From an uncultured Ruminococcus sp. (GTDB lineage: Bacteria > Bacillota > Clostridia > Oscillospirales > Ruminococcaceae), in assembly GCA_902762785.1 (NCBI GenBank), contig CACWPL010000017.1, positions 1 through 57,080 of the forward strand: a stretch of DNA of 57,080 nt, written 5' to 3'. Below the pieces are notes generated by a model. The model did no database searches and was not told where the DNA came from. It saw nothing but the letters and a program-made list of their open reading frames with translations. Made by a program: the position numbers and the translations under genes. Below are positions 1 through 57,080 of the stretch, in pieces (position 1 is the stretch's first letter; the number at the start of each line of letters is the position of its first letter).

Positions 1-3
1 AAT

Positions 4-32
4 GGCGGCGCTGCGCGCCGCCGCCGCTTTTT
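4..32 (+). terminator. Probable terminator of a gene left of the window
   Basis: GGCGGCG at 4-10 pairs with CGCCGCC at 16-22 around a 5-nt loop, and a short T run follows at about 28-32. It would end a plus-strand gene outside the window. A second GC hairpin (GCCGCC/GGCGGC) lies just downstream at about 35-52. Confidence 0.4.
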
Positions 33-100
33 CCGCCGCCTTACGGCGGCGGTATCAACAAGCGTCAAATCGTAAAAGTGAGGTTTTTCGACAAGCTGAC

Positions 101-127
101 GCGCCCCCTGTGTGATGCAGGAGGCGC
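101..127 (-). terminator. Hairpin downstream of trpB2
   Basis: GCGCCCCCTG at 101-110 faces CAGGAGGCGC at 118-127, with one wobble position, a few bases after the trpB2 stop. There is no strong U tract, so it may act as a 3' end stabiliser rather than a full intrinsic terminator. Confidence 0.35.
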
Positions 128-150
128 GATCTGTCTGAATATCCTAAAGC

Positions 151-1521
151 TCAGTCCATCTTCGGGAGCTTGGCCAGGGAGGCGGCGATCTCGTCGTCGG
201 TGGGGATGTAGTCGGTCATGACGCCGTCATTGAACTTCTGGTAGGCGACCATGTCGAAGTAGCCGGTGCCGGTCAGGCCGAAGAGGATGGTCTTCTCCTC
301 GCCGGTCTCCTTGCAGCGCAGGGCCTCGTCGATGGCGACACGGATGGCGTGGGAGCTCTCCGGCGCCGGGAGGATGCCCTCGATGCGGGCGAACCTCTCT
401 GCCGCCTCGAAGACTGCCGTCTGCTCGACGCTGCGTGCCTCGATCAGGCCGTCATCATAGAGCTGGGAGATGGTGCTGGACATGCCGTGATAGCGCAGAC
501 CGCCGGCATGGTTCGCGGACGGGATGAAGCCGCTGCCGAGGGTGTACATCTTCGCGAGCGGGCATACCTTGCCGGTGTCGCAGAAGTCATAGGCGTACTT
601 GCCGCGCGTCAGGCTCGGGCAGGATGCCGGCTCGACGGCGATGAACTGGTAGTCCGCCTCACCGCGCAGCTTGCGGCCCATGAACGGCGAGATCAGACCG
701 CCGAGGTTGGAGCCGCCGCCGGCGCAGCCGATGATGACGTCCGGCACGATGCCGTACTTGTCGCAGGCCGCCATGGACTCGAGGCCGATGACGCTCTGGT
801 GCAGCAGCACCTGGTTGAGCACGGAGCCGAGCACATAGCGATAGCCCTCATGCGAGACAGCCGCCTCGACAGCCTCGGAGATCGCGCAGCCGAGGGAGCC
901 GGTGGTGCCGGGGAACTCCTCGAGGATCTTGCGGCCGACGGCGGTCGTATCGGACGGGGACGGGGTGACGTTCGCACCGTAGGTACGCATCACCTCGCGG
1001 CGGAAGGGCTTCTGCTCGTAGCTGACCTTGACCATGAAGACCTTGCAGTCAAGACCGAAATACGCGCACGCCATGGACAGCGCCGTGCCCCACTGGCCGG
1101 CACCAGTCTCGGTGGTCACGCCCTTGAGGCCCTGCTTCTTGGCGTAGTAGGCCTGGGCGATGGCGGAATTGAGCTTGTGGGAGCCGGAGGTATTGTTGCC
1201 CTCGAACTTGTAGTAGATCTTCGCGGGGGTGCCGAGCGCCTTCTCGAGGCAGTAAGCACGCACGAGCGGAGCGGGACGGTACATCTTGTAAAAGCTGAGG
1301 ATCTCCTCGGGGATGTCGATATAGGCATCATCGACGTTGAGCTCCTGCTTGGCCAGCTCCTCGCAGAACACATGCGAGAGCATCTCCAGCGAAGCCGGCT
1401 GATGCGTGGCGGGGTCGAGCAGCGGGGCGGGCTTGTTCTTCATATCCGCGCGGACATTGTACCACTGACGGGGCAGCTCGTTCTCCTCGAGATAGATCTT
1501 GTAGGGAATCTCCTTAGACAT
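151..1521 (-). CDS. trpB: TrpB2-type tryptophan synthase beta chain
   Basis: A PLP enzyme of 456 aa that should condense indole with L-serine to give tryptophan. The PLP lysine is K116 in GSHKLNSA, the substrate carboxylate loop is ETGAGQWG (138-145), and a CAGGGSN phosphate-binding loop follows near 267. The length and the extended N-terminus with YRPAPL are typical of the TrpB2 subfamily rather than of TrpB1 (about 400 aa). No trpA or other trp gene is adjacent. TrpB2 enzymes commonly work without TrpA and are thought to salvage free indole; that role is inferred here. The gene is monocistronic with its own promoter. Confidence 0.93.
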   Translation of the reverse strand: MSKEIPYKIYLEENELPRQWYNVRADMKNKPAPLLDPATHQPASLEMLSHVFCEELAKQELNVDDAYIDIPEEILSFYKMYRPAPLVRAYCLEKALGTPAKIYYKFEGNNTSGSHKLNSAIAQAYYAKKQGLKGVTTETGAGQWGTALSMACAYFGLDCKVFMVKVSYEQKPFRREVMRTYGANVTPSPSDTTAVGRKILEEFPGTTGSLGCAISEAVEAAVSHEGYRYVLGSVLNQVLLHQSVIGLESMAACDKYGIVPDVIIGCAGGGSNLGGLISPFMGRKLRGEADYQFIAVEPASCPSLTRGKYAYDFCDTGKVCPLAKMYTLGSGFIPSANHAGGLRYHGMSSTISQLYDDGLIEARSVEQTAVFEAAERFARIEGILPAPESSHAIRVAIDEALRCKETGEEKTILFGLTGTGYFDMVAYQKFNDGVMTDYIPTDDEIAASLAKLPKMD

Positions 1522-1587
1522 GGGTCATCGTTCCTTTCTGGGAAAAGATCTAGGCGCCCGGTAACAGTCGGCCTAGTTTACGATACT

Positions 1588-1617
1588 ATTATACAACAAA
1601 ACGCTTTAAATTGTCAA
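1588..1617 (-). promoter_or_regulatory. Sigma-A promoter of trpB2
   Basis: Read on the minus strand, TTGACA (1617-1612) and TATAAT (1593-1588) are separated by 18 bp, about 65 bp upstream of the start codon. Both hexamers are perfect. Confidence 0.75.
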
Positions 1618-1735
1618 GTCGTTCGTAAAAAAACACGAGAAAGAAAGCATCTCCCCCCCTCCGCCGTCACAAAACAAGAACGCCCGAGGGCGAGGTAGGA
1701 TGCCGCCCGCGTGCTGCGAGGGGCGTGCTGTCAGA

Positions 1736-2641
1736 TCAGTCCGCTGCGTCTGTGCGGAGGGTGCCGTAGGCCTCGATGAAGCGGCCGAGGGCGGGGTAGG
1801 AGATGTCGAAGGTCTTCTGCATCTCCTCCTCGGAGTCGAGCGTCTTGCGGACGCTGCGGATGCCGATGTAGACATCGTCGCCGAGGGGGTCGCCGTCCCA
1901 TTCGAGGTCGTCGAAGAACGCCGTGTCGGTCAGATAGAACCGCATCGCCTCGGTCTGGGCATACTGGCCGTAGTCCGCGGAGAGGTCGTAGAGCGTGCTG
2001 TCCGGGACGATGAACTGGTCGGCGGCGTCGTTCGAGATGACGATGCACGCCTCCGCGATCTGGAACTCCGCGAAGAGCTTGGTGGTGTTGCCGGTGTAGC
2101 CGCTGTTGTCCGCGGCGGCCTCGGAGGCGGGGATGTAATAGACATCGACCGCGACCTTGCCGTCGCCGTTCTCGTCCTCGATGTACTGCTCGAAGAGGTC
2201 GCCGATGCGCTCATTGCAGGCGGCGTTGAAGAAGTCGTCGTCCACGAGGAGGAGGACGATCATGTCCGGCCGGACGGTCGTGACCCACTGCCACGTCAGA
2301 TAGCCCGTCATCGCGACGAAAAAGCACGCGATACCGAGCCACCATTTGTTGTGATAAAAGAAATTGCCGAGGCGCTGCCAGAGCGTGTAATGCTTCTCCT
2401 CGGGACGCTCCTCGTGGATGGTCTCGCTCTCGTCGATGACGCCCTGCTTGAGGCGGATCAGCTCGAGGCGGTCCTGCCGGAGCTGCTCCTCATAGGCGAG
2501 GCGTTCCTCCTCGGCCTGTGCGCGGGCGGCCGCGGCCTGCTCCTCGCGGATCTGCTGCTGCTTGGCCTCGAGCTCGCGTGCGATGTCCAGCACCGAGGGC
2601 TCTTTTTTCTTCTTGGGGGACTTGTTGTCCTGCTCTGCCAT
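1736..2641 (-). CDS. Single-pass membrane protein with N-terminal coiled coil
   Basis: Family not recognised. About 301 aa from the ATG at 2641, chosen because AAAGGGTGA lies at good spacing. Residues 1-20 are Lys/Ser rich, followed by a charged Glu/Gln/Ala-rich coiled coil (about 20-75). One transmembrane helix follows (WWLGIACFFVAMTGYLTWQW), then an acidic C-terminal domain of about 180 residues, probably outside the membrane. No catalytic motif is visible. It stands alone behind a strong promoter, so it is likely expressed constitutively. A role at the envelope is inference only. Confidence 0.7.
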   Translation of the reverse strand: MAEQDNKSPKKKKEPSVLDIARELEAKQQQIREEQAAAARAQAEEERLAYEEQLRQDRLELIRLKQGVIDESETIHEERPEEKHYTLWQRLGNFFYHNKWWLGIACFFVAMTGYLTWQWVTTVRPDMIVLLLVDDDFFNAACNERIGDLFEQYIEDENGDGKVAVDVYYIPASEAAADNSGYTGNTTKLFAEFQIAEACIVISNDAADQFIVPDSTLYDLSADYGQYAQTEAMRFYLTDTAFFDDLEWDGDPLGDDVYIGIRSVRKTLDSEEEMQKTFDISYPALGRFIEAYGTLRTDAAD

Positions 2642-2677
2642 CCTGCTCACCCTTTTCGTTCGTTTTGGATATATACC

Positions 2678-2706
2678 ATTATACTCCAAAATGGTGCGAT
2701 CGTCAA
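2678..2706 (-). promoter_or_regulatory. Sigma-A promoter of the coiled-coil membrane protein
   Basis: On the minus strand TTGACG (2706-2701) and TATAAT (2683-2678) are separated by exactly 17 bp, roughly 35 bp before the chosen start. Confidence 0.75.
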
Positions 2707-2880
2707 GGTGTCATCGTGCGGGGGTGCGGCGGTAAGCCGTGTGTCAACACTCGGAAGCCCTGTCAACACTGGGAAAATGTGGAAGGGTAGACTGTTTGCA
2801 AAACCGTTGACAGGCCTTGTTGACTGCTTTTCCGAGATATATCGCTAAATTCAGTTAATAGCAACACTGTCTACACTTCA

Positions 2881-2966
2881 CCCTATATAAAGGTAAAAAC
2901 AGAGGACACAGGGGAAATACAGCACGCCTGTGACGCCTGTACGCGTAGGTGTATACGCGAGGGCGA
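2881..2966 (+). repeat. Direct repeat C, copy 1
   Basis: It opens with CCTATATA, then ACAGAGGACACA, and ends in 36 bp (2924-2959) identical to copy 2 at 3206-3241. The end contains the inverted repeat CGCGTA/TACGCG. No protein is encoded. Confidence 0.8.
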
Positions 2967-3066
2967 GGATGTGTCACGGGGCGGCGGCGCTGTGGTCCGG
3001 CGCAGACTGCGGTATGCAAAAAGGCTTTGAAAGGAGCACCTAACTTTCGGTCTACCGCGCTGAAAA

Positions 3067-3098
3067 AGGTTAGGAGAAGGTTAGGAGAAGGTTAGGAG
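3067..3098 (+). repeat. Tandem 11 bp repeat, three units
   Basis: AGGTTAGGAGA occurs at 3067-3077 and 3078-3088, with a 10/11 match at 3089-3099, between the two copies of repeat C. The arrangement is iteron-like; no replication gene is nearby. Confidence 0.85.
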
Positions 3099-3160
3099 CA
3101 AAGTTAGCAAGAATAGTTTGATATATCGGTGATAACGGTTATTTCTAACTTTTAACTTTA

Positions 3161-3248
3161 TCCTATATAGAGATAATAAAACAGAGGACACAAGGAGAAT
3201 CACGAACGCCTGTGACGCCTGTACGCGTAGGTGTATACGCGGGGGCGC
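3161..3248 (+). repeat. Direct repeat C, copy 2
   Basis: Same order of blocks as copy 1, 280 bp upstream: CCTATATA, ACAGAGGACACA, then the identical 36 bp block ending in TATACGCG. The middle is more diverged than the ends. Confidence 0.8.
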
Positions 3249-3265
3249 GAGAAGTGTTACAGGCG

Positions 3266-3460
3266 CCCCGAGGGGGTATGGGGGAACAGGCCGCTATCGG
3301 GGCGTGACCGAGCGGAGCGCAGCGGAGGGAGGTTTAGCCCGATGGTTCCGGCGGCCTGTGCCCCGAGGGGGTATGGGGGAACAGGCCGCTATCGGGGCGT
3401 GACCGAGCGGAGCGCAGCGGAGGGAGGTTTAGCCCCGATGTTTCCGGCGGCCTGTGCCCC
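3266..3460 (+). repeat. Palindromic repeat family A, two tandem copies
   Basis: Two units start with CCCCGAGGGGGTATGGGGGA at 3266 and 3361 (period 95 bp) and differ by few bases. Each unit folds on itself: an outer arm GGGGaACAGGCCGC pairs with GCGGCCTGTgCCCC, and an inner arm around ATCGGGGC pairs with GCCCcGAT. The same family occurs inverted at 5992-6189, on the other side of the membrane gene. Confidence 0.85.
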
Positions 3461-3599
3461 CATTAAATATAGAGACGCGGACGTCTCCAACGGCGGCTTT
3501 TGGGCACGAGGACAAAACGCACGTCCCGCGCCCCGAGGAGGCTGCACGGTATCGCGAGCCGTGCTGACGCCCGACCGGTATCGCGAGCCGACCGGACGT

Positions 3600-5873
3600 C
3601 TAAAAGCCGAACGCCTGCTCGAGGGTCGTGTAGAGCTGGGGACAGTGCAGCAGGAGCGTGCCGCCGCGCACCCCGATCAGCAGGATCCATGCGAGCAGCA
3701 TCGAGAGGACGAACGCCAGTGCCGTGTACCGTCCGCACGTCACGCCGCCTGTCGTCGCTCGGCTCATCCGCAGGAGCACAGGCAGGCACACCAGCACCAG
3801 CAGCGGCGCGAGGTCGTAGAGATACCGCTGGTTCACGCCGCCCATCGAGAAGTCGAGCCACGCGAGCAGCACGGCCATCCCCAGGCCGACGAGCAGGACC
3901 GCCCGCCGCTGCCAACGCGCCGTCCCGTGCAGACGGCCGTCCGGGGAGCGCAGTACGCGCGGAAGGTACAGCAGCGCGAGCGTCACGGCCGCATAGGAGA
4001 GCCATCCGACGGCGCCCTCCAGGTAGACATAATGCCGGTAGTTCTCCAGATAGCCCCACTCCCCCTCGATGTGCGGGAAGGTCGGGCGCGATGCCGGGAG
4101 GAGGCAGAAATAGTGCCAGAGCGCCGTCCCGAGGTCGGTCAGACGGAGCCTGTTCGCGTGGACATCGTTCACGGTGATCTGGTAGACCGCGCCGAATTGC
4201 AGCGGGTCGCCGAAGCGTGCGGCATTGTACCACATCAGCGCAGCCGCCCCCGCTGCCGCCGGGACGAGGAAGCACGCCGCCTCTGCCAAACGCAGCGGCA
4301 GACGCGTCCGCCTCTCCAGCAATAGCCCGATGAAGAGCGGCACGAGCACGGCGGCACAAAGCACCATCGGCGGACGGGCGCCCGCACAGGCCGCCATCGC
4401 TGCCCCACTCACGGCGAGCAGGACCATGCGCAGCGGGAGACGGCGCGTCATCACGGCCTCCATCCCCGTCCACAGGCAGAGGCTCAGGAAGCAGAGCCCG
4501 GCCGCCGTCGCGACGCAGTACCGGCCGCCCATGTCCATCATCCACCACGCGCCGGAGAGGCTCGCCGCCGTCGGCATCGCCAAGAGCACGAGCGGGAGCG
4601 GTGTCCGCGGCGCCGTCATCCGCACGAGCGCCAGCACCGCCAGGCAGAGGAACAGGATGCCCAGCGTGCCAAAGAAACGGATCGGCATGTCGATGGTGGG
4701 GAGCAGGTGGTGGATGGCATAGTAGGGCATGTAGTAGAGCACGACGGGCGTGGGGCCAAAGTAGCAGTACCACCGGCCCTCGTAGTAGGCATAGTCCCAG
4801 AGCGCTTCCAGGTCCTCGACAGCGTCGCGCTCGTTGCGGGAGTAAACGTTGTCGATCTCCGCGAGCTTGGGGTCGGCCTCGACGTCGAGCCAGACCTGGT
4901 GCTTCCGGAACGCATCGAACGTCAGGGCGTAGGGGTCGTTGGTCGAGGGGGTGTCCTCATAGGGGTAGGCCGATTCGTTCGGCAGGACGAAGTAGCCCGT
5001 GAGCGTCATGCACAGGCCGATCGTCCCCACGATGCAGAGGAGCTGTCCCTTGTCGTGCGGACGATACGGCACCCGCTCCAGTCCCAGACGCCGCACTGCG
5101 CACAGCACCAGGAAGACCAGCAGGAGCGTCCCCGTCCGCACCAGCGAGAATGCGAAGGGCCGTTTCGCGGCGAGGGTCAGGCCGCTGAGGGTGACGGTGC
5201 CGTCCAGGTCGCTGATGCGCAGCTCGAGCGCACGGGCGCGGCCGTAGGGCGAGAAGGCAAGGACGGTCTGCCCGGTGGGGGCCCAGCGCACCTGCACGTC
5301 CTGGTATTGCGTGGTGAAGTCGTCGTCCTTCATCCTGAGGCGGAGGAGGGTCGGCAGATGGTCCTGCTCGACAGCCACGTCCGCGAGGACATAGCGGGCG
5401 TCTGCGGGGACGTCCTCAAGCGTGAGGGTCGTCTCGCTCGTGAGGACGAGGGCGCCGTCCGTCAGCGCGGCGTCACCGGTATGGGAGACGGTGTCGAGCG
5501 GGACGGGCGTGAGCGTCTGGCGGCCGAAGCTCTCCCAGTTCATCCCGCAGCACTCGATGACGAGGATGACGGCCGCTGCGATGGCCGTGTCCCGCACGAG
5601 CGCGGTCGACGGTGCATCCGGGCGGATATGGCGCAGCAGCATCCATCCGGCGGTGAGCAGGCTGATGACGGCCACCGCCGCCGCCGGCACTGTGCCGCGC
5701 GCGAGCGTCCCGACCAGCGCGCTCGTCCCGCCGATGAGGACATAGACGGCCGCAAGGTCCCGGACGGCCTCGAGCCAGAACGCTTTCGGTACAGCGGCTC
5801 CGCTGTGCCGCTGCCGGAGCAGGACAAAGGCGGCCGCAGCCGCGAAGCAGATGAGCGGTAATAGATAGATCAT
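3600..5873 (-). CDS. Large polytopic membrane protein, possibly GT-C-like
   Basis: 757 aa. About four helices lie in the first 120 residues, then a soluble segment of about 120 aa rich in beta-type sequence (about 125-235). About ten further helices follow, with a conserved-looking loop around FGPTPVVLYYMPYYAIHHL. This topology resembles GT-C glycosyltransferases and related polyprenyl-linked sugar or mannosyl transferases, but I cannot place a catalytic Asp pair with confidence. The start is supported by TGGAGG upstream. The gene is alone, bracketed by repeat family A, and convergent with nothing. A cell-envelope glycan role is inferred. Confidence 0.65.
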   Translation of the reverse strand: MIYLLPLICFAAAAAFVLLRQRHSGAAVPKAFWLEAVRDLAAVYVLIGGTSALVGTLARGTVPAAAVAVISLLTAGWMLLRHIRPDAPSTALVRDTAIAAAVILVIECCGMNWESFGRQTLTPVPLDTVSHTGDAALTDGALVLTSETTLTLEDVPADARYVLADVAVEQDHLPTLLRLRMKDDDFTTQYQDVQVRWAPTGQTVLAFSPYGRARALELRISDLDGTVTLSGLTLAAKRPFAFSLVRTGTLLLVFLVLCAVRRLGLERVPYRPHDKGQLLCIVGTIGLCMTLTGYFVLPNESAYPYEDTPSTNDPYALTFDAFRKHQVWLDVEADPKLAEIDNVYSRNERDAVEDLEALWDYAYYEGRWYCYFGPTPVVLYYMPYYAIHHLLPTIDMPIRFFGTLGILFLCLAVLALVRMTAPRTPLPLVLLAMPTAASLSGAWWMMDMGGRYCVATAAGLCFLSLCLWTGMEAVMTRRLPLRMVLLAVSGAAMAACAGARPPMVLCAAVLVPLFIGLLLERRTRLPLRLAEAACFLVPAAAGAAALMWYNAARFGDPLQFGAVYQITVNDVHANRLRLTDLGTALWHYFCLLPASRPTFPHIEGEWGYLENYRHYVYLEGAVGWLSYAAVTLALLYLPRVLRSPDGRLHGTARWQRRAVLLVGLGMAVLLAWLDFSMGGVNQRYLYDLAPLLVLVCLPVLLRMSRATTGGVTCGRYTALAFVLSMLLAWILLIGVRGGTLLLHCPQLYTTLEQAFGF

Positions 5874-6252
5874 GTATGTTCCTCCAGTCGGATGGTTTGA
5901 GGCGGGGCGGGGAGCCTCTGTCTTGTATAACGGATGAGGGGCGGGATATTGCGGGCGTTTTATGGTTTTATTGTTTTATAATTATGATAATGGGGGCACA
6001 GGCCGCCGGAAACATTGGGGCTAAACTGCCCTCCGCTGCGCTACTGTCAGTCACGCCCCAATAGCGGCCTGTTCCCCCAAACCCCATATCATAATGGGGG
6101 CACAGGCCGCCGGAATCATTGGGGCTAAACTGCCCTCCGCTGCGCTACGGTCAGTCACGCCCCAATAGCGGCCTGTTCCCCCAAACCCCCTCTTTATTCA
6201 CACATCCCCGTCCTCCTGCATACACTGTCCACCAGAAGGGAGCGTGGTCAAT
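5874..6252. other. Intergenic gap with two inverted repeat-A units
   Basis: Divergent intergenic region between the membrane gene and asnB. An AT-rich stretch (about 5958-5990) contains TATAAT at 5977-5982 but no good -35. Most of the rest is repeat family A. The asnB ribosome binding site GAAGGGAG lies at about 6235-6242. Confidence 0.6.
5992..6189 (-). repeat. Palindromic repeat family A, two inverted copies
   Basis: Units at 5992-6085 and 6096-6189 are separated by 10 bp and begin with GGGGGCACAGGCCGCCGGAA. Outer arms GGGGCACAGGCCGC/GCGGCCTGTTCCCC and inner arms ATTGGGGC/GCCCCAAT pair within each unit. They are reverse complements of the pair at 3266-3460, so the four copies make a large inverted arrangement around one gene. 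Confidence 0.85.
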
Positions 6253-8091
6253 ATGTGTGGTATCGCGGGTGCGATCTCATTTCGGGAGGATATGCGGGAG
6301 CGGACGGCGGCGCTGCGGGAGATGCAGGCCGTCCTGCGCCGCCGCGGCCCCGACCAGCAGGGCATCGTTACGACGACACACGCCGGTCTCGTCCATACGC
6401 GCCTCGCCGTCATCGACCCGGAACACGGGCGCCAGCCCATGACGGTCGAACGCGCGGGCGAGCGGTTCACCATCGTCTACAACGGCGAGCTCTACAACAC
6501 CGCCGAGCTCCGCCATGCCCTCGAGGCGGCCGGTGAGACGTTCGAGACGCGGTCGGACACCGAGGTCGTCCTCCGGGCGTATGCGGTCTGGGGGGCGGCG
6601 TGCGTGGAGCGGTGCAACGGCATCTTCGCGTTCGCCGTCTGGGAGCATGAGGCAGAGCGGCTCTTCCTCGCGCGCGACCGCATGGGCGTCAAGCCGCTGT
6701 TCTATCATCTCACAGACGAACGGCTCGTGTTCGGCTCGGAGCTGAAGGCCGTCCTCGCGTGGCCGGACGTGCCGCATGAGGTCGATGCCGAGGGCGTCAG
6801 CCAGCTCATGCTCTTCGGCCCCGGCCGCAGTCCCGGATGCGGCGTGTTCCGCGGGATACGCGAGGTCAAGGCGGCACAGTGCGGCCACTATTCCCGCGCA
6901 GACGGTCTGCACCTGTGGACGTACTGGTCGCTGCGGGCACGCGAGCACAAGGACAGCTTCGCGCAGACGGCGGAGCATGTGCGCTATCTCGTGACCGACG
7001 CCATCGAACGCCAGCTCGTGAGCGATGTGCCGCTCGGGACGTTCCTCTCCGGCGGTCTGGATTCGAGCCTGATCTCGTCCGTGGCGTCGCGCATGTTCCA
7101 AAAGGAGGGGCGCGTCCTGCCGACCTTCTCGGTGGACTATCAGGGGAACGACAAGTATTTCAAGGCCTCGAAGTTCCAACCGAACAGCGACCCTGCCTAT
7201 ATCCGCCAGATGGCGGCCTACCTCGACACGGAGCACCACTGGACGGTCGTGGAGAACGACGCGCTCGTGCAGGCGCTCTACACGGCGACGGAGGCGCGCG
7301 ACCTCCCCGGCATGGCGGACGTGGACGCGTCGCTCCTGCTCTTCGCGGGGGACATCCGGCAGCATGTGACCGTCGCGCTCTCGGGGGAGTGTGCGGATGA
7401 GCTGTTCGGGGGCTATCCGTGGTACCGTGACCCGGAGATCCGGGCGGCCTACGGGTTCCCCTGGTCACAGTCGACGGCGTACCGGATGGGGCTCCTCCGG
7501 CCGGAGGTCGCGGACGTCCTAGCGGCACGCGGCGACGTCGACCGTGCCTACCGCGCGACCCTCGCCGACACGGACACTCTCCCCACGGACAGTGCGGATG
7601 CCGTCCGCATGCGCGAGATGATGCGCCTGAACACGGACTGGTTCATGCAGACCCTCCTCGACCGCAAGGACCGCATGACGATGTGGAACGCGCTCGAGGT
7701 GCGTGTCCCCTTCTGCGACTACCGGATCGCGGAGTATCTCTACAATGTCCCGTGGGAGATGAAGGAGCACGGCGGCTATGAGAAGGGGCTCCTGCGCGAG
7801 GCGATGCGGGGCTATCTCCCCGACGAGATCCTCTGGCGCAAGAAGAGCCCCTATCCCAAGACCCACGACCCCGCGTTCCGCACGGCCGTGACGCGGGAGC
7901 TGGAGGCACGTCTCGCCGACCCGCAGGCGCCGCTATGGCAGCTCGTCCGGCGAGACGCGCTCGAACGCCTCCTCTACGGCGACGAGGACGTCCAGTGGTA
8001 CGGCCAGCTCATGACGCGGCCGCAGACCATCGCCTACCTCCTCGCCCTCGACTGGTGGATGGTGCGATACGCGGTCAAGGTCGTGCTGTAA
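6253..8091 (+). CDS. asnB: Asparagine synthetase, glutamine-hydrolysing
   Basis: 612 aa. It makes asparagine from aspartate, ATP and glutamine. The start is the ATG at 6253, not the GTG nine bases earlier, because the mature enzyme must begin Met-Cys: Cys2 in MCGIAG is the glutaminase nucleophile. The class II amidotransferase domain (about 2-220) has RGPDQQG and NGEL. The synthetase domain has the ATP pyrophosphatase loop SGGLDSS (266-272) and GECADELFGGYPWY. Full length and intact. Only GAAGGGAG supports translation; no clear promoter is seen in the repeat-filled upstream gap. Confidence 0.96.
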   Translation: MCGIAGAISFREDMRERTAALREMQAVLRRRGPDQQGIVTTTHAGLVHTRLAVIDPEHGRQPMTVERAGERFTIVYNGELYNTAELRHALEAAGETFETRSDTEVVLRAYAVWGAACVERCNGIFAFAVWEHEAERLFLARDRMGVKPLFYHLTDERLVFGSELKAVLAWPDVPHEVDAEGVSQLMLFGPGRSPGCGVFRGIREVKAAQCGHYSRADGLHLWTYWSLRAREHKDSFAQTAEHVRYLVTDAIERQLVSDVPLGTFLSGGLDSSLISSVASRMFQKEGRVLPTFSVDYQGNDKYFKASKFQPNSDPAYIRQMAAYLDTEHHWTVVENDALVQALYTATEARDLPGMADVDASLLLFAGDIRQHVTVALSGECADELFGGYPWYRDPEIRAAYGFPWSQSTAYRMGLLRPEVADVLAARGDVDRAYRATLADTDTLPTDSADAVRMREMMRLNTDWFMQTLLDRKDRMTMWNALEVRVPFCDYRIAEYLYNVPWEMKEHGGYEKGLLREAMRGYLPDEILWRKKSPYPKTHDPAFRTAVTRELEARLADPQAPLWQLVRRDALERLLYGDEDVQWYGQLMTRPQTIAYLLALDWWMVRYAVKVVL

Positions 8092-8101
8092 GACGCATCA
8101 G

Positions 8102-8141
8102 GAGGACGCCCCCGCGCGGGAGCGTCCTCTCGTCATTTTTT
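8102..8141. terminator. Bidirectional terminator between asnB and the feo operon
   Basis: GAGGACGC (8102-8109) pairs with GCGTCCTC (8122-8129). A T run at 8136-8141 serves the plus strand. It lies between convergent genes and touches the stop codon of the HMA gene. Confidence 0.7.
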
Positions 8142-8498
8142 CGCCGTCTCGGCCATATAGCCCGCCGCGGCGACGATGCCGCAGAGACGGCGCGTGTCCG
8201 GAGGCGCAGCCGTGCGGATGCGGGCGGTCGCCGTCCCCAGGTCGACCTTGGCAAGGACGCCGTCCTGCGCGTTCAGGGCGTTCTCGACACGGCGCGCGCA
8301 GTTCTCACAGGTCATGCCCGTGATGTGCAGCACGGCCGTGTAGGGGTAGTCGGCGCGGCGCTTGTCCTTGGGGCCGGTGCGTGCCACGGTCGGGGCCTTG
8401 TCGCCGCAGCAGGCGCTCCCCTTCCGTACACGCCGCACCGTCATCCAGACCGCCGCAGCGATGGCCGCGGCGAGCAGCAGTAGCAGGAGCGCCGTCAC
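8133..8498 (-). CDS. Membrane-anchored heavy-metal-associated (HMA) protein
   Basis: 121 aa from a GTG start that overlaps the previous stop by four bases (GTGA), which indicates translational coupling. Residues 1-22 form one transmembrane helix, followed by a basic stretch and a Cys pair in SACCGDK. The C-terminal 65 residues are an HMA/CopZ fold with the metal site GMTCENC. HMA domains bind Cu(I) or other soft metals and pass them to partners. Its place as the last gene of a ferrous-iron operon is unusual and suggests metal delivery or sensing for FeoB, which is inference. Confidence 0.85.
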   Translation of the reverse strand: MTALLLLLLAAAIAAAVWMTVRRVRKGSACCGDKAPTVARTGPKDKRRADYPYTAVLHITGMTCENCARRVENALNAQDGVLAKVDLGTATARIRTAAPPDTRRLCGIVAAAGYMAETAKK

Positions 8499-8647
8499 TG
8501 CGGCGTCCTCCTACAGGCACATCCGCTGCATGAGGCACAGTCACCGCAGCATCCCTTACCCTGTCTGCGGCGGCGGATGATGTGCCGCACCGCCAGCGCG
8601 AGCGCTGCCGCGATCAGCAGGAGCAGCACGATGTCGATCCCGTTCAT
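8495..8647 (-). CDS. FeoB-associated Cys-rich membrane protein
   Basis: A 50 aa small gene. Its ATG at 8647 directly abuts the feoB stop (TGAATG). Residues 4-22 are one hydrophobic helix, then an Arg-rich turn and a Cys-rich tail with seven cysteines (GCCGDCASCSGCAC). This is the FeoB_associated family, usually encoded right after feoB and thought to help FeoB assembly or iron handling on the cytoplasmic face. Its stop overlaps the GTG of the HMA gene, so feoAB, this gene and the HMA gene form one tightly coupled unit. Confidence 0.9.
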   Translation of the reverse strand: MNGIDIVLLLLIAAALALAVRHIIRRRRQGKGCCGDCASCSGCACRRTPQ

Positions 8648-10996
8648 TCAGACACCTCCCATCAGCATGCCGACCGCATGGGCGAGGAACGCCACGACCC
8701 ATGCGACCACGCACTGCCATACCACGAGCGCGGCCGCCCACCTGCCGCCGAGCTCACGCTTGACCGCTGCCACCGCCGCGACGCACGGCGTGTACAGCAG
8801 CGAGAAGAGGAGCAGCGTGGCGGCGGTGAGGGTCGTCATCGCGCCGGTCACGCCGCCGCTGTAGAGGACCTCGAGGGTGGAGACCACGCTCTCCTTGGCC
8901 ATGAATCCGCTCACGAGCGATACGATGATCCGCCAGTCGCCCAGGCCGATCGGTGCCATGAGCGGCACGAAGAGGCCGGCGACCCTCGCGAGGATGCTCT
9001 CCTCGGCGGTCTCGACCATGTGGAGCCGCAGGTCGAAGCTCTGGAGGAACCAGACCGCGACCGTGGCGATCAGGATGACGGAGAAGGCCTTTTGCAGGAA
9101 GTCCTTGGCCTTCTCCCAGAGGAGCTGGGCGACATTGCGCACGCCCGGGAGACGGTAGTTCGGCAGCTCCATCACGAACGGCACGGCCTCGCCCTTGAAG
9201 AGCGTGCCCTTGTAGAGGCAGGCCGCGAGGATGCCCATGAGGATGCCGATGACATACAGCATCACCATGATGAGCCCGCCCTTCTTCGGGAAGAACGCGC
9301 TGATGAAGAACGCGTAGATCGGCATTTTTGCCGTGCAGCTCATGAAGGGCGTCAGGAGGATGGTCATGCGGCGGTCGCGGTCACTGGGGAGCGTGCGGGT
9401 GGCCATGACGGCCGGTACGGAGCATCCGAAGCCGATCAGCAGCGGCACGATGCTGCGTCCCGAGAGACCGATCTTGCGCAGGAGCTTGTCCATGAAGAAC
9501 GCCACGCGCGCGATGTAGCCGCTGTCCTCGAGGAGCGAGAGGAAGAAGAAGAGCGTCACGATGATGGGCAAGAAGCTCAGCACGCTGCCCACGCCCGCGA
9601 AGATGCCGTCGATGATGAGACTGTGGATGGCCTCGTTCGCGCCGGCGTTCGTCAATGCCTCATCGGCGGCGGCGGTCAGGTAGTCGATGCCGCTCTCCAT
9701 CAGTCCCTGGAGCCACGCGCCGATGACGTTGAACGTCAAAACGAACACGGCGAGCATGATGAGGATGAACGCCGGGATCGCGGTGAAGCGGCCGGTGAGG
9801 ATGGCGTCGATCTTGCGGCTGCGGGCATGCTCGCGGCTCTCGTGGGGCTTGGTGACGGAGCTCGCGCACAGGCGCTGGATGAACGAGAAGCGCATGTCGG
9901 CGATGGCGGCGCTGCGGTCGAGGCCGCGCTCCTTCTCCATCTGACAGACGATATGCTCCATCGCCTCCTCCTCGTTCTTGTCGAGGCCGAGGCGCGCGAT
10001 GACGAGGCGGTCGCCCTCGACGACCTTGCTCGCCGCGAACCGCAGCGGCACGCCCGCCGCCTCCGCGTGGTCCTCGATCAGGTGACAGACGGCGTGCAGA
10101 CAGCGGTGGACGGCGCCGCCGTTCTCGGTCTTGGCGCAGAAGTCCTGCCGCAGCGGCCGCTCCTGGTAGTAGGCCACATGAACAGCGTGCTGCACCAGCT
10201 CCTCGATGCCCGCGTTCTTGGCGGCGGAGATCGGCACGACGGGCACGCCCAGACGCTGCTCCATCTCATTGATGTCGATGCCGCCGCCGCTGCCGGTGAG
10301 CTCGTCCATCATGTTGAGCGCGACGACCATGGGGATGTCCATCTCGAGGAGCTGCATGGTCAGGTAGAGGTTGCGCTCGATGTTGGTGACGTCGACGATG
10401 TTGATGATGGCATGGGGCTTCTCGTCGAGGACGAAGTTCCGGGAGACGATCTCCTCGCTGCTGTAGGGCGACATGGAATAGATGCCGGGCAGGTCGGTGA
10501 CGAGCGTGTCCGGGCGTCCCTTGATGGCGCCGTCCTTGCGGTCGACGGTGACGCCGGGGAAATTGCCGACGTGCTGCTTGGCGCCGGTGAGGCGGTTGAA
10601 GAGCGTGGTCTTGCCGCTGTTCTGGTTGCCGACGAGCGCGAAGCGCATGACCGTCCCGTCCGGGAGCGGGTCGCCGCTGCCCTTGGGATGGAACCGGCCG
10701 CCCTCACCGAGACCGGGATGCTCGGCGTGCTTGTGTGTCCACTTGGCCGGCGCGGCCTCGTCCGCATCGTCCGCCTCGGAGACCTCGATCTTGGCGGCGT
10801 CATCGAGGCGCAGCGTCAGCTCGTAGCCGTGGAGCCGCAGCTCCATGGGGTCGCCGAGCGGCGCGTATTTCACGAGCGTGACCGGCGTCCCGGGGATGAG
10901 TCCCATGTCGAGGAAGTGCTGCCGCAGCGCCCCGTCCCCGCCGAGCCGCTCGACCCGCACGGTCTGTCCGATCTTGGTATCCTTCAATGTTGCCAT
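8648..10996 (-). CDS. feoB: FeoA-FeoB fusion, ferrous iron transporter
   Basis: 782 aa from the ATG at 10996 (MATLKDTK), preceded by GAGGGA. Residues 1-72 are a FeoA SH3-like domain with HFLDMGLIPGT. A His/Gly-rich linker (about 75-115) follows, then the FeoB G domain: G1 GNQNSGKTT (123-131), Thr150 in the G2 loop, DLPG (168-171) and NMMD. The C-terminal half carries the Gate/Nucleoside-recognition membrane core. It imports Fe(II) across the inner membrane. FeoA is usually a separate gene; fused forms occur in some Clostridia and Bacteroidetes. First gene of the operon; no obvious Fur box was seen. Confidence 0.95.
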   Translation of the reverse strand: MATLKDTKIGQTVRVERLGGDGALRQHFLDMGLIPGTPVTLVKYAPLGDPMELRLHGYELTLRLDDAAKIEVSEADDADEAAPAKWTHKHAEHPGLGEGGRFHPKGSGDPLPDGTVMRFALVGNQNSGKTTLFNRLTGAKQHVGNFPGVTVDRKDGAIKGRPDTLVTDLPGIYSMSPYSSEEIVSRNFVLDEKPHAIINIVDVTNIERNLYLTMQLLEMDIPMVVALNMMDELTGSGGGIDINEMEQRLGVPVVPISAAKNAGIEELVQHAVHVAYYQERPLRQDFCAKTENGGAVHRCLHAVCHLIEDHAEAAGVPLRFAASKVVEGDRLVIARLGLDKNEEEAMEHIVCQMEKERGLDRSAAIADMRFSFIQRLCASSVTKPHESREHARSRKIDAILTGRFTAIPAFILIMLAVFVLTFNVIGAWLQGLMESGIDYLTAAADEALTNAGANEAIHSLIIDGIFAGVGSVLSFLPIIVTLFFFLSLLEDSGYIARVAFFMDKLLRKIGLSGRSIVPLLIGFGCSVPAVMATRTLPSDRDRRMTILLTPFMSCTAKMPIYAFFISAFFPKKGGLIMVMLYVIGILMGILAACLYKGTLFKGEAVPFVMELPNYRLPGVRNVAQLLWEKAKDFLQKAFSVILIATVAVWFLQSFDLRLHMVETAEESILARVAGLFVPLMAPIGLGDWRIIVSLVSGFMAKESVVSTLEVLYSGGVTGAMTTLTAATLLLFSLLYTPCVAAVAAVKRELGGRWAAALVVWQCVVAWVVAFLAHAVGMLMGGV

Positions 10997-11077
10997 AGTC
11001 TGTTTCCCTCGCTTCTGTTCTCGGCCGGACCTGTTCGGACATCCGGCCGGATATGTGTCCGTTTGGAGCATATCACT

Positions 11078-11106
11078 AGTATACCACAGAAAGACGCGCT
11101 TGTCCA
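11078..11106 (-). promoter_or_regulatory. Sigma-A promoter of the feo operon
   Basis: On the minus strand TGGACA (11106-11101) and TATACT (11083-11078) are 17 bp apart, about 80 bp before the feoAB start. The leader between them was inspected for a Fur-like palindrome and none was clear. Confidence 0.7.
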
Positions 11107-11277
11107 GTTTGTTTACCCATGCACCAAAATTCGACCGTCTCTTGCATATTTCTCTAAAATGTGGTATGCGATGACGAACAGGCCCATTCGGGCACTTTTT
11201 TTGTGAGGACCGTCCTCGCGTATGGTCTCTCCCTCTGACAGCGCAAGGTCATCTTCGTCTGTTCTCACAAATATCCT

Positions 11278-11305
11278 TGACATCCCGCTCAGAATCATGT
11301 ATGAT
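11278..11305 (+). promoter_or_regulatory. Sigma-A promoter of the ADH-SDR operon
   Basis: TTGACA (11278-11283) and TATGAT (11300-11305) with a 16 bp spacer. The start codon lies about 60 bp downstream after AGAGGAGA. Confidence 0.7.
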
Positions 11306-11364
11306 AGTGATAGACTGACATCGCAGGTACAGTCATCCTGAATCAACATGAGAGGAGAATACAT

Positions 11365-12540
11365 ATGCTGGATTTCCAATTCTACAGTCCGACCGAGTTC
11401 GTCTTCGGCAGGGGCGCCGAGGCGCAGGTCGGCACGCTCATCCGCAAGCACGGCGGCTCTAAAGTCCTCCTGCACTACGGCGGCGGCTCGGCGGAGCGCA
11501 GCGGTCTGCTCGGGCGCGTGCGGCAGTCGCTCGTGGCGGCGGGAGTCGCGTTCGTGGAGCTCGGCGGTGTCAAGCCGAATCCGCGCGACACGCTCGTCTA
11601 TGAGGGCATCGGCCTCTGTCGGCACGAGCAGGTGGACTTCCTGCTCCCCGTGGGCGGCGGCTCGGTCATCGACTCGGCCAAGGCCATCGCCATGGGCGTG
11701 CCGTATGAGGGCGACTTCTGGGACTTCTATTCCGGCAAGTCCCCGTCTGCCGCGCTCCCGGTCGGCACGGTGCTGACCATCGCGGCGGCTGGCAGCGAGG
11801 GCTCCGGCGACACCGTCATCACCAAGGAGGACGGCCTCCTCAAGCGCGGGGCCGGCTCCGACCTGCTGCGGCCGCGCTTCTCCATCCTCGACCCCGAGCT
11901 GACGTGTACCCTGCCGCCCTACCAGACGGCATGCGGCATCACGGACATCATGGCGCATGTCTTCGAGCGCTACTTCACGCCGACCACCGAGGTCGAGATC
12001 ACCGACCGGCTCTGCGAGGCCGTCCTGCTGACGATGCTGAAGGAGGCGCCGCGCGTGATCGCCGATCCCGGCAATGTGGACGCCCGCGCGAACATCCTCT
12101 GGGCGGGGACGGTCGCGCACACGAATCTCTGCGGCGTCGGCCGCGCGCAGGACTGGAACAGTCACGGCATCGAGCACGAGCTGAGCGCGAAGTACGACTG
12201 TGCCCATGGTGCGGGACTCGCCGTCATCATGCCCGCGTGGATGACGCACTGCTGCGGCCGTGCGCCGGCGCGCTTCGCGCAGATGGCCGAGCGCGTGTTC
12301 GGTGTGACGCCCGACCCGCATGATCCTGCGGCGGTGGGACGTGAGGGCATCCGGCGGTTCCGCGCGTTCCTCGCGCGCATCGGAATGCCGACCACGCTCG
12401 CCGAGCTCGGCGCCGACCCCAAGGACGTCCCCGAGATGATCGCGAAGCTCGGCCTCGGGGAGGACGGCCATATGGACGGCTACGTCCCGCTGTCCCCTGC
12501 CGACGTCGCCGACATCTTCCGCATCGCCGGGGAGGCGTGA
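11365..12540 (+). CDS. Iron-containing alcohol dehydrogenase, BDH-like
   Basis: 391 aa, a group III metal-dependent alcohol dehydrogenase. The N-terminal Rossmann-like half has the cofactor loop PVGGGSVIDSAKAIA (about 92-106). The C-terminal half has the metal ligands in the context ITDIMAHVFERYF and HGIEHELSA...CAHGAG. The best matches by eye are NAD(P)H-dependent butanol dehydrogenases, which reduce aldehydes in fermentation; the exact substrate cannot be read. Full length, ATG with AGAGGAGA upstream. It is followed 47 bp later by an SDR gene with its own strong RBS, in the same orientation. Confidence 0.9.
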   Translation: MLDFQFYSPTEFVFGRGAEAQVGTLIRKHGGSKVLLHYGGGSAERSGLLGRVRQSLVAAGVAFVELGGVKPNPRDTLVYEGIGLCRHEQVDFLLPVGGGSVIDSAKAIAMGVPYEGDFWDFYSGKSPSAALPVGTVLTIAAAGSEGSGDTVITKEDGLLKRGAGSDLLRPRFSILDPELTCTLPPYQTACGITDIMAHVFERYFTPTTEVEITDRLCEAVLLTMLKEAPRVIADPGNVDARANILWAGTVAHTNLCGVGRAQDWNSHGIEHELSAKYDCAHGAGLAVIMPAWMTHCCGRAPARFAQMAERVFGVTPDPHDPAAVGREGIRRFRAFLARIGMPTTLAELGADPKDVPEMIAKLGLGEDGHMDGYVPLSPADVADIFRIAGEA

Positions 12541-12587
12541 GCAGCATCATCCAAACGAAATACATACCGATATATAGGAGGGACACC

Positions 12588-13331
12588 ATGCTAGACTTGA
12601 AAGGAAAATGGGCATTCATCACCGGCGCGAGCCGCGGCATCGGGCGCTTGGCGGCGCTGCAGATGGCCGATCTCGGCTGCTCGCTCGTGCTGCACAGCCG
12701 CGACACGGCGCACTGTGAGCGCCTGCTCGCCGAGGTGCGGGCAAAGGGCGCAGAGGCCGTCGCGGTGGCGGCGGAGCTGTCCGATATGAACGCCGTGGCG
12801 CGGATGCTCGACGAGATCGACGCGCTCGGCCATCCCATCGACATCGTCCTCAACAATGCCGGACTCCAGATCGCCTACCGCACCGACCCGCTCACCACGC
12901 CCATGTCGGACTACGACATCAGCTTCCGCGTCAACACGATGGCGCCCATGCTGATCTGCTATCATTTTCTGCCGCAGATGGCCGCGCGGGGCTTTGGCCG
13001 CATCGTCAACACGACCAGCGGCATCGACCTCGAGCCGGAGCAGGCGGGCTATTCCGCCGCCAAGGCCGCGCTCAACAAGGTCACCCGCGACCTCGGCAAG
13101 CGCTATGAGGGCACGAACGTCCTCATGAACCTGACCGACCCCGGCTGGTGCCGCACCGACCTTGGCGGGCCGAACGCCCCCAATGCCCCGGAGAGTGCCC
13201 TGCCCGGCGTGCTGGTCGGCGCGCTCGTGGACGACGGGCACTGCGGCCGCATCTTCCCGGCACAGGACTTCGCAGGGATGACGCTCGCGGATGCGGTCGC
13301 CAAGGCGGAGACGTATCCGACGGTCTATTGA
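12588..13331 (+). CDS. Short-chain dehydrogenase/reductase
   Basis: 247 aa from the ATG at 12588, preceded by TAGGAGGGA. Classical SDR: the Rossmann glycine motif TGASRGIG (about 11-18), NNAG near 90, and the catalytic Tyr-x-x-x-Lys in YSAAKAALNK with an upstream Ser in the TTSG segment. It should be an NAD(P)-linked oxidoreductase of the FabG/3-ketoacyl type, substrate unknown. Co-transcription with the alcohol dehydrogenase suggests the two act in the same alcohol/aldehyde/ketone conversion, which is inferred from position only. Confidence 0.88.
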   Translation: MLDLKGKWAFITGASRGIGRLAALQMADLGCSLVLHSRDTAHCERLLAEVRAKGAEAVAVAAELSDMNAVARMLDEIDALGHPIDIVLNNAGLQIAYRTDPLTTPMSDYDISFRVNTMAPMLICYHFLPQMAARGFGRIVNTTSGIDLEPEQAGYSAAKAALNKVTRDLGKRYEGTNVLMNLTDPGWCRTDLGGPNAPNAPESALPGVLVGALVDDGHCGRIFPAQDFAGMTLADAVAKAETYPTVY

Positions 13332-13350
13332 CATCTCCCATAGGACACAG

Positions 13351-13388
13351 CGACGCCCGGGACGGTCTGCCCCGGGCGTCGTTCTTTC
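13351..13388. terminator. Strong bidirectional terminator
   Basis: CGACGCCCGGG (13351-13361) pairs with CCCGGGCGTCG (13371-13381) around a 9-nt loop, then TTCTTTC. It separates the SDR gene from the convergent DUF4236 gene. Confidence 0.85.
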
Positions 13389-13402
13389 GTGTTGAAGGCG
13401 CG

Positions 13403-14530
13403 TCACTCCTCGATGGAGAGGCGCTCGACCGGATGATAGCCGGTGGTCTTGTTGAACTTGACGTTCATCTCGAAGCGGTCGACGAAGTCGGACGGGTCGA
13501 TGCGGTCGAAGACGATGTCCTCGAAGCCGTCACGCGTGAAGCAGACGGAGAGGATCGTGTCCTCGGAGAGCCGCCCCGTGGACGTGTCGAGCGCCCCGTC
13601 CACCGCATGGACGATGACCGCCTCGACCGGCACGATCGCGAACATCTCCCGCGCCACGCGCACGCAGCAGCTGCACACATAGTCCTGGATGAGGTCATAG
13701 CGCTCGGTCTTGGTCATGGCCTTCTCGCTGAGCTTGCCGGTCTTGGTGAGGGACAGGCGAGTCTCCGGGACGGCCTCCTCGGACTTCACGCGGAACTCCA
13801 CCTCGATGACGTCCCCGCGGTCGGTGCCGAACTCGAGGTCGCTGCCGTAGTCGGCGAAGTCCTCGAAAGGGTCGGCCTCGGCGATGGCCTCGAGGTAGGC
13901 GTCCGTGTCGCCCGCGAGCATCCGCGCCGCGAACTTGACGCTCTCCTGCCAGGCCGTAAAGGTCGCGGCGTCCTCCTGCTTGGCGGCCTCGACGGCGTCC
14001 TCGAGGGCCTTGCGCTCCTTCTCGGCGCGGCTCTTGAAGAGCTTGGCGCTGATGCCGGGGTCATAGTCGGCGAGTGCCTTGGCCGCGGCCTGCTCGGCGG
14101 GACCGGGCGCATCCTTCTGGAAGGGCGGCGCCGCATCGCGGATGGCTGCCCAGTCGATCGGCTCGTCGCACTCCTTGTGGACGCTGCGGATCAGGTCGAA
14201 GTAATTCTCCTGCTCCTCCACGCGCAGGGCGTCCTGCTTCTGGGCGTCCTCCTTGGCGGCAGCGGCCTTCTTGGCCTCGATCTCCTCCTTTTTCTTCTGC
14301 GCTGCGGACTTGTAGGTGCGCTTGCCGGAGGTCTTTTTCTTCTTGGTCAGGGAATTGAGGTTCCCGGTGTAGCCGATGCCGACCTTCGGCACGGAGACGG
14401 ACGTCCGGCCGGAGGTGTTGAGCGATTAGTGCAGGCCGTCCTTGTTGACGCTCACGCCCACACCGCTCTTGCTGAGGTTCAGGATCACGCCCTTGCAGAT
14501 CTTGATGCTCTTGCGAAATGTCAGTCCCAT
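13403..14530 (-). pseudogene. DUF4236 protein interrupted by an in-frame TAA
   Basis: The true start is the ATG at 14530, preceded by AAGGAGG. It opens with MGLTFRKSIKI and LNLSKSGVGVSV, the hallmark of DUF4236. After 34 codons there is a TAA at 14428-14426. The same frame then continues without a break (SLNTSGRTSVSVPKVGIGYT) to 13403, through a Lys/Ala-rich coiled region and a C-terminal domain of about 190 aa I do not recognise. The intact product would be 374 aa. A GTG at 14392 could restart translation but lacks an RBS and would miss the first half of DUF4236. Possible nonsense mutation, recoding or sequencing error. Confidence 0.8.
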
Positions 14531-14587
14531 GATGGGCCTCCTTATCATCTATAGTATCATCTATATTTGGTCGATCGTGATGACGTG

Positions 14588-15409
14588 TCATCGCATATGC
14601 AGCACGAACAGGGCGACCAGCGGCAGCACGACGAACAGGATGCCGATGATCGTCGGGATGATGCGCGCCGCCTTCTGCGGACGGTAGATGTCGGCGGGAT
14701 GCTGCGGGTCGCAGAGGATCTCGCGGCGCTCGCCGATCGCGGGCGTGTCCGCGCCGTAGACCTCCTCGGCCGTGACATAGACGACGCCGTCCTGCGCATA
14801 CTGCCAGACGGGCGAATAGAGCTGCCGTGTATACGACCTGCCGCGTGCATCGGTGGAACGGTCGAAGCGGAACGTGCGGAAGATGCACACAGCCGGCACC
14901 GTGCAGGTGCAGCGCCGCAGCTTCGCTGCATGGATGACCGGCGGGAGCACGACCAGTCCCACGCCCACCAGGATCATGACGCCGAGCGCGATCGTGACCA
15001 CCGTGTCTACGGTCAAAAGGGTCGTCCCGGTGCGCCGTCCGTAGAGGGCGACCACGGGCAGCACCGTCATCAGCAGGCCGATGAGCGGCACGATCAGCAT
15101 GGGCGCAGCGTCCGGGAATCGCCCCTGGAGCGCCCCCATCGTCCCAATGACGAGGAACACCGCCCCGATGCACGTCACACACAGCAGCGGCTCGATCTGC
15201 GAGAACACGATCGTCCCCAGGATCGCGCCCACGAACGTGATGAGGAAGACCGCGGTCTTGATGCCGCTCCCCTTGTCCTCCTGTGGCATCCCCGCATCGG
15301 GGACGCCGTTGATGACCACCGGCATCCCGCCGGGGTCCTCCATCGCGCGCCGCAGTACCTCGGGGTCGAGGACGGCGGATTCGCGCTCTACCTGAAGATC
15401 CTCCTGCAT
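14588..15409 (-). CDS. Multi-pass membrane protein with DUF3592-like C-terminal part
   Basis: 273 aa, start supported by AAAGGGGGATACG. A hydrophilic N-terminus of about 50 residues is followed by about five helices (roughly 52-165). A soluble stretch with LYSPVWQYAQDGVVYVTAEE resembles DUF3592-type extracellular domains, and a last helix lies at the C-terminus. Function unknown. It lies between a hypothetical gene 12 bp upstream and the DUF4236 gene 57 bp downstream in the same orientation, so the three probably share one transcript. Confidence 0.7.
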   Translation of the reverse strand: MQEDLQVERESAVLDPEVLRRAMEDPGGMPVVINGVPDAGMPQEDKGSGIKTAVFLITFVGAILGTIVFSQIEPLLCVTCIGAVFLVIGTMGALQGRFPDAAPMLIVPLIGLLMTVLPVVALYGRRTGTTLLTVDTVVTIALGVMILVGVGLVVLPPVIHAAKLRRCTCTVPAVCIFRTFRFDRSTDARGRSYTRQLYSPVWQYAQDGVVYVTAEEVYGADTPAIGERREILCDPQHPADIYRPQKAARIIPTIIGILFVVLPLVALFVLHMR

Positions 15410-15421
15410 CGTATCCCCCTT

Positions 15422-16219
15422 TCATCCCTGACGATCATGCTGCTGCCCCAAGCGTTCCAGCTCCTCGCACAGCGCCGTGAACTCTGCATAGACCGTGATG
15501 GTCTGGAGATACCGCAGGTCGAGGATATGGCCCGACGCGCGGTGCCGCAGGAAGTCGGCATCCCAGAGCGCCGTGGGGACGAATCCCTCCCGCCAATGGT
15601 ACTTCATCGGCTCAAAGCGGTCGATGTTTTGGCGGAAATACTTGACCTTCGCCATACAGAGCTTGTTGATGCGGAACAGCAGACCGATGATGTCGCTGCG
15701 TTCATAGAACGCATCCTTGAAGATGAGGTGCCTGTGCGCGTTCTCCCGGTCCGACCACCATGCCCCATCCTCGTGGATGAGGTGGTATTTTTCGACGAGA
15801 CGGCGCTTGTCCTCCGCCGTCCGCAGCGCCAGATACTGCCCTACGAGGACATAGCTCCCCAGTGCCTTGGCATCCAGTCCCCGCCGGACGAAGAGGTCGT
15901 CCCAGACAGGGACACAGCGGCCGATGTCCGCACATTCCACATGGAACGCCCCGCTCACGCGGTCGATGCCGACCAGCACGCCGTCCGGCGTCTGATAGCA
16001 GGCGATGTCGGCCGCGCCATCGCCCTCGGCCTGCCGCACGTTCTCGCGGACGACATCACGAAACGCGGCATCGTCATAGGGCGCGGGGACATATCGCTCC
16101 CGAAAATAGGCATCGAGCGTCTCCCCGTCGATCCTGTTCGGGACGAGGGACGCGCGGTGCGTCTCCCAAAGCGACCGCCAGCGAGCGAGCTGCGCGGGCG
16201 TCACAGGCGAAGTGATCAT
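15422..16219 (-). CDS. Hypothetical protein, first gene of the DUF4236 operon
   Basis: 265 aa. I chose the ATG at 16219 because AAGGAGG sits 6 nt before it, whereas it abuts the alternative ATG at 16225 with no spacer. The protein is soluble, mixed alpha/beta, with an aromatic-rich segment (about 100-130) and a conserved-looking block near WWSDRENAHRHLIFKD. No signal peptide, membrane helix or known catalytic motif was recognised. It heads a run of three minus-strand genes behind a good promoter. Confidence 0.65.
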   Translation of the reverse strand: MITSPVTPAQLARWRSLWETHRASLVPNRIDGETLDAYFRERYVPAPYDDAAFRDVVRENVRQAEGDGAADIACYQTPDGVLVGIDRVSGAFHVECADIGRCVPVWDDLFVRRGLDAKALGSYVLVGQYLALRTAEDKRRLVEKYHLIHEDGAWWSDRENAHRHLIFKDAFYERSDIIGLLFRINKLCMAKVKYFRQNIDRFEPMKYHWREGFVPTALWDADFLRHRASGHILDLRYLQTITVYAEFTALCEELERLGQQHDRQG

Positions 16220-16253
16220 CGGCATCCTCCTTCATGGACATATCGTCTGTCTC

Positions 16254-16283
16254 ATTATAACATAGGTGTGCATATTTTGTCAA
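16254..16283 (-). promoter_or_regulatory. Sigma-A promoter of the DUF4236 operon
   Basis: On the minus strand TTGACA (16283-16278) and TATAAT (16259-16254) with an 18 bp spacer, about 35 bp before the first gene. It is divergent from the cooS promoter 84 bp away. Confidence 0.75.
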
Positions 16284-16366
16284 GAACGTCAGAGGCGGCG
16301 TATGCTATAGACACAGTCTATCGCGCGTGCTCACAAAAGCATATGTCAAAGAAGGATCTATAAGGC

Positions 16367-16395
16367 TTGACTTTTGGGATAGGATCAGCTATAAT
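16367..16395 (+). promoter_or_regulatory. Sigma-A promoter of cooS
   Basis: TTGACT (16367-16372) and a perfect TATAAT (16390-16395) are 17 bp apart. A leader of about 55 nt follows, ending in the strong RBS AGGAGG. No CO- or Ni-sensor operator could be identified in the leader. Confidence 0.78.
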
Positions 16396-16453
16396 AAAAA
16401 CACGACAACGCCCATAAGTTTGCTAGGTATTAAAAACGATAGGAGGCATCTCC

Positions 16454-18568
16454 ATGGCACATGACCACGACCATGAGCATGCACATGAGCATGAGCACGA
16501 CCATGCACACGCGCATGACCATTCCCCCGCGCACATCCATTCCCACCGTGCGCTGATCGGCTTCGATGCCCACGGCATCCCGACCGTCACCCACGAAGCC
16601 GACCACCAGGATCCCGACGATCCGCAGGCCTTCATCCGTGACTACATGAACGCGGTCAGCGAGTACCGCAAGACCTTCCCCTCCAAGCAGGACGTGATCG
16701 ACCAGACGCCCGACCCCGCCGTCCGGGAGATGATCCTCCGCATGGAGCAGCTCGGCCTCGACACCACCTTCGACCGCTTCGACAAGCAGAAGCCGCAATG
16801 TCATTTCGGCCTTGCGGGCATCTGCTGCAAGATCTGCAACATGGGCCCCTGCCGCATCACGGCCAAGGCGCCGCGCGGCGTCTGCGGGGCGGATGCCGAC
16901 CTGATCGTCGCGCGCAACCTGCTGCGCAGTGCCGCCGCCGGTGCCGCCCAGCACGGGATGCACGCCCGCGAGGTGATGCTCTCGCTGAAATGGGCCGCCG
17001 AGGGCAAGCTCGACATCCCGATCATGGGCGAGCAGAAGATCCGTGACACGGCCGCGGCCTTCGGCATCCCCACCAAGCACCGCCAGGTCAAGCACATCGC
17101 CTCCGACCTCGCCGACGCCCTCCTCGAGGACCTCTCCCGCACCGTCCCCGCCGAGAACCGCACGATCCGCGCCTGTGCGCCGCCCGAGCGCCAGAAGGTC
17201 TGGGAGGATCTCGACATCCTCCCGATCAGCGCGTATCATGAGGTGTTCGAGGCCTACCACAAGTCCGGCTGCGGCACGGACGGCGACTGGAAGAGCATCC
17301 TCCAGCAGCTCCTGCGCTGCGGGCTGGCGTTCACGTTCAGCGGCGTCGTCGGGGCGAACATCGCGACGGACAGTCTCTTCGGCGTCGGCGACCGCGTGAC
17401 CTCGAAGGTCAACATCGGCGCCCTCGAGAAGGGCTATGTCAACATCGCCGTCCACGGCCATCTCCCCACGCTCGTGAGCCAGATCGTCAAGGTCGGGCAG
17501 GAGGACGCCTTCATTGAAAAGGCCAAGGCCGCCGGTGCCAAGGGAATCAAGTTCTACGGCATCTGCTGCTCGGGACTTTCGGCGATGTATCGCTACAGCG
17601 GCGTCATCCCGCTCTCGAACGCCGTCTCTGCGGAGCTGGTGCTCGCGACCGGCGCGCTCGACCTCTGGGTCGCGGACGTGCAGGACGTCTTCCCCGCCAT
17701 CATGGACGTGGCACGCTGCTTCAAGACGGCGGTCGTGACCACGAGCGAGTCCGCCCGTCTCCCCGGTGCGGAGCGCTACGAATATGACCACCGCCACGCC
17801 AACATCGGCGAGACCCGCGCCCTCGCGGAGCGCATCGTAGACCGCGCGATCGAGAGCTTTTCCGCCCGCAAGGGCATCCCGGTCTACATCCCGCCCTACG
17901 AGGTGGAGGCCGAGGTCGGGTTCTCGGTGGAATATGTCTGTCGCCGGTTCGGCAGCATGGAGCCCCTTGCGAAAGCGCTGCGCTCCGGCCAGATCCTCGG
18001 CATCGTGAACATGGTCGGGTGCAACAACCCCAAGGTGCTCTATGAGAAGTGCATCGTCGATGTCGCGGACGTCCTCCTGAAAAATAACGTCCTGATCCTG
18101 TCGAACGGATGCGCGTCCTTCCCGCTGATGAAGCTCGGCTATTGCCGCAAGGACGCCCAGCACAAGGCCGGCGACAAGCTCGCGGCCTTCCTCGGAGACG
18201 ACCTCCCGCCCGTTTGGCATGTGGGCGAGTGCATCGACAACACGCGCAGCTCCGGCATCTTCGCCGGTGTCGCGGGCGTCCTCGGGCACAAGCTCTATGA
18301 GATGCCCTATGCGTTCACGTCGCCCGAGTGGGGCAACGAGAAGGGCATCGACGCCGCGCTCGGCTTCCGCCTCATGGGCATCAGCTCCTATCACTGCGTC
18401 GAGGCGCAGATCTACGGCTCCAAGAACGTCATCGAGTTCCTGAAGGACGGCACGCGCGATCTGCTCGGCTCCGTCATGGTCGTGGATACTGACCCCGTCG
18501 CCCTCGGCGAGAAGATCGTCGCCGACATCAAGCAAAAACGCATCGCCCTCGGGTGGGACTCGGAATGA
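16454..18568 (+). CDS. cooS: Ni-Fe carbon monoxide dehydrogenase catalytic subunit, variant
   Basis: 704 aa, homologous to anaerobic CODH (CO + H2O to CO2 + 2e- + 2H+). The first 31 residues are almost entirely His/Asp/Glu/Ala (about 14 His), a metal-storage-like head absent from typical CooS. D/B-cluster cysteines C116, C124, C125, C128, C133 and C144 are present. C-cluster residues found are His334/336 in HGH, C371/C372, C523, C553, C593 and the acid-base Lys630. The position equivalent to Cys333 of C. hydrogenoformans CODH-II is Asp411 (ADVQDVFP instead of a DxQC motif). No cooC, cooF or acs gene is adjacent; an ABC transporter follows. Catalytic competence is therefore uncertain. Confidence 0.92.
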   Translation: MAHDHDHEHAHEHEHDHAHAHDHSPAHIHSHRALIGFDAHGIPTVTHEADHQDPDDPQAFIRDYMNAVSEYRKTFPSKQDVIDQTPDPAVREMILRMEQLGLDTTFDRFDKQKPQCHFGLAGICCKICNMGPCRITAKAPRGVCGADADLIVARNLLRSAAAGAAQHGMHAREVMLSLKWAAEGKLDIPIMGEQKIRDTAAAFGIPTKHRQVKHIASDLADALLEDLSRTVPAENRTIRACAPPERQKVWEDLDILPISAYHEVFEAYHKSGCGTDGDWKSILQQLLRCGLAFTFSGVVGANIATDSLFGVGDRVTSKVNIGALEKGYVNIAVHGHLPTLVSQIVKVGQEDAFIEKAKAAGAKGIKFYGICCSGLSAMYRYSGVIPLSNAVSAELVLATGALDLWVADVQDVFPAIMDVARCFKTAVVTTSESARLPGAERYEYDHRHANIGETRALAERIVDRAIESFSARKGIPVYIPPYEVEAEVGFSVEYVCRRFGSMEPLAKALRSGQILGIVNMVGCNNPKVLYEKCIVDVADVLLKNNVLILSNGCASFPLMKLGYCRKDAQHKAGDKLAAFLGDDLPPVWHVGECIDNTRSSGIFAGVAGVLGHKLYEMPYAFTSPEWGNEKGIDAALGFRLMGISSYHCVEAQIYGSKNVIEFLKDGTRDLLGSVMVVDTDPVALGEKIVADIKQKRIALGWDSE

Positions 18569-18590
18569 CGTCTCCCCCGTGGCGCTCCCA

Positions 18591-18620
18591 GACATCCGCC
18601 GCCGGGATGGCGGCGGTGTC
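18591..18620 (+). terminator. GC-rich hairpin after cooS
   Basis: GACATCCGCCGCC (18591-18603) pairs with GGCGGCGGTGTC (18609-18620). No U tract follows, so it may attenuate or stabilise rather than end transcription before the ABC genes. Confidence 0.5.
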
Positions 18621-18703
18621 TCATACCGATAAGCCTAGTAAACAGATGTATATACAAGGCTACCGACACACACATCCGACATCAGAAAGAGAAAGTAGGT
18701 ACT

Positions 18704-19651
18704 ATGATGAGAAAGTCCAAGATCACTGCATTCCTGACCGCCCTTGCGCTCGGCGCCGCCCTGACCGGGTGCGCCCGGGACGCCGCCGCGGATACCACGT
18801 CCAAGCGGACGATCAAGATCGCCTATCTGCCGATCACCCACGCGCTGCCGGTGTTCGCCGTCAAGGAGGCGCTCGAGGCCTCAGACGACGACCTCCAGAT
18901 CGAGCTGGTGAAGTACGGCTCGTGGCCGGAGCTGCTCGACGCGCTCAACACCGGGCGCGTGGACGGCGCGTCCGTGCTGATCGAGCTGGCGATGAAGTCC
19001 CGGCAGGAGGGCATCGGCATCAAGGCCGTGGCGCTCGGCCATAAGGACGGCAATGTCATCGTCACGAACGACAGCGTGCAGACGGCCGCGGACCTCGCGG
19101 GCAAGACCTTCGCGATCCCGCACCGCCAGTCCTCCCACAACATCCTCCTCAACGACGCCCTCGCGCAGGCCGGTCTGACGATCGACGATGTCAATGTCAC
19201 CGAGCTCGCGCCGCCAGAGATGCCCTCCGCGCTCGCCTCCGGGCAGATCAACGGCTACTGCGTGGCGGAGCCGTTCGGCGCCAAGGCGGTCACGATCGAC
19301 GCGGGGCATGTGCTGTACACGTCCGAGGAGCTGTGGCCGGATTCGCTGTGCTGCGGCCTCGTCCTCACGGACAGCTACCTTGACGCGCACCATGACGATG
19401 CCGCGCATTTCGTGGCGGCCTACGAGCAGGCCGGCCGCGACCTGACACCTGACTACGCCAAGCAGATCGCCGTCGACTATCTCCAGCAGGACGAGGCCGT
19501 GCTCGACCTCTCGCTGAAATGGATCCGCTACGACGACCTTGCGATCACGCCGGAGACCTACGAGACCCTCTGCGACAAGGTGGTCGCCTATGGCCTGTCC
19601 GACGCGCCGCCGACCTATGAGGAGTTCGTGGCGAGCGGGCTCGGGGAGTGA
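18704..19651 (+). CDS. ABC transporter substrate-binding lipoprotein, SsuA/NMT1-like
   Basis: 315 aa with a lipoprotein signal ending LTGC (lipidated Cys near residue 24). A type II periplasmic-binding fold follows, with KIAYLPITHALPVFAVKEAL and VDGASVLIELAMK like SsuA, TauA, NrtA and NMT1 proteins. These bind small anionic or ring compounds (sulfonates, nitrate, thiamine precursors); the ligand here cannot be read. First gene of a three-gene ABC operon, 135 bp after cooS in the same orientation. A CODH-linked role, such as cofactor or substrate supply, is a guess from position. Confidence 0.85.
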   Translation: MMRKSKITAFLTALALGAALTGCARDAAADTTSKRTIKIAYLPITHALPVFAVKEALEASDDDLQIELVKYGSWPELLDALNTGRVDGASVLIELAMKSRQEGIGIKAVALGHKDGNVIVTNDSVQTAADLAGKTFAIPHRQSSHNILLNDALAQAGLTIDDVNVTELAPPEMPSALASGQINGYCVAEPFGAKAVTIDAGHVLYTSEELWPDSLCCGLVLTDSYLDAHHDDAAHFVAAYEQAGRDLTPDYAKQIAVDYLQQDEAVLDLSLKWIRYDDLAITPETYETLCDKVVAYGLSDAPPTYEEFVASGLGE

Positions 19652-19656
19652 GGCAG

Positions 19657-20421
19657 ATGAAGAAAACGATTCTGAAAGCGCGGTATGCCGTCATCTCGTT
19701 CATCGTGCTGATCGCGCTCTGGCAGCTCCTGTACACAGTGAGCGATTTCAATGAGGCACTGTTCCCCTCGCCCTTCAAGGCGCTGCGGGCGCTGATCGAG
19801 CTGGCGGCGGACGGCACGCTCTTCCGCCACATCGGCACGAGCCTCTACCGCTTCGCGGCGGGGTATTGCAGCGCGGTCGTCTCGGCGGTGCTGCTGGGAC
19901 TGGTGCTGGGGTGGTTCTCAAAGGCGTTCCGCTTCGTCGACCCGATCGTCCAGCTCCTGCGTCCCATCTCGCCGACGGCGTGGATGCCCTTCATCGTCCT
20001 CTGGTTCGGCATCGGGGACGTGCCGGCGATCGTCATCATCTTCATCGCGGGCTTCTTCCCGGTGCTGCTGACGACCGTGGCGGCCGTGGCGAACATCGAC
20101 CCGATCTATCTGAAGGTGTCGCGCAGCTTCGGCATCCGGCAGCCGCAGCTCATGTGGAAGGTCATCTTCCCGGCGGCCTTCCCGCAGATCGCGAGCGGCA
20201 TCCATCTGGCGCTCGGCACGAGCTGGATCTTTTTGGTGGCCGGTGAGATGGTCGGGGCACAGTCCGGCGTGGGCTATCTCATCATCGACGCACGCAATGA
20301 TCTGCGCACGGACATCCTCCTGGCAGACATCGTGGTGATCGGCCTGATCGGCCTGATCCTGGACACGCTGCTGAAGATGGCCGAAAAGCGCATCCTGAGA
20401 GCATGGGGAGGTGCCGCATGA
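19657..20421 (+). CDS. ABC transporter permease, SsuC/TauC-like
   Basis: 254 aa from the ATG at 19657, preceded by GAGG; a GTG nine bases upstream overlaps the previous stop and is less likely. Six predicted helices, with the coupling motif near FPAAFPQIASGIHLALGTSW, the BPD_transp_1 EAA loop. It forms the membrane channel for the solute delivered by the lipoprotein upstream. Its stop overlaps the ATPase start by four bases (ATGA). Confidence 0.9.
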   Translation: MKKTILKARYAVISFIVLIALWQLLYTVSDFNEALFPSPFKALRALIELAADGTLFRHIGTSLYRFAAGYCSAVVSAVLLGLVLGWFSKAFRFVDPIVQLLRPISPTAWMPFIVLWFGIGDVPAIVIIFIAGFFPVLLTTVAAVANIDPIYLKVSRSFGIRQPQLMWKVIFPAAFPQIASGIHLALGTSWIFLVAGEMVGAQSGVGYLIIDARNDLRTDILLADIVVIGLIGLILDTLLKMAEKRILRAWGGAA

Positions 20422-21191
20422 GTTTGATCGAGGTCAAGGACGCGGGCAAGACGTTCGCGCGGGACGAGGGGACGTTCACGGCCTTCGAGCACATCGACCT
20501 GTCCATCGAGCGGGGCGAGTTCATCTGCCTGCTGGGCCCGTCCGGCTGCGGCAAGAGCACGCTCCTGAACGCGATGGCAGGCTTCGACCTGGTGACGTCC
20601 GGGAGCATCGAGATCGACGGCAAAGAGGTGTGCGAGCCCTCCGACCGCTATGTCACGATCTTCCAGAACTACGGCCTGCTCCCGTGGCGGAGCGTGCAAA
20701 AGAACGTGGAGCTGGGGCTCGAGCAGAAGGGACTCTCCAAGGCAGAGCGGGCGGCGCGGGCGGCGCAGTACATCGAGCTGGTGGGACTGACGGCACACAA
20801 GGACGTCCATCCGCGGCAGCTCTCGGGCGGCATGCAGCAGCGCGTGGCGATCGCGCGGGCGCTGGCGGTCGACCCGGAGATCCTGTTCATGGATGAGCCG
20901 TTCGGCGCGCTCGACGCCATCACGCGCATGAAGCTCCAGGACGACATCCTCCGCATCTCTCGTGAGCAGCAGAAGACGATCATCTTCGTGACGCATGACA
21001 TCGAGGAGGCGGTCTATCTGGCCGACCGCATCGTGATCCTGACGCCGAATCCCGGGCGGCTCAAATGCATCTGCGAGGTGCCGCTCCATGGCTACCGCGA
21101 CCGCACCAGCGGCGATTTCCTCCGTGTGCGCGACAAGATCTTCGAGCTGTTCCACATGAAGGCGGAGAACAGGATCGAGTATTTTATCTGA
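20418..21191 (+). CDS. ABC transporter ATPase, SsuB/TauB-like
   Basis: 257 aa from the ATG at 20418, with GGGGAGGTG just upstream. All nucleotide-binding motifs are present: Walker A GPSGCGKST, Q-loop FQNYGLLPW, signature LSGGMQQRVAIARAL, Walker B ILFMDEPFGALD and switch His in VTHDIEEA. It drives import with the adjacent permease. Family members move aliphatic sulfonates, taurine, nitrate or thiamine precursors. Confidence 0.93.
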   Translation: MSLIEVKDAGKTFARDEGTFTAFEHIDLSIERGEFICLLGPSGCGKSTLLNAMAGFDLVTSGSIEIDGKEVCEPSDRYVTIFQNYGLLPWRSVQKNVELGLEQKGLSKAERAARAAQYIELVGLTAHKDVHPRQLSGGMQQRVAIARALAVDPEILFMDEPFGALDAITRMKLQDDILRISREQQKTIIFVTHDIEEAVYLADRIVILTPNPGRLKCICEVPLHGYRDRTSGDFLRVRDKIFELFHMKAENRIEYFI

Positions 21192-21197
21192 GACAGG

Positions 21198-21224
21198 CGC
21201 TCCTCCCTGCATGTGGGAGGGGCG
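21198..21224 (+). terminator. Hairpin ending the cooS-ABC cluster
   Basis: CGCTCCTCCC (21198-21207) pairs with GGGAGGGGCG (21215-21224), including one G-T wobble, shortly after the ATPase stop. The T tract is weak. Confidence 0.55.
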
Positions 21225-21231
21225 TTCCCTG

Positions 21232-21260
21232 TTGCATCCTGGCGAAAAATGTGCTATAAT
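21232..21260 (+). promoter_or_regulatory. Extended -10 promoter of the CapA-like gene
   Basis: TGcTATAAT at 21252-21260 is a perfect extended -10. TTGCAT lies 17 bp upstream (21232-21237). The gene begins 32 bp later. Confidence 0.72.
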
Positions 21261-21291
21261 AGACCTATCAACACAAAAGGGAGATCCTGCC

Positions 21292-22413
21292 ATGAAACGA
21301 CTGCTTCTCGCGGCGCTCTGCTGTCTTGGCCTGACGGCGTGCGGCACGGTGCCGACCTATCAGGAGGAGGCCGTGCTGGAGACGACTGCCGTCCCCACGA
21401 CCGTCCCCACGACCGAGGCGCCCACCGAGCCGACCACGGAGCCGGAGGTGCCGTTCGACTATACGATCTGCTTCACCGGCGACATCAGCGTCGAGGACGG
21501 CGCGCGCACCACGTCCCGCTGGATCGCGAACGGACGCGATACGTCTGCCTGCTTCGATGAAACGATGATGGCCCACATGCAGGCCGCGGACATCTGCTTT
21601 GCGAACAACGAGTTCCCCTATTCCACGCGCGGCCATGCCATCCCCAACAAGGACTACACCTACCGCGCCGACCCCGCCAATGTCCAGCTCATGCTCGACC
21701 TGGGCGTGGACATCGTGTCGCTCGCGAACAATCATATGTATGACTACGGCCCAGACGCGCTCCTCGACACGCTCGATACGCTCGACGCCGCCGGGATCGA
21801 GCGCGTGGGCGCGGGGAAGGATCTTGACGAGGCCTCGCGGACGTGCTTCATGGAGCTAGACGGCCTGACGGTCGCTTTCCTGAACGGCTCGCGCGTGGAG
21901 TGGGCGGAGCTGACGAAGGGCGCGACGGACGATTCCCCCGGCGTCTTCCGCACGGTCGACCCCACGCTGCTCTACCAGCGCGTGCGGGAGGCGCGGGAGG
22001 CCGCGGATCTCGTCATCGTCTACATGCACTGGGGCATCGAGGGCGTGGACTACCTCGAGGAGTACCAGCAGGAGGTCGGCAAGGGCCTCGTGGATGCGGG
22101 CGCGGACGCTGTGATCGGCGACCACACGCACTGTCTCCAGGGCATCGAGTTCTACAAGGGCGCGCCGATCGTCTATTCGCTCGGGAATTTTTGGTTCAAC
22201 GGCAAGACCCAGCGCACCGCCCTCGCCGAGCTGCATGTCACCGGCACGCAGTCGGACTATACCCTCTCCCTCCAGTACCTCCCCGCGATGCAGGACAACT
22301 GCCGCGTCTACACGATCACGGACACCGGCGCGCAGGATGCGTATTATCGGTATCTGGAGAGCATCTCGCCGAACGCGGTGTTCGATGGGGAGGGGAATTG
22401 TACGGAGGGGTGA
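21292..22413 (+). CDS. CapA-family lipoprotein (metallophosphatase fold)
   Basis: 373 aa from the ATG at 21292 with AAAAGGGAG upstream. A lipoprotein signal ends LTAC (Cys about 17), then a Thr/Pro-rich linker (about 25-52). The PGA_cap domain follows, with FTGDISVED, FANNEFPYS, SLANNHMYDYG, HWGIEG and GDHTHCLQG, the last resembling calcineurin-like metal ligands. CapA proteins are linked to poly-gamma-glutamate capsule synthesis, but many clostridial lipoprotein forms are uncharacterised surface phosphoesterase-like proteins. No capBC genes are adjacent, so a capsule role is not supported here. Confidence 0.85.
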   Translation: MKRLLLAALCCLGLTACGTVPTYQEEAVLETTAVPTTVPTTEAPTEPTTEPEVPFDYTICFTGDISVEDGARTTSRWIANGRDTSACFDETMMAHMQAADICFANNEFPYSTRGHAIPNKDYTYRADPANVQLMLDLGVDIVSLANNHMYDYGPDALLDTLDTLDAAGIERVGAGKDLDEASRTCFMELDGLTVAFLNGSRVEWAELTKGATDDSPGVFRTVDPTLLYQRVREAREAADLVIVYMHWGIEGVDYLEEYQQEVGKGLVDAGADAVIGDHTHCLQGIEFYKGAPIVYSLGNFWFNGKTQRTALAELHVTGTQSDYTLSLQYLPAMQDNCRVYTITDTGAQDAYYRYLESISPNAVFDGEGNCTEG

Positions 22414-22490
22414 GGCCGTCATCCTGTACAAAAGTGTTCCCTTGTTTTTATGCACCTCTCCAAAAAGTCAAACGAACTGTCAGGATCCGC

Positions 22491-22551
22491 ACCTCCCATG
22501 TGTATCGAAAGCAAAGGCCGCTCCGTGCGGCACACGATCCACATGGGAGGT
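22491..22551 (+). promoter_or_regulatory. Leader hairpin sequestering the Shine-Dalgarno of the next gene
   Basis: ACCTCCCATGTG (22491-22502) is the perfect reverse complement of CACATGGGAGGT (22540-22551). The right arm contains the ribosome binding site GGGAGG of the gene at 22558. ATCG/CGAT extends the stem past one mismatch, and an inner hairpin GCCGC/GCGGC closes the loop. This looks like a cis-acting RNA that blocks translation until opened. I could not match it to a known riboswitch. Confidence 0.7.
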
Positions 22552-22557
22552 ATCTTT

Positions 22558-24819
22558 ATGAACACTCGCAAGCTCCTTGCCCTCACCCTCGCGGCGGCCA
22601 TGCTGCCCGCTGCCGGGTGCCGCCGTGAGGTCCGCACTGGCGCGACCCTCGCGCTCGACCTCGACACGTCCTACGTCTCGCAGGCGTTCGATGACCAGGG
22701 CGTCGTCCTGGCGCCAACGTTCGCGGTCGGGGGCGGCCTCGTCTGCATGCGCTTCGTCCGGAACACGAACGAGCTCCATCTCTTCTGGTACGCCCCCGAC
22801 ACCGGCGCCTTCACCGAGCTGGAGGCCACGCCCACCCGCCCCGCTGCCGCCGGGATGCGGCCGGACGGCAAGCTCTGTCTGGCGTACAATGTCTCCGTCG
22901 GGCGCAGGAACGGCATGGATCTCGCTGACGGCAAGCAGCGCGCCATCCGCACCTACGACCTCACCGACGGCACATGGGAGGACGTCCCCTTCCCCGACGA
23001 CATCCCGACGCAGGAGCTGTTCCAATTCAACTTCCGCATGGACGGGGACGGCGAATGGCTCCTCTCCGCCGAGGATGCGGACGGCTTTCCGCAGATCTTC
23101 GTCCTCACGCCCGACCTCGACATCAAGGGCACCCTCGCGGTCGAGGGCTCCGTCTACGCGAACGACCTCGTGCGCGGGGCATCCGGGACGCTCTACGCCG
23201 AGATGGTCGCCGGCGAGGGGATGGGGCGGCAGTTCTATCGGGTCGACACCGACGCGATGACCTGCACGCCCCTCGAGACGCCGCTCCCCGCCGACGCCAT
23301 CCTCGTCCCGGGCACGGGGGCGCATGAGCTGTATTACAATTTGGGCCATGATGCGCTGTATTATCTGGATGCGGACGGCACGACCGGGAAGGTCATCGAC
23401 TACCACAATTCCAGCTTCGTCGAGGAGGTCTATGAGGTGTACCCGGTGGGGACGGATCGGTTCGTCATCAATTACAGTGACCGGCAGTCGAACCCCTATC
23501 ACCTGCTGCGGCCGCGCACGGAGGAGGAGCTGCGGGACACGACCTTCGTCTCGCTCGCGGGCGTCGATCTCGACCCGCTGCTGATCGAGGCGGTCTGCCG
23601 GTCGAATCGGGAGGACCCGTCCGTGCAGATCCTTCTTAAGGACTACGCCGACCCCTACCGCGAGCCGGGCGGCAAGGGCGGCTACACGACCGATGATGTG
23701 GACTATTATTTCTACGGCTACCCCCGCATGACGCTCTGGCCGGAGGCGATCGAGGACCTCAAGAACGACCTCCTGAACGGCACCGTCCCGGACATCATCT
23801 GCATGGACGGCCTGCCCGCGCGGCTGCTCTCGAACAAGGGCCTGCTGACCGACCTCTGGCCGCTGCTCGAGGCGGACGAGCGCTTCGACGCGTCCCTCTA
23901 CCAGACGAACATCCTCGAGGCGCTCAAGACCGGCGACCGGCTCGAGGAGATCGGCTTCGGCTTCACGATCAGCACGACCGTTGGCAAGCGCGACCTCGTC
24001 GGCGCCAAGCAGGGACGCGATCCGGCGGCCTATCTCGACCTGCTCGAGGAATACCGCGACAAGGGCGTCGATGCGTTCGCGGGGATGGACCGGGAGCATG
24101 CAGTGCAGGTCTTTCTGGTGGGATGCCAGAGCTCGTTCATCGACCGGGAGACGATGACCTGTCATTTCGACGATCCAGCGTTCGTCCGTCTGCTCGAGCT
24201 GACGGCGGGCGTGGCGACAGCGGACGAGCTTTGGAACGACGAGCGCGACTTCAGGGCCGCCATCGACCGTGCCTATGTCGAGGACCGTGCGCTCCTGCGG
24301 CCGGTGAATTACGGCGAGCCGCGGCAGTATCACCGCACGCACGGCGGCGACTTCGCCTATGAGGACATCACGCTCGTGGGCTACCCCGACCCGGTCGGCG
24401 GCAACGGGGGACGGTTCCGCATGAAGTACACCCTCGCGCTCACGGCGCAGTCCGCGCGGGTGGACGAGGTCATGACGTTCCTGACCGACCAGCTCGGCAC
24501 GCGCTGTCAGGCCAAGCTCGCGGTCGTGGACTGGGACGACCGGCGCAACTGCTTCCCCCTCATGACCGAGACGCTGCACAATGCCCTCGACGGTGCCACC
24601 CGCGGCGGCGCGGTCCCCTCGGACAATGCCAATGACCAGGAGATGGCCGTCCTGCGCAACTACATCGACGGCATGCGGATGTATGACGAGAGCGACAGCT
24701 TCATCACCGCCATCATCACCGAGGAGGCCGAGCGCTATTTCGCCGGCGACACGTCCGCCGAGGACGCCGCCGCGATGATCCAGAGCCGCGCGGCGATCTA
24801 TCTGTCCGAGCAAAAATAA
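22558..24819 (+). CDS. Large lipoprotein: propeller-like region plus solute-binding domain
   Basis: 753 aa from the ATG at 22558. The N-terminus has a lipoprotein signal ending PAAGC (Cys about 21). Residues about 40-340 are beta-rich repeats with Asp/Gly turns, propeller-like. The rest (about 350-750) resembles an extracellular solute-binding protein, with DIICMDGLPARLLSNKGLL, an LWPLLEAD segment and a C-terminal helix pair. No permease or ATPase is adjacent, so it may be an orphan sugar or peptide receptor. Such fusions are seen in Ruminococcus-type genomes, from memory. Translation is probably controlled by the upstream hairpin. Confidence 0.72.
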   Translation: MNTRKLLALTLAAAMLPAAGCRREVRTGATLALDLDTSYVSQAFDDQGVVLAPTFAVGGGLVCMRFVRNTNELHLFWYAPDTGAFTELEATPTRPAAAGMRPDGKLCLAYNVSVGRRNGMDLADGKQRAIRTYDLTDGTWEDVPFPDDIPTQELFQFNFRMDGDGEWLLSAEDADGFPQIFVLTPDLDIKGTLAVEGSVYANDLVRGASGTLYAEMVAGEGMGRQFYRVDTDAMTCTPLETPLPADAILVPGTGAHELYYNLGHDALYYLDADGTTGKVIDYHNSSFVEEVYEVYPVGTDRFVINYSDRQSNPYHLLRPRTEEELRDTTFVSLAGVDLDPLLIEAVCRSNREDPSVQILLKDYADPYREPGGKGGYTTDDVDYYFYGYPRMTLWPEAIEDLKNDLLNGTVPDIICMDGLPARLLSNKGLLTDLWPLLEADERFDASLYQTNILEALKTGDRLEEIGFGFTISTTVGKRDLVGAKQGRDPAAYLDLLEEYRDKGVDAFAGMDREHAVQVFLVGCQSSFIDRETMTCHFDDPAFVRLLELTAGVATADELWNDERDFRAAIDRAYVEDRALLRPVNYGEPRQYHRTHGGDFAYEDITLVGYPDPVGGNGGRFRMKYTLALTAQSARVDEVMTFLTDQLGTRCQAKLAVVDWDDRRNCFPLMTETLHNALDGATRGGAVPSDNANDQEMAVLRNYIDGMRMYDESDSFITAIITEEAERYFAGDTSAEDAAAMIQSRAAIYLSEQK

Positions 24820-24826
24820 CGAAACG

Positions 24827-24854
24827 CCCCCGCTACGCGCAAGCATAGCGGGGG
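24827..24854. terminator. Bidirectional terminator
   Basis: CCCCCGCTA (24827-24835) pairs perfectly with TAGCGGGGG (24846-24854) between two convergent genes. Confidence 0.8.
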
Positions 24855-24860
24855 CCGTTA

Positions 24861-25322
24861 TCAAGTCTGATGGTATTTTTGCAGATAGTCCTCGATCGCG
24901 GGGAGGTTCGGGGCAAAGAGCGGCGTCGGCAGCGCGTCCGGCGGGAAGAAGCCGATCGCGGCGACCTCGGATTCCTGCGCCCGCGGTGTCCCTGTCCAGT
25001 CGCGGCAGACGTACACGATGTCGATGCACGACACCTGGTCGCCGTTCGGATAGACGTGGCGCATCCGTTCGCCGGAATACACGCCGAGGAGCGTCATCTC
25101 CCCCGCGCGGATGCCCGTCTCCTCGAAGAGCTCGCGCCGCGCGGTATCCTGCACGTCCTCATATAATTCGACTGCGCCGCCGGCATAGCCCCACGCGAGG
25201 CAGTCGCGCCGCTGCTGGAGGAGCAGGGCGCCGTCCTTGTCCACCACGATCACGCTCGCGCCCACATAGATCAGCGGGCGATGTCCCACGAGCTGCCGCA
25301 GCTCCATGATATAGTCTGCCAT
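24861..25322 (-). CDS. NUDIX hydrolase
   Basis: 153 aa with a complete Nudix box: G, then five residues, E, then seven residues, REL, F, EE, T, GI (in GAVELYEDVQDTARRELF and the next residues). It hydrolyses a nucleoside diphosphate linked to another moiety, such as a damaged nucleotide, NDP-sugar or ADP-ribose; the substrate is not determinable. The start is 3 bp after the stop of the gene upstream, so the two are probably co-transcribed. Confidence 0.88.
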   Translation of the reverse strand: MADYIMELRQLVGHRPLIYVGASVIVVDKDGALLLQQRRDCLAWGYAGGAVELYEDVQDTARRELFEETGIRAGEMTLLGVYSGERMRHVYPNGDQVSCIDIVYVCRDWTGTPRAQESEVAAIGFFPPDALPTPLFAPNLPAIEDYLQKYHQT

Positions 25323-25325
25323 CTC

Positions 25326-26114
25326 TCACACCGTCGCGAAGATGAGCCGTCCCTTGTGGACGATCCGGATCCGGAATCCCAGCTTGCCCGCAGGCTTGAC
25401 GGCGTTCCCCTCGAGCACGGTCGCGCCGTGTCCGCAGAGCACCTCCGTGATCTCGAAGTCGACCTCCGGGTACTTCTCCTCGAAGGTCCGCAGGGAGATG
25501 CGCTTGCCCTTGAACTTGCTCCCCTGCTCGAACAGCTCCACGCTCGACGCGTCGACATCCACGTCCTCCACGATGACCTTGCCCTTGATGGACACGTCCT
25601 GGCCCGGGGCGGGCATGAAGAAGCCGTCCGCGAAGCGCAGACGCGCCTCGATGCGCTTGTCCTGCTTTTTCAGACGCAGCTTGCGCAGATGGGCGCCCCG
25701 CATCGTGTAGCGGGAGGTCGGGAGCTGCGGCGCGGGACGGCGGAACTCGAATTTCCACCCGAGGAACTGCCGGAAGTCCGCTCTTGCGGCCTCGAGCTGA
25801 CCGAGCTCCCAGGCGTCGCCCGTCTCGAGCTCGCGCAGGAGGATGGCCGCGACCTCGTCATAGTCGTCCTGCATGACCTTGTGCCAGCGCTGGCTGAGGA
25901 GCCCCAGCGACATCACCGAATAGCCCCGCACATGCGGACTGCTCCGCTTGCAGAGCGCGATGAGCTGCTCATAGGCGTACTGTGCCTCCTCCTCGTTCTC
26001 GGCGTCGCGTCCGAGGGAATAGATCACATCGAACACGGCCTTCGGGACATGGCTGTTATCTGCCAGATCCGGGAAGTCCAGGATCGCGGCGATGTCGTCT
26101 TTCAGAAATCCCAT
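25326..26114 (-). CDS. Hypothetical protein, helical N-terminal half and beta-rich C-terminal half
   Basis: 262 aa, family not recognised. Residues 1-110 are helical and HEAT-like (VIYSLGRDAENEEEAQYAYE, then VRGYSVMSLGLL). The C-terminal half (about 140-262) is beta-rich with many Lys/Arg and ends RIRIVHKGRLIFATV. No signal peptide or transmembrane segment. It may be an immunity-type or scaffold protein, but nothing in the neighbourhood supports a specific role. It is coupled to the downstream NUDIX gene. Confidence 0.6.
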   Translation of the reverse strand: MGFLKDDIAAILDFPDLADNSHVPKAVFDVIYSLGRDAENEEEAQYAYEQLIALCKRSSPHVRGYSVMSLGLLSQRWHKVMQDDYDEVAAILLRELETGDAWELGQLEAARADFRQFLGWKFEFRRPAPQLPTSRYTMRGAHLRKLRLKKQDKRIEARLRFADGFFMPAPGQDVSIKGKVIVEDVDVDASSVELFEQGSKFKGKRISLRTFEEKYPEVDFEITEVLCGHGATVLEGNAVKPAGKLGFRIRIVHKGRLIFATV

Positions 26115-26126
26115 AGTCTCGCTCCT

Positions 26127-27290
26127 TTACTGGTCGTCCGTCCACAGAACGGCGCGTTTGAGATGGCCAAGGTCCATGACATCGACCCTGCCGTCCGCAT
26201 CCATGTCCGCCTTCTCATAGGCCGACGGTCCCAGCGGCGCCACCGCCAGCAGGTACTTTTGCAGCAGCACGATGTCCGTCAGATCCACATCGCCGTCCTC
26301 GTCCACATCGCCCCGCAGGAGCGGCGGCTCGGTGGCAGTCTCGGTCGGGTCGGTCTCCGTGGTGGTCGGGTCGGTCGGCCAGGTCTCCGTCGGGATGGGG
26401 TCGGTCGGGGGCGTCTCGGTCGGCCAGGTCTCGGTGGGGATCGTCTCGGTCGGCCAGGTCTCGGTGGGGATCGGGTCGGTCGGCCAGGTCTCCGTGGGGA
26501 TGGGGTCGGTGGGCTCGGTCGGCTGCTCGGTGCCGTCCAGGTAGCGCGTCAGGACGTCATACCAATGCATCCCCAGCTTGGCGTAGCCGTCCTCGCTGGG
26601 ATGGACACCGTCGGCGAGGTCGGCCTTGGTGAGGGCGGCGTTGTTGTCCGAGAGGATGACGTTCTTACCGGCGGCCTGCTCCTTGGCGGCCACGGCGCGC
26701 ACCTGGGCATTATAGGCATCCACGGCGGCATCCATCTCCTCGGCGGTATAGGCGTCGGTGTAGGTGGTCACGTCGGCATCCATATAGGGGATGGTCGCGA
26801 GGAAGAGGGCGCCGTCCTCCGGCAGATGCGACAGCACGGCATCCACCAGCAGCTCCAGCCGCGCGCCCGCGCTGTCCAGCTCGTAGGACGAGAGGATGTC
26901 GTTCGTGCCGATCTGGAGCATGACGATGTCGGCGGGGTACTCATCGAGGAGCCAGTCGACAAAGTTATAGATGCCCTGCCGGCCGGGGCAGTCCGCGATG
27001 GCGTAGCCGGAATAGCCGGCGTGGTCGTAGTCGAACTTATCGTCGATATACCACCCGTTCGGGCCGACGAAGTCGAGGTGGTAGGTGTCGATATACCCGT
27101 TCTCATAGAGGGCATACCAAAGGGGCTTGCGGTAGCCGGCGGTGACGTTGAAGCCATCGGTGATGGAGTCGCCGAGGGGCATCACGCGCAGGCTCTCCTC
27201 CGCGCGCACGGCCGGAGCCGCGCCCGCCAGGCACGCCCCCGCCGCTGTGACGGCCGCTGTCAGGAGCGCCGTGATCCGAGATCGTTTCAT
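26127..27290 (-). CDS. Secreted SGNH/CE3-like esterase with C-terminal type I dockerin
   Basis: 387 aa from the ATG at 27290 (MKRSRITALL), with AAAGGAAG upstream. Signal peptide to about AVRAEE. SGNH domain: Ser in GDSITDG, Asn in GTNDI and His in HPSEDG, in a CE3-like order typical of acetyl xylan esterases. A Thr/Pro linker built on PIPTETWPTD repeats follows. The last 60 residues are a dockerin: two EF-hand-like loops DVDEDGDVDLTD and DMDADGRVDVMD. The dockerin implies binding to a cohesin on a cellulosomal scaffoldin outside the cell. It probably deacetylates plant hemicellulose. Confidence 0.93.
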   Translation of the reverse strand: MKRSRITALLTAAVTAAGACLAGAAPAVRAEESLRVMPLGDSITDGFNVTAGYRKPLWYALYENGYIDTYHLDFVGPNGWYIDDKFDYDHAGYSGYAIADCPGRQGIYNFVDWLLDEYPADIVMLQIGTNDILSSYELDSAGARLELLVDAVLSHLPEDGALFLATIPYMDADVTTYTDAYTAEEMDAAVDAYNAQVRAVAAKEQAAGKNVILSDNNAALTKADLADGVHPSEDGYAKLGMHWYDVLTRYLDGTEQPTEPTDPIPTETWPTDPIPTETWPTETIPTETWPTETPPTDPIPTETWPTDPTTTETDPTETATEPPLLRGDVDEDGDVDLTDIVLLQKYLLAVAPLGPSAYEKADMDADGRVDVMDLGHLKRAVLWTDDQ

Positions 27291-27363
27291 GATACATCTT
27301 CCTTTCTGCTTCATAGATACCCTTCCCATCCTGCGCCATGGGCGCCTGTTTCTCTCTATGCTC

Positions 27364-27392
27364 ATTATAGCATATTTCGGGCGGGATGTCTA
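27364..27392 (-). promoter_or_regulatory. Promoter of the dockerin esterase
   Basis: On the minus strand TAGACA (27392-27387) and TATAAT (27369-27364) are 17 bp apart, with an extended -10 (TGcTATAAT), about 75 bp before the start. Confidence 0.72.
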
Positions 27393-27419
27393 GCATTTTT
27401 TTGGAAGATGGGGCGGCGG

Positions 27420-28613
27420 TCAGGTCAGCAGATCCTCCTGCACGGCGGGGACATAGAAGATCCCGAAGTTTTGCAGTCTCTCCGGCATGACGAAGGCCGA
27501 CGTGTCCAGTGTGACGTAGAACTGATAGAACGGCATGAGCGTGCCGTTCGCCTCGCGGTAGACGAGGGTCTGCCAGGCGATGTCCTCGGCCGAGACGGTG
27601 CCGCCCTTCAGGTACCCCTCCGGCACGGACGACTGGTACGCCCCCTCCAGCAAGCGCGCCTCGGCCTCCGCGGCGGTCACGATCGGGTAGTCACCCAGAT
27701 AGTCCGCCGTGCAGTAGGGGTCCTGGAGCCAGATGCACAGGAGGCGCCCCGCATCGTCCGGCGCGAACTGCGTACACGTCAGCTCCTTGGCCAGGAGCGC
27801 CTCCACGGGGTCAGACGACTGGTCATAGGCATAATAATGCCGCGACTCGACGCCGTCGAAGGTCCTGTCTGCGAAGGAATACCACGCAGCATGGCCATAT
27901 CCCAGCAGCGACGCATAGCGGTCGGTCAGGTAGGCCAGGACGGCATCGGCCTCGGCGGGGGTCGTGGTGTCGTAGGTGAAATGGTATTTGTCCGGGAGCG
28001 CGAGGCCGTCGAATGTGATGCAGATCTTGCCGTCGCCGTAGACCGCGATCTGCGTCCCGTCCTCGCACGTCGCCTCGACGCTATACACGCTCGCGAGCTG
28101 CTCGTCAGTGTAGCCGCCCTGTACGAAGTCGCGCAGATAGGTCGTTTCCGTCTTGGTGACGGCGATGCCGAGGGCGGCGGCAGTGTCGTCGGCGAGCTGG
28201 ATCATGTCCGTCTCGGAGAGACAGAGCACCATCCCCATCGCTGACCCCTCCGTGATGCAGGCGCGTTCACGGAACACCGGGAGCGCCGTGATGGCGGCGG
28301 TGTCCCAGGGCGTGGGCGTTTGCAGCTCCGCGATGTCATAGGCCATCATCCCCTCAAAGCCCGCCGTGCCGGGGAGGAGAGTCGGGTCGAGCGGTGTCTC
28401 GCCCGCGTAGCGCGTCGCGAGGGACGTTTGCGGCAGGCGGTCATAGGGCGACGCCGAAGCGGTCTTCCCCATATGCGGCAGCGTGACCGCCAGTGCGATG
28501 AGCGCCGCCGCCGCTGCCGCCCAGACGGCCGGATGCGTCCTCCGCCGCAGCGGCGGGACGAGCGCCGGGTCGATCTCGCCGATGGTCTCCAATAAGATCT
28601 CGTTGTTCTTCAT
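27420..28613 (-). CDS. Probable anti-sigma factor with extracytoplasmic domain
   Basis: 397 aa from the ATG at 28613, which overlaps the sigma-factor stop by four bases. A cytoplasmic segment of about 28 residues is followed by one transmembrane helix (about 29-48, VWAAAAAALIALAVTLPHM) and a large external domain of about 340 residues. This order and the coupling to an ECF sigma gene are those of membrane anti-sigma factors, which hold the sigma factor until an external signal releases it. The short cytoplasmic part lacks a clear zinc-binding ASD motif. The sensed signal is unknown; secreted esterase genes on both sides make a polysaccharide cue plausible. Confidence 0.72.
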   Translation of the reverse strand: MKNNEILLETIGEIDPALVPPLRRRTHPAVWAAAAAALIALAVTLPHMGKTASASPYDRLPQTSLATRYAGETPLDPTLLPGTAGFEGMMAYDIAELQTPTPWDTAAITALPVFRERACITEGSAMGMVLCLSETDMIQLADDTAAALGIAVTKTETTYLRDFVQGGYTDEQLASVYSVEATCEDGTQIAVYGDGKICITFDGLALPDKYHFTYDTTTPAEADAVLAYLTDRYASLLGYGHAAWYSFADRTFDGVESRHYYAYDQSSDPVEALLAKELTCTQFAPDDAGRLLCIWLQDPYCTADYLGDYPIVTAAEAEARLLEGAYQSSVPEGYLKGGTVSAEDIAWQTLVYREANGTLMPFYQFYVTLDTSAFVMPERLQNFGIFYVPAVQEDLLT

Positions 28614-29161
28614 ACCTCGATTCCCTCCTGTTCCAATGCCTCGCGCAGACGCTGCCGGAGCCGCAGCAGGCGCATCTTCGCCGCGCCTGCGGTCATCCCG
28701 CAGCGCCCCGCCGCCTCCCGCACGGTCAGCAGATACCAGTACCGAAACAGGAACAGGCGGCGCTCCTGCTCCGTCAGGCCGCGAAGGAACGTCTCCAGTG
28801 TCTGCCGCAGTACCATGCGGTCCTCGATCGGCGTCTCCTCGCCGACACATTCGGCCAGCTCGTCCAGGCAGAGCGGCACTTGGCCGCCGCCGCGCTGCTG
28901 TGCCGTGTCGTGCCGCCAGCGGTCGATCGCGAGGTGCCGCGTGATCGCCGCCAGAAAGACGCCGAGCCGGGGCGGGCGCTGCGGCGGCATGGTCTCCCAC
29001 GCGCGGAGCCATGTGGAGGAGACACATTCCTCCGTGTCCTCCCGCGAGGCAAGGATGCTCTGCGCCACCCTGCGGCATGTTCGGCCATAGCGGCGGTCGC
29101 TCTCGCGGATGGCCGCCTCGTCCCGCGCCCAGTAGAGCGCGATGATCTCCCTATCCTCCAT
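28610..29161 (-). CDS. ECF-type RNA polymerase sigma factor
   Basis: 183 aa from the ATG at 29161, chosen for AAAGGAGG upstream. Region 2 spans about 15-85, with CVSSTWLRAWETMP and the helix ITRHLAIDRWRHD. Region 4 is about 120-180, with the helix-turn-helix LTVREAAGRCGMTAGAAKMR. It is co-transcribed with the membrane anti-sigma factor that follows, so it probably responds to an envelope or extracellular signal. Targets cannot be deduced, since the -35/-10 it recognises is unknown. Confidence 0.9.
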   Translation of the reverse strand: MEDREIIALYWARDEAAIRESDRRYGRTCRRVAQSILASREDTEECVSSTWLRAWETMPPQRPPRLGVFLAAITRHLAIDRWRHDTAQQRGGGQVPLCLDELAECVGEETPIEDRMVLRQTLETFLRGLTEQERRLFLFRYWYLLTVREAAGRCGMTAGAAKMRLLRLRQRLREALEQEGIEV

Positions 29162-29288
29162 CGTCCTTCCTCCTTTCTGGGACGCTTTTTCGTCCCTCAT
29201 CTAACAAAACGTGATCGCGGGGCATTTGGTCACATATATTTGAAAAGATCTGGGGACACTTTCCCCACAAACGCGGTACGCTCTGCGA

Positions 29289-29317
29289 TAGACAAACGCG
29301 CGCGGATGTGCTATCAT
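29289..29317 (+). promoter_or_regulatory. Promoter of the SGNH lipoprotein gene
   Basis: TAGACA (29289-29294), a 17 bp spacer and TATCAT (29312-29317) with an extended TGc before it, 36 bp upstream of the start. Confidence 0.65.
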
Positions 29318-29352
29318 AGTAATACCAACGAAAATGGAATGGAGGACGCACC

Positions 29353-30615
29353 ATGGAACGACTCATCCCCCTGCTGACCGTCTTCGCCCTCGCCGTCTCG
29401 CTCACGGCCTGCGCCGGGACGCCGACGGCCTCCGCCGATGTCCCTGCCCCGTCCGAGACGGCCGCGGCATCCGAGACGACGGAGCCCGCTACGACGCCGC
29501 CCACCGAGGCCGCGCGGGGGAAGGTGCCAACGGACTTCGACGAATGGCCGTCCAACACCTTCATCGCCACCGGCTCGAATTACATGTACGACGACGCCGA
29601 ACACGTCACCTTCCGCACCTATTTTCCCATCGAGGCGGGCGGTAAGACGGCGTATCGCTTCTATTTCTCGAACACCGTCGATTCGACGTGGGAGCGCGGG
29701 CGCTATGCCTTTGCCGGCAAGCCCGGCGGCGCCTACACCATCGAGAGCGCCCGCATCGCCGACGGCGGCATGACCCCCGAGGACGGCCTCACGTCCCTCA
29801 CGGACGTCACCTTTGACGGCGCCGCCGCGCGCGACGTCGCCCCCGGGGAGACCTTCTGGAGCGACCCCGTCACCATCGACATCCCCGCCGGCCATTCCCT
29901 CGTCTGGGAGTGGACGCTCACCGGCACGGACATCCCCTGCATCCGCATGACGGAGCTGGCCTATTCCGTGGCCGTCACCGAGAGCGGGACGGTCTACAAT
30001 ATGGACGTCCCCGCACCGCAGCTCATCGGCGCCCAGCGGCAGACGCGGCGGCTCGTCTGCCTTGGCGATTCGATCACGCAGGGCGCCCAGACCACGCCCT
30101 ATGCGAACGCCTTTTGGGTCGCACAGCTCTCGCGTGCGCTCGGGGCAGAGTGGAGCGTCTGGGACCTGGGGCTCGGGTACGCCCGCGCGAGCGACTGCGT
30201 CCTCGGCGGTGACTGGCTCGAACGTGCCAAGACCGGCGACATCGTGACCGTCGCCTTCGGCACGAACGACCTCGCCGCCGGGCAGTACGGCAAGACCGTC
30301 CCCTGCACCGCCACTGACATCGAGGGATGGCTCCGCACCATCGTGCAGGCGCTGACGGACGCCGGATGCACCGTCATCCTCTTCAACGCTCCGCCCTTCG
30401 ACTACGACGCCGAGACCGAGGCCGTCCGCGTCGCTCTCAACGAGCGCATCCCCGTCATCGCCGCGGAGACGGGCGCGGCCTATTTCGACTGGGCGTCCCT
30501 TCTGTCCTCGCCGGACGATCCCGCCGTCCCGCGCTATGGCGGCCATCCGAACGACGAGGGATGCCAGGTCATCGCGGACGCGTTCCTGGAACAGTTCGCG
30601 GCGCTCTTTGGATGA
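29353..30615 (+). CDS. SGNH/GDSL-hydrolase lipoprotein
   Basis: 420 aa. A lipoprotein signal ends LTAC (Cys about 17), then a Thr/Ala-rich linker to about 55. A beta-rich N-terminal domain (about 60-215) precedes the SGNH domain: Ser in CLGDSITQGA, Asn in FGTNDLA, and Asp/His in HPNDEGC. It is likely a cell-surface esterase acting on acetylated or acylated glycans. Unlike the esterase at 27 kb it has no dockerin and is membrane-tethered. It sits divergently from the sigma/anti-sigma operon. Confidence 0.87.
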   Translation: MERLIPLLTVFALAVSLTACAGTPTASADVPAPSETAAASETTEPATTPPTEAARGKVPTDFDEWPSNTFIATGSNYMYDDAEHVTFRTYFPIEAGGKTAYRFYFSNTVDSTWERGRYAFAGKPGGAYTIESARIADGGMTPEDGLTSLTDVTFDGAAARDVAPGETFWSDPVTIDIPAGHSLVWEWTLTGTDIPCIRMTELAYSVAVTESGTVYNMDVPAPQLIGAQRQTRRLVCLGDSITQGAQTTPYANAFWVAQLSRALGAEWSVWDLGLGYARASDCVLGGDWLERAKTGDIVTVAFGTNDLAAGQYGKTVPCTATDIEGWLRTIVQALTDAGCTVILFNAPPFDYDAETEAVRVALNERIPVIAAETGAAYFDWASLLSSPDDPAVPRYGGHPNDEGCQVIADAFLEQFAALFG

Positions 30616-30628
30616 TGCAGATACAGAA

Positions 30629-30653
30629 AAGGCTCCCCAGCGCGGGGAGCCTT
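30629..30653. terminator. Bidirectional terminator between the SGNH lipoprotein and hisS
   Basis: AAGGCTCCCC (30629-30638) pairs perfectly with GGGGAGCCTT (30644-30653), followed by T-rich sequence on the plus strand. Confidence 0.85.
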
Positions 30654-30669
30654 CGTTCATTTTTGGGCG

Positions 30670-31962
30670 TTATACCGTCTCCTTCGCCAGACGGTCGGCG
30701 ATCTCGATGTCGGCGAAGCGGGCGGTGAAGCTGTCGTCCAGGGGCAGGTCGATCTTCTCGCCGGTCGCCATGTTCTTGACGGCGACCTTGCCCTCCGCGA
30801 GCTCCGTGTCACCGATGACGGCCGTGAAGCGTGCGCCGAGCTTGTCGGCGTACTTCATCTGCTTGCGCATGCTGCGGCCCATGACGTCCATCTGAGAGGA
30901 GAGCCCCTCACGCCGCAGGGCGGCCACGAGCTGGAGCGCCTTGTCCGATGCCGCATCGCCCATCGGGATGAGGAACAGATCCACGCCCGTCGGCTCCGCG
31001 AGCGTCACGCCCTGCTTCTCCAGCACGAGCAGCAGACGCTCGAGCCCCATGCCGAAGCCGAGCGCCGGGGTCGCCGGACCGCCGAGCTGCTCGATCAGTC
31101 CGTCGTAACGGCCGCCGCCGCAGACGGTACCCTGTGCGCCGATGCAGTCGGTCACGAACTCGAAGACGGTCTTCGTGTAATAGTCGAGGCCGCGGACGAT
31201 GCGCGGGTCGACGGTGTAGTCGATGCCGAGGAGCGTCAGGTCGGCCTTGAGCTTCTCGAAGTGCGCCGCGCAGTCCTCACAGAGGTAGTCCAGGATGAGG
31301 GGCGCGTCCTTGCCGATCTCGCGGCAGATCTCGCTCTTGCAGTCGAGCAGGCGCATGGGGTTGCGCTCGAGGCGGTCCTGGCAGGTCTCGCAGAGGCGGT
31401 CCTTGTGCGGCAGGAAATAGGCCTTGAGCGCCTCGTGATACTTCGCGCGGCAGGCCGGGCAGCCGATGGAATTGATCCGCAGCGAGATGTCCTTGACGCC
31501 GAGCTGCGTCAGGATCTGGTTCGCCAGCGAGATGACCTCGGCGTCCGCCATGGCATCGGCAGAGCCGGCCATCTCCACGCCGAACTGGTGGAACTCGCGC
31601 AGGCGTCCCTTCTGCGGACGCTCGTGGCGGAAGCAGGAGAGGATGTAGCACACGCGCAGCGGCAGCGGCTCATTGAGCAGGCCGTTCTCGAGGATGGCGC
31701 GGATGGTGCCGGCCGTGCCCTCGGGGCGGAGCGTGAAGGTGCTCTCCTTGGCGAGGACGGTGTACATCTCCTTCTGCACGACGTCGGTCGTCTCGCCGAC
31801 GCCGCGGGAGAAAAGGCTGGTCTCTTCAAAGGTAGGGACGCGGATCTCGGAGAAGCCGTACTTCTCCGCCGTGCTGCGCAGGAACGTCTCGAGCACCGAC
31901 CAGCTCTTGCTGTTGGCCGGAAGGACGTCCTCCGTCCCGTAGGGGCGCTTGATGATCTCCAT
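30670..31962 (-). CDS. hisS: Histidyl-tRNA synthetase
   Basis: 430 aa, normal length. Class II synthetase fold: the N-terminal motif KRPYGTEDVLP, motif 2 around FRHERPQKGRLREFHQFG, the histidine-A signature LDYYTKTVFEF, GGRYDGL, and an anticodon-binding C-terminal domain (about 330-425). It charges tRNA-His in the cytoplasm. Start ATG with AAGGAGG. No T-box leader was seen in the 120 bp upstream. No aspS follows, unlike in Bacillus. Confidence 0.97.
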   Translation of the reverse strand: MEIIKRPYGTEDVLPANSKSWSVLETFLRSTAEKYGFSEIRVPTFEETSLFSRGVGETTDVVQKEMYTVLAKESTFTLRPEGTAGTIRAILENGLLNEPLPLRVCYILSCFRHERPQKGRLREFHQFGVEMAGSADAMADAEVISLANQILTQLGVKDISLRINSIGCPACRAKYHEALKAYFLPHKDRLCETCQDRLERNPMRLLDCKSEICREIGKDAPLILDYLCEDCAAHFEKLKADLTLLGIDYTVDPRIVRGLDYYTKTVFEFVTDCIGAQGTVCGGGRYDGLIEQLGGPATPALGFGMGLERLLLVLEKQGVTLAEPTGVDLFLIPMGDAASDKALQLVAALRREGLSSQMDVMGRSMRKQMKYADKLGARFTAVIGDTELAEGKVAVKNMATGEKIDLPLDDSFTARFADIEIADRLAKETV

Positions 31963-32019
31963 GGGTATTACCTCCTTGACGGCTGTGCCGTCATCTGCTG
32001 GGTGCGGATATGCATACGG

Positions 32020-32053
32020 AAAAGTCTGCTAAAACTGATCCAGCAGACTTTTT
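32020..32053. terminator. Terminator between mgsA and hisS
   Basis: AAAGTCTGCT (32021-32030) pairs with AGCAGACTTT (32042-32051) and has A/T runs on both sides, so it can work in either direction. It ends the minD-mgsA transcript and implies a separate promoter for hisS. Confidence 0.8.
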
Positions 32054-32083
32054 CGCGAATCTAACGGGGGCAAACGCGCGCTT

Positions 32084-32488
32084 TCAGAAGCCGAGCTCGG
32101 GATTCCCGATCTCGCGCCAATCCAGATCGCCGCGCTCGAGGGCCATGATCAATGCCTCGGCCGTTGCGATGTTGGTCGCGATCGGGACCATATGACCGTC
32201 GCACAGGCGCAGGAGGTTCATGTCCTCCGGGCTCGCGATGGCCTGGTTCGGGTCTCGGAAGAACAGGAGCACGTCGATCTCGTTGCATGAGATGCTCGAC
32301 GCGATCTGCTCGCACCCACTCTTCTTGCTGTAGTAGAGCTTGATGTTGAGGCCGGTCGCTTCGCTCACGACCTTGCCGGTCGTCCCCGTCGCGCAGAGGT
32401 CGTGTCGCGAGAGCACGCCGCAATAGGCCGTGCAGAATTGCACCATCAGCTCTTTCTTGGCATCGTGTGCGATCAAGGCGATAGTCAT
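32084..32488 (-). CDS. mgsA: Methylglyoxal synthase homologue, active site altered
   Basis: 134 aa from the ATG at 32488; GGAAGGGA is correctly spaced for this start, not for the in-frame ATG at 32497. It aligns along the length of MgsA (DHAP to methylglyoxal): ALIAHDAKK, the phosphate loop GTTG (35-38), FFRDP (Asp79) and ATNIATAEALI. However, the GGDQQ catalytic loop of E. coli MgsA is SGCEQ, so the base Asp71 is Cys59. The PHDPD segment is ASPED, so His98 is lost. It may be inactive, altered or regulatory. It follows minD by 58 bp in the same transcript. Confidence 0.85.
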   Translation of the reverse strand: MTIALIAHDAKKELMVQFCTAYCGVLSRHDLCATGTTGKVVSEATGLNIKLYYSKKSGCEQIASSISCNEIDVLLFFRDPNQAIASPEDMNLLRLCDGHMVPIATNIATAEALIMALERGDLDWREIGNPELGF

Positions 32489-32546
32489 TGTTCTCATTCC
32501 CTTCCGCCGCAGCAGCGGCATTTTTTAAATGTTCCCGTTATCAGCG

Positions 32547-33290
32547 TCACTTGATGGTCAGCGGCACCTGGTCGCCCATGAGACGCTTCGAGATGGCGTC
32601 GAAGGCCGCAAGGCTCGGGGCGGACGGCGACAGGGGCAGGCCCTTGCCGGTGGCCTCCTTGAGTGCGAAATCCTCCGGGATGACGCCGAGGAGCTGGATG
32701 CCGACCGCGTCGATGATCTCATCGAGGTTGCCGATCATGCCGGTCTGCAGATCCTTCTTGCTCAGCTTGTTGACGATCAGACGCTGGCCCTTGTTGCCGC
32801 GCTTATAGAACTCGTCCGACATCATCGTGGCATCACGGATGCAGATCGGGTCGGGCGTGGTCACGATGAGGATCATGTTGGCCTGCGTCACGATGTCGAA
32901 TACATGCGAGCTGATGCCCGCGCCGGTGTCGATGATGATGTAGTCGTAATACTTACGGATCTTGCGGCAGATGTCGACGACCTCCTCCGCCGTCACCTTC
33001 ATGAACGCATCCTTCGGTGCGCACAGGATCTCGAGGTTGCTGGCCGAGGGGACGGTGGATGCCGCCTTCTGGATCTCGACCTTGCCCTGGAGCACATCGC
33101 CCAGGTCATACTGCACACGGCCGGTCATGCCGAACATGAGGTCCAGACAGCGCAGACCGAAGTCCAGCTCGATGATGAGGGTACGGTTGCCCTGCTTTGC
33201 GAGCGTGTAGCCGATGCCGTAGCAGATGGACGACTTGCCGGTGCCTCCTTTACCGGAAGTGACTGCGATGAGTTTCGGATTTTTTGCCAT
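32547..33290 (-). CDS. minD: MinD/ParA-family ATPase
   Basis: 247 aa from the ATG at 33290, preceded by AAAGGAG. Deviant Walker A KGGTGKSS, switch IIDTGAG, and the fold of MinD, which positions the division septum. It is shorter than typical MinD (about 265) and its C-terminus (SKRLMGDQVPLTIK) does not form the usual amphipathic membrane-targeting helix. Neither minC nor minE lies next to it, although its position after mreBCD-mrdA is the usual min locus. It might work with partners elsewhere or in another ParA-like role. Confidence 0.87.
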   Translation of the reverse strand: MAKNPKLIAVTSGKGGTGKSSICYGIGYTLAKQGNRTLIIELDFGLRCLDLMFGMTGRVQYDLGDVLQGKVEIQKAASTVPSASNLEILCAPKDAFMKVTAEEVVDICRKIRKYYDYIIIDTGAGISSHVFDIVTQANMILIVTTPDPICIRDATMMSDEFYKRGNKGQRLIVNKLSKKDLQTGMIGNLDEIIDAVGIQLLGVIPEDFALKEATGKGLPLSPSAPSLAAFDAISKRLMGDQVPLTIK

Positions 33291-33627
33291 GAGAAGATCT
33301 CCTTTCAAGCGCCGATACGAATGGCCGCACGCGCTCCTGTCTCTGTTTCCCGCCGGACGGCGGGGCTGTCCACTTTGCAGGGCCGCTGTGTCCATGCGGC
33401 GATCCCACATCTGCCGTGCAGAGGACGGTACTGCAAAAATGTACAACATACCTACTTATAATTATACCACAAATCTCCGTTTTGTCAAATCTAATTCGTG
33501 CCGATCGCGTAAAATTGTGAATTTGATGCATTTTGACGTATATGATCTATGCACTATCACGAACTAAAAAACGGAGCAGCGCCGTCCAAAACCGGCAGCG
33601 GCGGCGTCCAGTGGGGGACGACGCACG
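33291..33627. other. 337 bp gap between mrdA and minD
   Basis: Contains the minD promoter in an AT-rich core (33440-33560). GC-rich inverted sequence just after the mrdA stop (33561-33627), with GGCGCTGC/GCAGCGGC segments before a T run on the minus strand, is possibly the mrdA terminator. No gene seen; this is where minC would be expected. Confidence 0.5.
33461..33488 (-). promoter_or_regulatory. Sigma-A promoter of minD-mgsA
   Basis: On the minus strand a perfect TTGACA (33488-33483) and a perfect TATAAT (33466-33461) with a 16 bp spacer. It uncouples minD from the mre operon. Confidence 0.78.
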
Positions 33628-35625
33628 TCAGTCATACATGCCGCCGTACACCTCCTCATAGAGCTTGAGGATGGGACGGATCATATACTTGGAGTATTCG
33701 CCGCCCTCGACGATGCCTGCGAACGCGATGCGCGGCTCGTCCGTGGGGGCGTAGCCGATGAACACGGAGTCCTGCACACGGCGCGACACCTGCGGCGTAC
33801 CAGTCTTGATGGCGACCGAATAGCCGAGATTCTGGAGCGAATACTTCGCAGGGAAGCCGTTCCCCGACGCCTGGATCATACCGGCCTCCACATAGTCGTA
33901 GACATAGTCGTAATTGAGGTCGATGGTCTCGGCCACGGTCGGCTCGGTCTTGTAGAGGCACTCCTCCATGTTGTAGTCCCACACGCTGTCCACGAGATAC
34001 GGCTCATAGCGCACGCCCTCATTGGCGATGGTGCAGGCGACATTGGCGAGCTGGAGGGGCGTGACCATGGTATCGCCGTTGCCGATGCCCGCCTGGATGA
34101 CGGAGCCGACCGTCCACTCCAGACCGATCTCCTTGTACTTCTCGGGCGTCGCCATATAGCCGGCCGCGTCCGCAGTCTCGATGCCGGTGCTCTGGCCGAT
34201 GCCGTAGAGCGCGGCATATTTGGCGATCTTGTCGATGGTCAGACGGCGCGATAGCTCGTAGAAATAGGCGTTGCAGGACACGCGCAGCGCGCGCGCGACG
34301 GCGATATAGTTATGGTGGCCGGTGCAGTGGAAGGTGGTGCCGACGAAATTATAGGTGCCGCCGCAGAAGAACGACGTGGAGCCGTTGATCTCGCCCTCGT
34401 TGAGGCCGGCGGTGGCGGTGATGGTCTTGAACGTGGAGCCGGGGCGGTAGAGGCCGAGGGTCGCGCGGTTGAAGAGCGGGTCGCCGTCCGCCTTGACGAG
34501 CTCGTCGTAGTCCACGGAATACTTCGTCAGGTCGAAGGTCGGTGCCGTGACCTCGCCCAAAACGGCGCCGGTCCGCGCATCGAGCACGACGATGGCGCCG
34601 CAGTCGATGCGGTCACCGTTGCGGGTGCGGTTGTGGTTGATGCCGCGGTGATCCGCGAGGAAGGCGTCCAGGATGTCCTGGAGGCCGCGCTGGAACTCGC
34701 TGTCCACCGTCAGGCGGACGGTGTGGCCGGCCTCCACAGGCTCGGTGATCTCGTCCGAGACGGCCTGTCCGTTCTCATAGGTGATCGTGCGGACGCCGGG
34801 GGTGCCGTGGAGCTCGTCCTCCATGGCCTTCTCGATGCCGCTGATGCCGACGCGCGCGTCGAGGTCGTAGCCCTTGGCGAGGTACTCCTCGGCGGTCTCG
34901 GCGTAGATGGGGCCGGTCGTCCCCAGCTCATGCGGGATGACGTCGCCCACGAGGATGTCGCGCTCGGCGATCTGCTCGATCTGGACGCCCTCGAGCTGCA
35001 TCGACAGCTCCGAGAGGATCCGCACGGTGGCGTCCCGCAGGCCTGCTGCGAGCTGGAAGCGGTTCGAGATGGAGAAATCGTCATCGAGCATGGTGTAGCG
35101 GATGCCGGCGATGGTGCGCTGCTGCGCCTGTGTGAGCTTGTCGGAGATGCTGTAGGTCGCGCAGAGGACGTCCATGCAGTTGTCCGCCGTGGCGTAGGCG
35201 TTGACGCCGATCTTGCGCTTCATGGCGTCGAGCTTCGCCTGGTCGGCATCGGCGAGGAACACATAGGGCGCGTCGCGGGAGATGGGCAGGCCGTCCTCCC
35301 ACTCGGTGCCGTCCGCGGCGAGGATGTCGGTCAGGCGCAGGAGCACCTCGTTGCCCTTCTCATTGTTGGAGGGGAAGCTGTTCTCGTCGATGACGACGGC
35401 ATAGCTGACGTGATTCCCGATCAGCAGCTCGCCCTTGGCGTCCACGATCTCGCCGCGGGTGGCGGCGATCTTCTGGGTGTAGGTCGTGGTGACGGCCTCA
35501 TGCTTGGTGTAGGCGCCGGTGTCCACCACCTGCACCTTCATCAGACGCAGCACGCACATCGCAGCGCTGGCCAGCACCAGCAGCACCGCCAGCGTCATTT
35601 TGATATACTCCGAAATGGGTCGCAT
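33628..35625 (-). CDS. mrdA: Penicillin-binding protein 2, elongasome transpeptidase
   Basis: 665 aa with an N-terminal membrane anchor (about 12-30), a PBP dimerisation/pedestal domain and a transpeptidase domain. The active-site Ser-x-x-Lys is in RPGSTFKT, Ser-x-Asn is SCN in RVSCNAYF, and Lys-Thr-Gly is in IKTGTPQ. It crosslinks peptidoglycan during lateral growth with MreBCD/RodA. Start ATG with AGGAGG. It ends the mreBCD-mrdA operon, 11 bp after mreD. No rodA lies in the window. Confidence 0.95.
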   Translation of the reverse strand: MRPISEYIKMTLAVLLVLASAAMCVLRLMKVQVVDTGAYTKHEAVTTTYTQKIAATRGEIVDAKGELLIGNHVSYAVVIDENSFPSNNEKGNEVLLRLTDILAADGTEWEDGLPISRDAPYVFLADADQAKLDAMKRKIGVNAYATADNCMDVLCATYSISDKLTQAQQRTIAGIRYTMLDDDFSISNRFQLAAGLRDATVRILSELSMQLEGVQIEQIAERDILVGDVIPHELGTTGPIYAETAEEYLAKGYDLDARVGISGIEKAMEDELHGTPGVRTITYENGQAVSDEITEPVEAGHTVRLTVDSEFQRGLQDILDAFLADHRGINHNRTRNGDRIDCGAIVVLDARTGAVLGEVTAPTFDLTKYSVDYDELVKADGDPLFNRATLGLYRPGSTFKTITATAGLNEGEINGSTSFFCGGTYNFVGTTFHCTGHHNYIAVARALRVSCNAYFYELSRRLTIDKIAKYAALYGIGQSTGIETADAAGYMATPEKYKEIGLEWTVGSVIQAGIGNGDTMVTPLQLANVACTIANEGVRYEPYLVDSVWDYNMEECLYKTEPTVAETIDLNYDYVYDYVEAGMIQASGNGFPAKYSLQNLGYSVAIKTGTPQVSRRVQDSVFIGYAPTDEPRIAFAGIVEGGEYSKYMIRPILKLYEEVYGGMYD

Positions 35626-35636
35626 AGTGCCTCCTA

Positions 35637-36197
35637 TCAGGGATCGCGCACGATGGTCTTTTCCAGCTCATGCGTGCGCCGGCTCGCGCAGCGCCGCGCG
35701 ATCGACCGCACGAGCAGGTAGATCGGGAGGAGCGCGACCATCGTCATGATGCCGCTCGGCAGCATCACATGCCGGTACACGAGCGAAACGTCCTCATAGC
35801 CCCATATCGCGTAATAGAACACATAGTCCAGATACCCCTGCACGGCCGTACACACGGCGCAGAGCAGGATCATGTTCACGAGCTTCTCCTGCAAAAGGTA
35901 GCTGTGCAGCAGCGAGACCGTCACACAGCAGACCACGAGCCAGATGGCGTTATACCCCAGCAGCTTGCCGCACGCCAGGTCCAGCAGGAGCCCGCTGATG
36001 ACGCCTACGGCCATCGCGGGGATCTCGCCGGTGTGCGCGGCGATGCAGAGCGCGGCCGGGATCAGCAGCAGGGGCTTGACCGTGCTCCCTGCCGTCTGGA
36101 CGAGGAAGCACACGGCGAGCAGCAGTGCGAACAGGATCCACTTGACGACCTGGAGCGCCACATAGCGTCCCCCGCTGACCTTGCTGTTGACGGTCAC
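35637..36197 (-). CDS. mreD: Rod shape-determining protein MreD
   Basis: 186 aa with about five membrane helices, typical of MreD. It bridges MreC and the elongasome enzymes. It starts with GTG at 36197, overlapping the mreC stop by four bases (GTGA). Sequence conservation in MreD is low, so the call rests on topology, size and operon position. Confidence 0.85.
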   Translation of the reverse strand: MTVNSKVSGGRYVALQVVKWILFALLLAVCFLVQTAGSTVKPLLLIPAALCIAAHTGEIPAMAVGVISGLLLDLACGKLLGYNAIWLVVCCVTVSLLHSYLLQEKLVNMILLCAVCTAVQGYLDYVFYYAIWGYEDVSLVYRHVMLPSGIMTMVALLPIYLLVRSIARRCASRRTHELEKTIVRDP

Positions 36198-37048
36198 GGC
36201 GTCTCCACTTCCTTTCCTGTAAAGCCGGTGATGGCGGCGACCATGTCCAGATGCAGCAGGTCCTCGGCCGGCTCGATGACGGCGTAGGCAGTCATGCCGG
36301 AATCATCCGGCTGCACGCTGCGGACGTAGCCGATCACATAGCCCCGCGGGAAGAGCCCGTTCTCGCCGGAGGTCATGATGACCTTGCCGTCCTCGAGGAG
36401 GGTCTCCTTGTCGAGGTACTGGAGCTTGCAGGTGCCGTCCATGGCGAGCGCCACGCTGCCCGTGAGGATGCCCACATCGCGGGTGGTGCCGCAGTAGGCG
36501 GCGATGGAGAGGTCCGGGGAGAGGATGGTCGTGACGGTCGCGTTCTCCTCCCCGATCTCCGAGATGACGCCGACGAGGCCCAGCTCCGTGACGATGGGGT
36601 CCCAGAGGGAGAGGCCGTCCTTCGTGCCGCGGTCGATCATGAAGCTGCCGAAGGGGTCATTGGCCACATAGCCCACGACCTTGCAGGGCGAGGAGAGCGT
36701 CAGGTCGAAGTCCGCCTCCTTGATGCCCACGAAGGCTTCGAGCTCCTCGAGGCGCGAGCGCGTGCGGTCATAGTCGGCGAGCGCCTTGTTGAGGCGGGCG
36801 ACCTCGCGGCGCACGGCGCGGTTGTCCTCGTAGTTCTTCTCGGCGTCACGGTAGACGTCGAGCGTGTACTCCACGCGCTGCGCGATGGCGCTCGAGGCGC
36901 GCTGGAAGGGCGCGGTGAGCGTCTTGAAGATGTCCACCGTGCGGATGGTGTAACCGCCGACCGAGAGGGCATAGACCATGACGCCCGTCAGCAGCGCGAG
37001 GATGAACAGGATGATCTTGCACTTGGTGCTCTTCAGGAAATTGCCCAT
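36194..37048 (-). CDS. mreC: Rod shape-determining protein MreC
   Basis: 284 aa: a short cytoplasmic start, one membrane helix (about 11-32), a coiled coil (about 60-110, VRREVARLNKALADYDRTRS), then the MreC beta-barrel domain with DPFGSFMIDRGTKDGL and LVGVISEIGEENATV. It organises peptidoglycan synthases in the periplasm-equivalent space. Start supported by GGAAAGGAG. The second gene of the mre operon, 81 bp after mreB. Confidence 0.95.
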   Translation of the reverse strand: MGNFLKSTKCKIILFILALLTGVMVYALSVGGYTIRTVDIFKTLTAPFQRASSAIAQRVEYTLDVYRDAEKNYEDNRAVRREVARLNKALADYDRTRSRLEELEAFVGIKEADFDLTLSSPCKVVGYVANDPFGSFMIDRGTKDGLSLWDPIVTELGLVGVISEIGEENATVTTILSPDLSIAAYCGTTRDVGILTGSVALAMDGTCKLQYLDKETLLEDGKVIMTSGENGLFPRGYVIGYVRSVQPDDSGMTAYAVIEPAEDLLHLDMVAAITGFTGKEVETP

Positions 37049-37129
37049 GCACGCGCTCCTTTCCGGCGGGATGTATCCTGTGGCGCGGGGGAATGCAGCT
37101 CCAAGGCCGACATTCCCCCGCGCATCCGC

Positions 37130-38161
37130 TCACTTTTCATAGTATTTCAGATACTCGACGAGCGTATCCTGGTACTTGTCCATGTTCTCGAGGACCTTGC
37201 CTGCGCCCTCGGCCACGCAGTCGAGCGGGAACTCCGCGATATACACCGGCATACCGGTCTCGCGGTTGATGAGCTTGTCGAGGCCGCGCAGCAGCGCGCC
37301 GCCGCCCGCGAGGGTGATGCCCTGGTCGATGATGTCGGCGCTCAGCTCCGGCGGGGTCTCCTCGAGGGTGGTCTTGATCGCGTCAATCACGCGGGAGAGA
37401 GGCTCGGCCATCGCGTCCCGGATCTCCGAGGACGTCACTGTGACGTTCTCCGGCAGACCGTTGAGGAGGTTGCGGCCCTTGATCTCCATGCTCTCCTCCT
37501 TCTCGCTCGGGAAGGCCGAGCCGATCGTGAGCTTGATGTTCTCCGCGGAGCGCTCGCCGATCAGGAGGCTGTACTTCTTCTTGATATAGTTCTGGATCGC
37601 CGCATCGAACGCATCGCCCGCACAGCGCACCGAACGCGAGGTCACGATGCCGCCGAGGGAGATGACGGCCACCTCACTGGTGCCGCCGCCGATGTCCACG
37701 ATCATGCAGCCGGTGGGGTCGGTCGTCGGGAGACCGGCGCCGATCGCCGCCGCCATGGGCTCCTCCACGATGAACACGGGATGCCGTGCCCCGGCCTTCT
37801 CCGCCGCCTCCCGGACGGCATTGCGCTCGACTGGCGTCACGCCCGAGGGGATGCAGATGGTCACGCGCGCCTTCGCAAACAGGCGCCCCTTGAGCGCCTT
37901 GCGGATGAACTCCTGCAGCATCGTGATCGTGAGGTCGAAGTCGGCGATGACGCCCTCCTTCAGGGGACGCACCGCCACGATGGAGCCGGGCGTGCGGCCG
38001 ATGACCTGCTTGGCGTCCTTGCCGACATAGCGCGCTTTTTCCGTGCGTGTATTGACCGCCACGACGGAGGGCTCACGCAGCACGATGCCCTTTCCCCGCA
38101 TATAGACGAGGGTATTCGCGGTACCGAGGTCGATACCGATATCTTTCGTAAACAGACCCAA
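37130..38161 (-). CDS. mreB: Rod shape-determining protein MreB
   Basis: 343 aa actin homologue with phosphate-1 loop IGIDLGTANTLVY, phosphate-2 MIVDIGGGTSEVA and adenosine loop LAGGGALLRGLD. It polymerises under the membrane to guide lateral wall growth. The start codon appears to be TTG at 38161, with AAGGAGCG about 7 nt upstream; no ATG or GTG is close by. First gene of mreB-mreC-mreD-mrdA. The organism is therefore probably a rod or ovoid cell, or retains the elongasome. Confidence 0.97.
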   Translation of the reverse strand: MGLFTKDIGIDLGTANTLVYMRGKGIVLREPSVVAVNTRTEKARYVGKDAKQVIGRTPGSIVAVRPLKEGVIADFDLTITMLQEFIRKALKGRLFAKARVTICIPSGVTPVERNAVREAAEKAGARHPVFIVEEPMAAAIGAGLPTTDPTGCMIVDIGGGTSEVAVISLGGIVTSRSVRCAGDAFDAAIQNYIKKKYSLLIGERSAENIKLTIGSAFPSEKEESMEIKGRNLLNGLPENVTVTSSEIRDAMAEPLSRVIDAIKTTLEETPPELSADIIDQGITLAGGGALLRGLDKLINRETGMPVYIAEFPLDCVAEGAGKVLENMDKYQDTLVEYLKYYEK

Positions 38162-38312
38162 TGCTCTCGCTCCTTTTATCTACATCTTATCTACATCATA
38201 TCCCAGCCAAAACTAGCCGGCTCTATCTCAGCGCCGTCCGCCGCAGCGGGGCGCGTGTGCCGTTTCGGAGATGCCGCCCGCCGCGCGGGAGACGTCTGAT
38301 CCGCCATCCTCT

Positions 38313-38341
38313 ATTATACCATCCTTTCGCCCCGGAAACAA
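38313..38341 (-). promoter_or_regulatory. Promoter of the mre operon
   Basis: On the minus strand TTGTTT (38341-38336), a 17 bp spacer and a perfect TATAAT (38318-38313). A leader of about 150 nt follows, with GC-rich hairpin potential (38240-38300). Confidence 0.65.
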
Positions 38342-38408
38342 GGTGAAGATCTGAATTTTTATGTATACCATGAAATTCCGACGTGAAACGACCAAAGATC
38401 GGGCAAGA

Positions 38409-38669
38409 TCAGCCAAACAGCACCTTGCAGAGCTTCGGATATGCGCAGATCGCCGCGAGCAGCATCACGCCCTGTGCCAGGCATACCTTGACCTTGGCGC
38501 CCAGCGTGATCGTGACGAGCTCGAGGTCGAGCTCGAAGGTCGAGAACCCGATCTCGTGGAGCTCGCCGAACCAGGTCACCTCCGGCAGATTCGTCGCCCA
38601 TTGGCCCAGTACGCCGCCGAAGAAGATCGCGAATACGACCAGTGAGAATAATAGCAATCCTTGTTTCAT
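38409..38669 (-). CDS. DUF4321 small membrane protein
   Basis: 86 aa with a hydrophobic N-terminal helix (about 5-25), a middle segment and a second hydrophobic C-terminal segment (KVCLAQGVMLLAAICAYPKL). This matches DUF4321, a clostridial family usually encoded just upstream of mreB. Function unknown; its position suggests an envelope or elongasome accessory role. RBS AAAGGAGC. Confidence 0.8.
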   Translation of the reverse strand: MKQGLLLFSLVVFAIFFGGVLGQWATNLPEVTWFGELHEIGFSTFELDLELVTITLGAKVKVCLAQGVMLLAAICAYPKLCKVLFG

Positions 38670-38737
38670 TTTGTCGTGCTCCTTTATCTATGATGCCCCG
38701 GAGGGGCGTGATCTTATGCTGTCCTGTGTGGGGGACG

Positions 38738-39178
38738 TTATTTGAGGCCGCTCGAGCCGAAGCCGCCGGTGCCGCGGGCGGTGTCGTCGACCTGCGCCGT
38801 CTCCTCGATGGCGGGGAACAGCACCGGCGTCACCACGAGCTGCGCGATCCGCATCCCGTGCTCGACGGTGAAATCGGTCTGAGAGATGTTGTGCAGCGGC
38901 ACATGCCATTCGCCGCGGTAGTCGCTGTCGACCACGCCGACGGCGTTCGCGAGCGTGATGCCGTGCTTCGACGCGAGGCCGGAGCGCGGGTAGACCAGCA
39001 TGGCGATGTCGTCCCGGGTCGGCTGGCAGGTCAGTCCCAGCGGGACGAGGACCGTCTCGCCCGGATGGATCGTCAGCGGTGCATCCAGGCACGCAAAGAG
39101 ATCCGCCCCCGCGCTCTGCGGCGTGGCGCGCACGGGCAAAATGGCGTTATCCTTGAGCTTTTGGAACATGAGCTTCAT
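38738..39178 (-). CDS. dut: dUTP diphosphatase
   Basis: 146 aa trimeric dUTPase with all five motifs recognisable: AGADLFAC, PRSGLASKHGITLANAVG, VVDSDYRGEW, GMRIAQLVV and the C-terminal arm RGTGGFGSSGL. It hydrolyses dUTP to dUMP and keeps uracil out of DNA. Its ATG overlaps the stop of the U32 peptidase gene by four bases. Confidence 0.96.
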   Translation of the reverse strand: MKLMFQKLKDNAILPVRATPQSAGADLFACLDAPLTIHPGETVLVPLGLTCQPTRDDIAMLVYPRSGLASKHGITLANAVGVVDSDYRGEWHVPLHNISQTDFTVEHGMRIAQLVVTPVLFPAIEETAQVDDTARGTGGFGSSGLK

Positions 39179-41208
39179 CGCAGTCCTCCTCCGTGATACA
39201 TCCCCTTCGTCCGTGCCTTTGGGGCATCGCCCGCGCCGTCACGGTAGGCCGCCAGCACCTCGCCGATGCGGGCAGGCGGCTCGTCGGTAAAATAGAGCCC
39301 CAGGATCTCGGGGCCGTCCTCGAAGAGGCGGTCGCCCGCGAGCCAGAGCCTTTCGGCGTTGCAAAGCTCCTGGTAGTGGCCGCTGCACAAGAGCGGGAAC
39401 TGCCGCGCCGTGCGGTCGGTCATGTAGCAGTCGTGTCGGCGGCAGCCGTCATGCGCCTTGATCGGGCAGACGCGGAAAAGCATCAGCGGCAGCCGCCCGT
39501 AGACGAAGCCCTCCGCCGGGAGGACGTCCGACAGCGCCCGGATGCCGCGCCCGTCCAGCTCGATGGACGCGCACACGTCCGCGAGGCCAAGGTCTGCCAA
39601 AACGGCCGCCGTCCGGCGGTTCGCGACGTTCAGGCCGAAGCCGCCGTGCAGCGTGAGGCCCGCCTCCCGTCCGAGGCGGATGTCGGCCAAATTATGGCAG
39701 ACCAAATGCTGCCACCCGGCCGCACGGAGCGCCGCGAGCTTGGCCGCATAGGCGTCCTCATCCGCGATGATCCGCGGGGATTCGAGCCATATCGACATCG
39801 CCGGGGCGCACTGTGCCGCCATCGTGAGCGGGATGCAGACGGTGTGGCCGGTGTCACGGGCCGCGTCGAGCTGGCCCTTCGTGCGGACGTGGAGCCGCAC
39901 GGACGTCTCCCCGCGCGTCCGGCGTGCGGACGGCAGGACGGGCGTCTCATGGTACGGATAGACCGGCGTGTGTTCCGCGATCCGCAGGGCGTCCATCTGG
40001 GCGACGGCGTCGCGGCGCAGGGCATTGCACTGTGCCGCGGAGAGGAAGAGGCCATCCGTGTCGTCGAGGACGGTCTCACCGGGGAGATAGATCGTGTCCC
40101 CGAGCTTGGCCATGCTCTTGGCAAGGACCTCCTGCCGCAGGGGCGCGCGCTCCGGCACCGCCGGGACGTCCCCCTGCACGGTGACGCTGCGGCCGTCGCG
40201 GTCAGATGCCGTCAGGACGGAGGGCGCCCCGCTGCGGAGCGTGAGCGACGTGTCCAAAACGGCACATTTCCGCGGTCTCTCGTACAAGCGAGACAGCTCG
40301 CCGAGGACACCGGCGGCCGCCGTGACGTCCTCCTTGCGGCGCGTGCCGAACATGTCTTTCTTCCGGCCGGTGAAGTAGCCGTCCGTGAAGCCGCTGCGGG
40401 AAAAGACGGCGCGCAGGCGCTCCATGTCGGGCGTCTGGCCGTCGAGCGCCTGCCGCACCGCGGTGACGGCGGCGGCGACGTATTCCGGCCGCTTCATGCG
40501 TCCCTCGATCTTGAAGGACGCCACGCCCATCTCCGCGAGCGTCTGCACATGGGAGACGAGGCTCAGGTCCTTGAGCGAGAGCGCCGCGGGGTCCCTGCCG
40601 CCGGGCGTCCTCCATGGCAAACGGCATGCCTGCGCGCATTTTCCGCGGTTCGCGCTGCGTCCGCCGACGGCTGCCGAGAAGCTGCACTGTCCCGAGACGG
40701 ACATGCACAGCGCTCCATGGACGAAGACCTCCACCTCCACCGGCTCCCGGCAGAGCGCAGCGAGGTCGTCCCGCGACATCTCACGCGCCGCGACCACGCG
40801 GCTGCATCCGAGAGCGGCGGCCTCACGAGCGCCCGCGGGCGAATGGAGGCTCATCTGCGTGGAGGCATGGATCGGCAGGTCGGGGAACATCCCGTGCAGG
40901 AGCGATACCGCGCCGAGGTCCTGCACGATGCAGGCATCCACGAGCGGCACGGCCTCGCGCAGGTAAGCGGCAAGCCCCTCCAGCTCGCTGTCGCGCATGA
41001 GCGTGTTCACGGCCAGATGGATCTTGACGCCGTAGAGCCGGCAGAAAGCCGCCGCCTCACGGAGCGCGTCCAGGTCGAAATTGGCCGCCCCCGCGCGCGC
41101 GGAATACGCCGTGCCGCCCAGATAGACAGCATCGGCACCGCAGCGCACCGCCGCGGTCAGCGCCTCCCTGCTCCCGGCAGGCGCCAGGATCTCCGGGCGT
41201 GCGGCCAT
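39175..41208 (-). CDS. U32-family peptidase (RlhA-like)
   Basis: 677 aa. The N-terminal TIM-barrel-like U32 domain has FVHGALCMSVSGQCSFS and NRGKCAQACRLPW, the Cys-rich U32 signature, with PROSITE-like spacing. A long C-terminal extension (about 300-677) has further Cys and His (HDCYMTDR). Long U32 proteins include RlhA/TrhP types that hydroxylate RNA and, despite the family name, may not be proteases. It is placed between zapA and dut, overlapping both by 1-4 bases, so co-translated. Confidence 0.87.
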   Translation of the reverse strand: MAARPEILAPAGSREALTAAVRCGADAVYLGGTAYSARAGAANFDLDALREAAAFCRLYGVKIHLAVNTLMRDSELEGLAAYLREAVPLVDACIVQDLGAVSLLHGMFPDLPIHASTQMSLHSPAGAREAAALGCSRVVAAREMSRDDLAALCREPVEVEVFVHGALCMSVSGQCSFSAAVGGRSANRGKCAQACRLPWRTPGGRDPAALSLKDLSLVSHVQTLAEMGVASFKIEGRMKRPEYVAAAVTAVRQALDGQTPDMERLRAVFSRSGFTDGYFTGRKKDMFGTRRKEDVTAAAGVLGELSRLYERPRKCAVLDTSLTLRSGAPSVLTASDRDGRSVTVQGDVPAVPERAPLRQEVLAKSMAKLGDTIYLPGETVLDDTDGLFLSAAQCNALRRDAVAQMDALRIAEHTPVYPYHETPVLPSARRTRGETSVRLHVRTKGQLDAARDTGHTVCIPLTMAAQCAPAMSIWLESPRIIADEDAYAAKLAALRAAGWQHLVCHNLADIRLGREAGLTLHGGFGLNVANRRTAAVLADLGLADVCASIELDGRGIRALSDVLPAEGFVYGRLPLMLFRVCPIKAHDGCRRHDCYMTDRTARQFPLLCSGHYQELCNAERLWLAGDRLFEDGPEILGLYFTDEPPARIGEVLAAYRDGAGDAPKARTKGMYHGGGLR

Positions 41209-41567
41209 CAGATGCTGTCCTTGAGCTTCTTGAGACGCAGGGAGTTCTCGAGCTGCGCCACCTTGGACTTGAGCATCTCGATCTCCTTGAGGGCGGCATC
41301 GCGCTCGATGCGGGCGCGGCCGGCATCGTCCACATAGCTCTTGCTCTCGTCGCAGACCTCGTCGATGCGCGCGCGGGACTTGTTGAGGTCGTCGAGCGCG
41401 GAGAGCGCGGTCATGATCGCGGCATTGTACTGCGATACGCCGTGATCCATGGCCTCCTTCATCTGCGCCTCGAGCGCGCGGGCGAGACCGTAGACATAGT
41501 TCGGGGATTCCTCAGTCTGGAGGGTGTAGTCCTTGCCGAGGATGACGACTTTGACCTTGTTCATCAT
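41208..41567 (-). CDS. zapA: Cell division protein ZapA
   Basis: 119 aa: a ZapA N-terminal beta segment with VKVVILGKDYTLQTEE, then a helical domain and long coiled coil (about 55-119). It bundles FtsZ filaments at the septum. Two consecutive Met codons open the gene. Its stop overlaps the next start by one base (TGATG). Confidence 0.88.
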   Translation of the reverse strand: MMNKVKVVILGKDYTLQTEESPNYVYGLARALEAQMKEAMDHGVSQYNAAIMTALSALDDLNKSRARIDEVCDESKSYVDDAGRARIERDAALKEIEMLKSKVAQLENSLRLKKLKDSI

Positions 41568-41626
41568 AGTGCTGCTTCCTTTCTGTTTGGCCCGTCAGAG
41601 GCGGGCGTCTTTCTGTAGGTACTATT

Positions 41627-42229
41627 TTAAAAATATCGTATCAGCGACACGACACGTCCCAGGATCTCGACCTCGTCGACGATGATGGGGTCCATGGTGT
41701 CGTTCTCGGGCTGCAGACGGTAGTGACCGTCCTCCTTGTAAAACGTCTTGACCGTCGCCTCGCAGCGGTCCACGAGCGCGACGACCACATCGCCGTTCTC
41801 CGCGTAATCCGTCTGCTCGACGACCACGATGTCACCGTCGAAGATGCCGATGTTGATCATGCTATCGCCCCGGATCTTCAGCGCGAAGAGCTTGCCGTCA
41901 TAGTGCTTCGAGGGGATGAACTCCACATGATCGGTGATGTTCTCGATGGCCGTGATGGGGATGCCGGCAGCGACCGTGCCGACGAGCGGGATCCCCTGCT
42001 CACCGCTGTCCTCGTCCTCGAGCACCACGATGGCGCGGTTCTTGCCGCTACGCATGCGGATGCGTCCGTCCTCCTCGAGGCGGTGGAGATAGCGATGGAC
42101 GGTCGACGTCGAGCGGATGCCCAGACCGTCACAGATCTCGCGGACAGAGGGCGCCATGCCCTCCTCGCGGATGTGGTCGCGGATCAGCTCGAGGACGGCG
42201 TCCTCACGCTCGGTGTTGCGCTGGCGCAT
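41627..42229 (-). CDS. lexA: SOS repressor LexA
   Basis: 200 aa. Winged-helix N-terminal domain (about 1-65), self-cleavage site Ala88-Gly89 in VAAGIP, catalytic Ser123 (GDSM) and Lys161 (EATVK). It represses DNA-damage genes until RecA triggers autocleavage. It lies 3 bp after murC in the same direction, so there is no separate promoter here. I saw no GAAC-N4-GTTC type LexA box upstream of murC. Confidence 0.96.
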   Translation of the reverse strand: MRQRNTEREDAVLELIRDHIREEGMAPSVREICDGLGIRSTSTVHRYLHRLEEDGRIRMRSGKNRAIVVLEDEDSGEQGIPLVGTVAAGIPITAIENITDHVEFIPSKHYDGKLFALKIRGDSMINIGIFDGDIVVVEQTDYAENGDVVVALVDRCEATVKTFYKEDGHYRLQPENDTMDPIIVDEVEILGRVVSLIRYF

Positions 42230-42232
42230 GGA

Positions 42233-43654
42233 TCATCCCTCCTTGCCGAGGCGTTCGAGCAGCATCCTGGCGACCTTGTTGATGTCGCCGCAGCCCATGG
42301 TCAGCACGAGGTCGCCCTCCTGTACATGCTCTGCGACATAGCTGCAAACGTCCTCGAAGTTCTGGTATTTTCTCTCGTCGGTGTACTCGGCCTGCTCGTC
42401 CTGCGGGAAGTAGACCGCATTGTCCATGATCTCGGCCAAGTTGCGTGTAAAGATGCCGTAGGTGTTCTTCTCGCGCGAGCCCATGATGTCCGTCAGTACG
42501 GCGATGTCCGCGATGGACAGCGCATCCGCGAACTCCTGGAGATGCTGCACCGTCCGCGAGAACGTGAACGGCTGGAACACCGCCCATACGCGCTTGTAGG
42601 GCATCTCCTTGGCGGCCTTGAGGGTCGCGGTCAGCTCGGTAGGATGGTGGGCGTAGTCGTCCGCGATGGTCACGCCATTTACGACCCCGCGGATCTCGAA
42701 GCGGCGCCCCGCCCCGCGGAACTCCGCCAGGCCCTTGGCGATCGTCTCGAAGGGGATGCCCAGTCCGTCCGCCGCCGCTACGGCAGCCAGCGAATTGAGG
42801 ACATTGTGCTCGCCCGGCACCTGGAGCGTGATCCGGCCGAGGCGCTCGCCCTTCTTGAGGACGGTGTAGGCCGTCATCGCGCCGGGCAGATGCTCGATCT
42901 CGACCGCGCGCCACATGTTGCCTTCATTGCAGCCGAAGGAGATCATCTCCTTGCCCTCCACGCCCTCGACGGCCTTCAGGGTGTTGGCGTCGTCACCGTT
43001 GTAGATGACGGACTTGCTGGCCATGCCGCAGAACTTGTGGAAGGACTTGATGATGTTCTCGACCGTGCCGAAATAATCCAGATGGTCGGCGTCGATGTTG
43101 AGGACGACGGCGGTGTCCGGGTAGAGCTTCAGGAACGTGTCCACGAACTCACAGGACTCGCACACGAACACCTCGCTCGACCCCGCGCAGCCGCTGCCGT
43201 GGATGAGCGGGAGCTTACCGCCGATATACGCGGAGAGGTCGATCCCAGCGGTGTAGACGATCTGGGTGAGCATGGCGGTGGTGGTCGTCTTGCCGTGGGT
43301 GCCGGAGATGCAGACGGCGTCCTGGTACCAGCTCGAGACGATGCCCAGCAGCTCGCTGCGCTCGAGCACCGGCACGCCGGAGGCCTTCGCCGCGATCAGC
43401 TCGGGATTGTCGGCCATGATCGCCGCCGTGTGGACGATCAGGTCGGCGCCCTCGATGTTCTCCGCACGCTGGCCGAGGGGCTTGACCTCGATGCCCATGT
43501 CGCGGATCGCCTGGAGGGTGTCAGTCTCGTTGTTGTCGCTGCCGGTCAGATGGTAGCCCTTGGCATGGAGGATCTGCGCGAGCGGGTACATGCCCGAGCC
43601 GCCGATGCCGATGAAATGGATGTGCTTTTTGTCATTCAAAATAGAGTTATTCAT
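42233..43654 (-). CDS. murC: UDP-N-acetylmuramate-L-alanine ligase
   Basis: 473 aa from the ATG at 43654, preceded by TTAGGTG; a GTG nine bases earlier is less well spaced. N-terminal Rossmann domain with FIGIGGSGM, ATP loop SGTHGKTTT, and C-terminal ligase domain with DDYAHHPTEL. It adds L-Ala to UDP-MurNAc in peptidoglycan synthesis. First gene of murC-lexA-zapA-U32-dut, divergent from spoVG. Confidence 0.96.
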   Translation of the reverse strand: MNNSILNDKKHIHFIGIGGSGMYPLAQILHAKGYHLTGSDNNETDTLQAIRDMGIEVKPLGQRAENIEGADLIVHTAAIMADNPELIAAKASGVPVLERSELLGIVSSWYQDAVCISGTHGKTTTTAMLTQIVYTAGIDLSAYIGGKLPLIHGSGCAGSSEVFVCESCEFVDTFLKLYPDTAVVLNIDADHLDYFGTVENIIKSFHKFCGMASKSVIYNGDDANTLKAVEGVEGKEMISFGCNEGNMWRAVEIEHLPGAMTAYTVLKKGERLGRITLQVPGEHNVLNSLAAVAAADGLGIPFETIAKGLAEFRGAGRRFEIRGVVNGVTIADDYAHHPTELTATLKAAKEMPYKRVWAVFQPFTFSRTVQHLQEFADALSIADIAVLTDIMGSREKNTYGIFTRNLAEIMDNAVYFPQDEQAEYTDERKYQNFEDVCSYVAEHVQEGDLVLTMGCGDINKVARMLLERLGKEG

Positions 43655-43794
43655 AAAATACACCTAATTTCTTCTAAAAAATTCAATATAAATGCGGTAT
43701 ACTATGGATATACCGTTGCTTGCAAAAGCGCGGTCTCTCCGGCACTGCCGTAAGGCGGACGGAGGGGGGAAGCAAGATCAAGGAGGTCGATCAA
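43655..43794. promoter_or_regulatory. murC/spoVG divergent regulatory region
   Basis: TATACT at 43698-43703 is a candidate -10 for spoVG, but no good -35 sits 17 bp upstream. It overlaps the inverted repeat GGTATActatggaTATACC (43697-43715), which could be an operator. Both genes must be driven from this 140 bp. Confidence 0.45.
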
Positions 43795-44109
43795 ATGGAG
43801 ATCACAGACATCAAAATTCGCAAGATCATCACGGAAGGACGCCTGCGTGCCGTCGTCTCGATCACGGTGGATCACATGCTCGCGGTACATGACATCAAGA
43901 TCGTGCAGGGCGACGAGCGGCTGTTCATCGCGATGCCGAGCCGCAAGGACGAGAACGGTGTGTTCCGTGACATCGTCCATCCCATCCTGCCTGAGGGAAG
44001 GCGCATGATCGAGGAGAGCATCCTCGAGGCCTACCAGCAGCACCTGGCGCTCAGCGAGGTCGAGGCGCAGGAGGCCGCCGCTGCCGATGCGGCAAAGACC
44101 GGTGAGTGA
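43795..44109 (+). CDS. spoVG: Septation/sporulation regulator SpoVG
   Basis: 104 aa from the ATG at 43795, with AAGGAGG 9 nt upstream. Typical MEITDIKIRKI start, IVQGDERLFIAMPSRK and a C-terminal helix. SpoVG binds DNA and RNA and affects division, capsule and sporulation in Firmicutes. The Ala/Glu-rich tail (about 85-104) is longer than in Bacillus. Confidence 0.95.
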   Translation: MEITDIKIRKIITEGRLRAVVSITVDHMLAVHDIKIVQGDERLFIAMPSRKDENGVFRDIVHPILPEGRRMIEESILEAYQQHLALSEVEAQEAAAADAAKTGE

Positions 44110-44137
44110 CCGGCATCCACATAAGGGATCACATAAG

Positions 44138-44210
44138 GGAACGGCAGTCTGCCGTTCCTTTGTCATTTTTTCGTGACCTCAGCGGCGGCAGGCCGCTTTT
44201 TTTATTTTTT
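44138..44210 (+). terminator. Tandem terminators after spoVG
   Basis: GGAACGGCA (44138-44146) pairs with TGCCGTTCC (44150-44158) followed by T-rich sequence. AGCGGC (44181-44186) pairs with GCCGCT (44192-44197) followed by a seven-T run. The second reaches the stop of the convergent NUDIX gene. Confidence 0.8.
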
Positions 44211-44744
44211 CGCACGCATGGCCGCGAGCTTGAGGATGGCGACCTGTGTCTTGGCGTCCGGGATCTGGTCGTCCATGACCATTTGCAGGGCCTTGTCGAA
44301 CGGGATGCGCTCGACATCGAGGAACTCGCCCTCGTCGAGGTCCTGCCGGCTGTACTGCAGGCCCTCCGCGAGGAAGATGCGGATGATCTCGGTGTTGTAG
44401 GCGGGGGTCGGGTAGAGGTGGCCGACGTACTCGAACCGTGCGGACGTGCATCCGCACTCCTCGAGGAGCTCGCGCTTGCCGCAGGTCTCGGGGTCCTCAC
44501 CGTACTCGAGCTTGCCGGCGGGGATCTCGAGCGTCACCTCGCCGTAGGGGTAGCGGAACTGGCGGACGAACAGCAGCTCGTCCTTGTCGGTGAGCGCGAG
44601 CACGCAGACGCCGCCGGGGTGGCGCACCACCTCACGGATGGTCTCCGTGCCGTCCTCGAGGCGGACCTCGTCGCGCTCGACCCGGATGATGCGGCCGTCA
44701 TAGAGGACGGTGCCGCCGATGCGGGTCTCATCCAGATGTGCCAT
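44202..44744 (-). CDS. NUDIX hydrolase, ADP-ribose pyrophosphatase-like
   Basis: 180 aa from the ATG at 44744, with AAAGGAGAG upstream. Complete Nudix box in GKLEYGEDPETCGKRELL followed by EECGC, plus a preceding EIPA as in ADP-ribose pyrophosphatases. It probably cleaves ADP-ribose to AMP and ribose 5-phosphate. Its start overlaps the end of the YfhO gene by 17 bp, so the two are coupled. Confidence 0.9.
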   Translation of the reverse strand: MAHLDETRIGGTVLYDGRIIRVERDEVRLEDGTETIREVVRHPGGVCVLALTDKDELLFVRQFRYPYGEVTLEIPAGKLEYGEDPETCGKRELLEECGCTSARFEYVGHLYPTPAYNTEIIRIFLAEGLQYSRQDLDEGEFLDVERIPFDKALQMVMDDQIPDAKTQVAILKLAAMRAKK

Positions 44745-47235
44745 CGGACATCTCTCCTTTCTGATCGGCAGGGGCGGGCGGGGCCGTCTCCTGCACGGTA
44801 TGCTGCCGCAGGCTGTCCATATACGCCCGCGATGCGCGGACGCCGTCAGACGGCACATACCCATAGCTGTGGACGAAACGCGGGCGCGGGTCGCGGAAGA
44901 GCGGACGCGCCAGCAGGAGGTAGAGCACCAGCAGGACGGCACCGGCCGCCGTTGCATAGCCGCCGTACCGCAGACCGGGCACCTCGTAGGAGAACACGAT
45001 CGGCACGTCCTCCCCGGCATCCACGCGCACGGCCATCAGGCCGTTGTCCACGCGCTCGATGTCGGCCGGGACGCCGTTCACAGTGGCCGTCCAGCCGCTC
45101 TCATAGGGCACGCTGAAGAACACGAGCTTCGGCGCGTCCAGCGAGATCTTCGCGGAAAAGCCCTTGCTGTCGTACTGAAAGTCGTGACACGCCTCGGCCC
45201 TGTGCTGCTCGCAGAGGGCGAGGTACTGCTCCTGCCCCACAGTCAGCGAGCTGTCCGCGAGCGGGGAGAGGATGTCGGCATACTTCTCGGCCTGCTCCTC
45301 GTCGAGGACGAGGGCGCGGAGCATCACGCGCTCCTTGGTCGTGTCCGTCCGCCCGTCGAGCGTCTCCGTGGTGACGTAGGTGTCATAGGGGAAGCCCATG
45401 GGGATGAAGTAGTCGTTCACATAGAGGTCGAAGCCGTTCTCTGTCCGCAGATAGCGGAAGCCGGGCATCTCGAAGGGGTCGCTGTCGTCATCGGCATCGC
45501 GGGCAAGGTCATAATAATACTTGACCGAGAGCAGTCCGCGCAGCGAATACGCCTCCGGAGCGGCACGGGAGGCCACGTCGCGGTCGATGCCGATGCTCGA
45601 ATAAAAGGACATGATCGACGGCGTCACGACGCTCTGGAAGCAGCGCATGCTGGATAGTCCCCAGAACATCGGGTAATTGTCGTAGTCCTTGGCGATGTCG
45701 ATGCGGAAGTAATCGTCCTCGTCCGTGTCGTAGGAGACGGAGATGTGGTCGCGGCCGCCGATGGCCATGTCGCGGTATTTTTTGCTATCTATGCCGAGGT
45801 ACTTGCCGAAGTAGACCGTGGTCATCGTACACGCCACACACGCGAGCGCCGTCAGAAGGATGCCCATGCGCTGCCACGGCTTGCCCTCGCGCCGCATGCA
45901 CCAGAGCCAAAAGAGCCCGAGCCAGCAGACGAGACACACCGCCATGACGACATAGAAATAGCCGGGGATGTTCGCGAACTGGAAAAACACGACCTTCCCC
46001 TCCTCCTCCTCGGGCAGCAGCGAGATCAGGCCGAAGGCGCCGAGCATCGCGATGCAGGCGATGATGCCGCCGCGCCAGTCGATCTCACGGTCGTCGAGGG
46101 CATGCGCCGTCATCATCGCCATGATGAGGATGGGCATGTAGAACCAACGCGCGTAGTACGAGGCATTGAACATGTAGAACGCGCTGTTGAGCCACGGGAT
46201 GAACGCGCAGACGATGCAGATCCAGGTGAGGATCGTCGCCCAATGGCGGCGTTTTTTTCCCATGAAGGCGATCACGCCAGCCATCGAGAACAGCGGCAGA
46301 TAGCCGCCGATCGACGCCCATTTGCCGTTGTCCGTGCTGAAGAGGTTCGGGCGGGCGGGGACGTCCGGGATCATGAAGAAGCTCTGGATGATCCGCAGGA
46401 TGCGGGTCTTGTCGGTGTAGAAGATCATGTTCTGCCCGAAGAGCATCCGATCGACGCGGTCGTTCTCCAGGATGGCCAGTGCCGCCGGGAGCAGCACGAA
46501 GGCCGCGATGCACACGCCGATGACCGCCTCGATCGCCAGTGCGGCGAATTTCTTCCAGGTGATGTGGAAGTCGCTGCTGCGGAGCCGCAGAAGGAAGTAG
46601 AGCAGGCAGAACACGGCCTGTCCTGTGAAGAAGAAGTAGTTGACGATCGCCATGAGCGCCACGCAGACGGCGAACCATCCGCGCCGCTCGTTGTTGACCA
46701 GCTCCTCCATGGCGATGAGGAGGAGGGGGAAGAGCGCTGTGACGTCTTGGAAATGGTTGAAGAAGATGTTGAAGACCTGGAAGCCCGAATAGGCATAGAG
46801 CAGGCCGCCGATCACCGCCGCGTCCTTGTTGGCCACGAAGCGTCGGATGTAGGCGTAGGCCGTGACGGCCGCCGTGCCGTGCTTGAGGCACAGGAGCCAC
46901 GGCATCGCGTAGAGCACCGCCTTCTGCGGCAGGAGCGTCGTGAGCCAGAAGAACGGGCTCCCGAACAGGTAGAACGCATACGACCCCTCGAAGCTCGAGC
47001 CGAGGTCGGTATACCAGTCCCAGCCGAAGAGCCCGCCGCTGCGGATCACCTCGTTGGCGTGCCAGTAGAACGGGAGCTGCTGGGACACGAAGTCGCCGTA
47101 ATAGATAAAGTACCCCTTGTCCCAGATCATCAGCGGCAGCAGCACGATCAGGAGCACTGCGCAGCCTAGGCCAAAGACAAGGCCGTATTTTTCACCGCCG
47201 CCGGATCTTCTCAGATCCGCATACGGTCTTTTCAT
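44728..47235 (-). CDS. YfhO-family polytopic membrane protein
   Basis: 835 aa from the ATG at 47235 with GGAGGTG upstream. About 13-14 membrane helices are preceded by a cytoplasmic ADLRRSGGGEKYG. A soluble domain near the C-terminus carries the YfhO features (VSVPYESGW, NGVPADIERVDNGLMAVRV). YfhO/YfhO-like proteins modify lipoteichoic acid or other envelope polymers with sugars in Bacilli. The family relationship is clear; the glycan target here is unknown. It follows a phosphodiesterase gene by 70 bp. Confidence 0.87.
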   Translation of the reverse strand: MKRPYADLRRSGGGEKYGLVFGLGCAVLLIVLLPLMIWDKGYFIYYGDFVSQQLPFYWHANEVIRSGGLFGWDWYTDLGSSFEGSYAFYLFGSPFFWLTTLLPQKAVLYAMPWLLCLKHGTAAVTAYAYIRRFVANKDAAVIGGLLYAYSGFQVFNIFFNHFQDVTALFPLLLIAMEELVNNERRGWFAVCVALMAIVNYFFFTGQAVFCLLYFLLRLRSSDFHITWKKFAALAIEAVIGVCIAAFVLLPAALAILENDRVDRMLFGQNMIFYTDKTRILRIIQSFFMIPDVPARPNLFSTDNGKWASIGGYLPLFSMAGVIAFMGKKRRHWATILTWICIVCAFIPWLNSAFYMFNASYYARWFYMPILIMAMMTAHALDDREIDWRGGIIACIAMLGAFGLISLLPEEEEGKVVFFQFANIPGYFYVVMAVCLVCWLGLFWLWCMRREGKPWQRMGILLTALACVACTMTTVYFGKYLGIDSKKYRDMAIGGRDHISVSYDTDEDDYFRIDIAKDYDNYPMFWGLSSMRCFQSVVTPSIMSFYSSIGIDRDVASRAAPEAYSLRGLLSVKYYYDLARDADDDSDPFEMPGFRYLRTENGFDLYVNDYFIPMGFPYDTYVTTETLDGRTDTTKERVMLRALVLDEEQAEKYADILSPLADSSLTVGQEQYLALCEQHRAEACHDFQYDSKGFSAKISLDAPKLVFFSVPYESGWTATVNGVPADIERVDNGLMAVRVDAGEDVPIVFSYEVPGLRYGGYATAAGAVLLVLYLLLARPLFRDPRPRFVHSYGYVPSDGVRASRAYMDSLRQHTVQETAPPAPADQKGEMSDGTSG

Positions 47236-47305
47236 GCAGATAACACCTCCGGCAGGCAAGTTTTCGGATCTGCCTGCATATGATACAGAGCAAGGGAGCG
47301 CCGGA

Positions 47306-47794
47306 TCAGAGATCCATCTCGCTGACCAGGATCCCCTTCTCGCTGACACTGATGACCGCATAGCCCGGCGGACGTCCGTCACGCGGATGGCTCAGGCTGC
47401 CGGGATTGACGATGTAGAGGCCGTCATTCCAGCTATTCTGGCGGACGTGGGTGTGGCCGTAGAGGAGGATGTCGCAGCCCAGGCGGTGCGCCTCGTCCCG
47501 GATGGTGCCGGTGGAGGCCTTGATCTGGAACGCGTGGCCGTGTGCTGCGAGGATCTTGTGGCCGTAGGGCAGGTCGATGGTCATTTGCAGCGGGACATCA
47601 TCGGAGGGAGCATCGCAGTTCCCGCGCACGCTGCGGAGCTTGTGGGCATCCTCGCCCAGGATCCCGCGTGCGGCCTTGACCTCGATCGCCCCGTCTCCAA
47701 GATGGATGAACAGGTCAGCGTCCGTATGCTTGCGGATGACGCGGAACACCGCGCCTGCGCTGCCGTGGGAATCGGACATGACGACGATCTTCAT
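47306..47794 (-). CDS. YfcE/MJ0936-family metallophosphodiesterase
   Basis: 162 aa from the ATG at 47794, preceded by AAAGGAGG. Calcineurin-like metal motifs: SDSHGS, HLGDG, RGNCD, AAHGH and GHTHV. Members hydrolyse phosphodiesters in the cytoplasm; the physiological substrate is unknown. First gene before the YfhO and NUDIX genes. Confidence 0.93.
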   Translation of the reverse strand: MKIVVMSDSHGSAGAVFRVIRKHTDADLFIHLGDGAIEVKAARGILGEDAHKLRSVRGNCDAPSDDVPLQMTIDLPYGHKILAAHGHAFQIKASTGTIRDEAHRLGCDILLYGHTHVRQNSWNDGLYIVNPGSLSHPRDGRPPGYAVISVSEKGILVSEMDL

Positions 47795-47852
47795 GATACG
47801 CCTCCTTTGCAAAAAGAACATCTATTCCTCTTATGTAGAGTGTCCTTTTTAT

Positions 47853-47881
47853 ATTATAACACAAACTGCAAAAAAATACAA
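47853..47881 (-). promoter_or_regulatory. Promoter of the phosphodiesterase-YfhO-NUDIX run
   Basis: On the minus strand TTGTAT (47881-47876), a 17 bp spacer and TATAAT (47858-47853). The same AT-rich 90 bp must also hold the promoter for the plus-strand gene at 47913, for which no clean hexamers were found. Confidence 0.68.
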
Positions 47882-47912
47882 TACAGTTTTGCAGAAAGAA
47901 AGGGTGTTTTTT

Positions 47913-48164
47913 ATGAACAGACCGATCCACGATCCCGCCCAGATGGAGGGACTCCTCCAAACGGTGAGCGCCAAGCTGGGCGTACCGGCCGCGCAGCTCC
48001 GCGACGACCTCAAGGCCGGACGCTTCGACGCCGCCATCGCCCGTCTCCGCCCGGACGAGGCCGCCAAGCTCCGGCAGGCCATCCGTGACCCCAAGACCGT
48101 CGAAAAGCTCATGAGCACGCCGCAGGCGCAGGCGCTCTATCAGAAGCTGACGGGGCGCCGATGA
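47913..48164 (+). CDS. Small conserved-looking protein, first of a four-gene run
   Basis: 83 aa, Arg/Lys/Ala-rich and helical, with no membrane segment. Not recognised. Contains QMEGLLQTVSAKLG and PDEAAKLRQAIRDP. Start ATG with AAAGGG upstream. Its stop overlaps the next start by four bases (ATGA), so the pair is translationally coupled and likely forms a complex or pathway. Confidence 0.65.
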   Translation: MNRPIHDPAQMEGLLQTVSAKLGVPAAQLRDDLKAGRFDAAIARLRPDEAAKLRQAIRDPKTVEKLMSTPQAQALYQKLTGRR

Positions 48165-48514
48165 GCGCCGACCTGTCCGCGCAGATCCAGTCCGTCCTCT
48201 CCGACCCGGAGAGCATGGAGCAGATCCGGCAGCTCGCGGAGATGCTCGGGACGGGCGATGCGGCGCAGGATACGGCATCTGCCGTCTCTCCGTCGGCCGA
48301 CTCGTCCCCGATGCCGGAGCCGGCGGCGCTGCTCCAGCTCGGACAGATGCTGCAAAAGGCGCCGACCGACAAGAACGCTGCCCTCCTCCTCGCCCTGCGC
48401 CCGCACCTTGGAGCCGCGCGGCAGGGACGGGTGGACAGAGCCGTGCGGCTGCTGCGGCTCTGGGCGGCGTTCAAGACCATGCGTGACAGCGGGATGCTCC
48501 AAAAGCTCCTGTAG
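48161..48514 (+). CDS. Hypothetical small protein coupled to its upstream neighbour
   Basis: 117 aa, helical: an acidic N-terminal half with a Ser/Ala/Pro linker (about 33-50) and a basic C-terminal helix. The C-terminal part has LLLALRPHLGAARQGRVDRA, which resembles small SpoIIID/SspJ-like clostridial hypotheticals only in composition. No known domain. ATGA overlap with the gene before it; the next gene starts 20 bp later. Confidence 0.6.
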   Translation: MSADLSAQIQSVLSDPESMEQIRQLAEMLGTGDAAQDTASAVSPSADSSPMPEPAALLQLGQMLQKAPTDKNAALLLALRPHLGAARQGRVDRAVRLLRLWAAFKTMRDSGMLQKLL

Positions 48515-48534
48515 TCCTCGAAAGGAGGGAGACC

Positions 48535-48885
48535 ATGCCGGACGACCGTGCGTTCGATGCGATGCGGCAGGACGCCATCCGCCGTGCCCGTGAGATGCAG
48601 CGCCAGGCAAGGCCGTTCCCTCCGCCGCCCCCGCCGGCGCCGCCGCCAGTGCGTCCAGACGGTCCGCCGCATCCCGTGCCGCCGCATCCTGACGATCCGC
48701 CCCATCCCGACCCTCCGCCGCCTGCACCGCCGCCGCTCCTTCCGGGCGAGCTGTCGGATCTGCTCCACGGCCTCATGACCGGGTGGGACGGCGAACGGCT
48801 CGCGCTCGCGGGGCTGCTGTACCTGCTGTACCGGGAGGGGGCGGACCCCGCGCTCCTGCTGGCGCTGGCGTATGTGCTGCTCTAG
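48535..48885 (+). CDS. Proline-rich small protein
   Basis: 116 aa with GAAAGGAGGGAG as a strong RBS. Residues about 25-70 are a Pro-rich linker (many PPP, HPDDPPHPD runs). The last 40 residues are a hydrophobic helical segment (LAGLLYLLYREGADPALLLAL). The order suggests a flexible spacer between a short charged head and a membrane-associated tail. No family recognised. Confidence 0.6.
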   Translation: MPDDRAFDAMRQDAIRRAREMQRQARPFPPPPPPAPPPVRPDGPPHPVPPHPDDPPHPDPPPPAPPPLLPGELSDLLHGLMTGWDGERLALAGLLYLLYREGADPALLLALAYVLL

Positions 48886-48921
48886 CGGCACGATCATCCA
48901 TCCAAAGAAAAGGAGGCCGAT

Positions 48922-49188
48922 ATGGCAGGACTGACAACGATCCTGGCAGACGTGCGCTATCCCCTGCTCTGGGCGTTCGGAGGGCTTTGCGCGCTGCTCT
49001 TTTATCTGCGGCACCGGCGGCGGGTACGGACTTTCCTGCTCGGGGCCGTGACAGGGCTCCTCTCGCTGGTGCTGCTGCACCTGTTCGGCGGGTCCATCGC
49101 GCCCACGCTCTCGTGGACGAATCTGCTCATCGCGACGGTGTTCGGCATCCCCGGGACGGCGCTGATCCTCCTGGCAGGACTGCTCTAG
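48922..49188 (+). CDS. BofA-like membrane protein
   Basis: 88 aa with about two to three helices, ending NLLIATVFGIPGTALILLAG, which is the C-terminal signature of the BofA family (pro-sigma-K processing inhibitor). In Bacillus BofA restrains the SpoIVFB protease during sporulation. The adjacent genes here are not sporulation genes that I know, so a sporulation role is tentative. RBS AAAGGAGG. Confidence 0.72.
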   Translation: MAGLTTILADVRYPLLWAFGGLCALLFYLRHRRRVRTFLLGAVTGLLSLVLLHLFGGSIAPTLSWTNLLIATVFGIPGTALILLAGLL

Positions 49189-49200
49189 AGGACGTGCCAA

Positions 49201-49366
49201 AGCCGGAGACGCAGCGTCTCCGGCTATATCTGTCGAAAAATGCCCCTGCATTTTTCAGGGGGGCGTGGGGCGGAGCCCCACCACCTCCTCCCCCGGGGGC
49301 GTAAAAAAAGCTGGAGAAGCGAACGCCTCCGGCTATATCTGTCGAAAAATGCCCCTGCATTGCGAT
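49201..49366 (+). repeat. Hairpin-rich repeat family D, 1.5 copies
   Basis: A unit at 49201-49313 contains hairpin GCCGGAGAC/GTCTCCGGC, a core with CTGTCGAAAAATGCCCCTGC, hairpin GTGGGGC/GCCCCAC, and CCCCCGGGGG before an A run. A second, shorter unit follows at 49312-49366. The same family recurs in the same orientation at 56912-57080. Confidence 0.85.
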
Positions 49367-49514
49367 CTGGGATGACGCTCTTGATCGAGGGAGTCGCGAC
49401 TGGATCTGTCCTGCTGGAGAAAGATACGCTGACTGGCAGGAGGATCGACGCCCTCCGCAGGGATGTCTGCGAAGGGCGTTCCTCCTTATGGTGATCCGAT
49501 GCTGCGGCCGCGCG
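49367..49514. terminator. Gap with a bidirectional hairpin
   Basis: ACGCCCTcCGCAG (49448-49460) pairs with CTGCGaAGGGCGT (49467-49479) with one mismatch, followed by T/C-rich sequence. No gene seen. It follows the stop of the minus-strand pseudogene. Confidence 0.55.
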
Positions 49515-52500
49515 TCACTTCTTGAGCGAATCGGGCGCGACGTTCTTAGTGGCCGTTTTGCTGCGCTGCTCTGCTTCGCGCTCGCGCGCATCGACCTTTC
49601 TGCCGGCCTCTGCGAGCTTCATCATGAGCGCCTTGCCGCCCGACTCGGTGGCAGCGGCGTAGAGCTCCTTGAACGGCGTCTCTGCGACCATCGTTTTGTG
49701 ATCGGGACGAGTCTTGATCTCCTCCGTGAGCTCATCGACGAACCTCTTGGCCTCCTTCTCGTTCATCGGCATACCGTCCTTGGCGGCACGCTCGCTGGCA
49801 TCAGCGACCGTGCGCGCGGCGATCACGCGGGCAAAGTAGCTCTGGAACAGATCCTTCATAGGCGCCTCCCCGATCGGGATCACGGCCAGGTCATCGGCGG
49901 TGGGATCCGCCGGTACGCCTTTGAAATTGGGGGCCGTTTTTGCGTAGGCTTCGACGAGTATCCTGACATCAGCCTTGACCTTGTCGATCGCCGACTGCAC
50001 GCACTTGCCGCCGACGCTGTTCGCGTCATAGGTATGCTCGAGCTGTGCCTTCTGCGCGGCTTTGATCCGCTCGTCCTCGCGCGCCTTCTCATCGCGCTCG
50101 GCGGCCGCGCGCAGCACCTCGATGTCGATGAACTGTCTGGCATACTGCTCGATCTCGACGGCGCTGTCGGACTGGGCTGCGTGCGCGGGATCTGCGGGGC
50201 GCCATTGCAGCGTGTCCTCCGGGACATTGGCCTGCTCCCGCATGGCGGACTGGTACACCACGCTCGCCTGGTACGCCTCAAGGAGCGCCGTTTTGATCTC
50301 CGGATCCTGCATCAGCTGATTCGCCTTGGACAGGTCTTGCGCGACACTGGCGCCCTTCGTCTGCATCAGGTCATGGAGCTGCTGCGTCTTGTTACGGAGC
50401 TCCAGCAGCGCGGGGCTATCATCTTGGGGATCCTTCGTGAGCCCATCGAGCGCCCTCTCCATCTTCTTCGGGCCGATGAGATGGGCAAAGGCATGCTGGA
50501 GACCGTTGCGCCATTTTTCGATGATGCGCTCGCTCTGCGTATGGTCGCTGCGGATCTTGCCCGCGGGGCCGAAACGCCGTGTCAGGAGATCTTCGCGCGT
50601 TTCCTTGTTCTTCGCCGCCTGCTTCATATCCTCCTTGAACGCATCGAGCGTTCCCAGAGCCGGCTTCGTCGCTTTCTTCGTACCGGCCTGCTTGGTGTCC
50701 TTCTCCGCGGACGCGGTATCGTCAGCGTTCTTCGTTTCGGCCGCGGCCTTCTTGGTGCCCTTCTCCGCGGACACGGTATTTTCAGCGGTCTTCTTTTCGG
50801 GTACAGCCTGCTTGGGCGCCGGAGAGAAGATGCCGGTGCCGTCCCGGTACATCCTGCGGTCGACATCGAGCGAGGCGGTGATGTCGGCGAGATGCCTATA
50901 GCGCAGCAGAGGCGAGTAGAGATTCGCTGCCTCGTCGTTGATGCTGATAAGGTCGAGTATATCAGACGCGGCCGCCACGGTCGCGATATGACTGGCGATC
51001 TTCATCGGGGAGGCGGAGCCGTCCGCCTTGGAGATGGCCGTGAGAGAGTCCATTAGCGCGTCGCGGCCGGTGAACTTCCCGCATTCTTGACGGCATGGGA
51101 ATCGAGCGTTTTCTTGGCCCAGTCAACAGTACCCTTCATCGTCTTCTCGACCGCGGCGAGATCATCCTCATATCGGGGCAGGCCGCCGATGACGTGGGAG
51201 AGCTCATGGACGCTGTTGAAGTCGTAAGAAAAGCTCTTGGTCTTGTCGATATTGAGCGCCAGCATGACGAGACCCTTCTGCTCGATGACAGCTTGGAGAT
51301 CTTCCGCCTCGTCCTCGAGGGACGTCAGCAATGAATAGATGGCGGCTTTGCCATTGCCGGGCTCCTTGTCGCTGGCGATACGCTTCGAGGTCGATCGGAA
51401 GCGGGAGAGCGCACTGTCGTAGGTCTCGACCTTCGTGTCAGGATCCATGTCGGAGAGCTCCTTCACACATTCGTACAAGCCCTCCCATTCCTGCGGTATC
51501 TCCCCCTTAAACTCATTCTCGATTCGATAACGCAGGGTCTTGAACTTGGGGGACATCGTCAGCAGCGGCGTGAGCACAGATCTTACGAGATCGTCGGCGC
51601 GGTCCTTGAAGACGTCACCATGATACGGTTTGGCGGTCGTCTCGAGAGTGTCCTGTGTCGTTTTCTCAGCGCTCGTTGCGGTGCTCGCTGCGTCCGCGGC
51701 CTTGAGACGAACGTACTCATCGTACAGGAGCTGGTAGTCCGGCGCAGTGACCGTCCCACTTGACAGCGCCGCGGTAGAGATGATCCTGCGCACGGTCACG
51801 GGCACGCTTCATGTTCTTCACAGCGTCATCCATGATCTTCTGTTCGTTCTCCTCGTAGACAGCGGCCTCCTCCTTGCGCTGCTGCGCACGCTTCTCCGGG
51901 GACATGTGCTGATCGAGGAAGGCATCGGCCATGCGGACAGCATCCGTGAGATCGACCTTGCGGTCAGCCTCGATGGCCTTGCCCGTATGATCGAGCCGCT
52001 TGACCGTTTCGCACTTGAACTTGTGCAGGAGCTCGCCAGCCTTCTCGATGACCTCCTCGGGTGTGTAGCGATCGGCCTCACTCTTGCGAGGATGGACCAG
52101 GCCCTCCATGCTCCGATAGACCTTCTCGATCCCAGGCCGTGCAGAGGAGCAGCATCCCTGCATCGCCTCGTGGATGGGGGCGAGCGTTTTCAGCAGCTCC
52201 TGGACGCGTGCAGCGTTCTCCTTCTTACGGGCGAGCGCCTTCTCCTGCGCGAGCGCACGCGCCCGCTCCTCGGCGAGGGCGCGCTCCTTCGCCTCGGCGA
52301 GGATCTTTGAATCCTCCGTGAGCGCGGCACGGACATTCGCCATATAGGCCTGCTCCATGATGTGGAGGAAGTTCGGGTCGATGATGTACTGCGGCACCTC
52401 CACCGGCGCCTCCATCTGCGCGAAGATCGGCGGCTGATATACCACGAGTGCCTGGGAGAGCGGCTTGGCGGCCGGCTCCTCCAAGAACTCCGGCATCTGC

Positions 52501-52700
52501 TCGAGCAGGGGCGGCTGGTAGACGACCAGATCGTAGACCGGTATCGCGTCAGGTTCGCCGGCGTTGAGGCCGGCATCCGGCACGGCCAGCTCCTCTTCGT
52601 CGAGCTCGGTATCATCGGGCGGGGTCCAGGATGCGAGATCGGCCTCGAGCTGTTCCAGGTCGATACCGACATCGAAGCGGAAGGACTATCCCCTATTCAT
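49515..52700 (-). pseudogene. Large unknown protein gene (about 1061 codons) with three lesions
   Basis: Three consecutive open segments read as one protein. An ATG at 52700 is followed by an in-frame TAG at codon 5 (52688-52686). The frame then runs to a GGG/CCC run at 51755-51757, where removing one base continues the sense (AVKW to TVTAPDYQLL). It then runs to 51078-51080, where adding one base joins VKNAGK to FTGRDALMDS. The two shifts cancel, so the first and third segments share a frame. The product is acidic and coiled-coil-like with Lys/Ala/Thr repeats (near 50690-50790). One segment has HELSH, an HExxH zinc-peptidase-like motif. Family unknown. Confidence 0.75.
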
Positions 52701-52910
52701 CAGCACGCTTTGATCGTGTGCTCCATCCTATCCCCTGTCTGATAGCCAAAAGCGGCAGAGAGCTCGTCCGATGAGCGGCGTGCTCCCCCATCGTGTCCCC
52801 GATCCGTTCTTTTCTCGTATATACAAAAACACACGCCGTTTGGTCGGTACTCATATAGAAGTTTTCAAAACAACTATTATGAAAGACCTATACAGCGAGC
52901 TATCAAATAG

Positions 52911-52951
52911 AACAGGCAGATACTTCAAACGAGGCATCTGCCTGTTTTTTT
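52911..52951 (+). terminator. Intrinsic terminator
   Basis: AACAGGCAGAT (52911-52921) pairs perfectly with ATCTGCCTGTT (52936-52946) and leads into a run of T. There is no intact gene before it on the plus strand, so it is probably left from lost DNA. Confidence 0.85.
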
Positions 52952-53018
52952 ATCATAACGCTCGAACTCTGAATTACTTCATTGTGATGCTCTGCTTTTA
53001 TGCAACGTCGAAAACCAA

Positions 53019-53047
53019 TTGACGCTACCTAGATTCTATGCTATAAT
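53019..53047 (+). promoter_or_regulatory. Extended -10 promoter before a gene remnant
   Basis: TTGACG (53019-53024), a 17 bp spacer and TGcTATAAT ending at 53047. The start of the HTH remnant is 34 bp downstream with GCAGGTG. The promoter appears intact although its gene is not. Confidence 0.72.
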
Positions 53048-53080
53048 AGTATCAATACGAAGCTGAAGCAGGTGCAGAAA

Positions 53081-53202
53081 ATGAAAATAGACAGGCTGAT
53101 CGGCATACTCTCCCTACTTTTGCAGAGAGATTCGAGGTGTCACGGCGGACGATACTCCGTGAGATCGAGTCGATCAATATAGCGGGTATCCCCATTGTTT
53201 GA
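53081..53202 (+). pseudogene. Remnant of an HTH_11/WYL-type regulator
   Basis: ATG at 53081 opens MKIDRLIGILSLLLQRD, the usual start of HTH_11/WYL repressors. The frame then changes: sequence a few bases on reads RFEVSRRTILREIESINIAG and IPIV before a TGA at 53200. An internal deletion removed about ten codons of the helix-turn-helix and shifted the frame. The WYL sensor domain is missing. The end abuts a fragment of a VOC protein. Confidence 0.75.
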
Positions 53203-53356
53203 TACGGCATTTCGTGATACTGTCAGCAAGGGTGCAACGCCTGTTTTAGAGCCGGCCACGGAACCGTGGGGGCAACGCACCTGCTATATTGCTGACCCGG
53301 AGGGAGATCTCATTGAGATAGGGTCGTTCGGCAGACCATTTGAAAGCAGAGCTTGA
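53198..53356 (+). pseudogene. C-terminal remnant of a VOC (glyoxalase-fold) protein
   Basis: A frame starting in the last codons of the HTH remnant reads FDTAFRDTVSKGATPVLEP, then TEPWGQRTCYIADPEGDLIE, then IGSF. This is the C-terminal half of a VOC domain with its metal-ligand Glu region. There is no start codon or N-terminal half. The HTH and VOC pieces were joined by a deletion whose endpoint is within a few bases of 53198. Confidence 0.78.
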
Positions 53357-53534
53357 TCTAAAAAAGTGCGACGATTCGGTGCCATCATGCCCCCAAAAAC
53401 GCCGATATTTCGATAATGACACGCTCCGTGTCGCCATTGTGACGCAGCAGTTCTTTACTTTTTCGCAGTTCCATGGTATCCTGAAAACAGCCGAAAGGCG
53501 ATCGCGATCATCTGCTATGAAAGGATATGATACT
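53357..53534. other. 178 bp interval without a supported gene
   Basis: On the minus strand a 29-codon frame (53474-53385) reads MELRKSKELLRHNGDTERV, which looks like protein, but it is too short to assign and is probably another fragment. No promoter for the PAP2 gene was recognised. Confidence 0.4.
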
Positions 53535-54232
53535 ATGGAAAAGAATGGAAGAAAACTGCTGTTTGCAGGCTTTGGGTTTATGGCAGCGTTTATCATCTGG
53601 ACGATGCTGATACAGAACATTGACGTGCAGCCTGTCGGACAGAACGGAACGAATATCGGCTTTGCCGGATCGAATCAGTGGTTCCATAAGATGACGGGCG
53701 TGCATATGGCGCTCTACACGGTCACGGACTGGCTGGGACTGGTTCCGATCGCTGTCTGTATGGGGTTCGGTATGCTCGGACTTGTTCAGCTTGTAAGAAG
53801 AAAAAGCCTGTTCAAGGTAGACAGCGATATCCTGCTGCTCGGGGTGTATTATATCCTCGTGATCGCAGGCTATCTGATCTTTGAGATGATACCGATCAAC
53901 TACCGTCCGATCCTCATTGAGGGGCGAATGGAAGCCTCCTATCCGTCCTCAACGACATTGCTTGTTGTCAGCGTGATGCCGACACTTGCCTTGCAGGTGT
54001 ACCGGAGAGTAAAAAACAATGCTTTGAAATATGCGGTATACATCCGGTATACATCTGCACTGCTGTTTTCACGCTCTTTATGGTCGTGGGGCGGACGATA
54101 TCGGGCGTACACTGGCTGACGGATATTATCGGGGCATTGCTGCTGAGTGCAGGACTGTATCTGCTGTATCACGGCACTGTCAGACTGACGGAGGAACACA
54201 AATGGAATTCAGCGAAAAATTACAGACTTTGA
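53535..54232 (+). pseudogene. PAP2-family phosphatase, frameshifted by an 11 bp duplication
   Basis: ATG at 53535 (MEKNGRKLLF). About five membrane helices are followed by the PAP2 part. The 11-mer CGGTATACATC is exactly duplicated in tandem (54034-54044, 54045-54055). Without the second copy the frame continues to the catalytic segment SGVHWLTDIIGALLL and ends at 54232. With it, the protein runs out of frame and ends at 54119, losing that segment. PAP2 enzymes dephosphorylate lipid phosphates such as undecaprenyl pyrophosphate. The end of the ancestral frame overlaps the next gene by 31 bp. Confidence 0.85.
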
Positions 54233-54813
54233 GAAAGCAGAAAGGTCTGACACAGGAAGAGCTTGCGCAGGCACTTTTCGTATCACGCACAGCGATCTCA
54301 AAATGGGAATCCGGCAAGGGTTACCCGAGCATTGATTCCCTGAAGGAGATCTCCAAATACTTCTCGGTCACGATCGACGAGCTCTTGTCCTCGGAGGAAC
54401 TTATCACCGCTGCACAGGACGATAACCGTAAAAATATCAGCGATCTGCTCGACCTGCTGACAGGCTGCACCGACATCATGACGCTGATGATGCTGCTCCT
54501 GCCGCTTTACCCTGAGAAGCTGGGCGGCACATTTACGGCGGTCAGTTTACTGCGGTATACGCAAATTGCATTACCGTTCGCTTGTGTCTGCTGGGGCTTG
54601 ATGATCCTGCTGATCGCAGCAGGTGCGGTCAAGGTGCTGATGCATTACAGGCATATCGAAAAGGGATGCAGCGCAGTGACCGTTGCTTCCTTTGTGCTGA
54701 GCATTATTGCCGTGCTATTTCTGACCGCTGCAAGACTGCCATATGCGGTGACGGTCGTGTTTCTGCTGCTTATTGTCAAGGGAATACTGGTTTTCAGGGG
54801 ACAAAGCGTTTGA
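54202..54813 (+). CDS. XRE-family regulator with C-terminal membrane helices
   Basis: 203 aa from the ATG at 54202, preceded by GGAGG. Residues about 5-60 are a Cro/CI-type helix-turn-helix (LTQEELAQALFVSRTAISKW, then ESGKG). A charged linker is followed by about three to four hydrophobic helices (about 105-200). Such membrane-tethered XRE proteins are common in Firmicutes next to PAP2 or bacteriocin-immunity genes. Intact here. Its translation was probably coupled to the PAP2 gene before that gene broke. Confidence 0.85.
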   Translation: MEFSEKLQTLRKQKGLTQEELAQALFVSRTAISKWESGKGYPSIDSLKEISKYFSVTIDELLSSEELITAAQDDNRKNISDLLDLLTGCTDIMTLMMLLLPLYPEKLGGTFTAVSLLRYTQIALPFACVCWGLMILLIAAGAVKVLMHYRHIEKGCSAVTVASFVLSIIAVLFLTAARLPYAVTVVFLLLIVKGILVFRGQSV

Positions 54814-54829
54814 TGCAACAGACAGTTGC

Positions 54830-54858
54830 TTGCAGTATGCCTTGATATATGCTATGAT
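54830..54858 (+). promoter_or_regulatory. Extended -10 promoter of the HTH/zinc-ribbon gene
   Basis: TTGCAG (54830-54835), a 17 bp spacer and TGcTATGAT ending at 54858. The RBS is GGTGAGGTGAT, with the start at 54876. Confidence 0.68.
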
Positions 54859-54875
54859 ATAGGTGAGGTGATATT

Positions 54876-55640
54876 ATGGAAACTAAAAACATCATTCAGG
54901 AACTTAGGATAAAGCACGGTATGTCGCAGGAGGAGCTTGCGGGCAAGATCTTTGTCACAAGGCAGGCAGTAAGTCGTTGGGAGACAGGCGAGACCGTACC
55001 GAACACGGAAACCCTGAAATTGCTGTCCGAATTTTTCGATGTGTCGATAAATACACTATTAGGCGCTCCAAGAAAGCTGATCTGTCAGTGCTGCGGTATG
55101 CCGCTTGATGACAGTATCATAAGCCACGAAGCAGACGGCACTCTCAACGAGGACTACTGCAAATGGTGCTATGCCGACGGTGAATATATGTACAGCAATA
55201 TGGACGATCTGATCGAAATATGTGTGAAAAATATGGTGAGTGCCGAACACCCCGAGAGCGAAGTCAGAGAATATCTGAGGTCGGCTCTGCCGCAGCTTGA
55301 TTACTGGAAGCGATATGAGCAGCTTTCTGACGGCGGGGAGTTTGAGAGGTTCAAGCAGACACTTATAGACGAGATAAACGCTTTGCAGATCGAGGGTATG
55401 CCAAAGCTGGAAAAGCTGAATGCCCTTGTTGGGAGCTTCGTCAATCTGCCGTACCGTCTCCCCAACGGGAATACCGTGAAATTCCTTGACGATAACACGA
55501 CCTATCTTGGCGATCAGCTCGAATGTGAATTTGGCGGTGAGCGCTGCTTTGGTGTGCTGGCGAATATGGAGTTTATTCTGGTCTGCACTTATGATAAAGG
55601 TGGTGAAGATCCCGAGCTTGTAATTTACAAAAAGCGGTAA
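54876..55640 (+). CDS. XRE regulator fused to a zinc ribbon domain
   Basis: 254 aa. Residues 5-62 are an XRE helix-turn-helix (MSQEELAGKIFVTRQAVSRW). Residues about 69-145 have the zinc-ribbon pattern CQCCGMPLDD...EDYCKWCYADGEY, as in the putative zinc ribbon family. The remaining 110 residues are of unknown fold. It probably binds DNA and responds to metal or redox through its Cys cluster, which is inferred. Intact with its own promoter; lower GC than the main chromosome part. Confidence 0.82.
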   Translation: METKNIIQELRIKHGMSQEELAGKIFVTRQAVSRWETGETVPNTETLKLLSEFFDVSINTLLGAPRKLICQCCGMPLDDSIISHEADGTLNEDYCKWCYADGEYMYSNMDDLIEICVKNMVSAEHPESEVREYLRSALPQLDYWKRYEQLSDGGEFERFKQTLIDEINALQIEGMPKLEKLNALVGSFVNLPYRLPNGNTVKFLDDNTTYLGDQLECEFGGERCFGVLANMEFILVCTYDKGGEDPELVIYKKR

Positions 55641-55774
55641 TAACATGATCTTAAGGAGAAATGACTTTTGATTATAAACAGAAAACTGGAGCTTGCAGTG
55701 TAACCGGGAGGTTTGCTGCAAGCTCACAAGCCTCCCGGAAGTATGGATATATCACACTTTCAGGAGGAATCCCC

Positions 55775-55918
55775 ATGAACAGGGAACATAAGAAAAAAAC
55801 ATTTGAAAAAGGTTATTCTAAAACACACCCATGCAATGATACATTTATATGTAAGTTCTGCGGCAAGACTGTCGTACCGACAGGTGCAGGCAACGATCAC
55901 CGAGATCATTGTCCCTGA
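55775..55918 (+). pseudogene. Truncated RNHCP-domain protein
   Basis: From the ATG at 55775 (RBS AGGAGGA) it reads MNREHKKKTFEKGYSKTH, then PCNDTFICKFCGKTVVP and GAGNDHRDHCP, the N-terminal half of the RNHCP zinc-finger family. It stops at 55918, where recombinase sequence begins. The second zinc-binding half (normally another 60 or so residues) is missing. No function is expected. Confidence 0.82.
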
Positions 55919-56890
55919 TCACGATGTTCGCTATATCGCTATCAACGATAATGTGGATACCTTCAAGTCGGAAAATGAGCTGCTTGCATTCAAGAACATT
56001 TTTAATGACTGGTATGCTCGTGATACAAGCAAGAAGAGAAAAGCTGTTTTCAAGGCTAAGGGACAGTCGGGCAAACGTCTTTCCGATCCGCTCTACGGCT
56101 ACAAGCATTCGGAAACGGACAAGGACCTTTGGGTGATCGACGATGAAGCTGCCGAAGTTGTTCGCAAGATCTTTCATCTTTGCATTGACGGCTACGGTCC
56201 GGCGCAGATTGCTCGTATCTTAACGGAACAGGGCATCCCTACTCCGACTGCCTACGCACTGTCACAGGGACGAGATAACGGGCATAAGAATGCCAAGCTG
56301 CACCGCTGGGGCAGTGAAACGATCGCCCATATCCTTGAAAAGGCTGAATACTGCGGACACACGGTCAATTATCGTACTCATGTGAAGTCTTACAAAAACA
56401 AGAAACGTGTGGATGACCTAAAAGAGGATCGGCTGATATTCGAGAACACCCATGGACCTATCATCACGCAGCAGGAGTTTGATCTGGTGCAGGAGCTTCG
56501 CAAGAACAAACGCCGTCCGACCAAGCATGAGGAAGTCGATTCGTTTTCAGGCATCTGCTACTGTGCTGACTGTGGACGGAAAATGTATCTGTGCAGAGCT
56601 GACCGCTTACCTTGATACCGCCGAACAGAAGTCAGCCGATGTGACTGCTTTTATCAGGACAGTACAGAAGTATGAGCATATCACGGAGCTTACCCCTGAG
56701 AGCATAGCTGATTGAAAAGATCATCGTTCACGCTCCTGACAAGAGCAGTGGGCATCGTACTCAGGAGATCGAGATCCACTATCGTTTCGACATTGCAATT
56801 ACAACTGCTGTCGCTGACAGTATGAAGTACGACAAAAAGAGAAAGGATGCGTACCCGCATAGGTTACGCATCCTTATCTTCAAATCATAA
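55899..56890 (+). pseudogene. Degraded large serine recombinase (Tn4451/TnpX-like)
   Basis: Sequence from 55899 reads TEIIVPDHDVRYIAINDNVD, then WYARDTSKKRKAVF and a Recombinase domain to about 56560. It then reads into a zinc beta-ribbon (CYCADCGRKMYLC). After 56590 another frame reads ELTAYLDTAEQKSADVTAF to a stop at 56715. A third frame then gives IEKIIVHAPDKSSGHRTQE and the DUF4368-like C-terminus to 56890. The N-terminal catalytic half with the nucleophilic Ser is absent and at least two internal lesions exist, so it is not functional. It is likely the relic of a conjugative or mobilisable element. Confidence 0.85.
56843..56875 (+). terminator. Terminator-like hairpin at the recombinase end
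   Basis: AAGGATGCGTA (56843-56853) pairs perfectly with TACGCATCCTT (56865-56875), overlapping the last codons of the recombinase remnant. Confidence 0.75.
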
Positions 56891-56911
56891 AAACTTCTTT
56901 ACGAGTACCCG

Positions 56912-57080
56912 TGCTTTTTCAGGGGGCGTGGGGCGGAGCCCCACCACCGCCTCCCCTAGGGGCGAAAAAAGCCGGAGACGCATGCACGCCTCCGGCCTTA
57001 TCTGTCGAAAAATGCCCCTGCATTTTTCAGGGGGCGTGAGGCGGAGCCCCACCCCCCTCCCCTTGGGCGCAAAAAAAGCC
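56912..57080 (+). repeat. Hairpin-rich repeat family D, 1.5 copies
   Basis: Partial unit 56912-56970 and a nearly full unit 56969-57080 cut by the window edge. Same order as at 49201: GCCGGAGAC hairpin, CTGTCGAAAAATGCCCCTGC core, GGCGGAGCCCCA hairpin, then an A run. Same strand as the copies 7.7 kb to the left. Confidence 0.85.

Follow-up and report, generated by a model that had tools for sequence, protein, structure and literature searches.

The 57,080-nucleotide stretch of DNA analysed here (the window), from an uncultured Ruminococcus sp., encodes a CooS-type carbon monoxide dehydrogenase (CODH) homologue of 704 amino acids (16454..18568, +), which the open reading frame list, family searches and alignment identify as being of the clade B, group B-1 type. 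The protein scores 489.6 bits against the NCBIfam model of the anaerobic CODH catalytic subunit (TIGR01702; cut-off 478) and 456.7 bits against the Pfam Prismane family (PF03063). Its N-terminal region is histidine-rich (16454..16549, +), with 17 histidines within residues 1-60, and a promoter-like site identified by consensus match only (TTGACT-17-TATAAT; 16367..16395, +) lies 58 bp before the start of the gene. An antisense open frame of 721 amino acids (16430-18595, -) spans the whole CODH gene and was not taken as a gene; long antisense frames are often seen in high-GC coding DNA. A similarly long shadow frame lies antisense to the CODH of a relative, L124.

Ligand positions were mapped onto CODH-II of Carboxydothermus hydrogenoformans from phmmer rows. 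The D-cluster cysteines C39 and C47 of CODH-II correspond to C116 and C124, with the motif C116-X7-C124-C125 fitting the type II spacing Cys-(X)7-13-Cys-Cys; the B-cluster cysteines C48, C51, C56 and C70 correspond to C125, C128, C133 and C144, and the acid-base pair H93 and K563 is kept as H167 and K630. The C-cluster ligands H261, C295, C333, C446, C476 and C526 align with H336, C372, D411, C523, C553 and C593, leaving the window CODH without the full set of six protein ligands, as Asp411 (codon GAC, 17684..17686, +) stands in the place of Cys333. The site reads VADVQDVFP against ILDYQCIQP in CODH-II and has no nearby cysteine able to substitute. The original prediction had assigned Asp411 to this position by its spacing from neighbouring ligands, and the alignment bears this out, there being no cysteine of the window protein at that place; the spacings it gave (112 vs 113, 30 vs 30 and 37 vs 37) follow from the mapped ligand numbers, and its statement that the remaining C-cluster ligands and the B- and D-cluster cysteines are kept agrees with the alignment to CODH-II. 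Foldseek groups the AlphaFold model of the protein with CODHs, at ~33% identity to CODH-II (1SU6/7ERR) in that alignment; the mean pLDDT is 67.5 and values fall below 50 at residues 410-412, so the Asp411 site was not read from the model.

Structural groups B-1 to B-3 have been defined among clade B CODHs (Inoue 2019; PMC6344411). Group B-1 is described there as having a type II D-cluster, a His-rich N-terminus (4 to 48 His, in H-X-H repeats), an acidic residue (Asp or Glu) in place of the second C-cluster cysteine and the catalytic His and Lys kept, and clade B CODHs as accompanying NitT/TauT ABC genes, with the proposal that the transporter brings in a metal, nickel for instance, which the His-rich tail would receive. 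The window protein has the His-rich N-terminus (17 His in 60 residues), the type II D-cluster, NitT/TauT ABC neighbours, the conserved His and Lys and an Asp at the second C-cluster cysteine, and no feature distinguishing it from group B-1 was found. In a 39-row tree, in which CODH-II is the sole named reference enzyme, the Asp group, a set of 12 sister proteins considered below and 10 canonical rows each form one side of a 100/100 branch. By its features, the window CODH very probably belongs to clade B, group B-1, and the Cys333 to Asp substitution, published in 2019, is not in itself a new observation. In a 2026 genome-context study, 64% of clade B operons contained ABC genes and maturases were almost absent; its text describes the characterisation of any clade B CODH as still awaited and function as not deducible from context (PMC13056359).

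The adjoining transporter

Downstream of the CODH gene and in the same orientation come genes for an ABC substrate-binding protein of the NitT/TauT type (18704..19651, +; gap 135 bp) and, identified by family search, a permease (19648..20421, +) and an ATPase (20403..21191, +). The ends of the ABC genes overlap, and no promoter-like site was found on the + strand between the CODH and binding-protein genes. A PGA_cap (CapA-like) gene (21211-22413, +) begins 19 bp after the ATPase gene.

The best 80 of 250 confirmed stretches from a scan of named genomes were taken as loci L002-L081. The CapA-like gene has no match in the DNA of these best 80 of 250 relatives and therefore probably lies outside the system. 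Within the DNA examined, the binding-protein gene is on the same strand as the CODH gene in 72 of the 80 (47 upstream, 25 downstream); of the eight relatives without it, L047, L061 and L069 have ~6 kb on both sides and the sequence of the other five is cut short on one or both sides. No known RNA element exceeded its gathering score in the window, and a scan of 10 of the 80 relatives (best 80 of 250) returned only one tRNA and one RAGATH-18 RNA, the latter over its gathering score between the transporter permease and ATPase genes of one locus (L022:9544-9605).

The nearest solved relative of the binding protein is 3UN6 of Staphylococcus aureus, which has zinc bound. The 18 sequences compared and 3UN6 all share H113, H145, E189, C216 and C217, which suggests a metal or metal-assisted site in the binding protein. 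The alignment of this protein (A2) kept 25 of 30 sequences, with L046, L050, L056, L066 and L078 left out and L032 trimmed by one codon. The protein falls below the NCBIfam cut-offs for SsuA_fam (110 vs 163.5), taurine (37.1 vs 304.25) and SaoX (58.7 vs 300). At E 1e-45, with up to five candidates scored per genome, 18 of 398 genomes drawn from the phylum encode the binding protein; it was missing at that threshold from five of eight distant genomes with Asp-type CODHs and present in two genomes without any CODH match (G464 and G278). Both CODH-free copies (L167 and L168) lie beside an acyl-CoA-dehydrogenase-like gene, an HxlR-type regulator (family scan at L167 only) and a PF14026 'nickel responsive' family gene. 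Methionine-synthesis genes, which might have pointed to a sulfur substrate of the transporter, lie at L167 but not at L168 and were for that reason left out of account.

Fixed aspartate and altered pocket

Asp occupies the Cys333 place in all 80 loci L002-L081 (best 80 of 250), the other 13 tabulated cluster and catalytic positions being identical in every row of this set, and in 8/8 distant Asp-group loci (L120-L127) from other families of the phylum. Close homologues, which had been suggested as a check on the original prediction, thus share the residue, and its occurrence in 80/80 of these best 80 of 250 loci indicates that it is not a sequencing slip. Asp is present in 89 of the 90 rows of the full alignment, in which the window (L001) is counted twice, as is at least one other genome (L083 is the same place as L004); the sole row with Cys, L082, belongs to a different CODH family and has an acetyl-CoA synthase on the same contig. 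The substitution is therefore fixed throughout the relatives examined and characterizes a whole published group rather than a lone oddity. In the genus of the window, 13 of 37 genomes have a full-length CODH match over the cut-off and one more has a partial match; own-genus CODHs whose sequence was read, the window included, are all of the Asp type (8/8).

The remaining cluster ligands and catalytic residues are invariant across 28 aligned sequences, and dN is far below dS in close pairs (L002/L040, dN 0.035 and dS 1.10; L074/L077, 0.058 and 1.68; L026/L028, 0.009 and 0.084; L005/L006, 0.003 and 0.109), dS being saturated between the window and five of six relatives compared. The window CODH gene is apparently intact and under purifying selection. 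Three clade B CODHs 80-81% identical to that of the window (L046, L060 and L076) come from bins labelled Planctomycetaceae, Thermoguttaceae and Spirochaetales, a placement reflecting either gene transfer or misbinned contigs.

We compared 15 rows of the Asp group with 10 rows of canonical CODHs and found 47 aligned positions that are fixed or nearly fixed and different between them. The Asp group has Phe for Asp219, Ala for Ile567 and Glu for Ser525, which is beside ligand Cys526, and the complete-ligand group linked to cysK has Tyr, Gln and Gly at these respective positions. As read from the alignment, the pocket is altered in both clade B groups, with or without Cys333. The original prediction that a lost cysteine ligand goes together with a reshaped active site is accordingly supported by C333D plus Phe, Ala and Glu at 219, 567 and 525. 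Solved CODH-II variants in the Foldseek listing are, by title, I567A/T/L, K563A/H, H93A and C295D, indicating that Ile567, Lys563, His93 and Cys295 have drawn attention in CODH-II. Asp-ligated [4Fe-4S] clusters occur elsewhere, so Asp411 may still hold iron. Loss of CO activity or a different reaction, as first suggested, is possible. Our literature searches found nothing on the Rhodospirillum rubrum CODH with C338A and nothing pairing Ile567 and Asp219 with CODH, and for Cys333 they found only a paper on class III hybrid-cluster protein (HCP).

Cysteine-synthesis genes beside clade B CODHs

From a draw of 398 genomes of the phylum the 30 best matches were taken, comprising the window, 8 of the Asp type, 12 complete-ligand proteins grouping with the Asp type and 9 others (L119, with an extracted open reading frame of 4 amino acids, was left out of the ligand table and the tree). 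The larger regions of the 20 nearest were chosen before any cysK was known there. In the complete-ligand sister group, cysK lies directly upstream of the CODH gene, at 13-192 bp, in 12/12 loci, and binding protein, permease and ATPase lie on the other side of the CODH in 10/10 of those with long enough contigs. The two sister-group cysK genes that were scanned (L129 and L132) both pass TIGR01139. In the flanks, ~1.5 kb or less, of 13 comparison CODH loci (L082, L111-L119 and L143-L145) neither cysK nor the binding-protein gene was found; nine of the 13 were read with a complete ligand set, and three are second CODHs from the same genomes.

The 12 sister proteins (L128-L139; probably group B-4, cf. 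Calderihabitans cooS4, PMC7306483) are 36-39% identical to the window protein and share with it the same binding-protein type of transporter beside the CODH, but unlike the window they have Cys at 333, cysK directly upstream and only 0-2 His in 60 residues. As cysK also accompanies this Cys type, the cysteine-synthesis link is probably older than the Asp substitution. Pieces of the link are in print: Calderihabitans cooS4 is reported in a cysteine synthase and ABC transporter context and does not figure among the cooS genes induced by CO (PMC7306483); cysteine synthase has also been noted as a minor context of CODH, mainly in Megasphaera (PMC11338639). The term 'cysteine synthase' is absent from the main text of PMC6344411, and 'cysteine' from the main text of PMC13056359 and from PMC8776680, supplementary tables being outside the scope of these statements. 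The quantified link is new here, with no claim that it is wholly absent from the literature.

Sulfur genes at the best 80 of 250 loci, many of them short, were counted by tblastn at more than 100 bits, giving cysteine synthase in 11, an O-acetylhomoserine (OAH) sulfhydrylase-like gene in 13, a C-S-lyase-like aminotransferase in 4 (by Pfam only class I/II) and a ThiS/MoeB-like gene in 4. At least one of the four types occurs at 17 of these best 80 of 250 loci and none at the other 63; a CysE-like stretch is also present in L015 and L018. We then located OAH sulfhydrylase and cysteine synthase genes over their NCBIfam cut-offs, together with CODHs, in 50 whole genomes. This count leaves out 30 of the 80 loci, excludes the canonical CODH of G108 and keeps both G102 (471.4 bits, just under the CODH cut-off) and an unread second high-scoring copy of G108. 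Among the resulting 51 clade B copies, 17 have cysK or OAH sulfhydrylase within 16 kb (2.03 expected from gene density) and 11 within 7 kb (0.89 expected), nominal Poisson values being too small since the genomes are related; 34/51 have neither gene within 16 kb. L120 and L122, both with Asp-type CODHs and from a single genus, show the order cysE-cysK-CODH, and the cysE of L120 passes TIGR01172. No cysK, OAH sulfhydrylase or ThiS/MoeB-like gene was found near the CODH in the window, and the cysK genes over the cut-off in its genome are on contigs 1, 10 and 12, away from the CODH.

Several other genes recur near clade B CODHs. Two small membrane-like proteins of ~130 and 103 amino acids with no Pfam match (L003:5237-5632 and L031:411-722) are encoded within a few hundred bases of the CODH in 35 and 36 of 80 loci, respectively (tblastn; best 80 of 250), and are possible CODH partners; they were not seen beside the CODH in the window. 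Nitrogenase-component-1-like genes lie near the CODHs of L080 (55-1353) and L081 (132-1331), both with a PF00148 match, of L072 and L075, and of L137 (1644-4485), where the NCBIfam nitrogenase-like matches are far under cut-off; nitrogenase-like enzymes are reported to cleave C-S bonds (PMC12552129). Upstream of their CODH genes, L005 (740-3701) and L006 carry genes resembling larB, larE and larC, which serve to make the nickel-pincer cofactor; they were named by eye, the larC-like gene being matched by tblastn in both, and would fit a nickel link. In L125 an MFS transporter gene (6587-7801) just precedes an Asp-type CODH gene lacking ABC genes, and matches the NCBIfam L-lactate MFS transporter (331 vs cut-off 320) of the oxalate/formate antiporter family. 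No ferredoxin-like cluster stood out as an electron partner among the multi-locus neighbours, of which a minority had a family scan.

Possible role and comparison with known systems

In the genome of the window, which is 92% complete, no second CODH, acetyl-CoA synthase, HypA or CbiM-type transporter was found, making a Wood-Ljungdahl role for the window CODH unlikely; no HCP was found there either. The reading that we favour, tentatively and at somewhat less than even chances, is a sulfur-linked, non-CO role. It draws on the cysK beside 12/12 sister CODHs, the cysE-cysK-CODH loci and the 17 of 51 copies near a sulfur gene against 2.03 expected, on the pocket residues at Asp219 and Ile567, which are changed in the two clade B groups alike, and on Calderihabitans cooS4, which has cysK and ABC genes and is reported as not CO-induced (PMC7306483). 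Against it are the window itself, with no adjoining sulfur gene, and the 34 of 51 copies with neither gene within 16 kb, as well as the CODH-free transporter copies, which lie by a 'nickel responsive' gene and only once by methionine genes, and the scores of the binding protein under the sulfonate and taurine family cut-offs. The cysK gene could instead serve Fe-S cluster or metal-ligand supply.

Under the sulfur-linked reading, the protein would be a live two-electron reductase and not a CO-respiring CODH. Electrons would enter via the conserved D- and B-clusters and reach a C-cluster with one Asp-ligated, more labile iron, set in a changed pocket that retains the His/Lys acid-base pair. Sulfide would be freed there by reduction of a small sulfur compound and then fixed by cysteine synthase or O-acetylhomoserine sulfhydrylase, with the transporter supplying either the sulfur compound or metal. 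The Asp would have come later, adjusting the site rather than bringing about the new role. This specific chemistry is quite unlikely as spelled out, and COS or another sulfur analogue of CO2 is a guess at the substrate; COS inhibits the R. rubrum CODH (PMC6008375), which makes such analogues reasonable guesses and no more. Extended to clade B as a whole, with Cys or Asp at 333, the proposal would make these CODHs a branch that serves sulfur assimilation: sulfide released at the C-cluster from a small imported sulfur compound would feed cysteine or homocysteine synthesis, and in the Asp form nature would have adapted an Asp-ligated C-cluster to this task. That too is unlikely, if less so than the chemistry in detail.

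A CO/CO2 oxidoreductase, perhaps slow, with a C-cluster that tolerates Asp, an ABC transporter importing nickel and a His-rich tail delivering it, is doubtful but is the strongest of the alternatives. It would account for the 17 His in the N-terminal 60 residues, the conserved His93 and Lys563, the resemblance of the binding protein to zinc-bound 3UN6 with invariant H113, H145, E189, C216 and C217, and the PF14026 'nickel responsive protein' gene beside both CODH-free transporter copies; with neither CbiM-type transporter nor HypA found in its genome, a nickel source would also be required. However, it leaves the cysK by 12/12 sister CODHs and the cysE-cysK-CODH order unexplained, five of eight distant Asp-type genomes are without such a transporter at E 1e-45 and two genomes have the transporter without a CODH, clade B operons are reported to be almost without maturases (PMC13056359), pocket residues are changed, and acetyl-CoA synthase was not found in the genome. 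Nickel might be what the transporter imports even if the CODH itself works in sulfur metabolism, or the nickel explanation could hold throughout.

An Fe/S/O hybrid-cluster enzyme like CooS-V or HCP, acting in hydroxylamine or NO reduction or in redox sensing, is improbable. A C-cluster cysteine is lost, the superfamily is the same, no HCP was found in the genome, and one ligand exchange can yield such a cluster, as in CooS-V (PMC9311411); yet CooS-V and HCP have Glu at Cys295 and Cys at Cys333 while the window keeps Cys295, His93 is kept in the window and is Tyr in group D-1, CooS-V is itself reported as a poor hydroxylamine reductase (PMC9311411), and no nitrogen-oxide genes recur among the neighbours. 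Very improbable is a CODH that has lost catalysis through degeneration or has a structural task alone. A degenerate function, which PMC13056359 considers possible, would fit the lost ligand and scarce maturases but not the invariance of the other ligands and catalytic residues in 28 aligned sequences, nor a dN far below dS in pairs with readable dS.

The cysteine-synthesis link offers a hypothesis that can be tested for this orphan branch, which occurs here in many rumen and gut bacteria. Should the sulfur-linked reading be true, surveys in which clade B genes are taken to indicate CO use would be counting enzymes of sulfur metabolism, and in the Asp-ligated C-cluster nature would have provided an experiment on how a single ligand sets cluster chemistry.

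Methylthio-alkane reductase is an earlier case of C-S bond cleavage by an enzyme with a complex metallocluster, but it is nitrogenase-like and unrelated to the CODH protein, a likeness without an experimental link (PMC12552129). CooS-V of C. hydrogenoformans (group D-1) resembles the window protein in having the CODH fold and an acidic residue in place of one C-cluster cysteine, and is reported to have no CO activity and slow hydroxylamine reduction (PMC9311411). Its exchange is of Cys295 to Glu, whereas the window has Cys333 to Asp with Cys295 kept as C372, and the type III D-cluster (Cys-X-X-Cys-(X)5-Cys) and Tyr for His93 of group D-1 (PMC6344411) are absent in the window, which has type II spacing and H167. 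In class III HCP, too, Glu stands at the Cys295 position and a cysteine at that of Cys333 (PMC10502027), a pattern reversed in the window (C372 and D411). The likeness to altered-cluster CODH relatives drawn in the original prediction therefore stands for the loss of a cluster ligand and not for its place, as CooS-V and HCP differ at Cys295 and not at Cys333; with the opposite exchange, the window protein is, by its ligands, neither. Canonical CODH-II (1SU6/7ERR) shares with it the fold and all ligands but one, its Cys333, Asp219, Ile567 and Ser525 being replaced in the Asp group by Asp, Phe, Ala and Glu.
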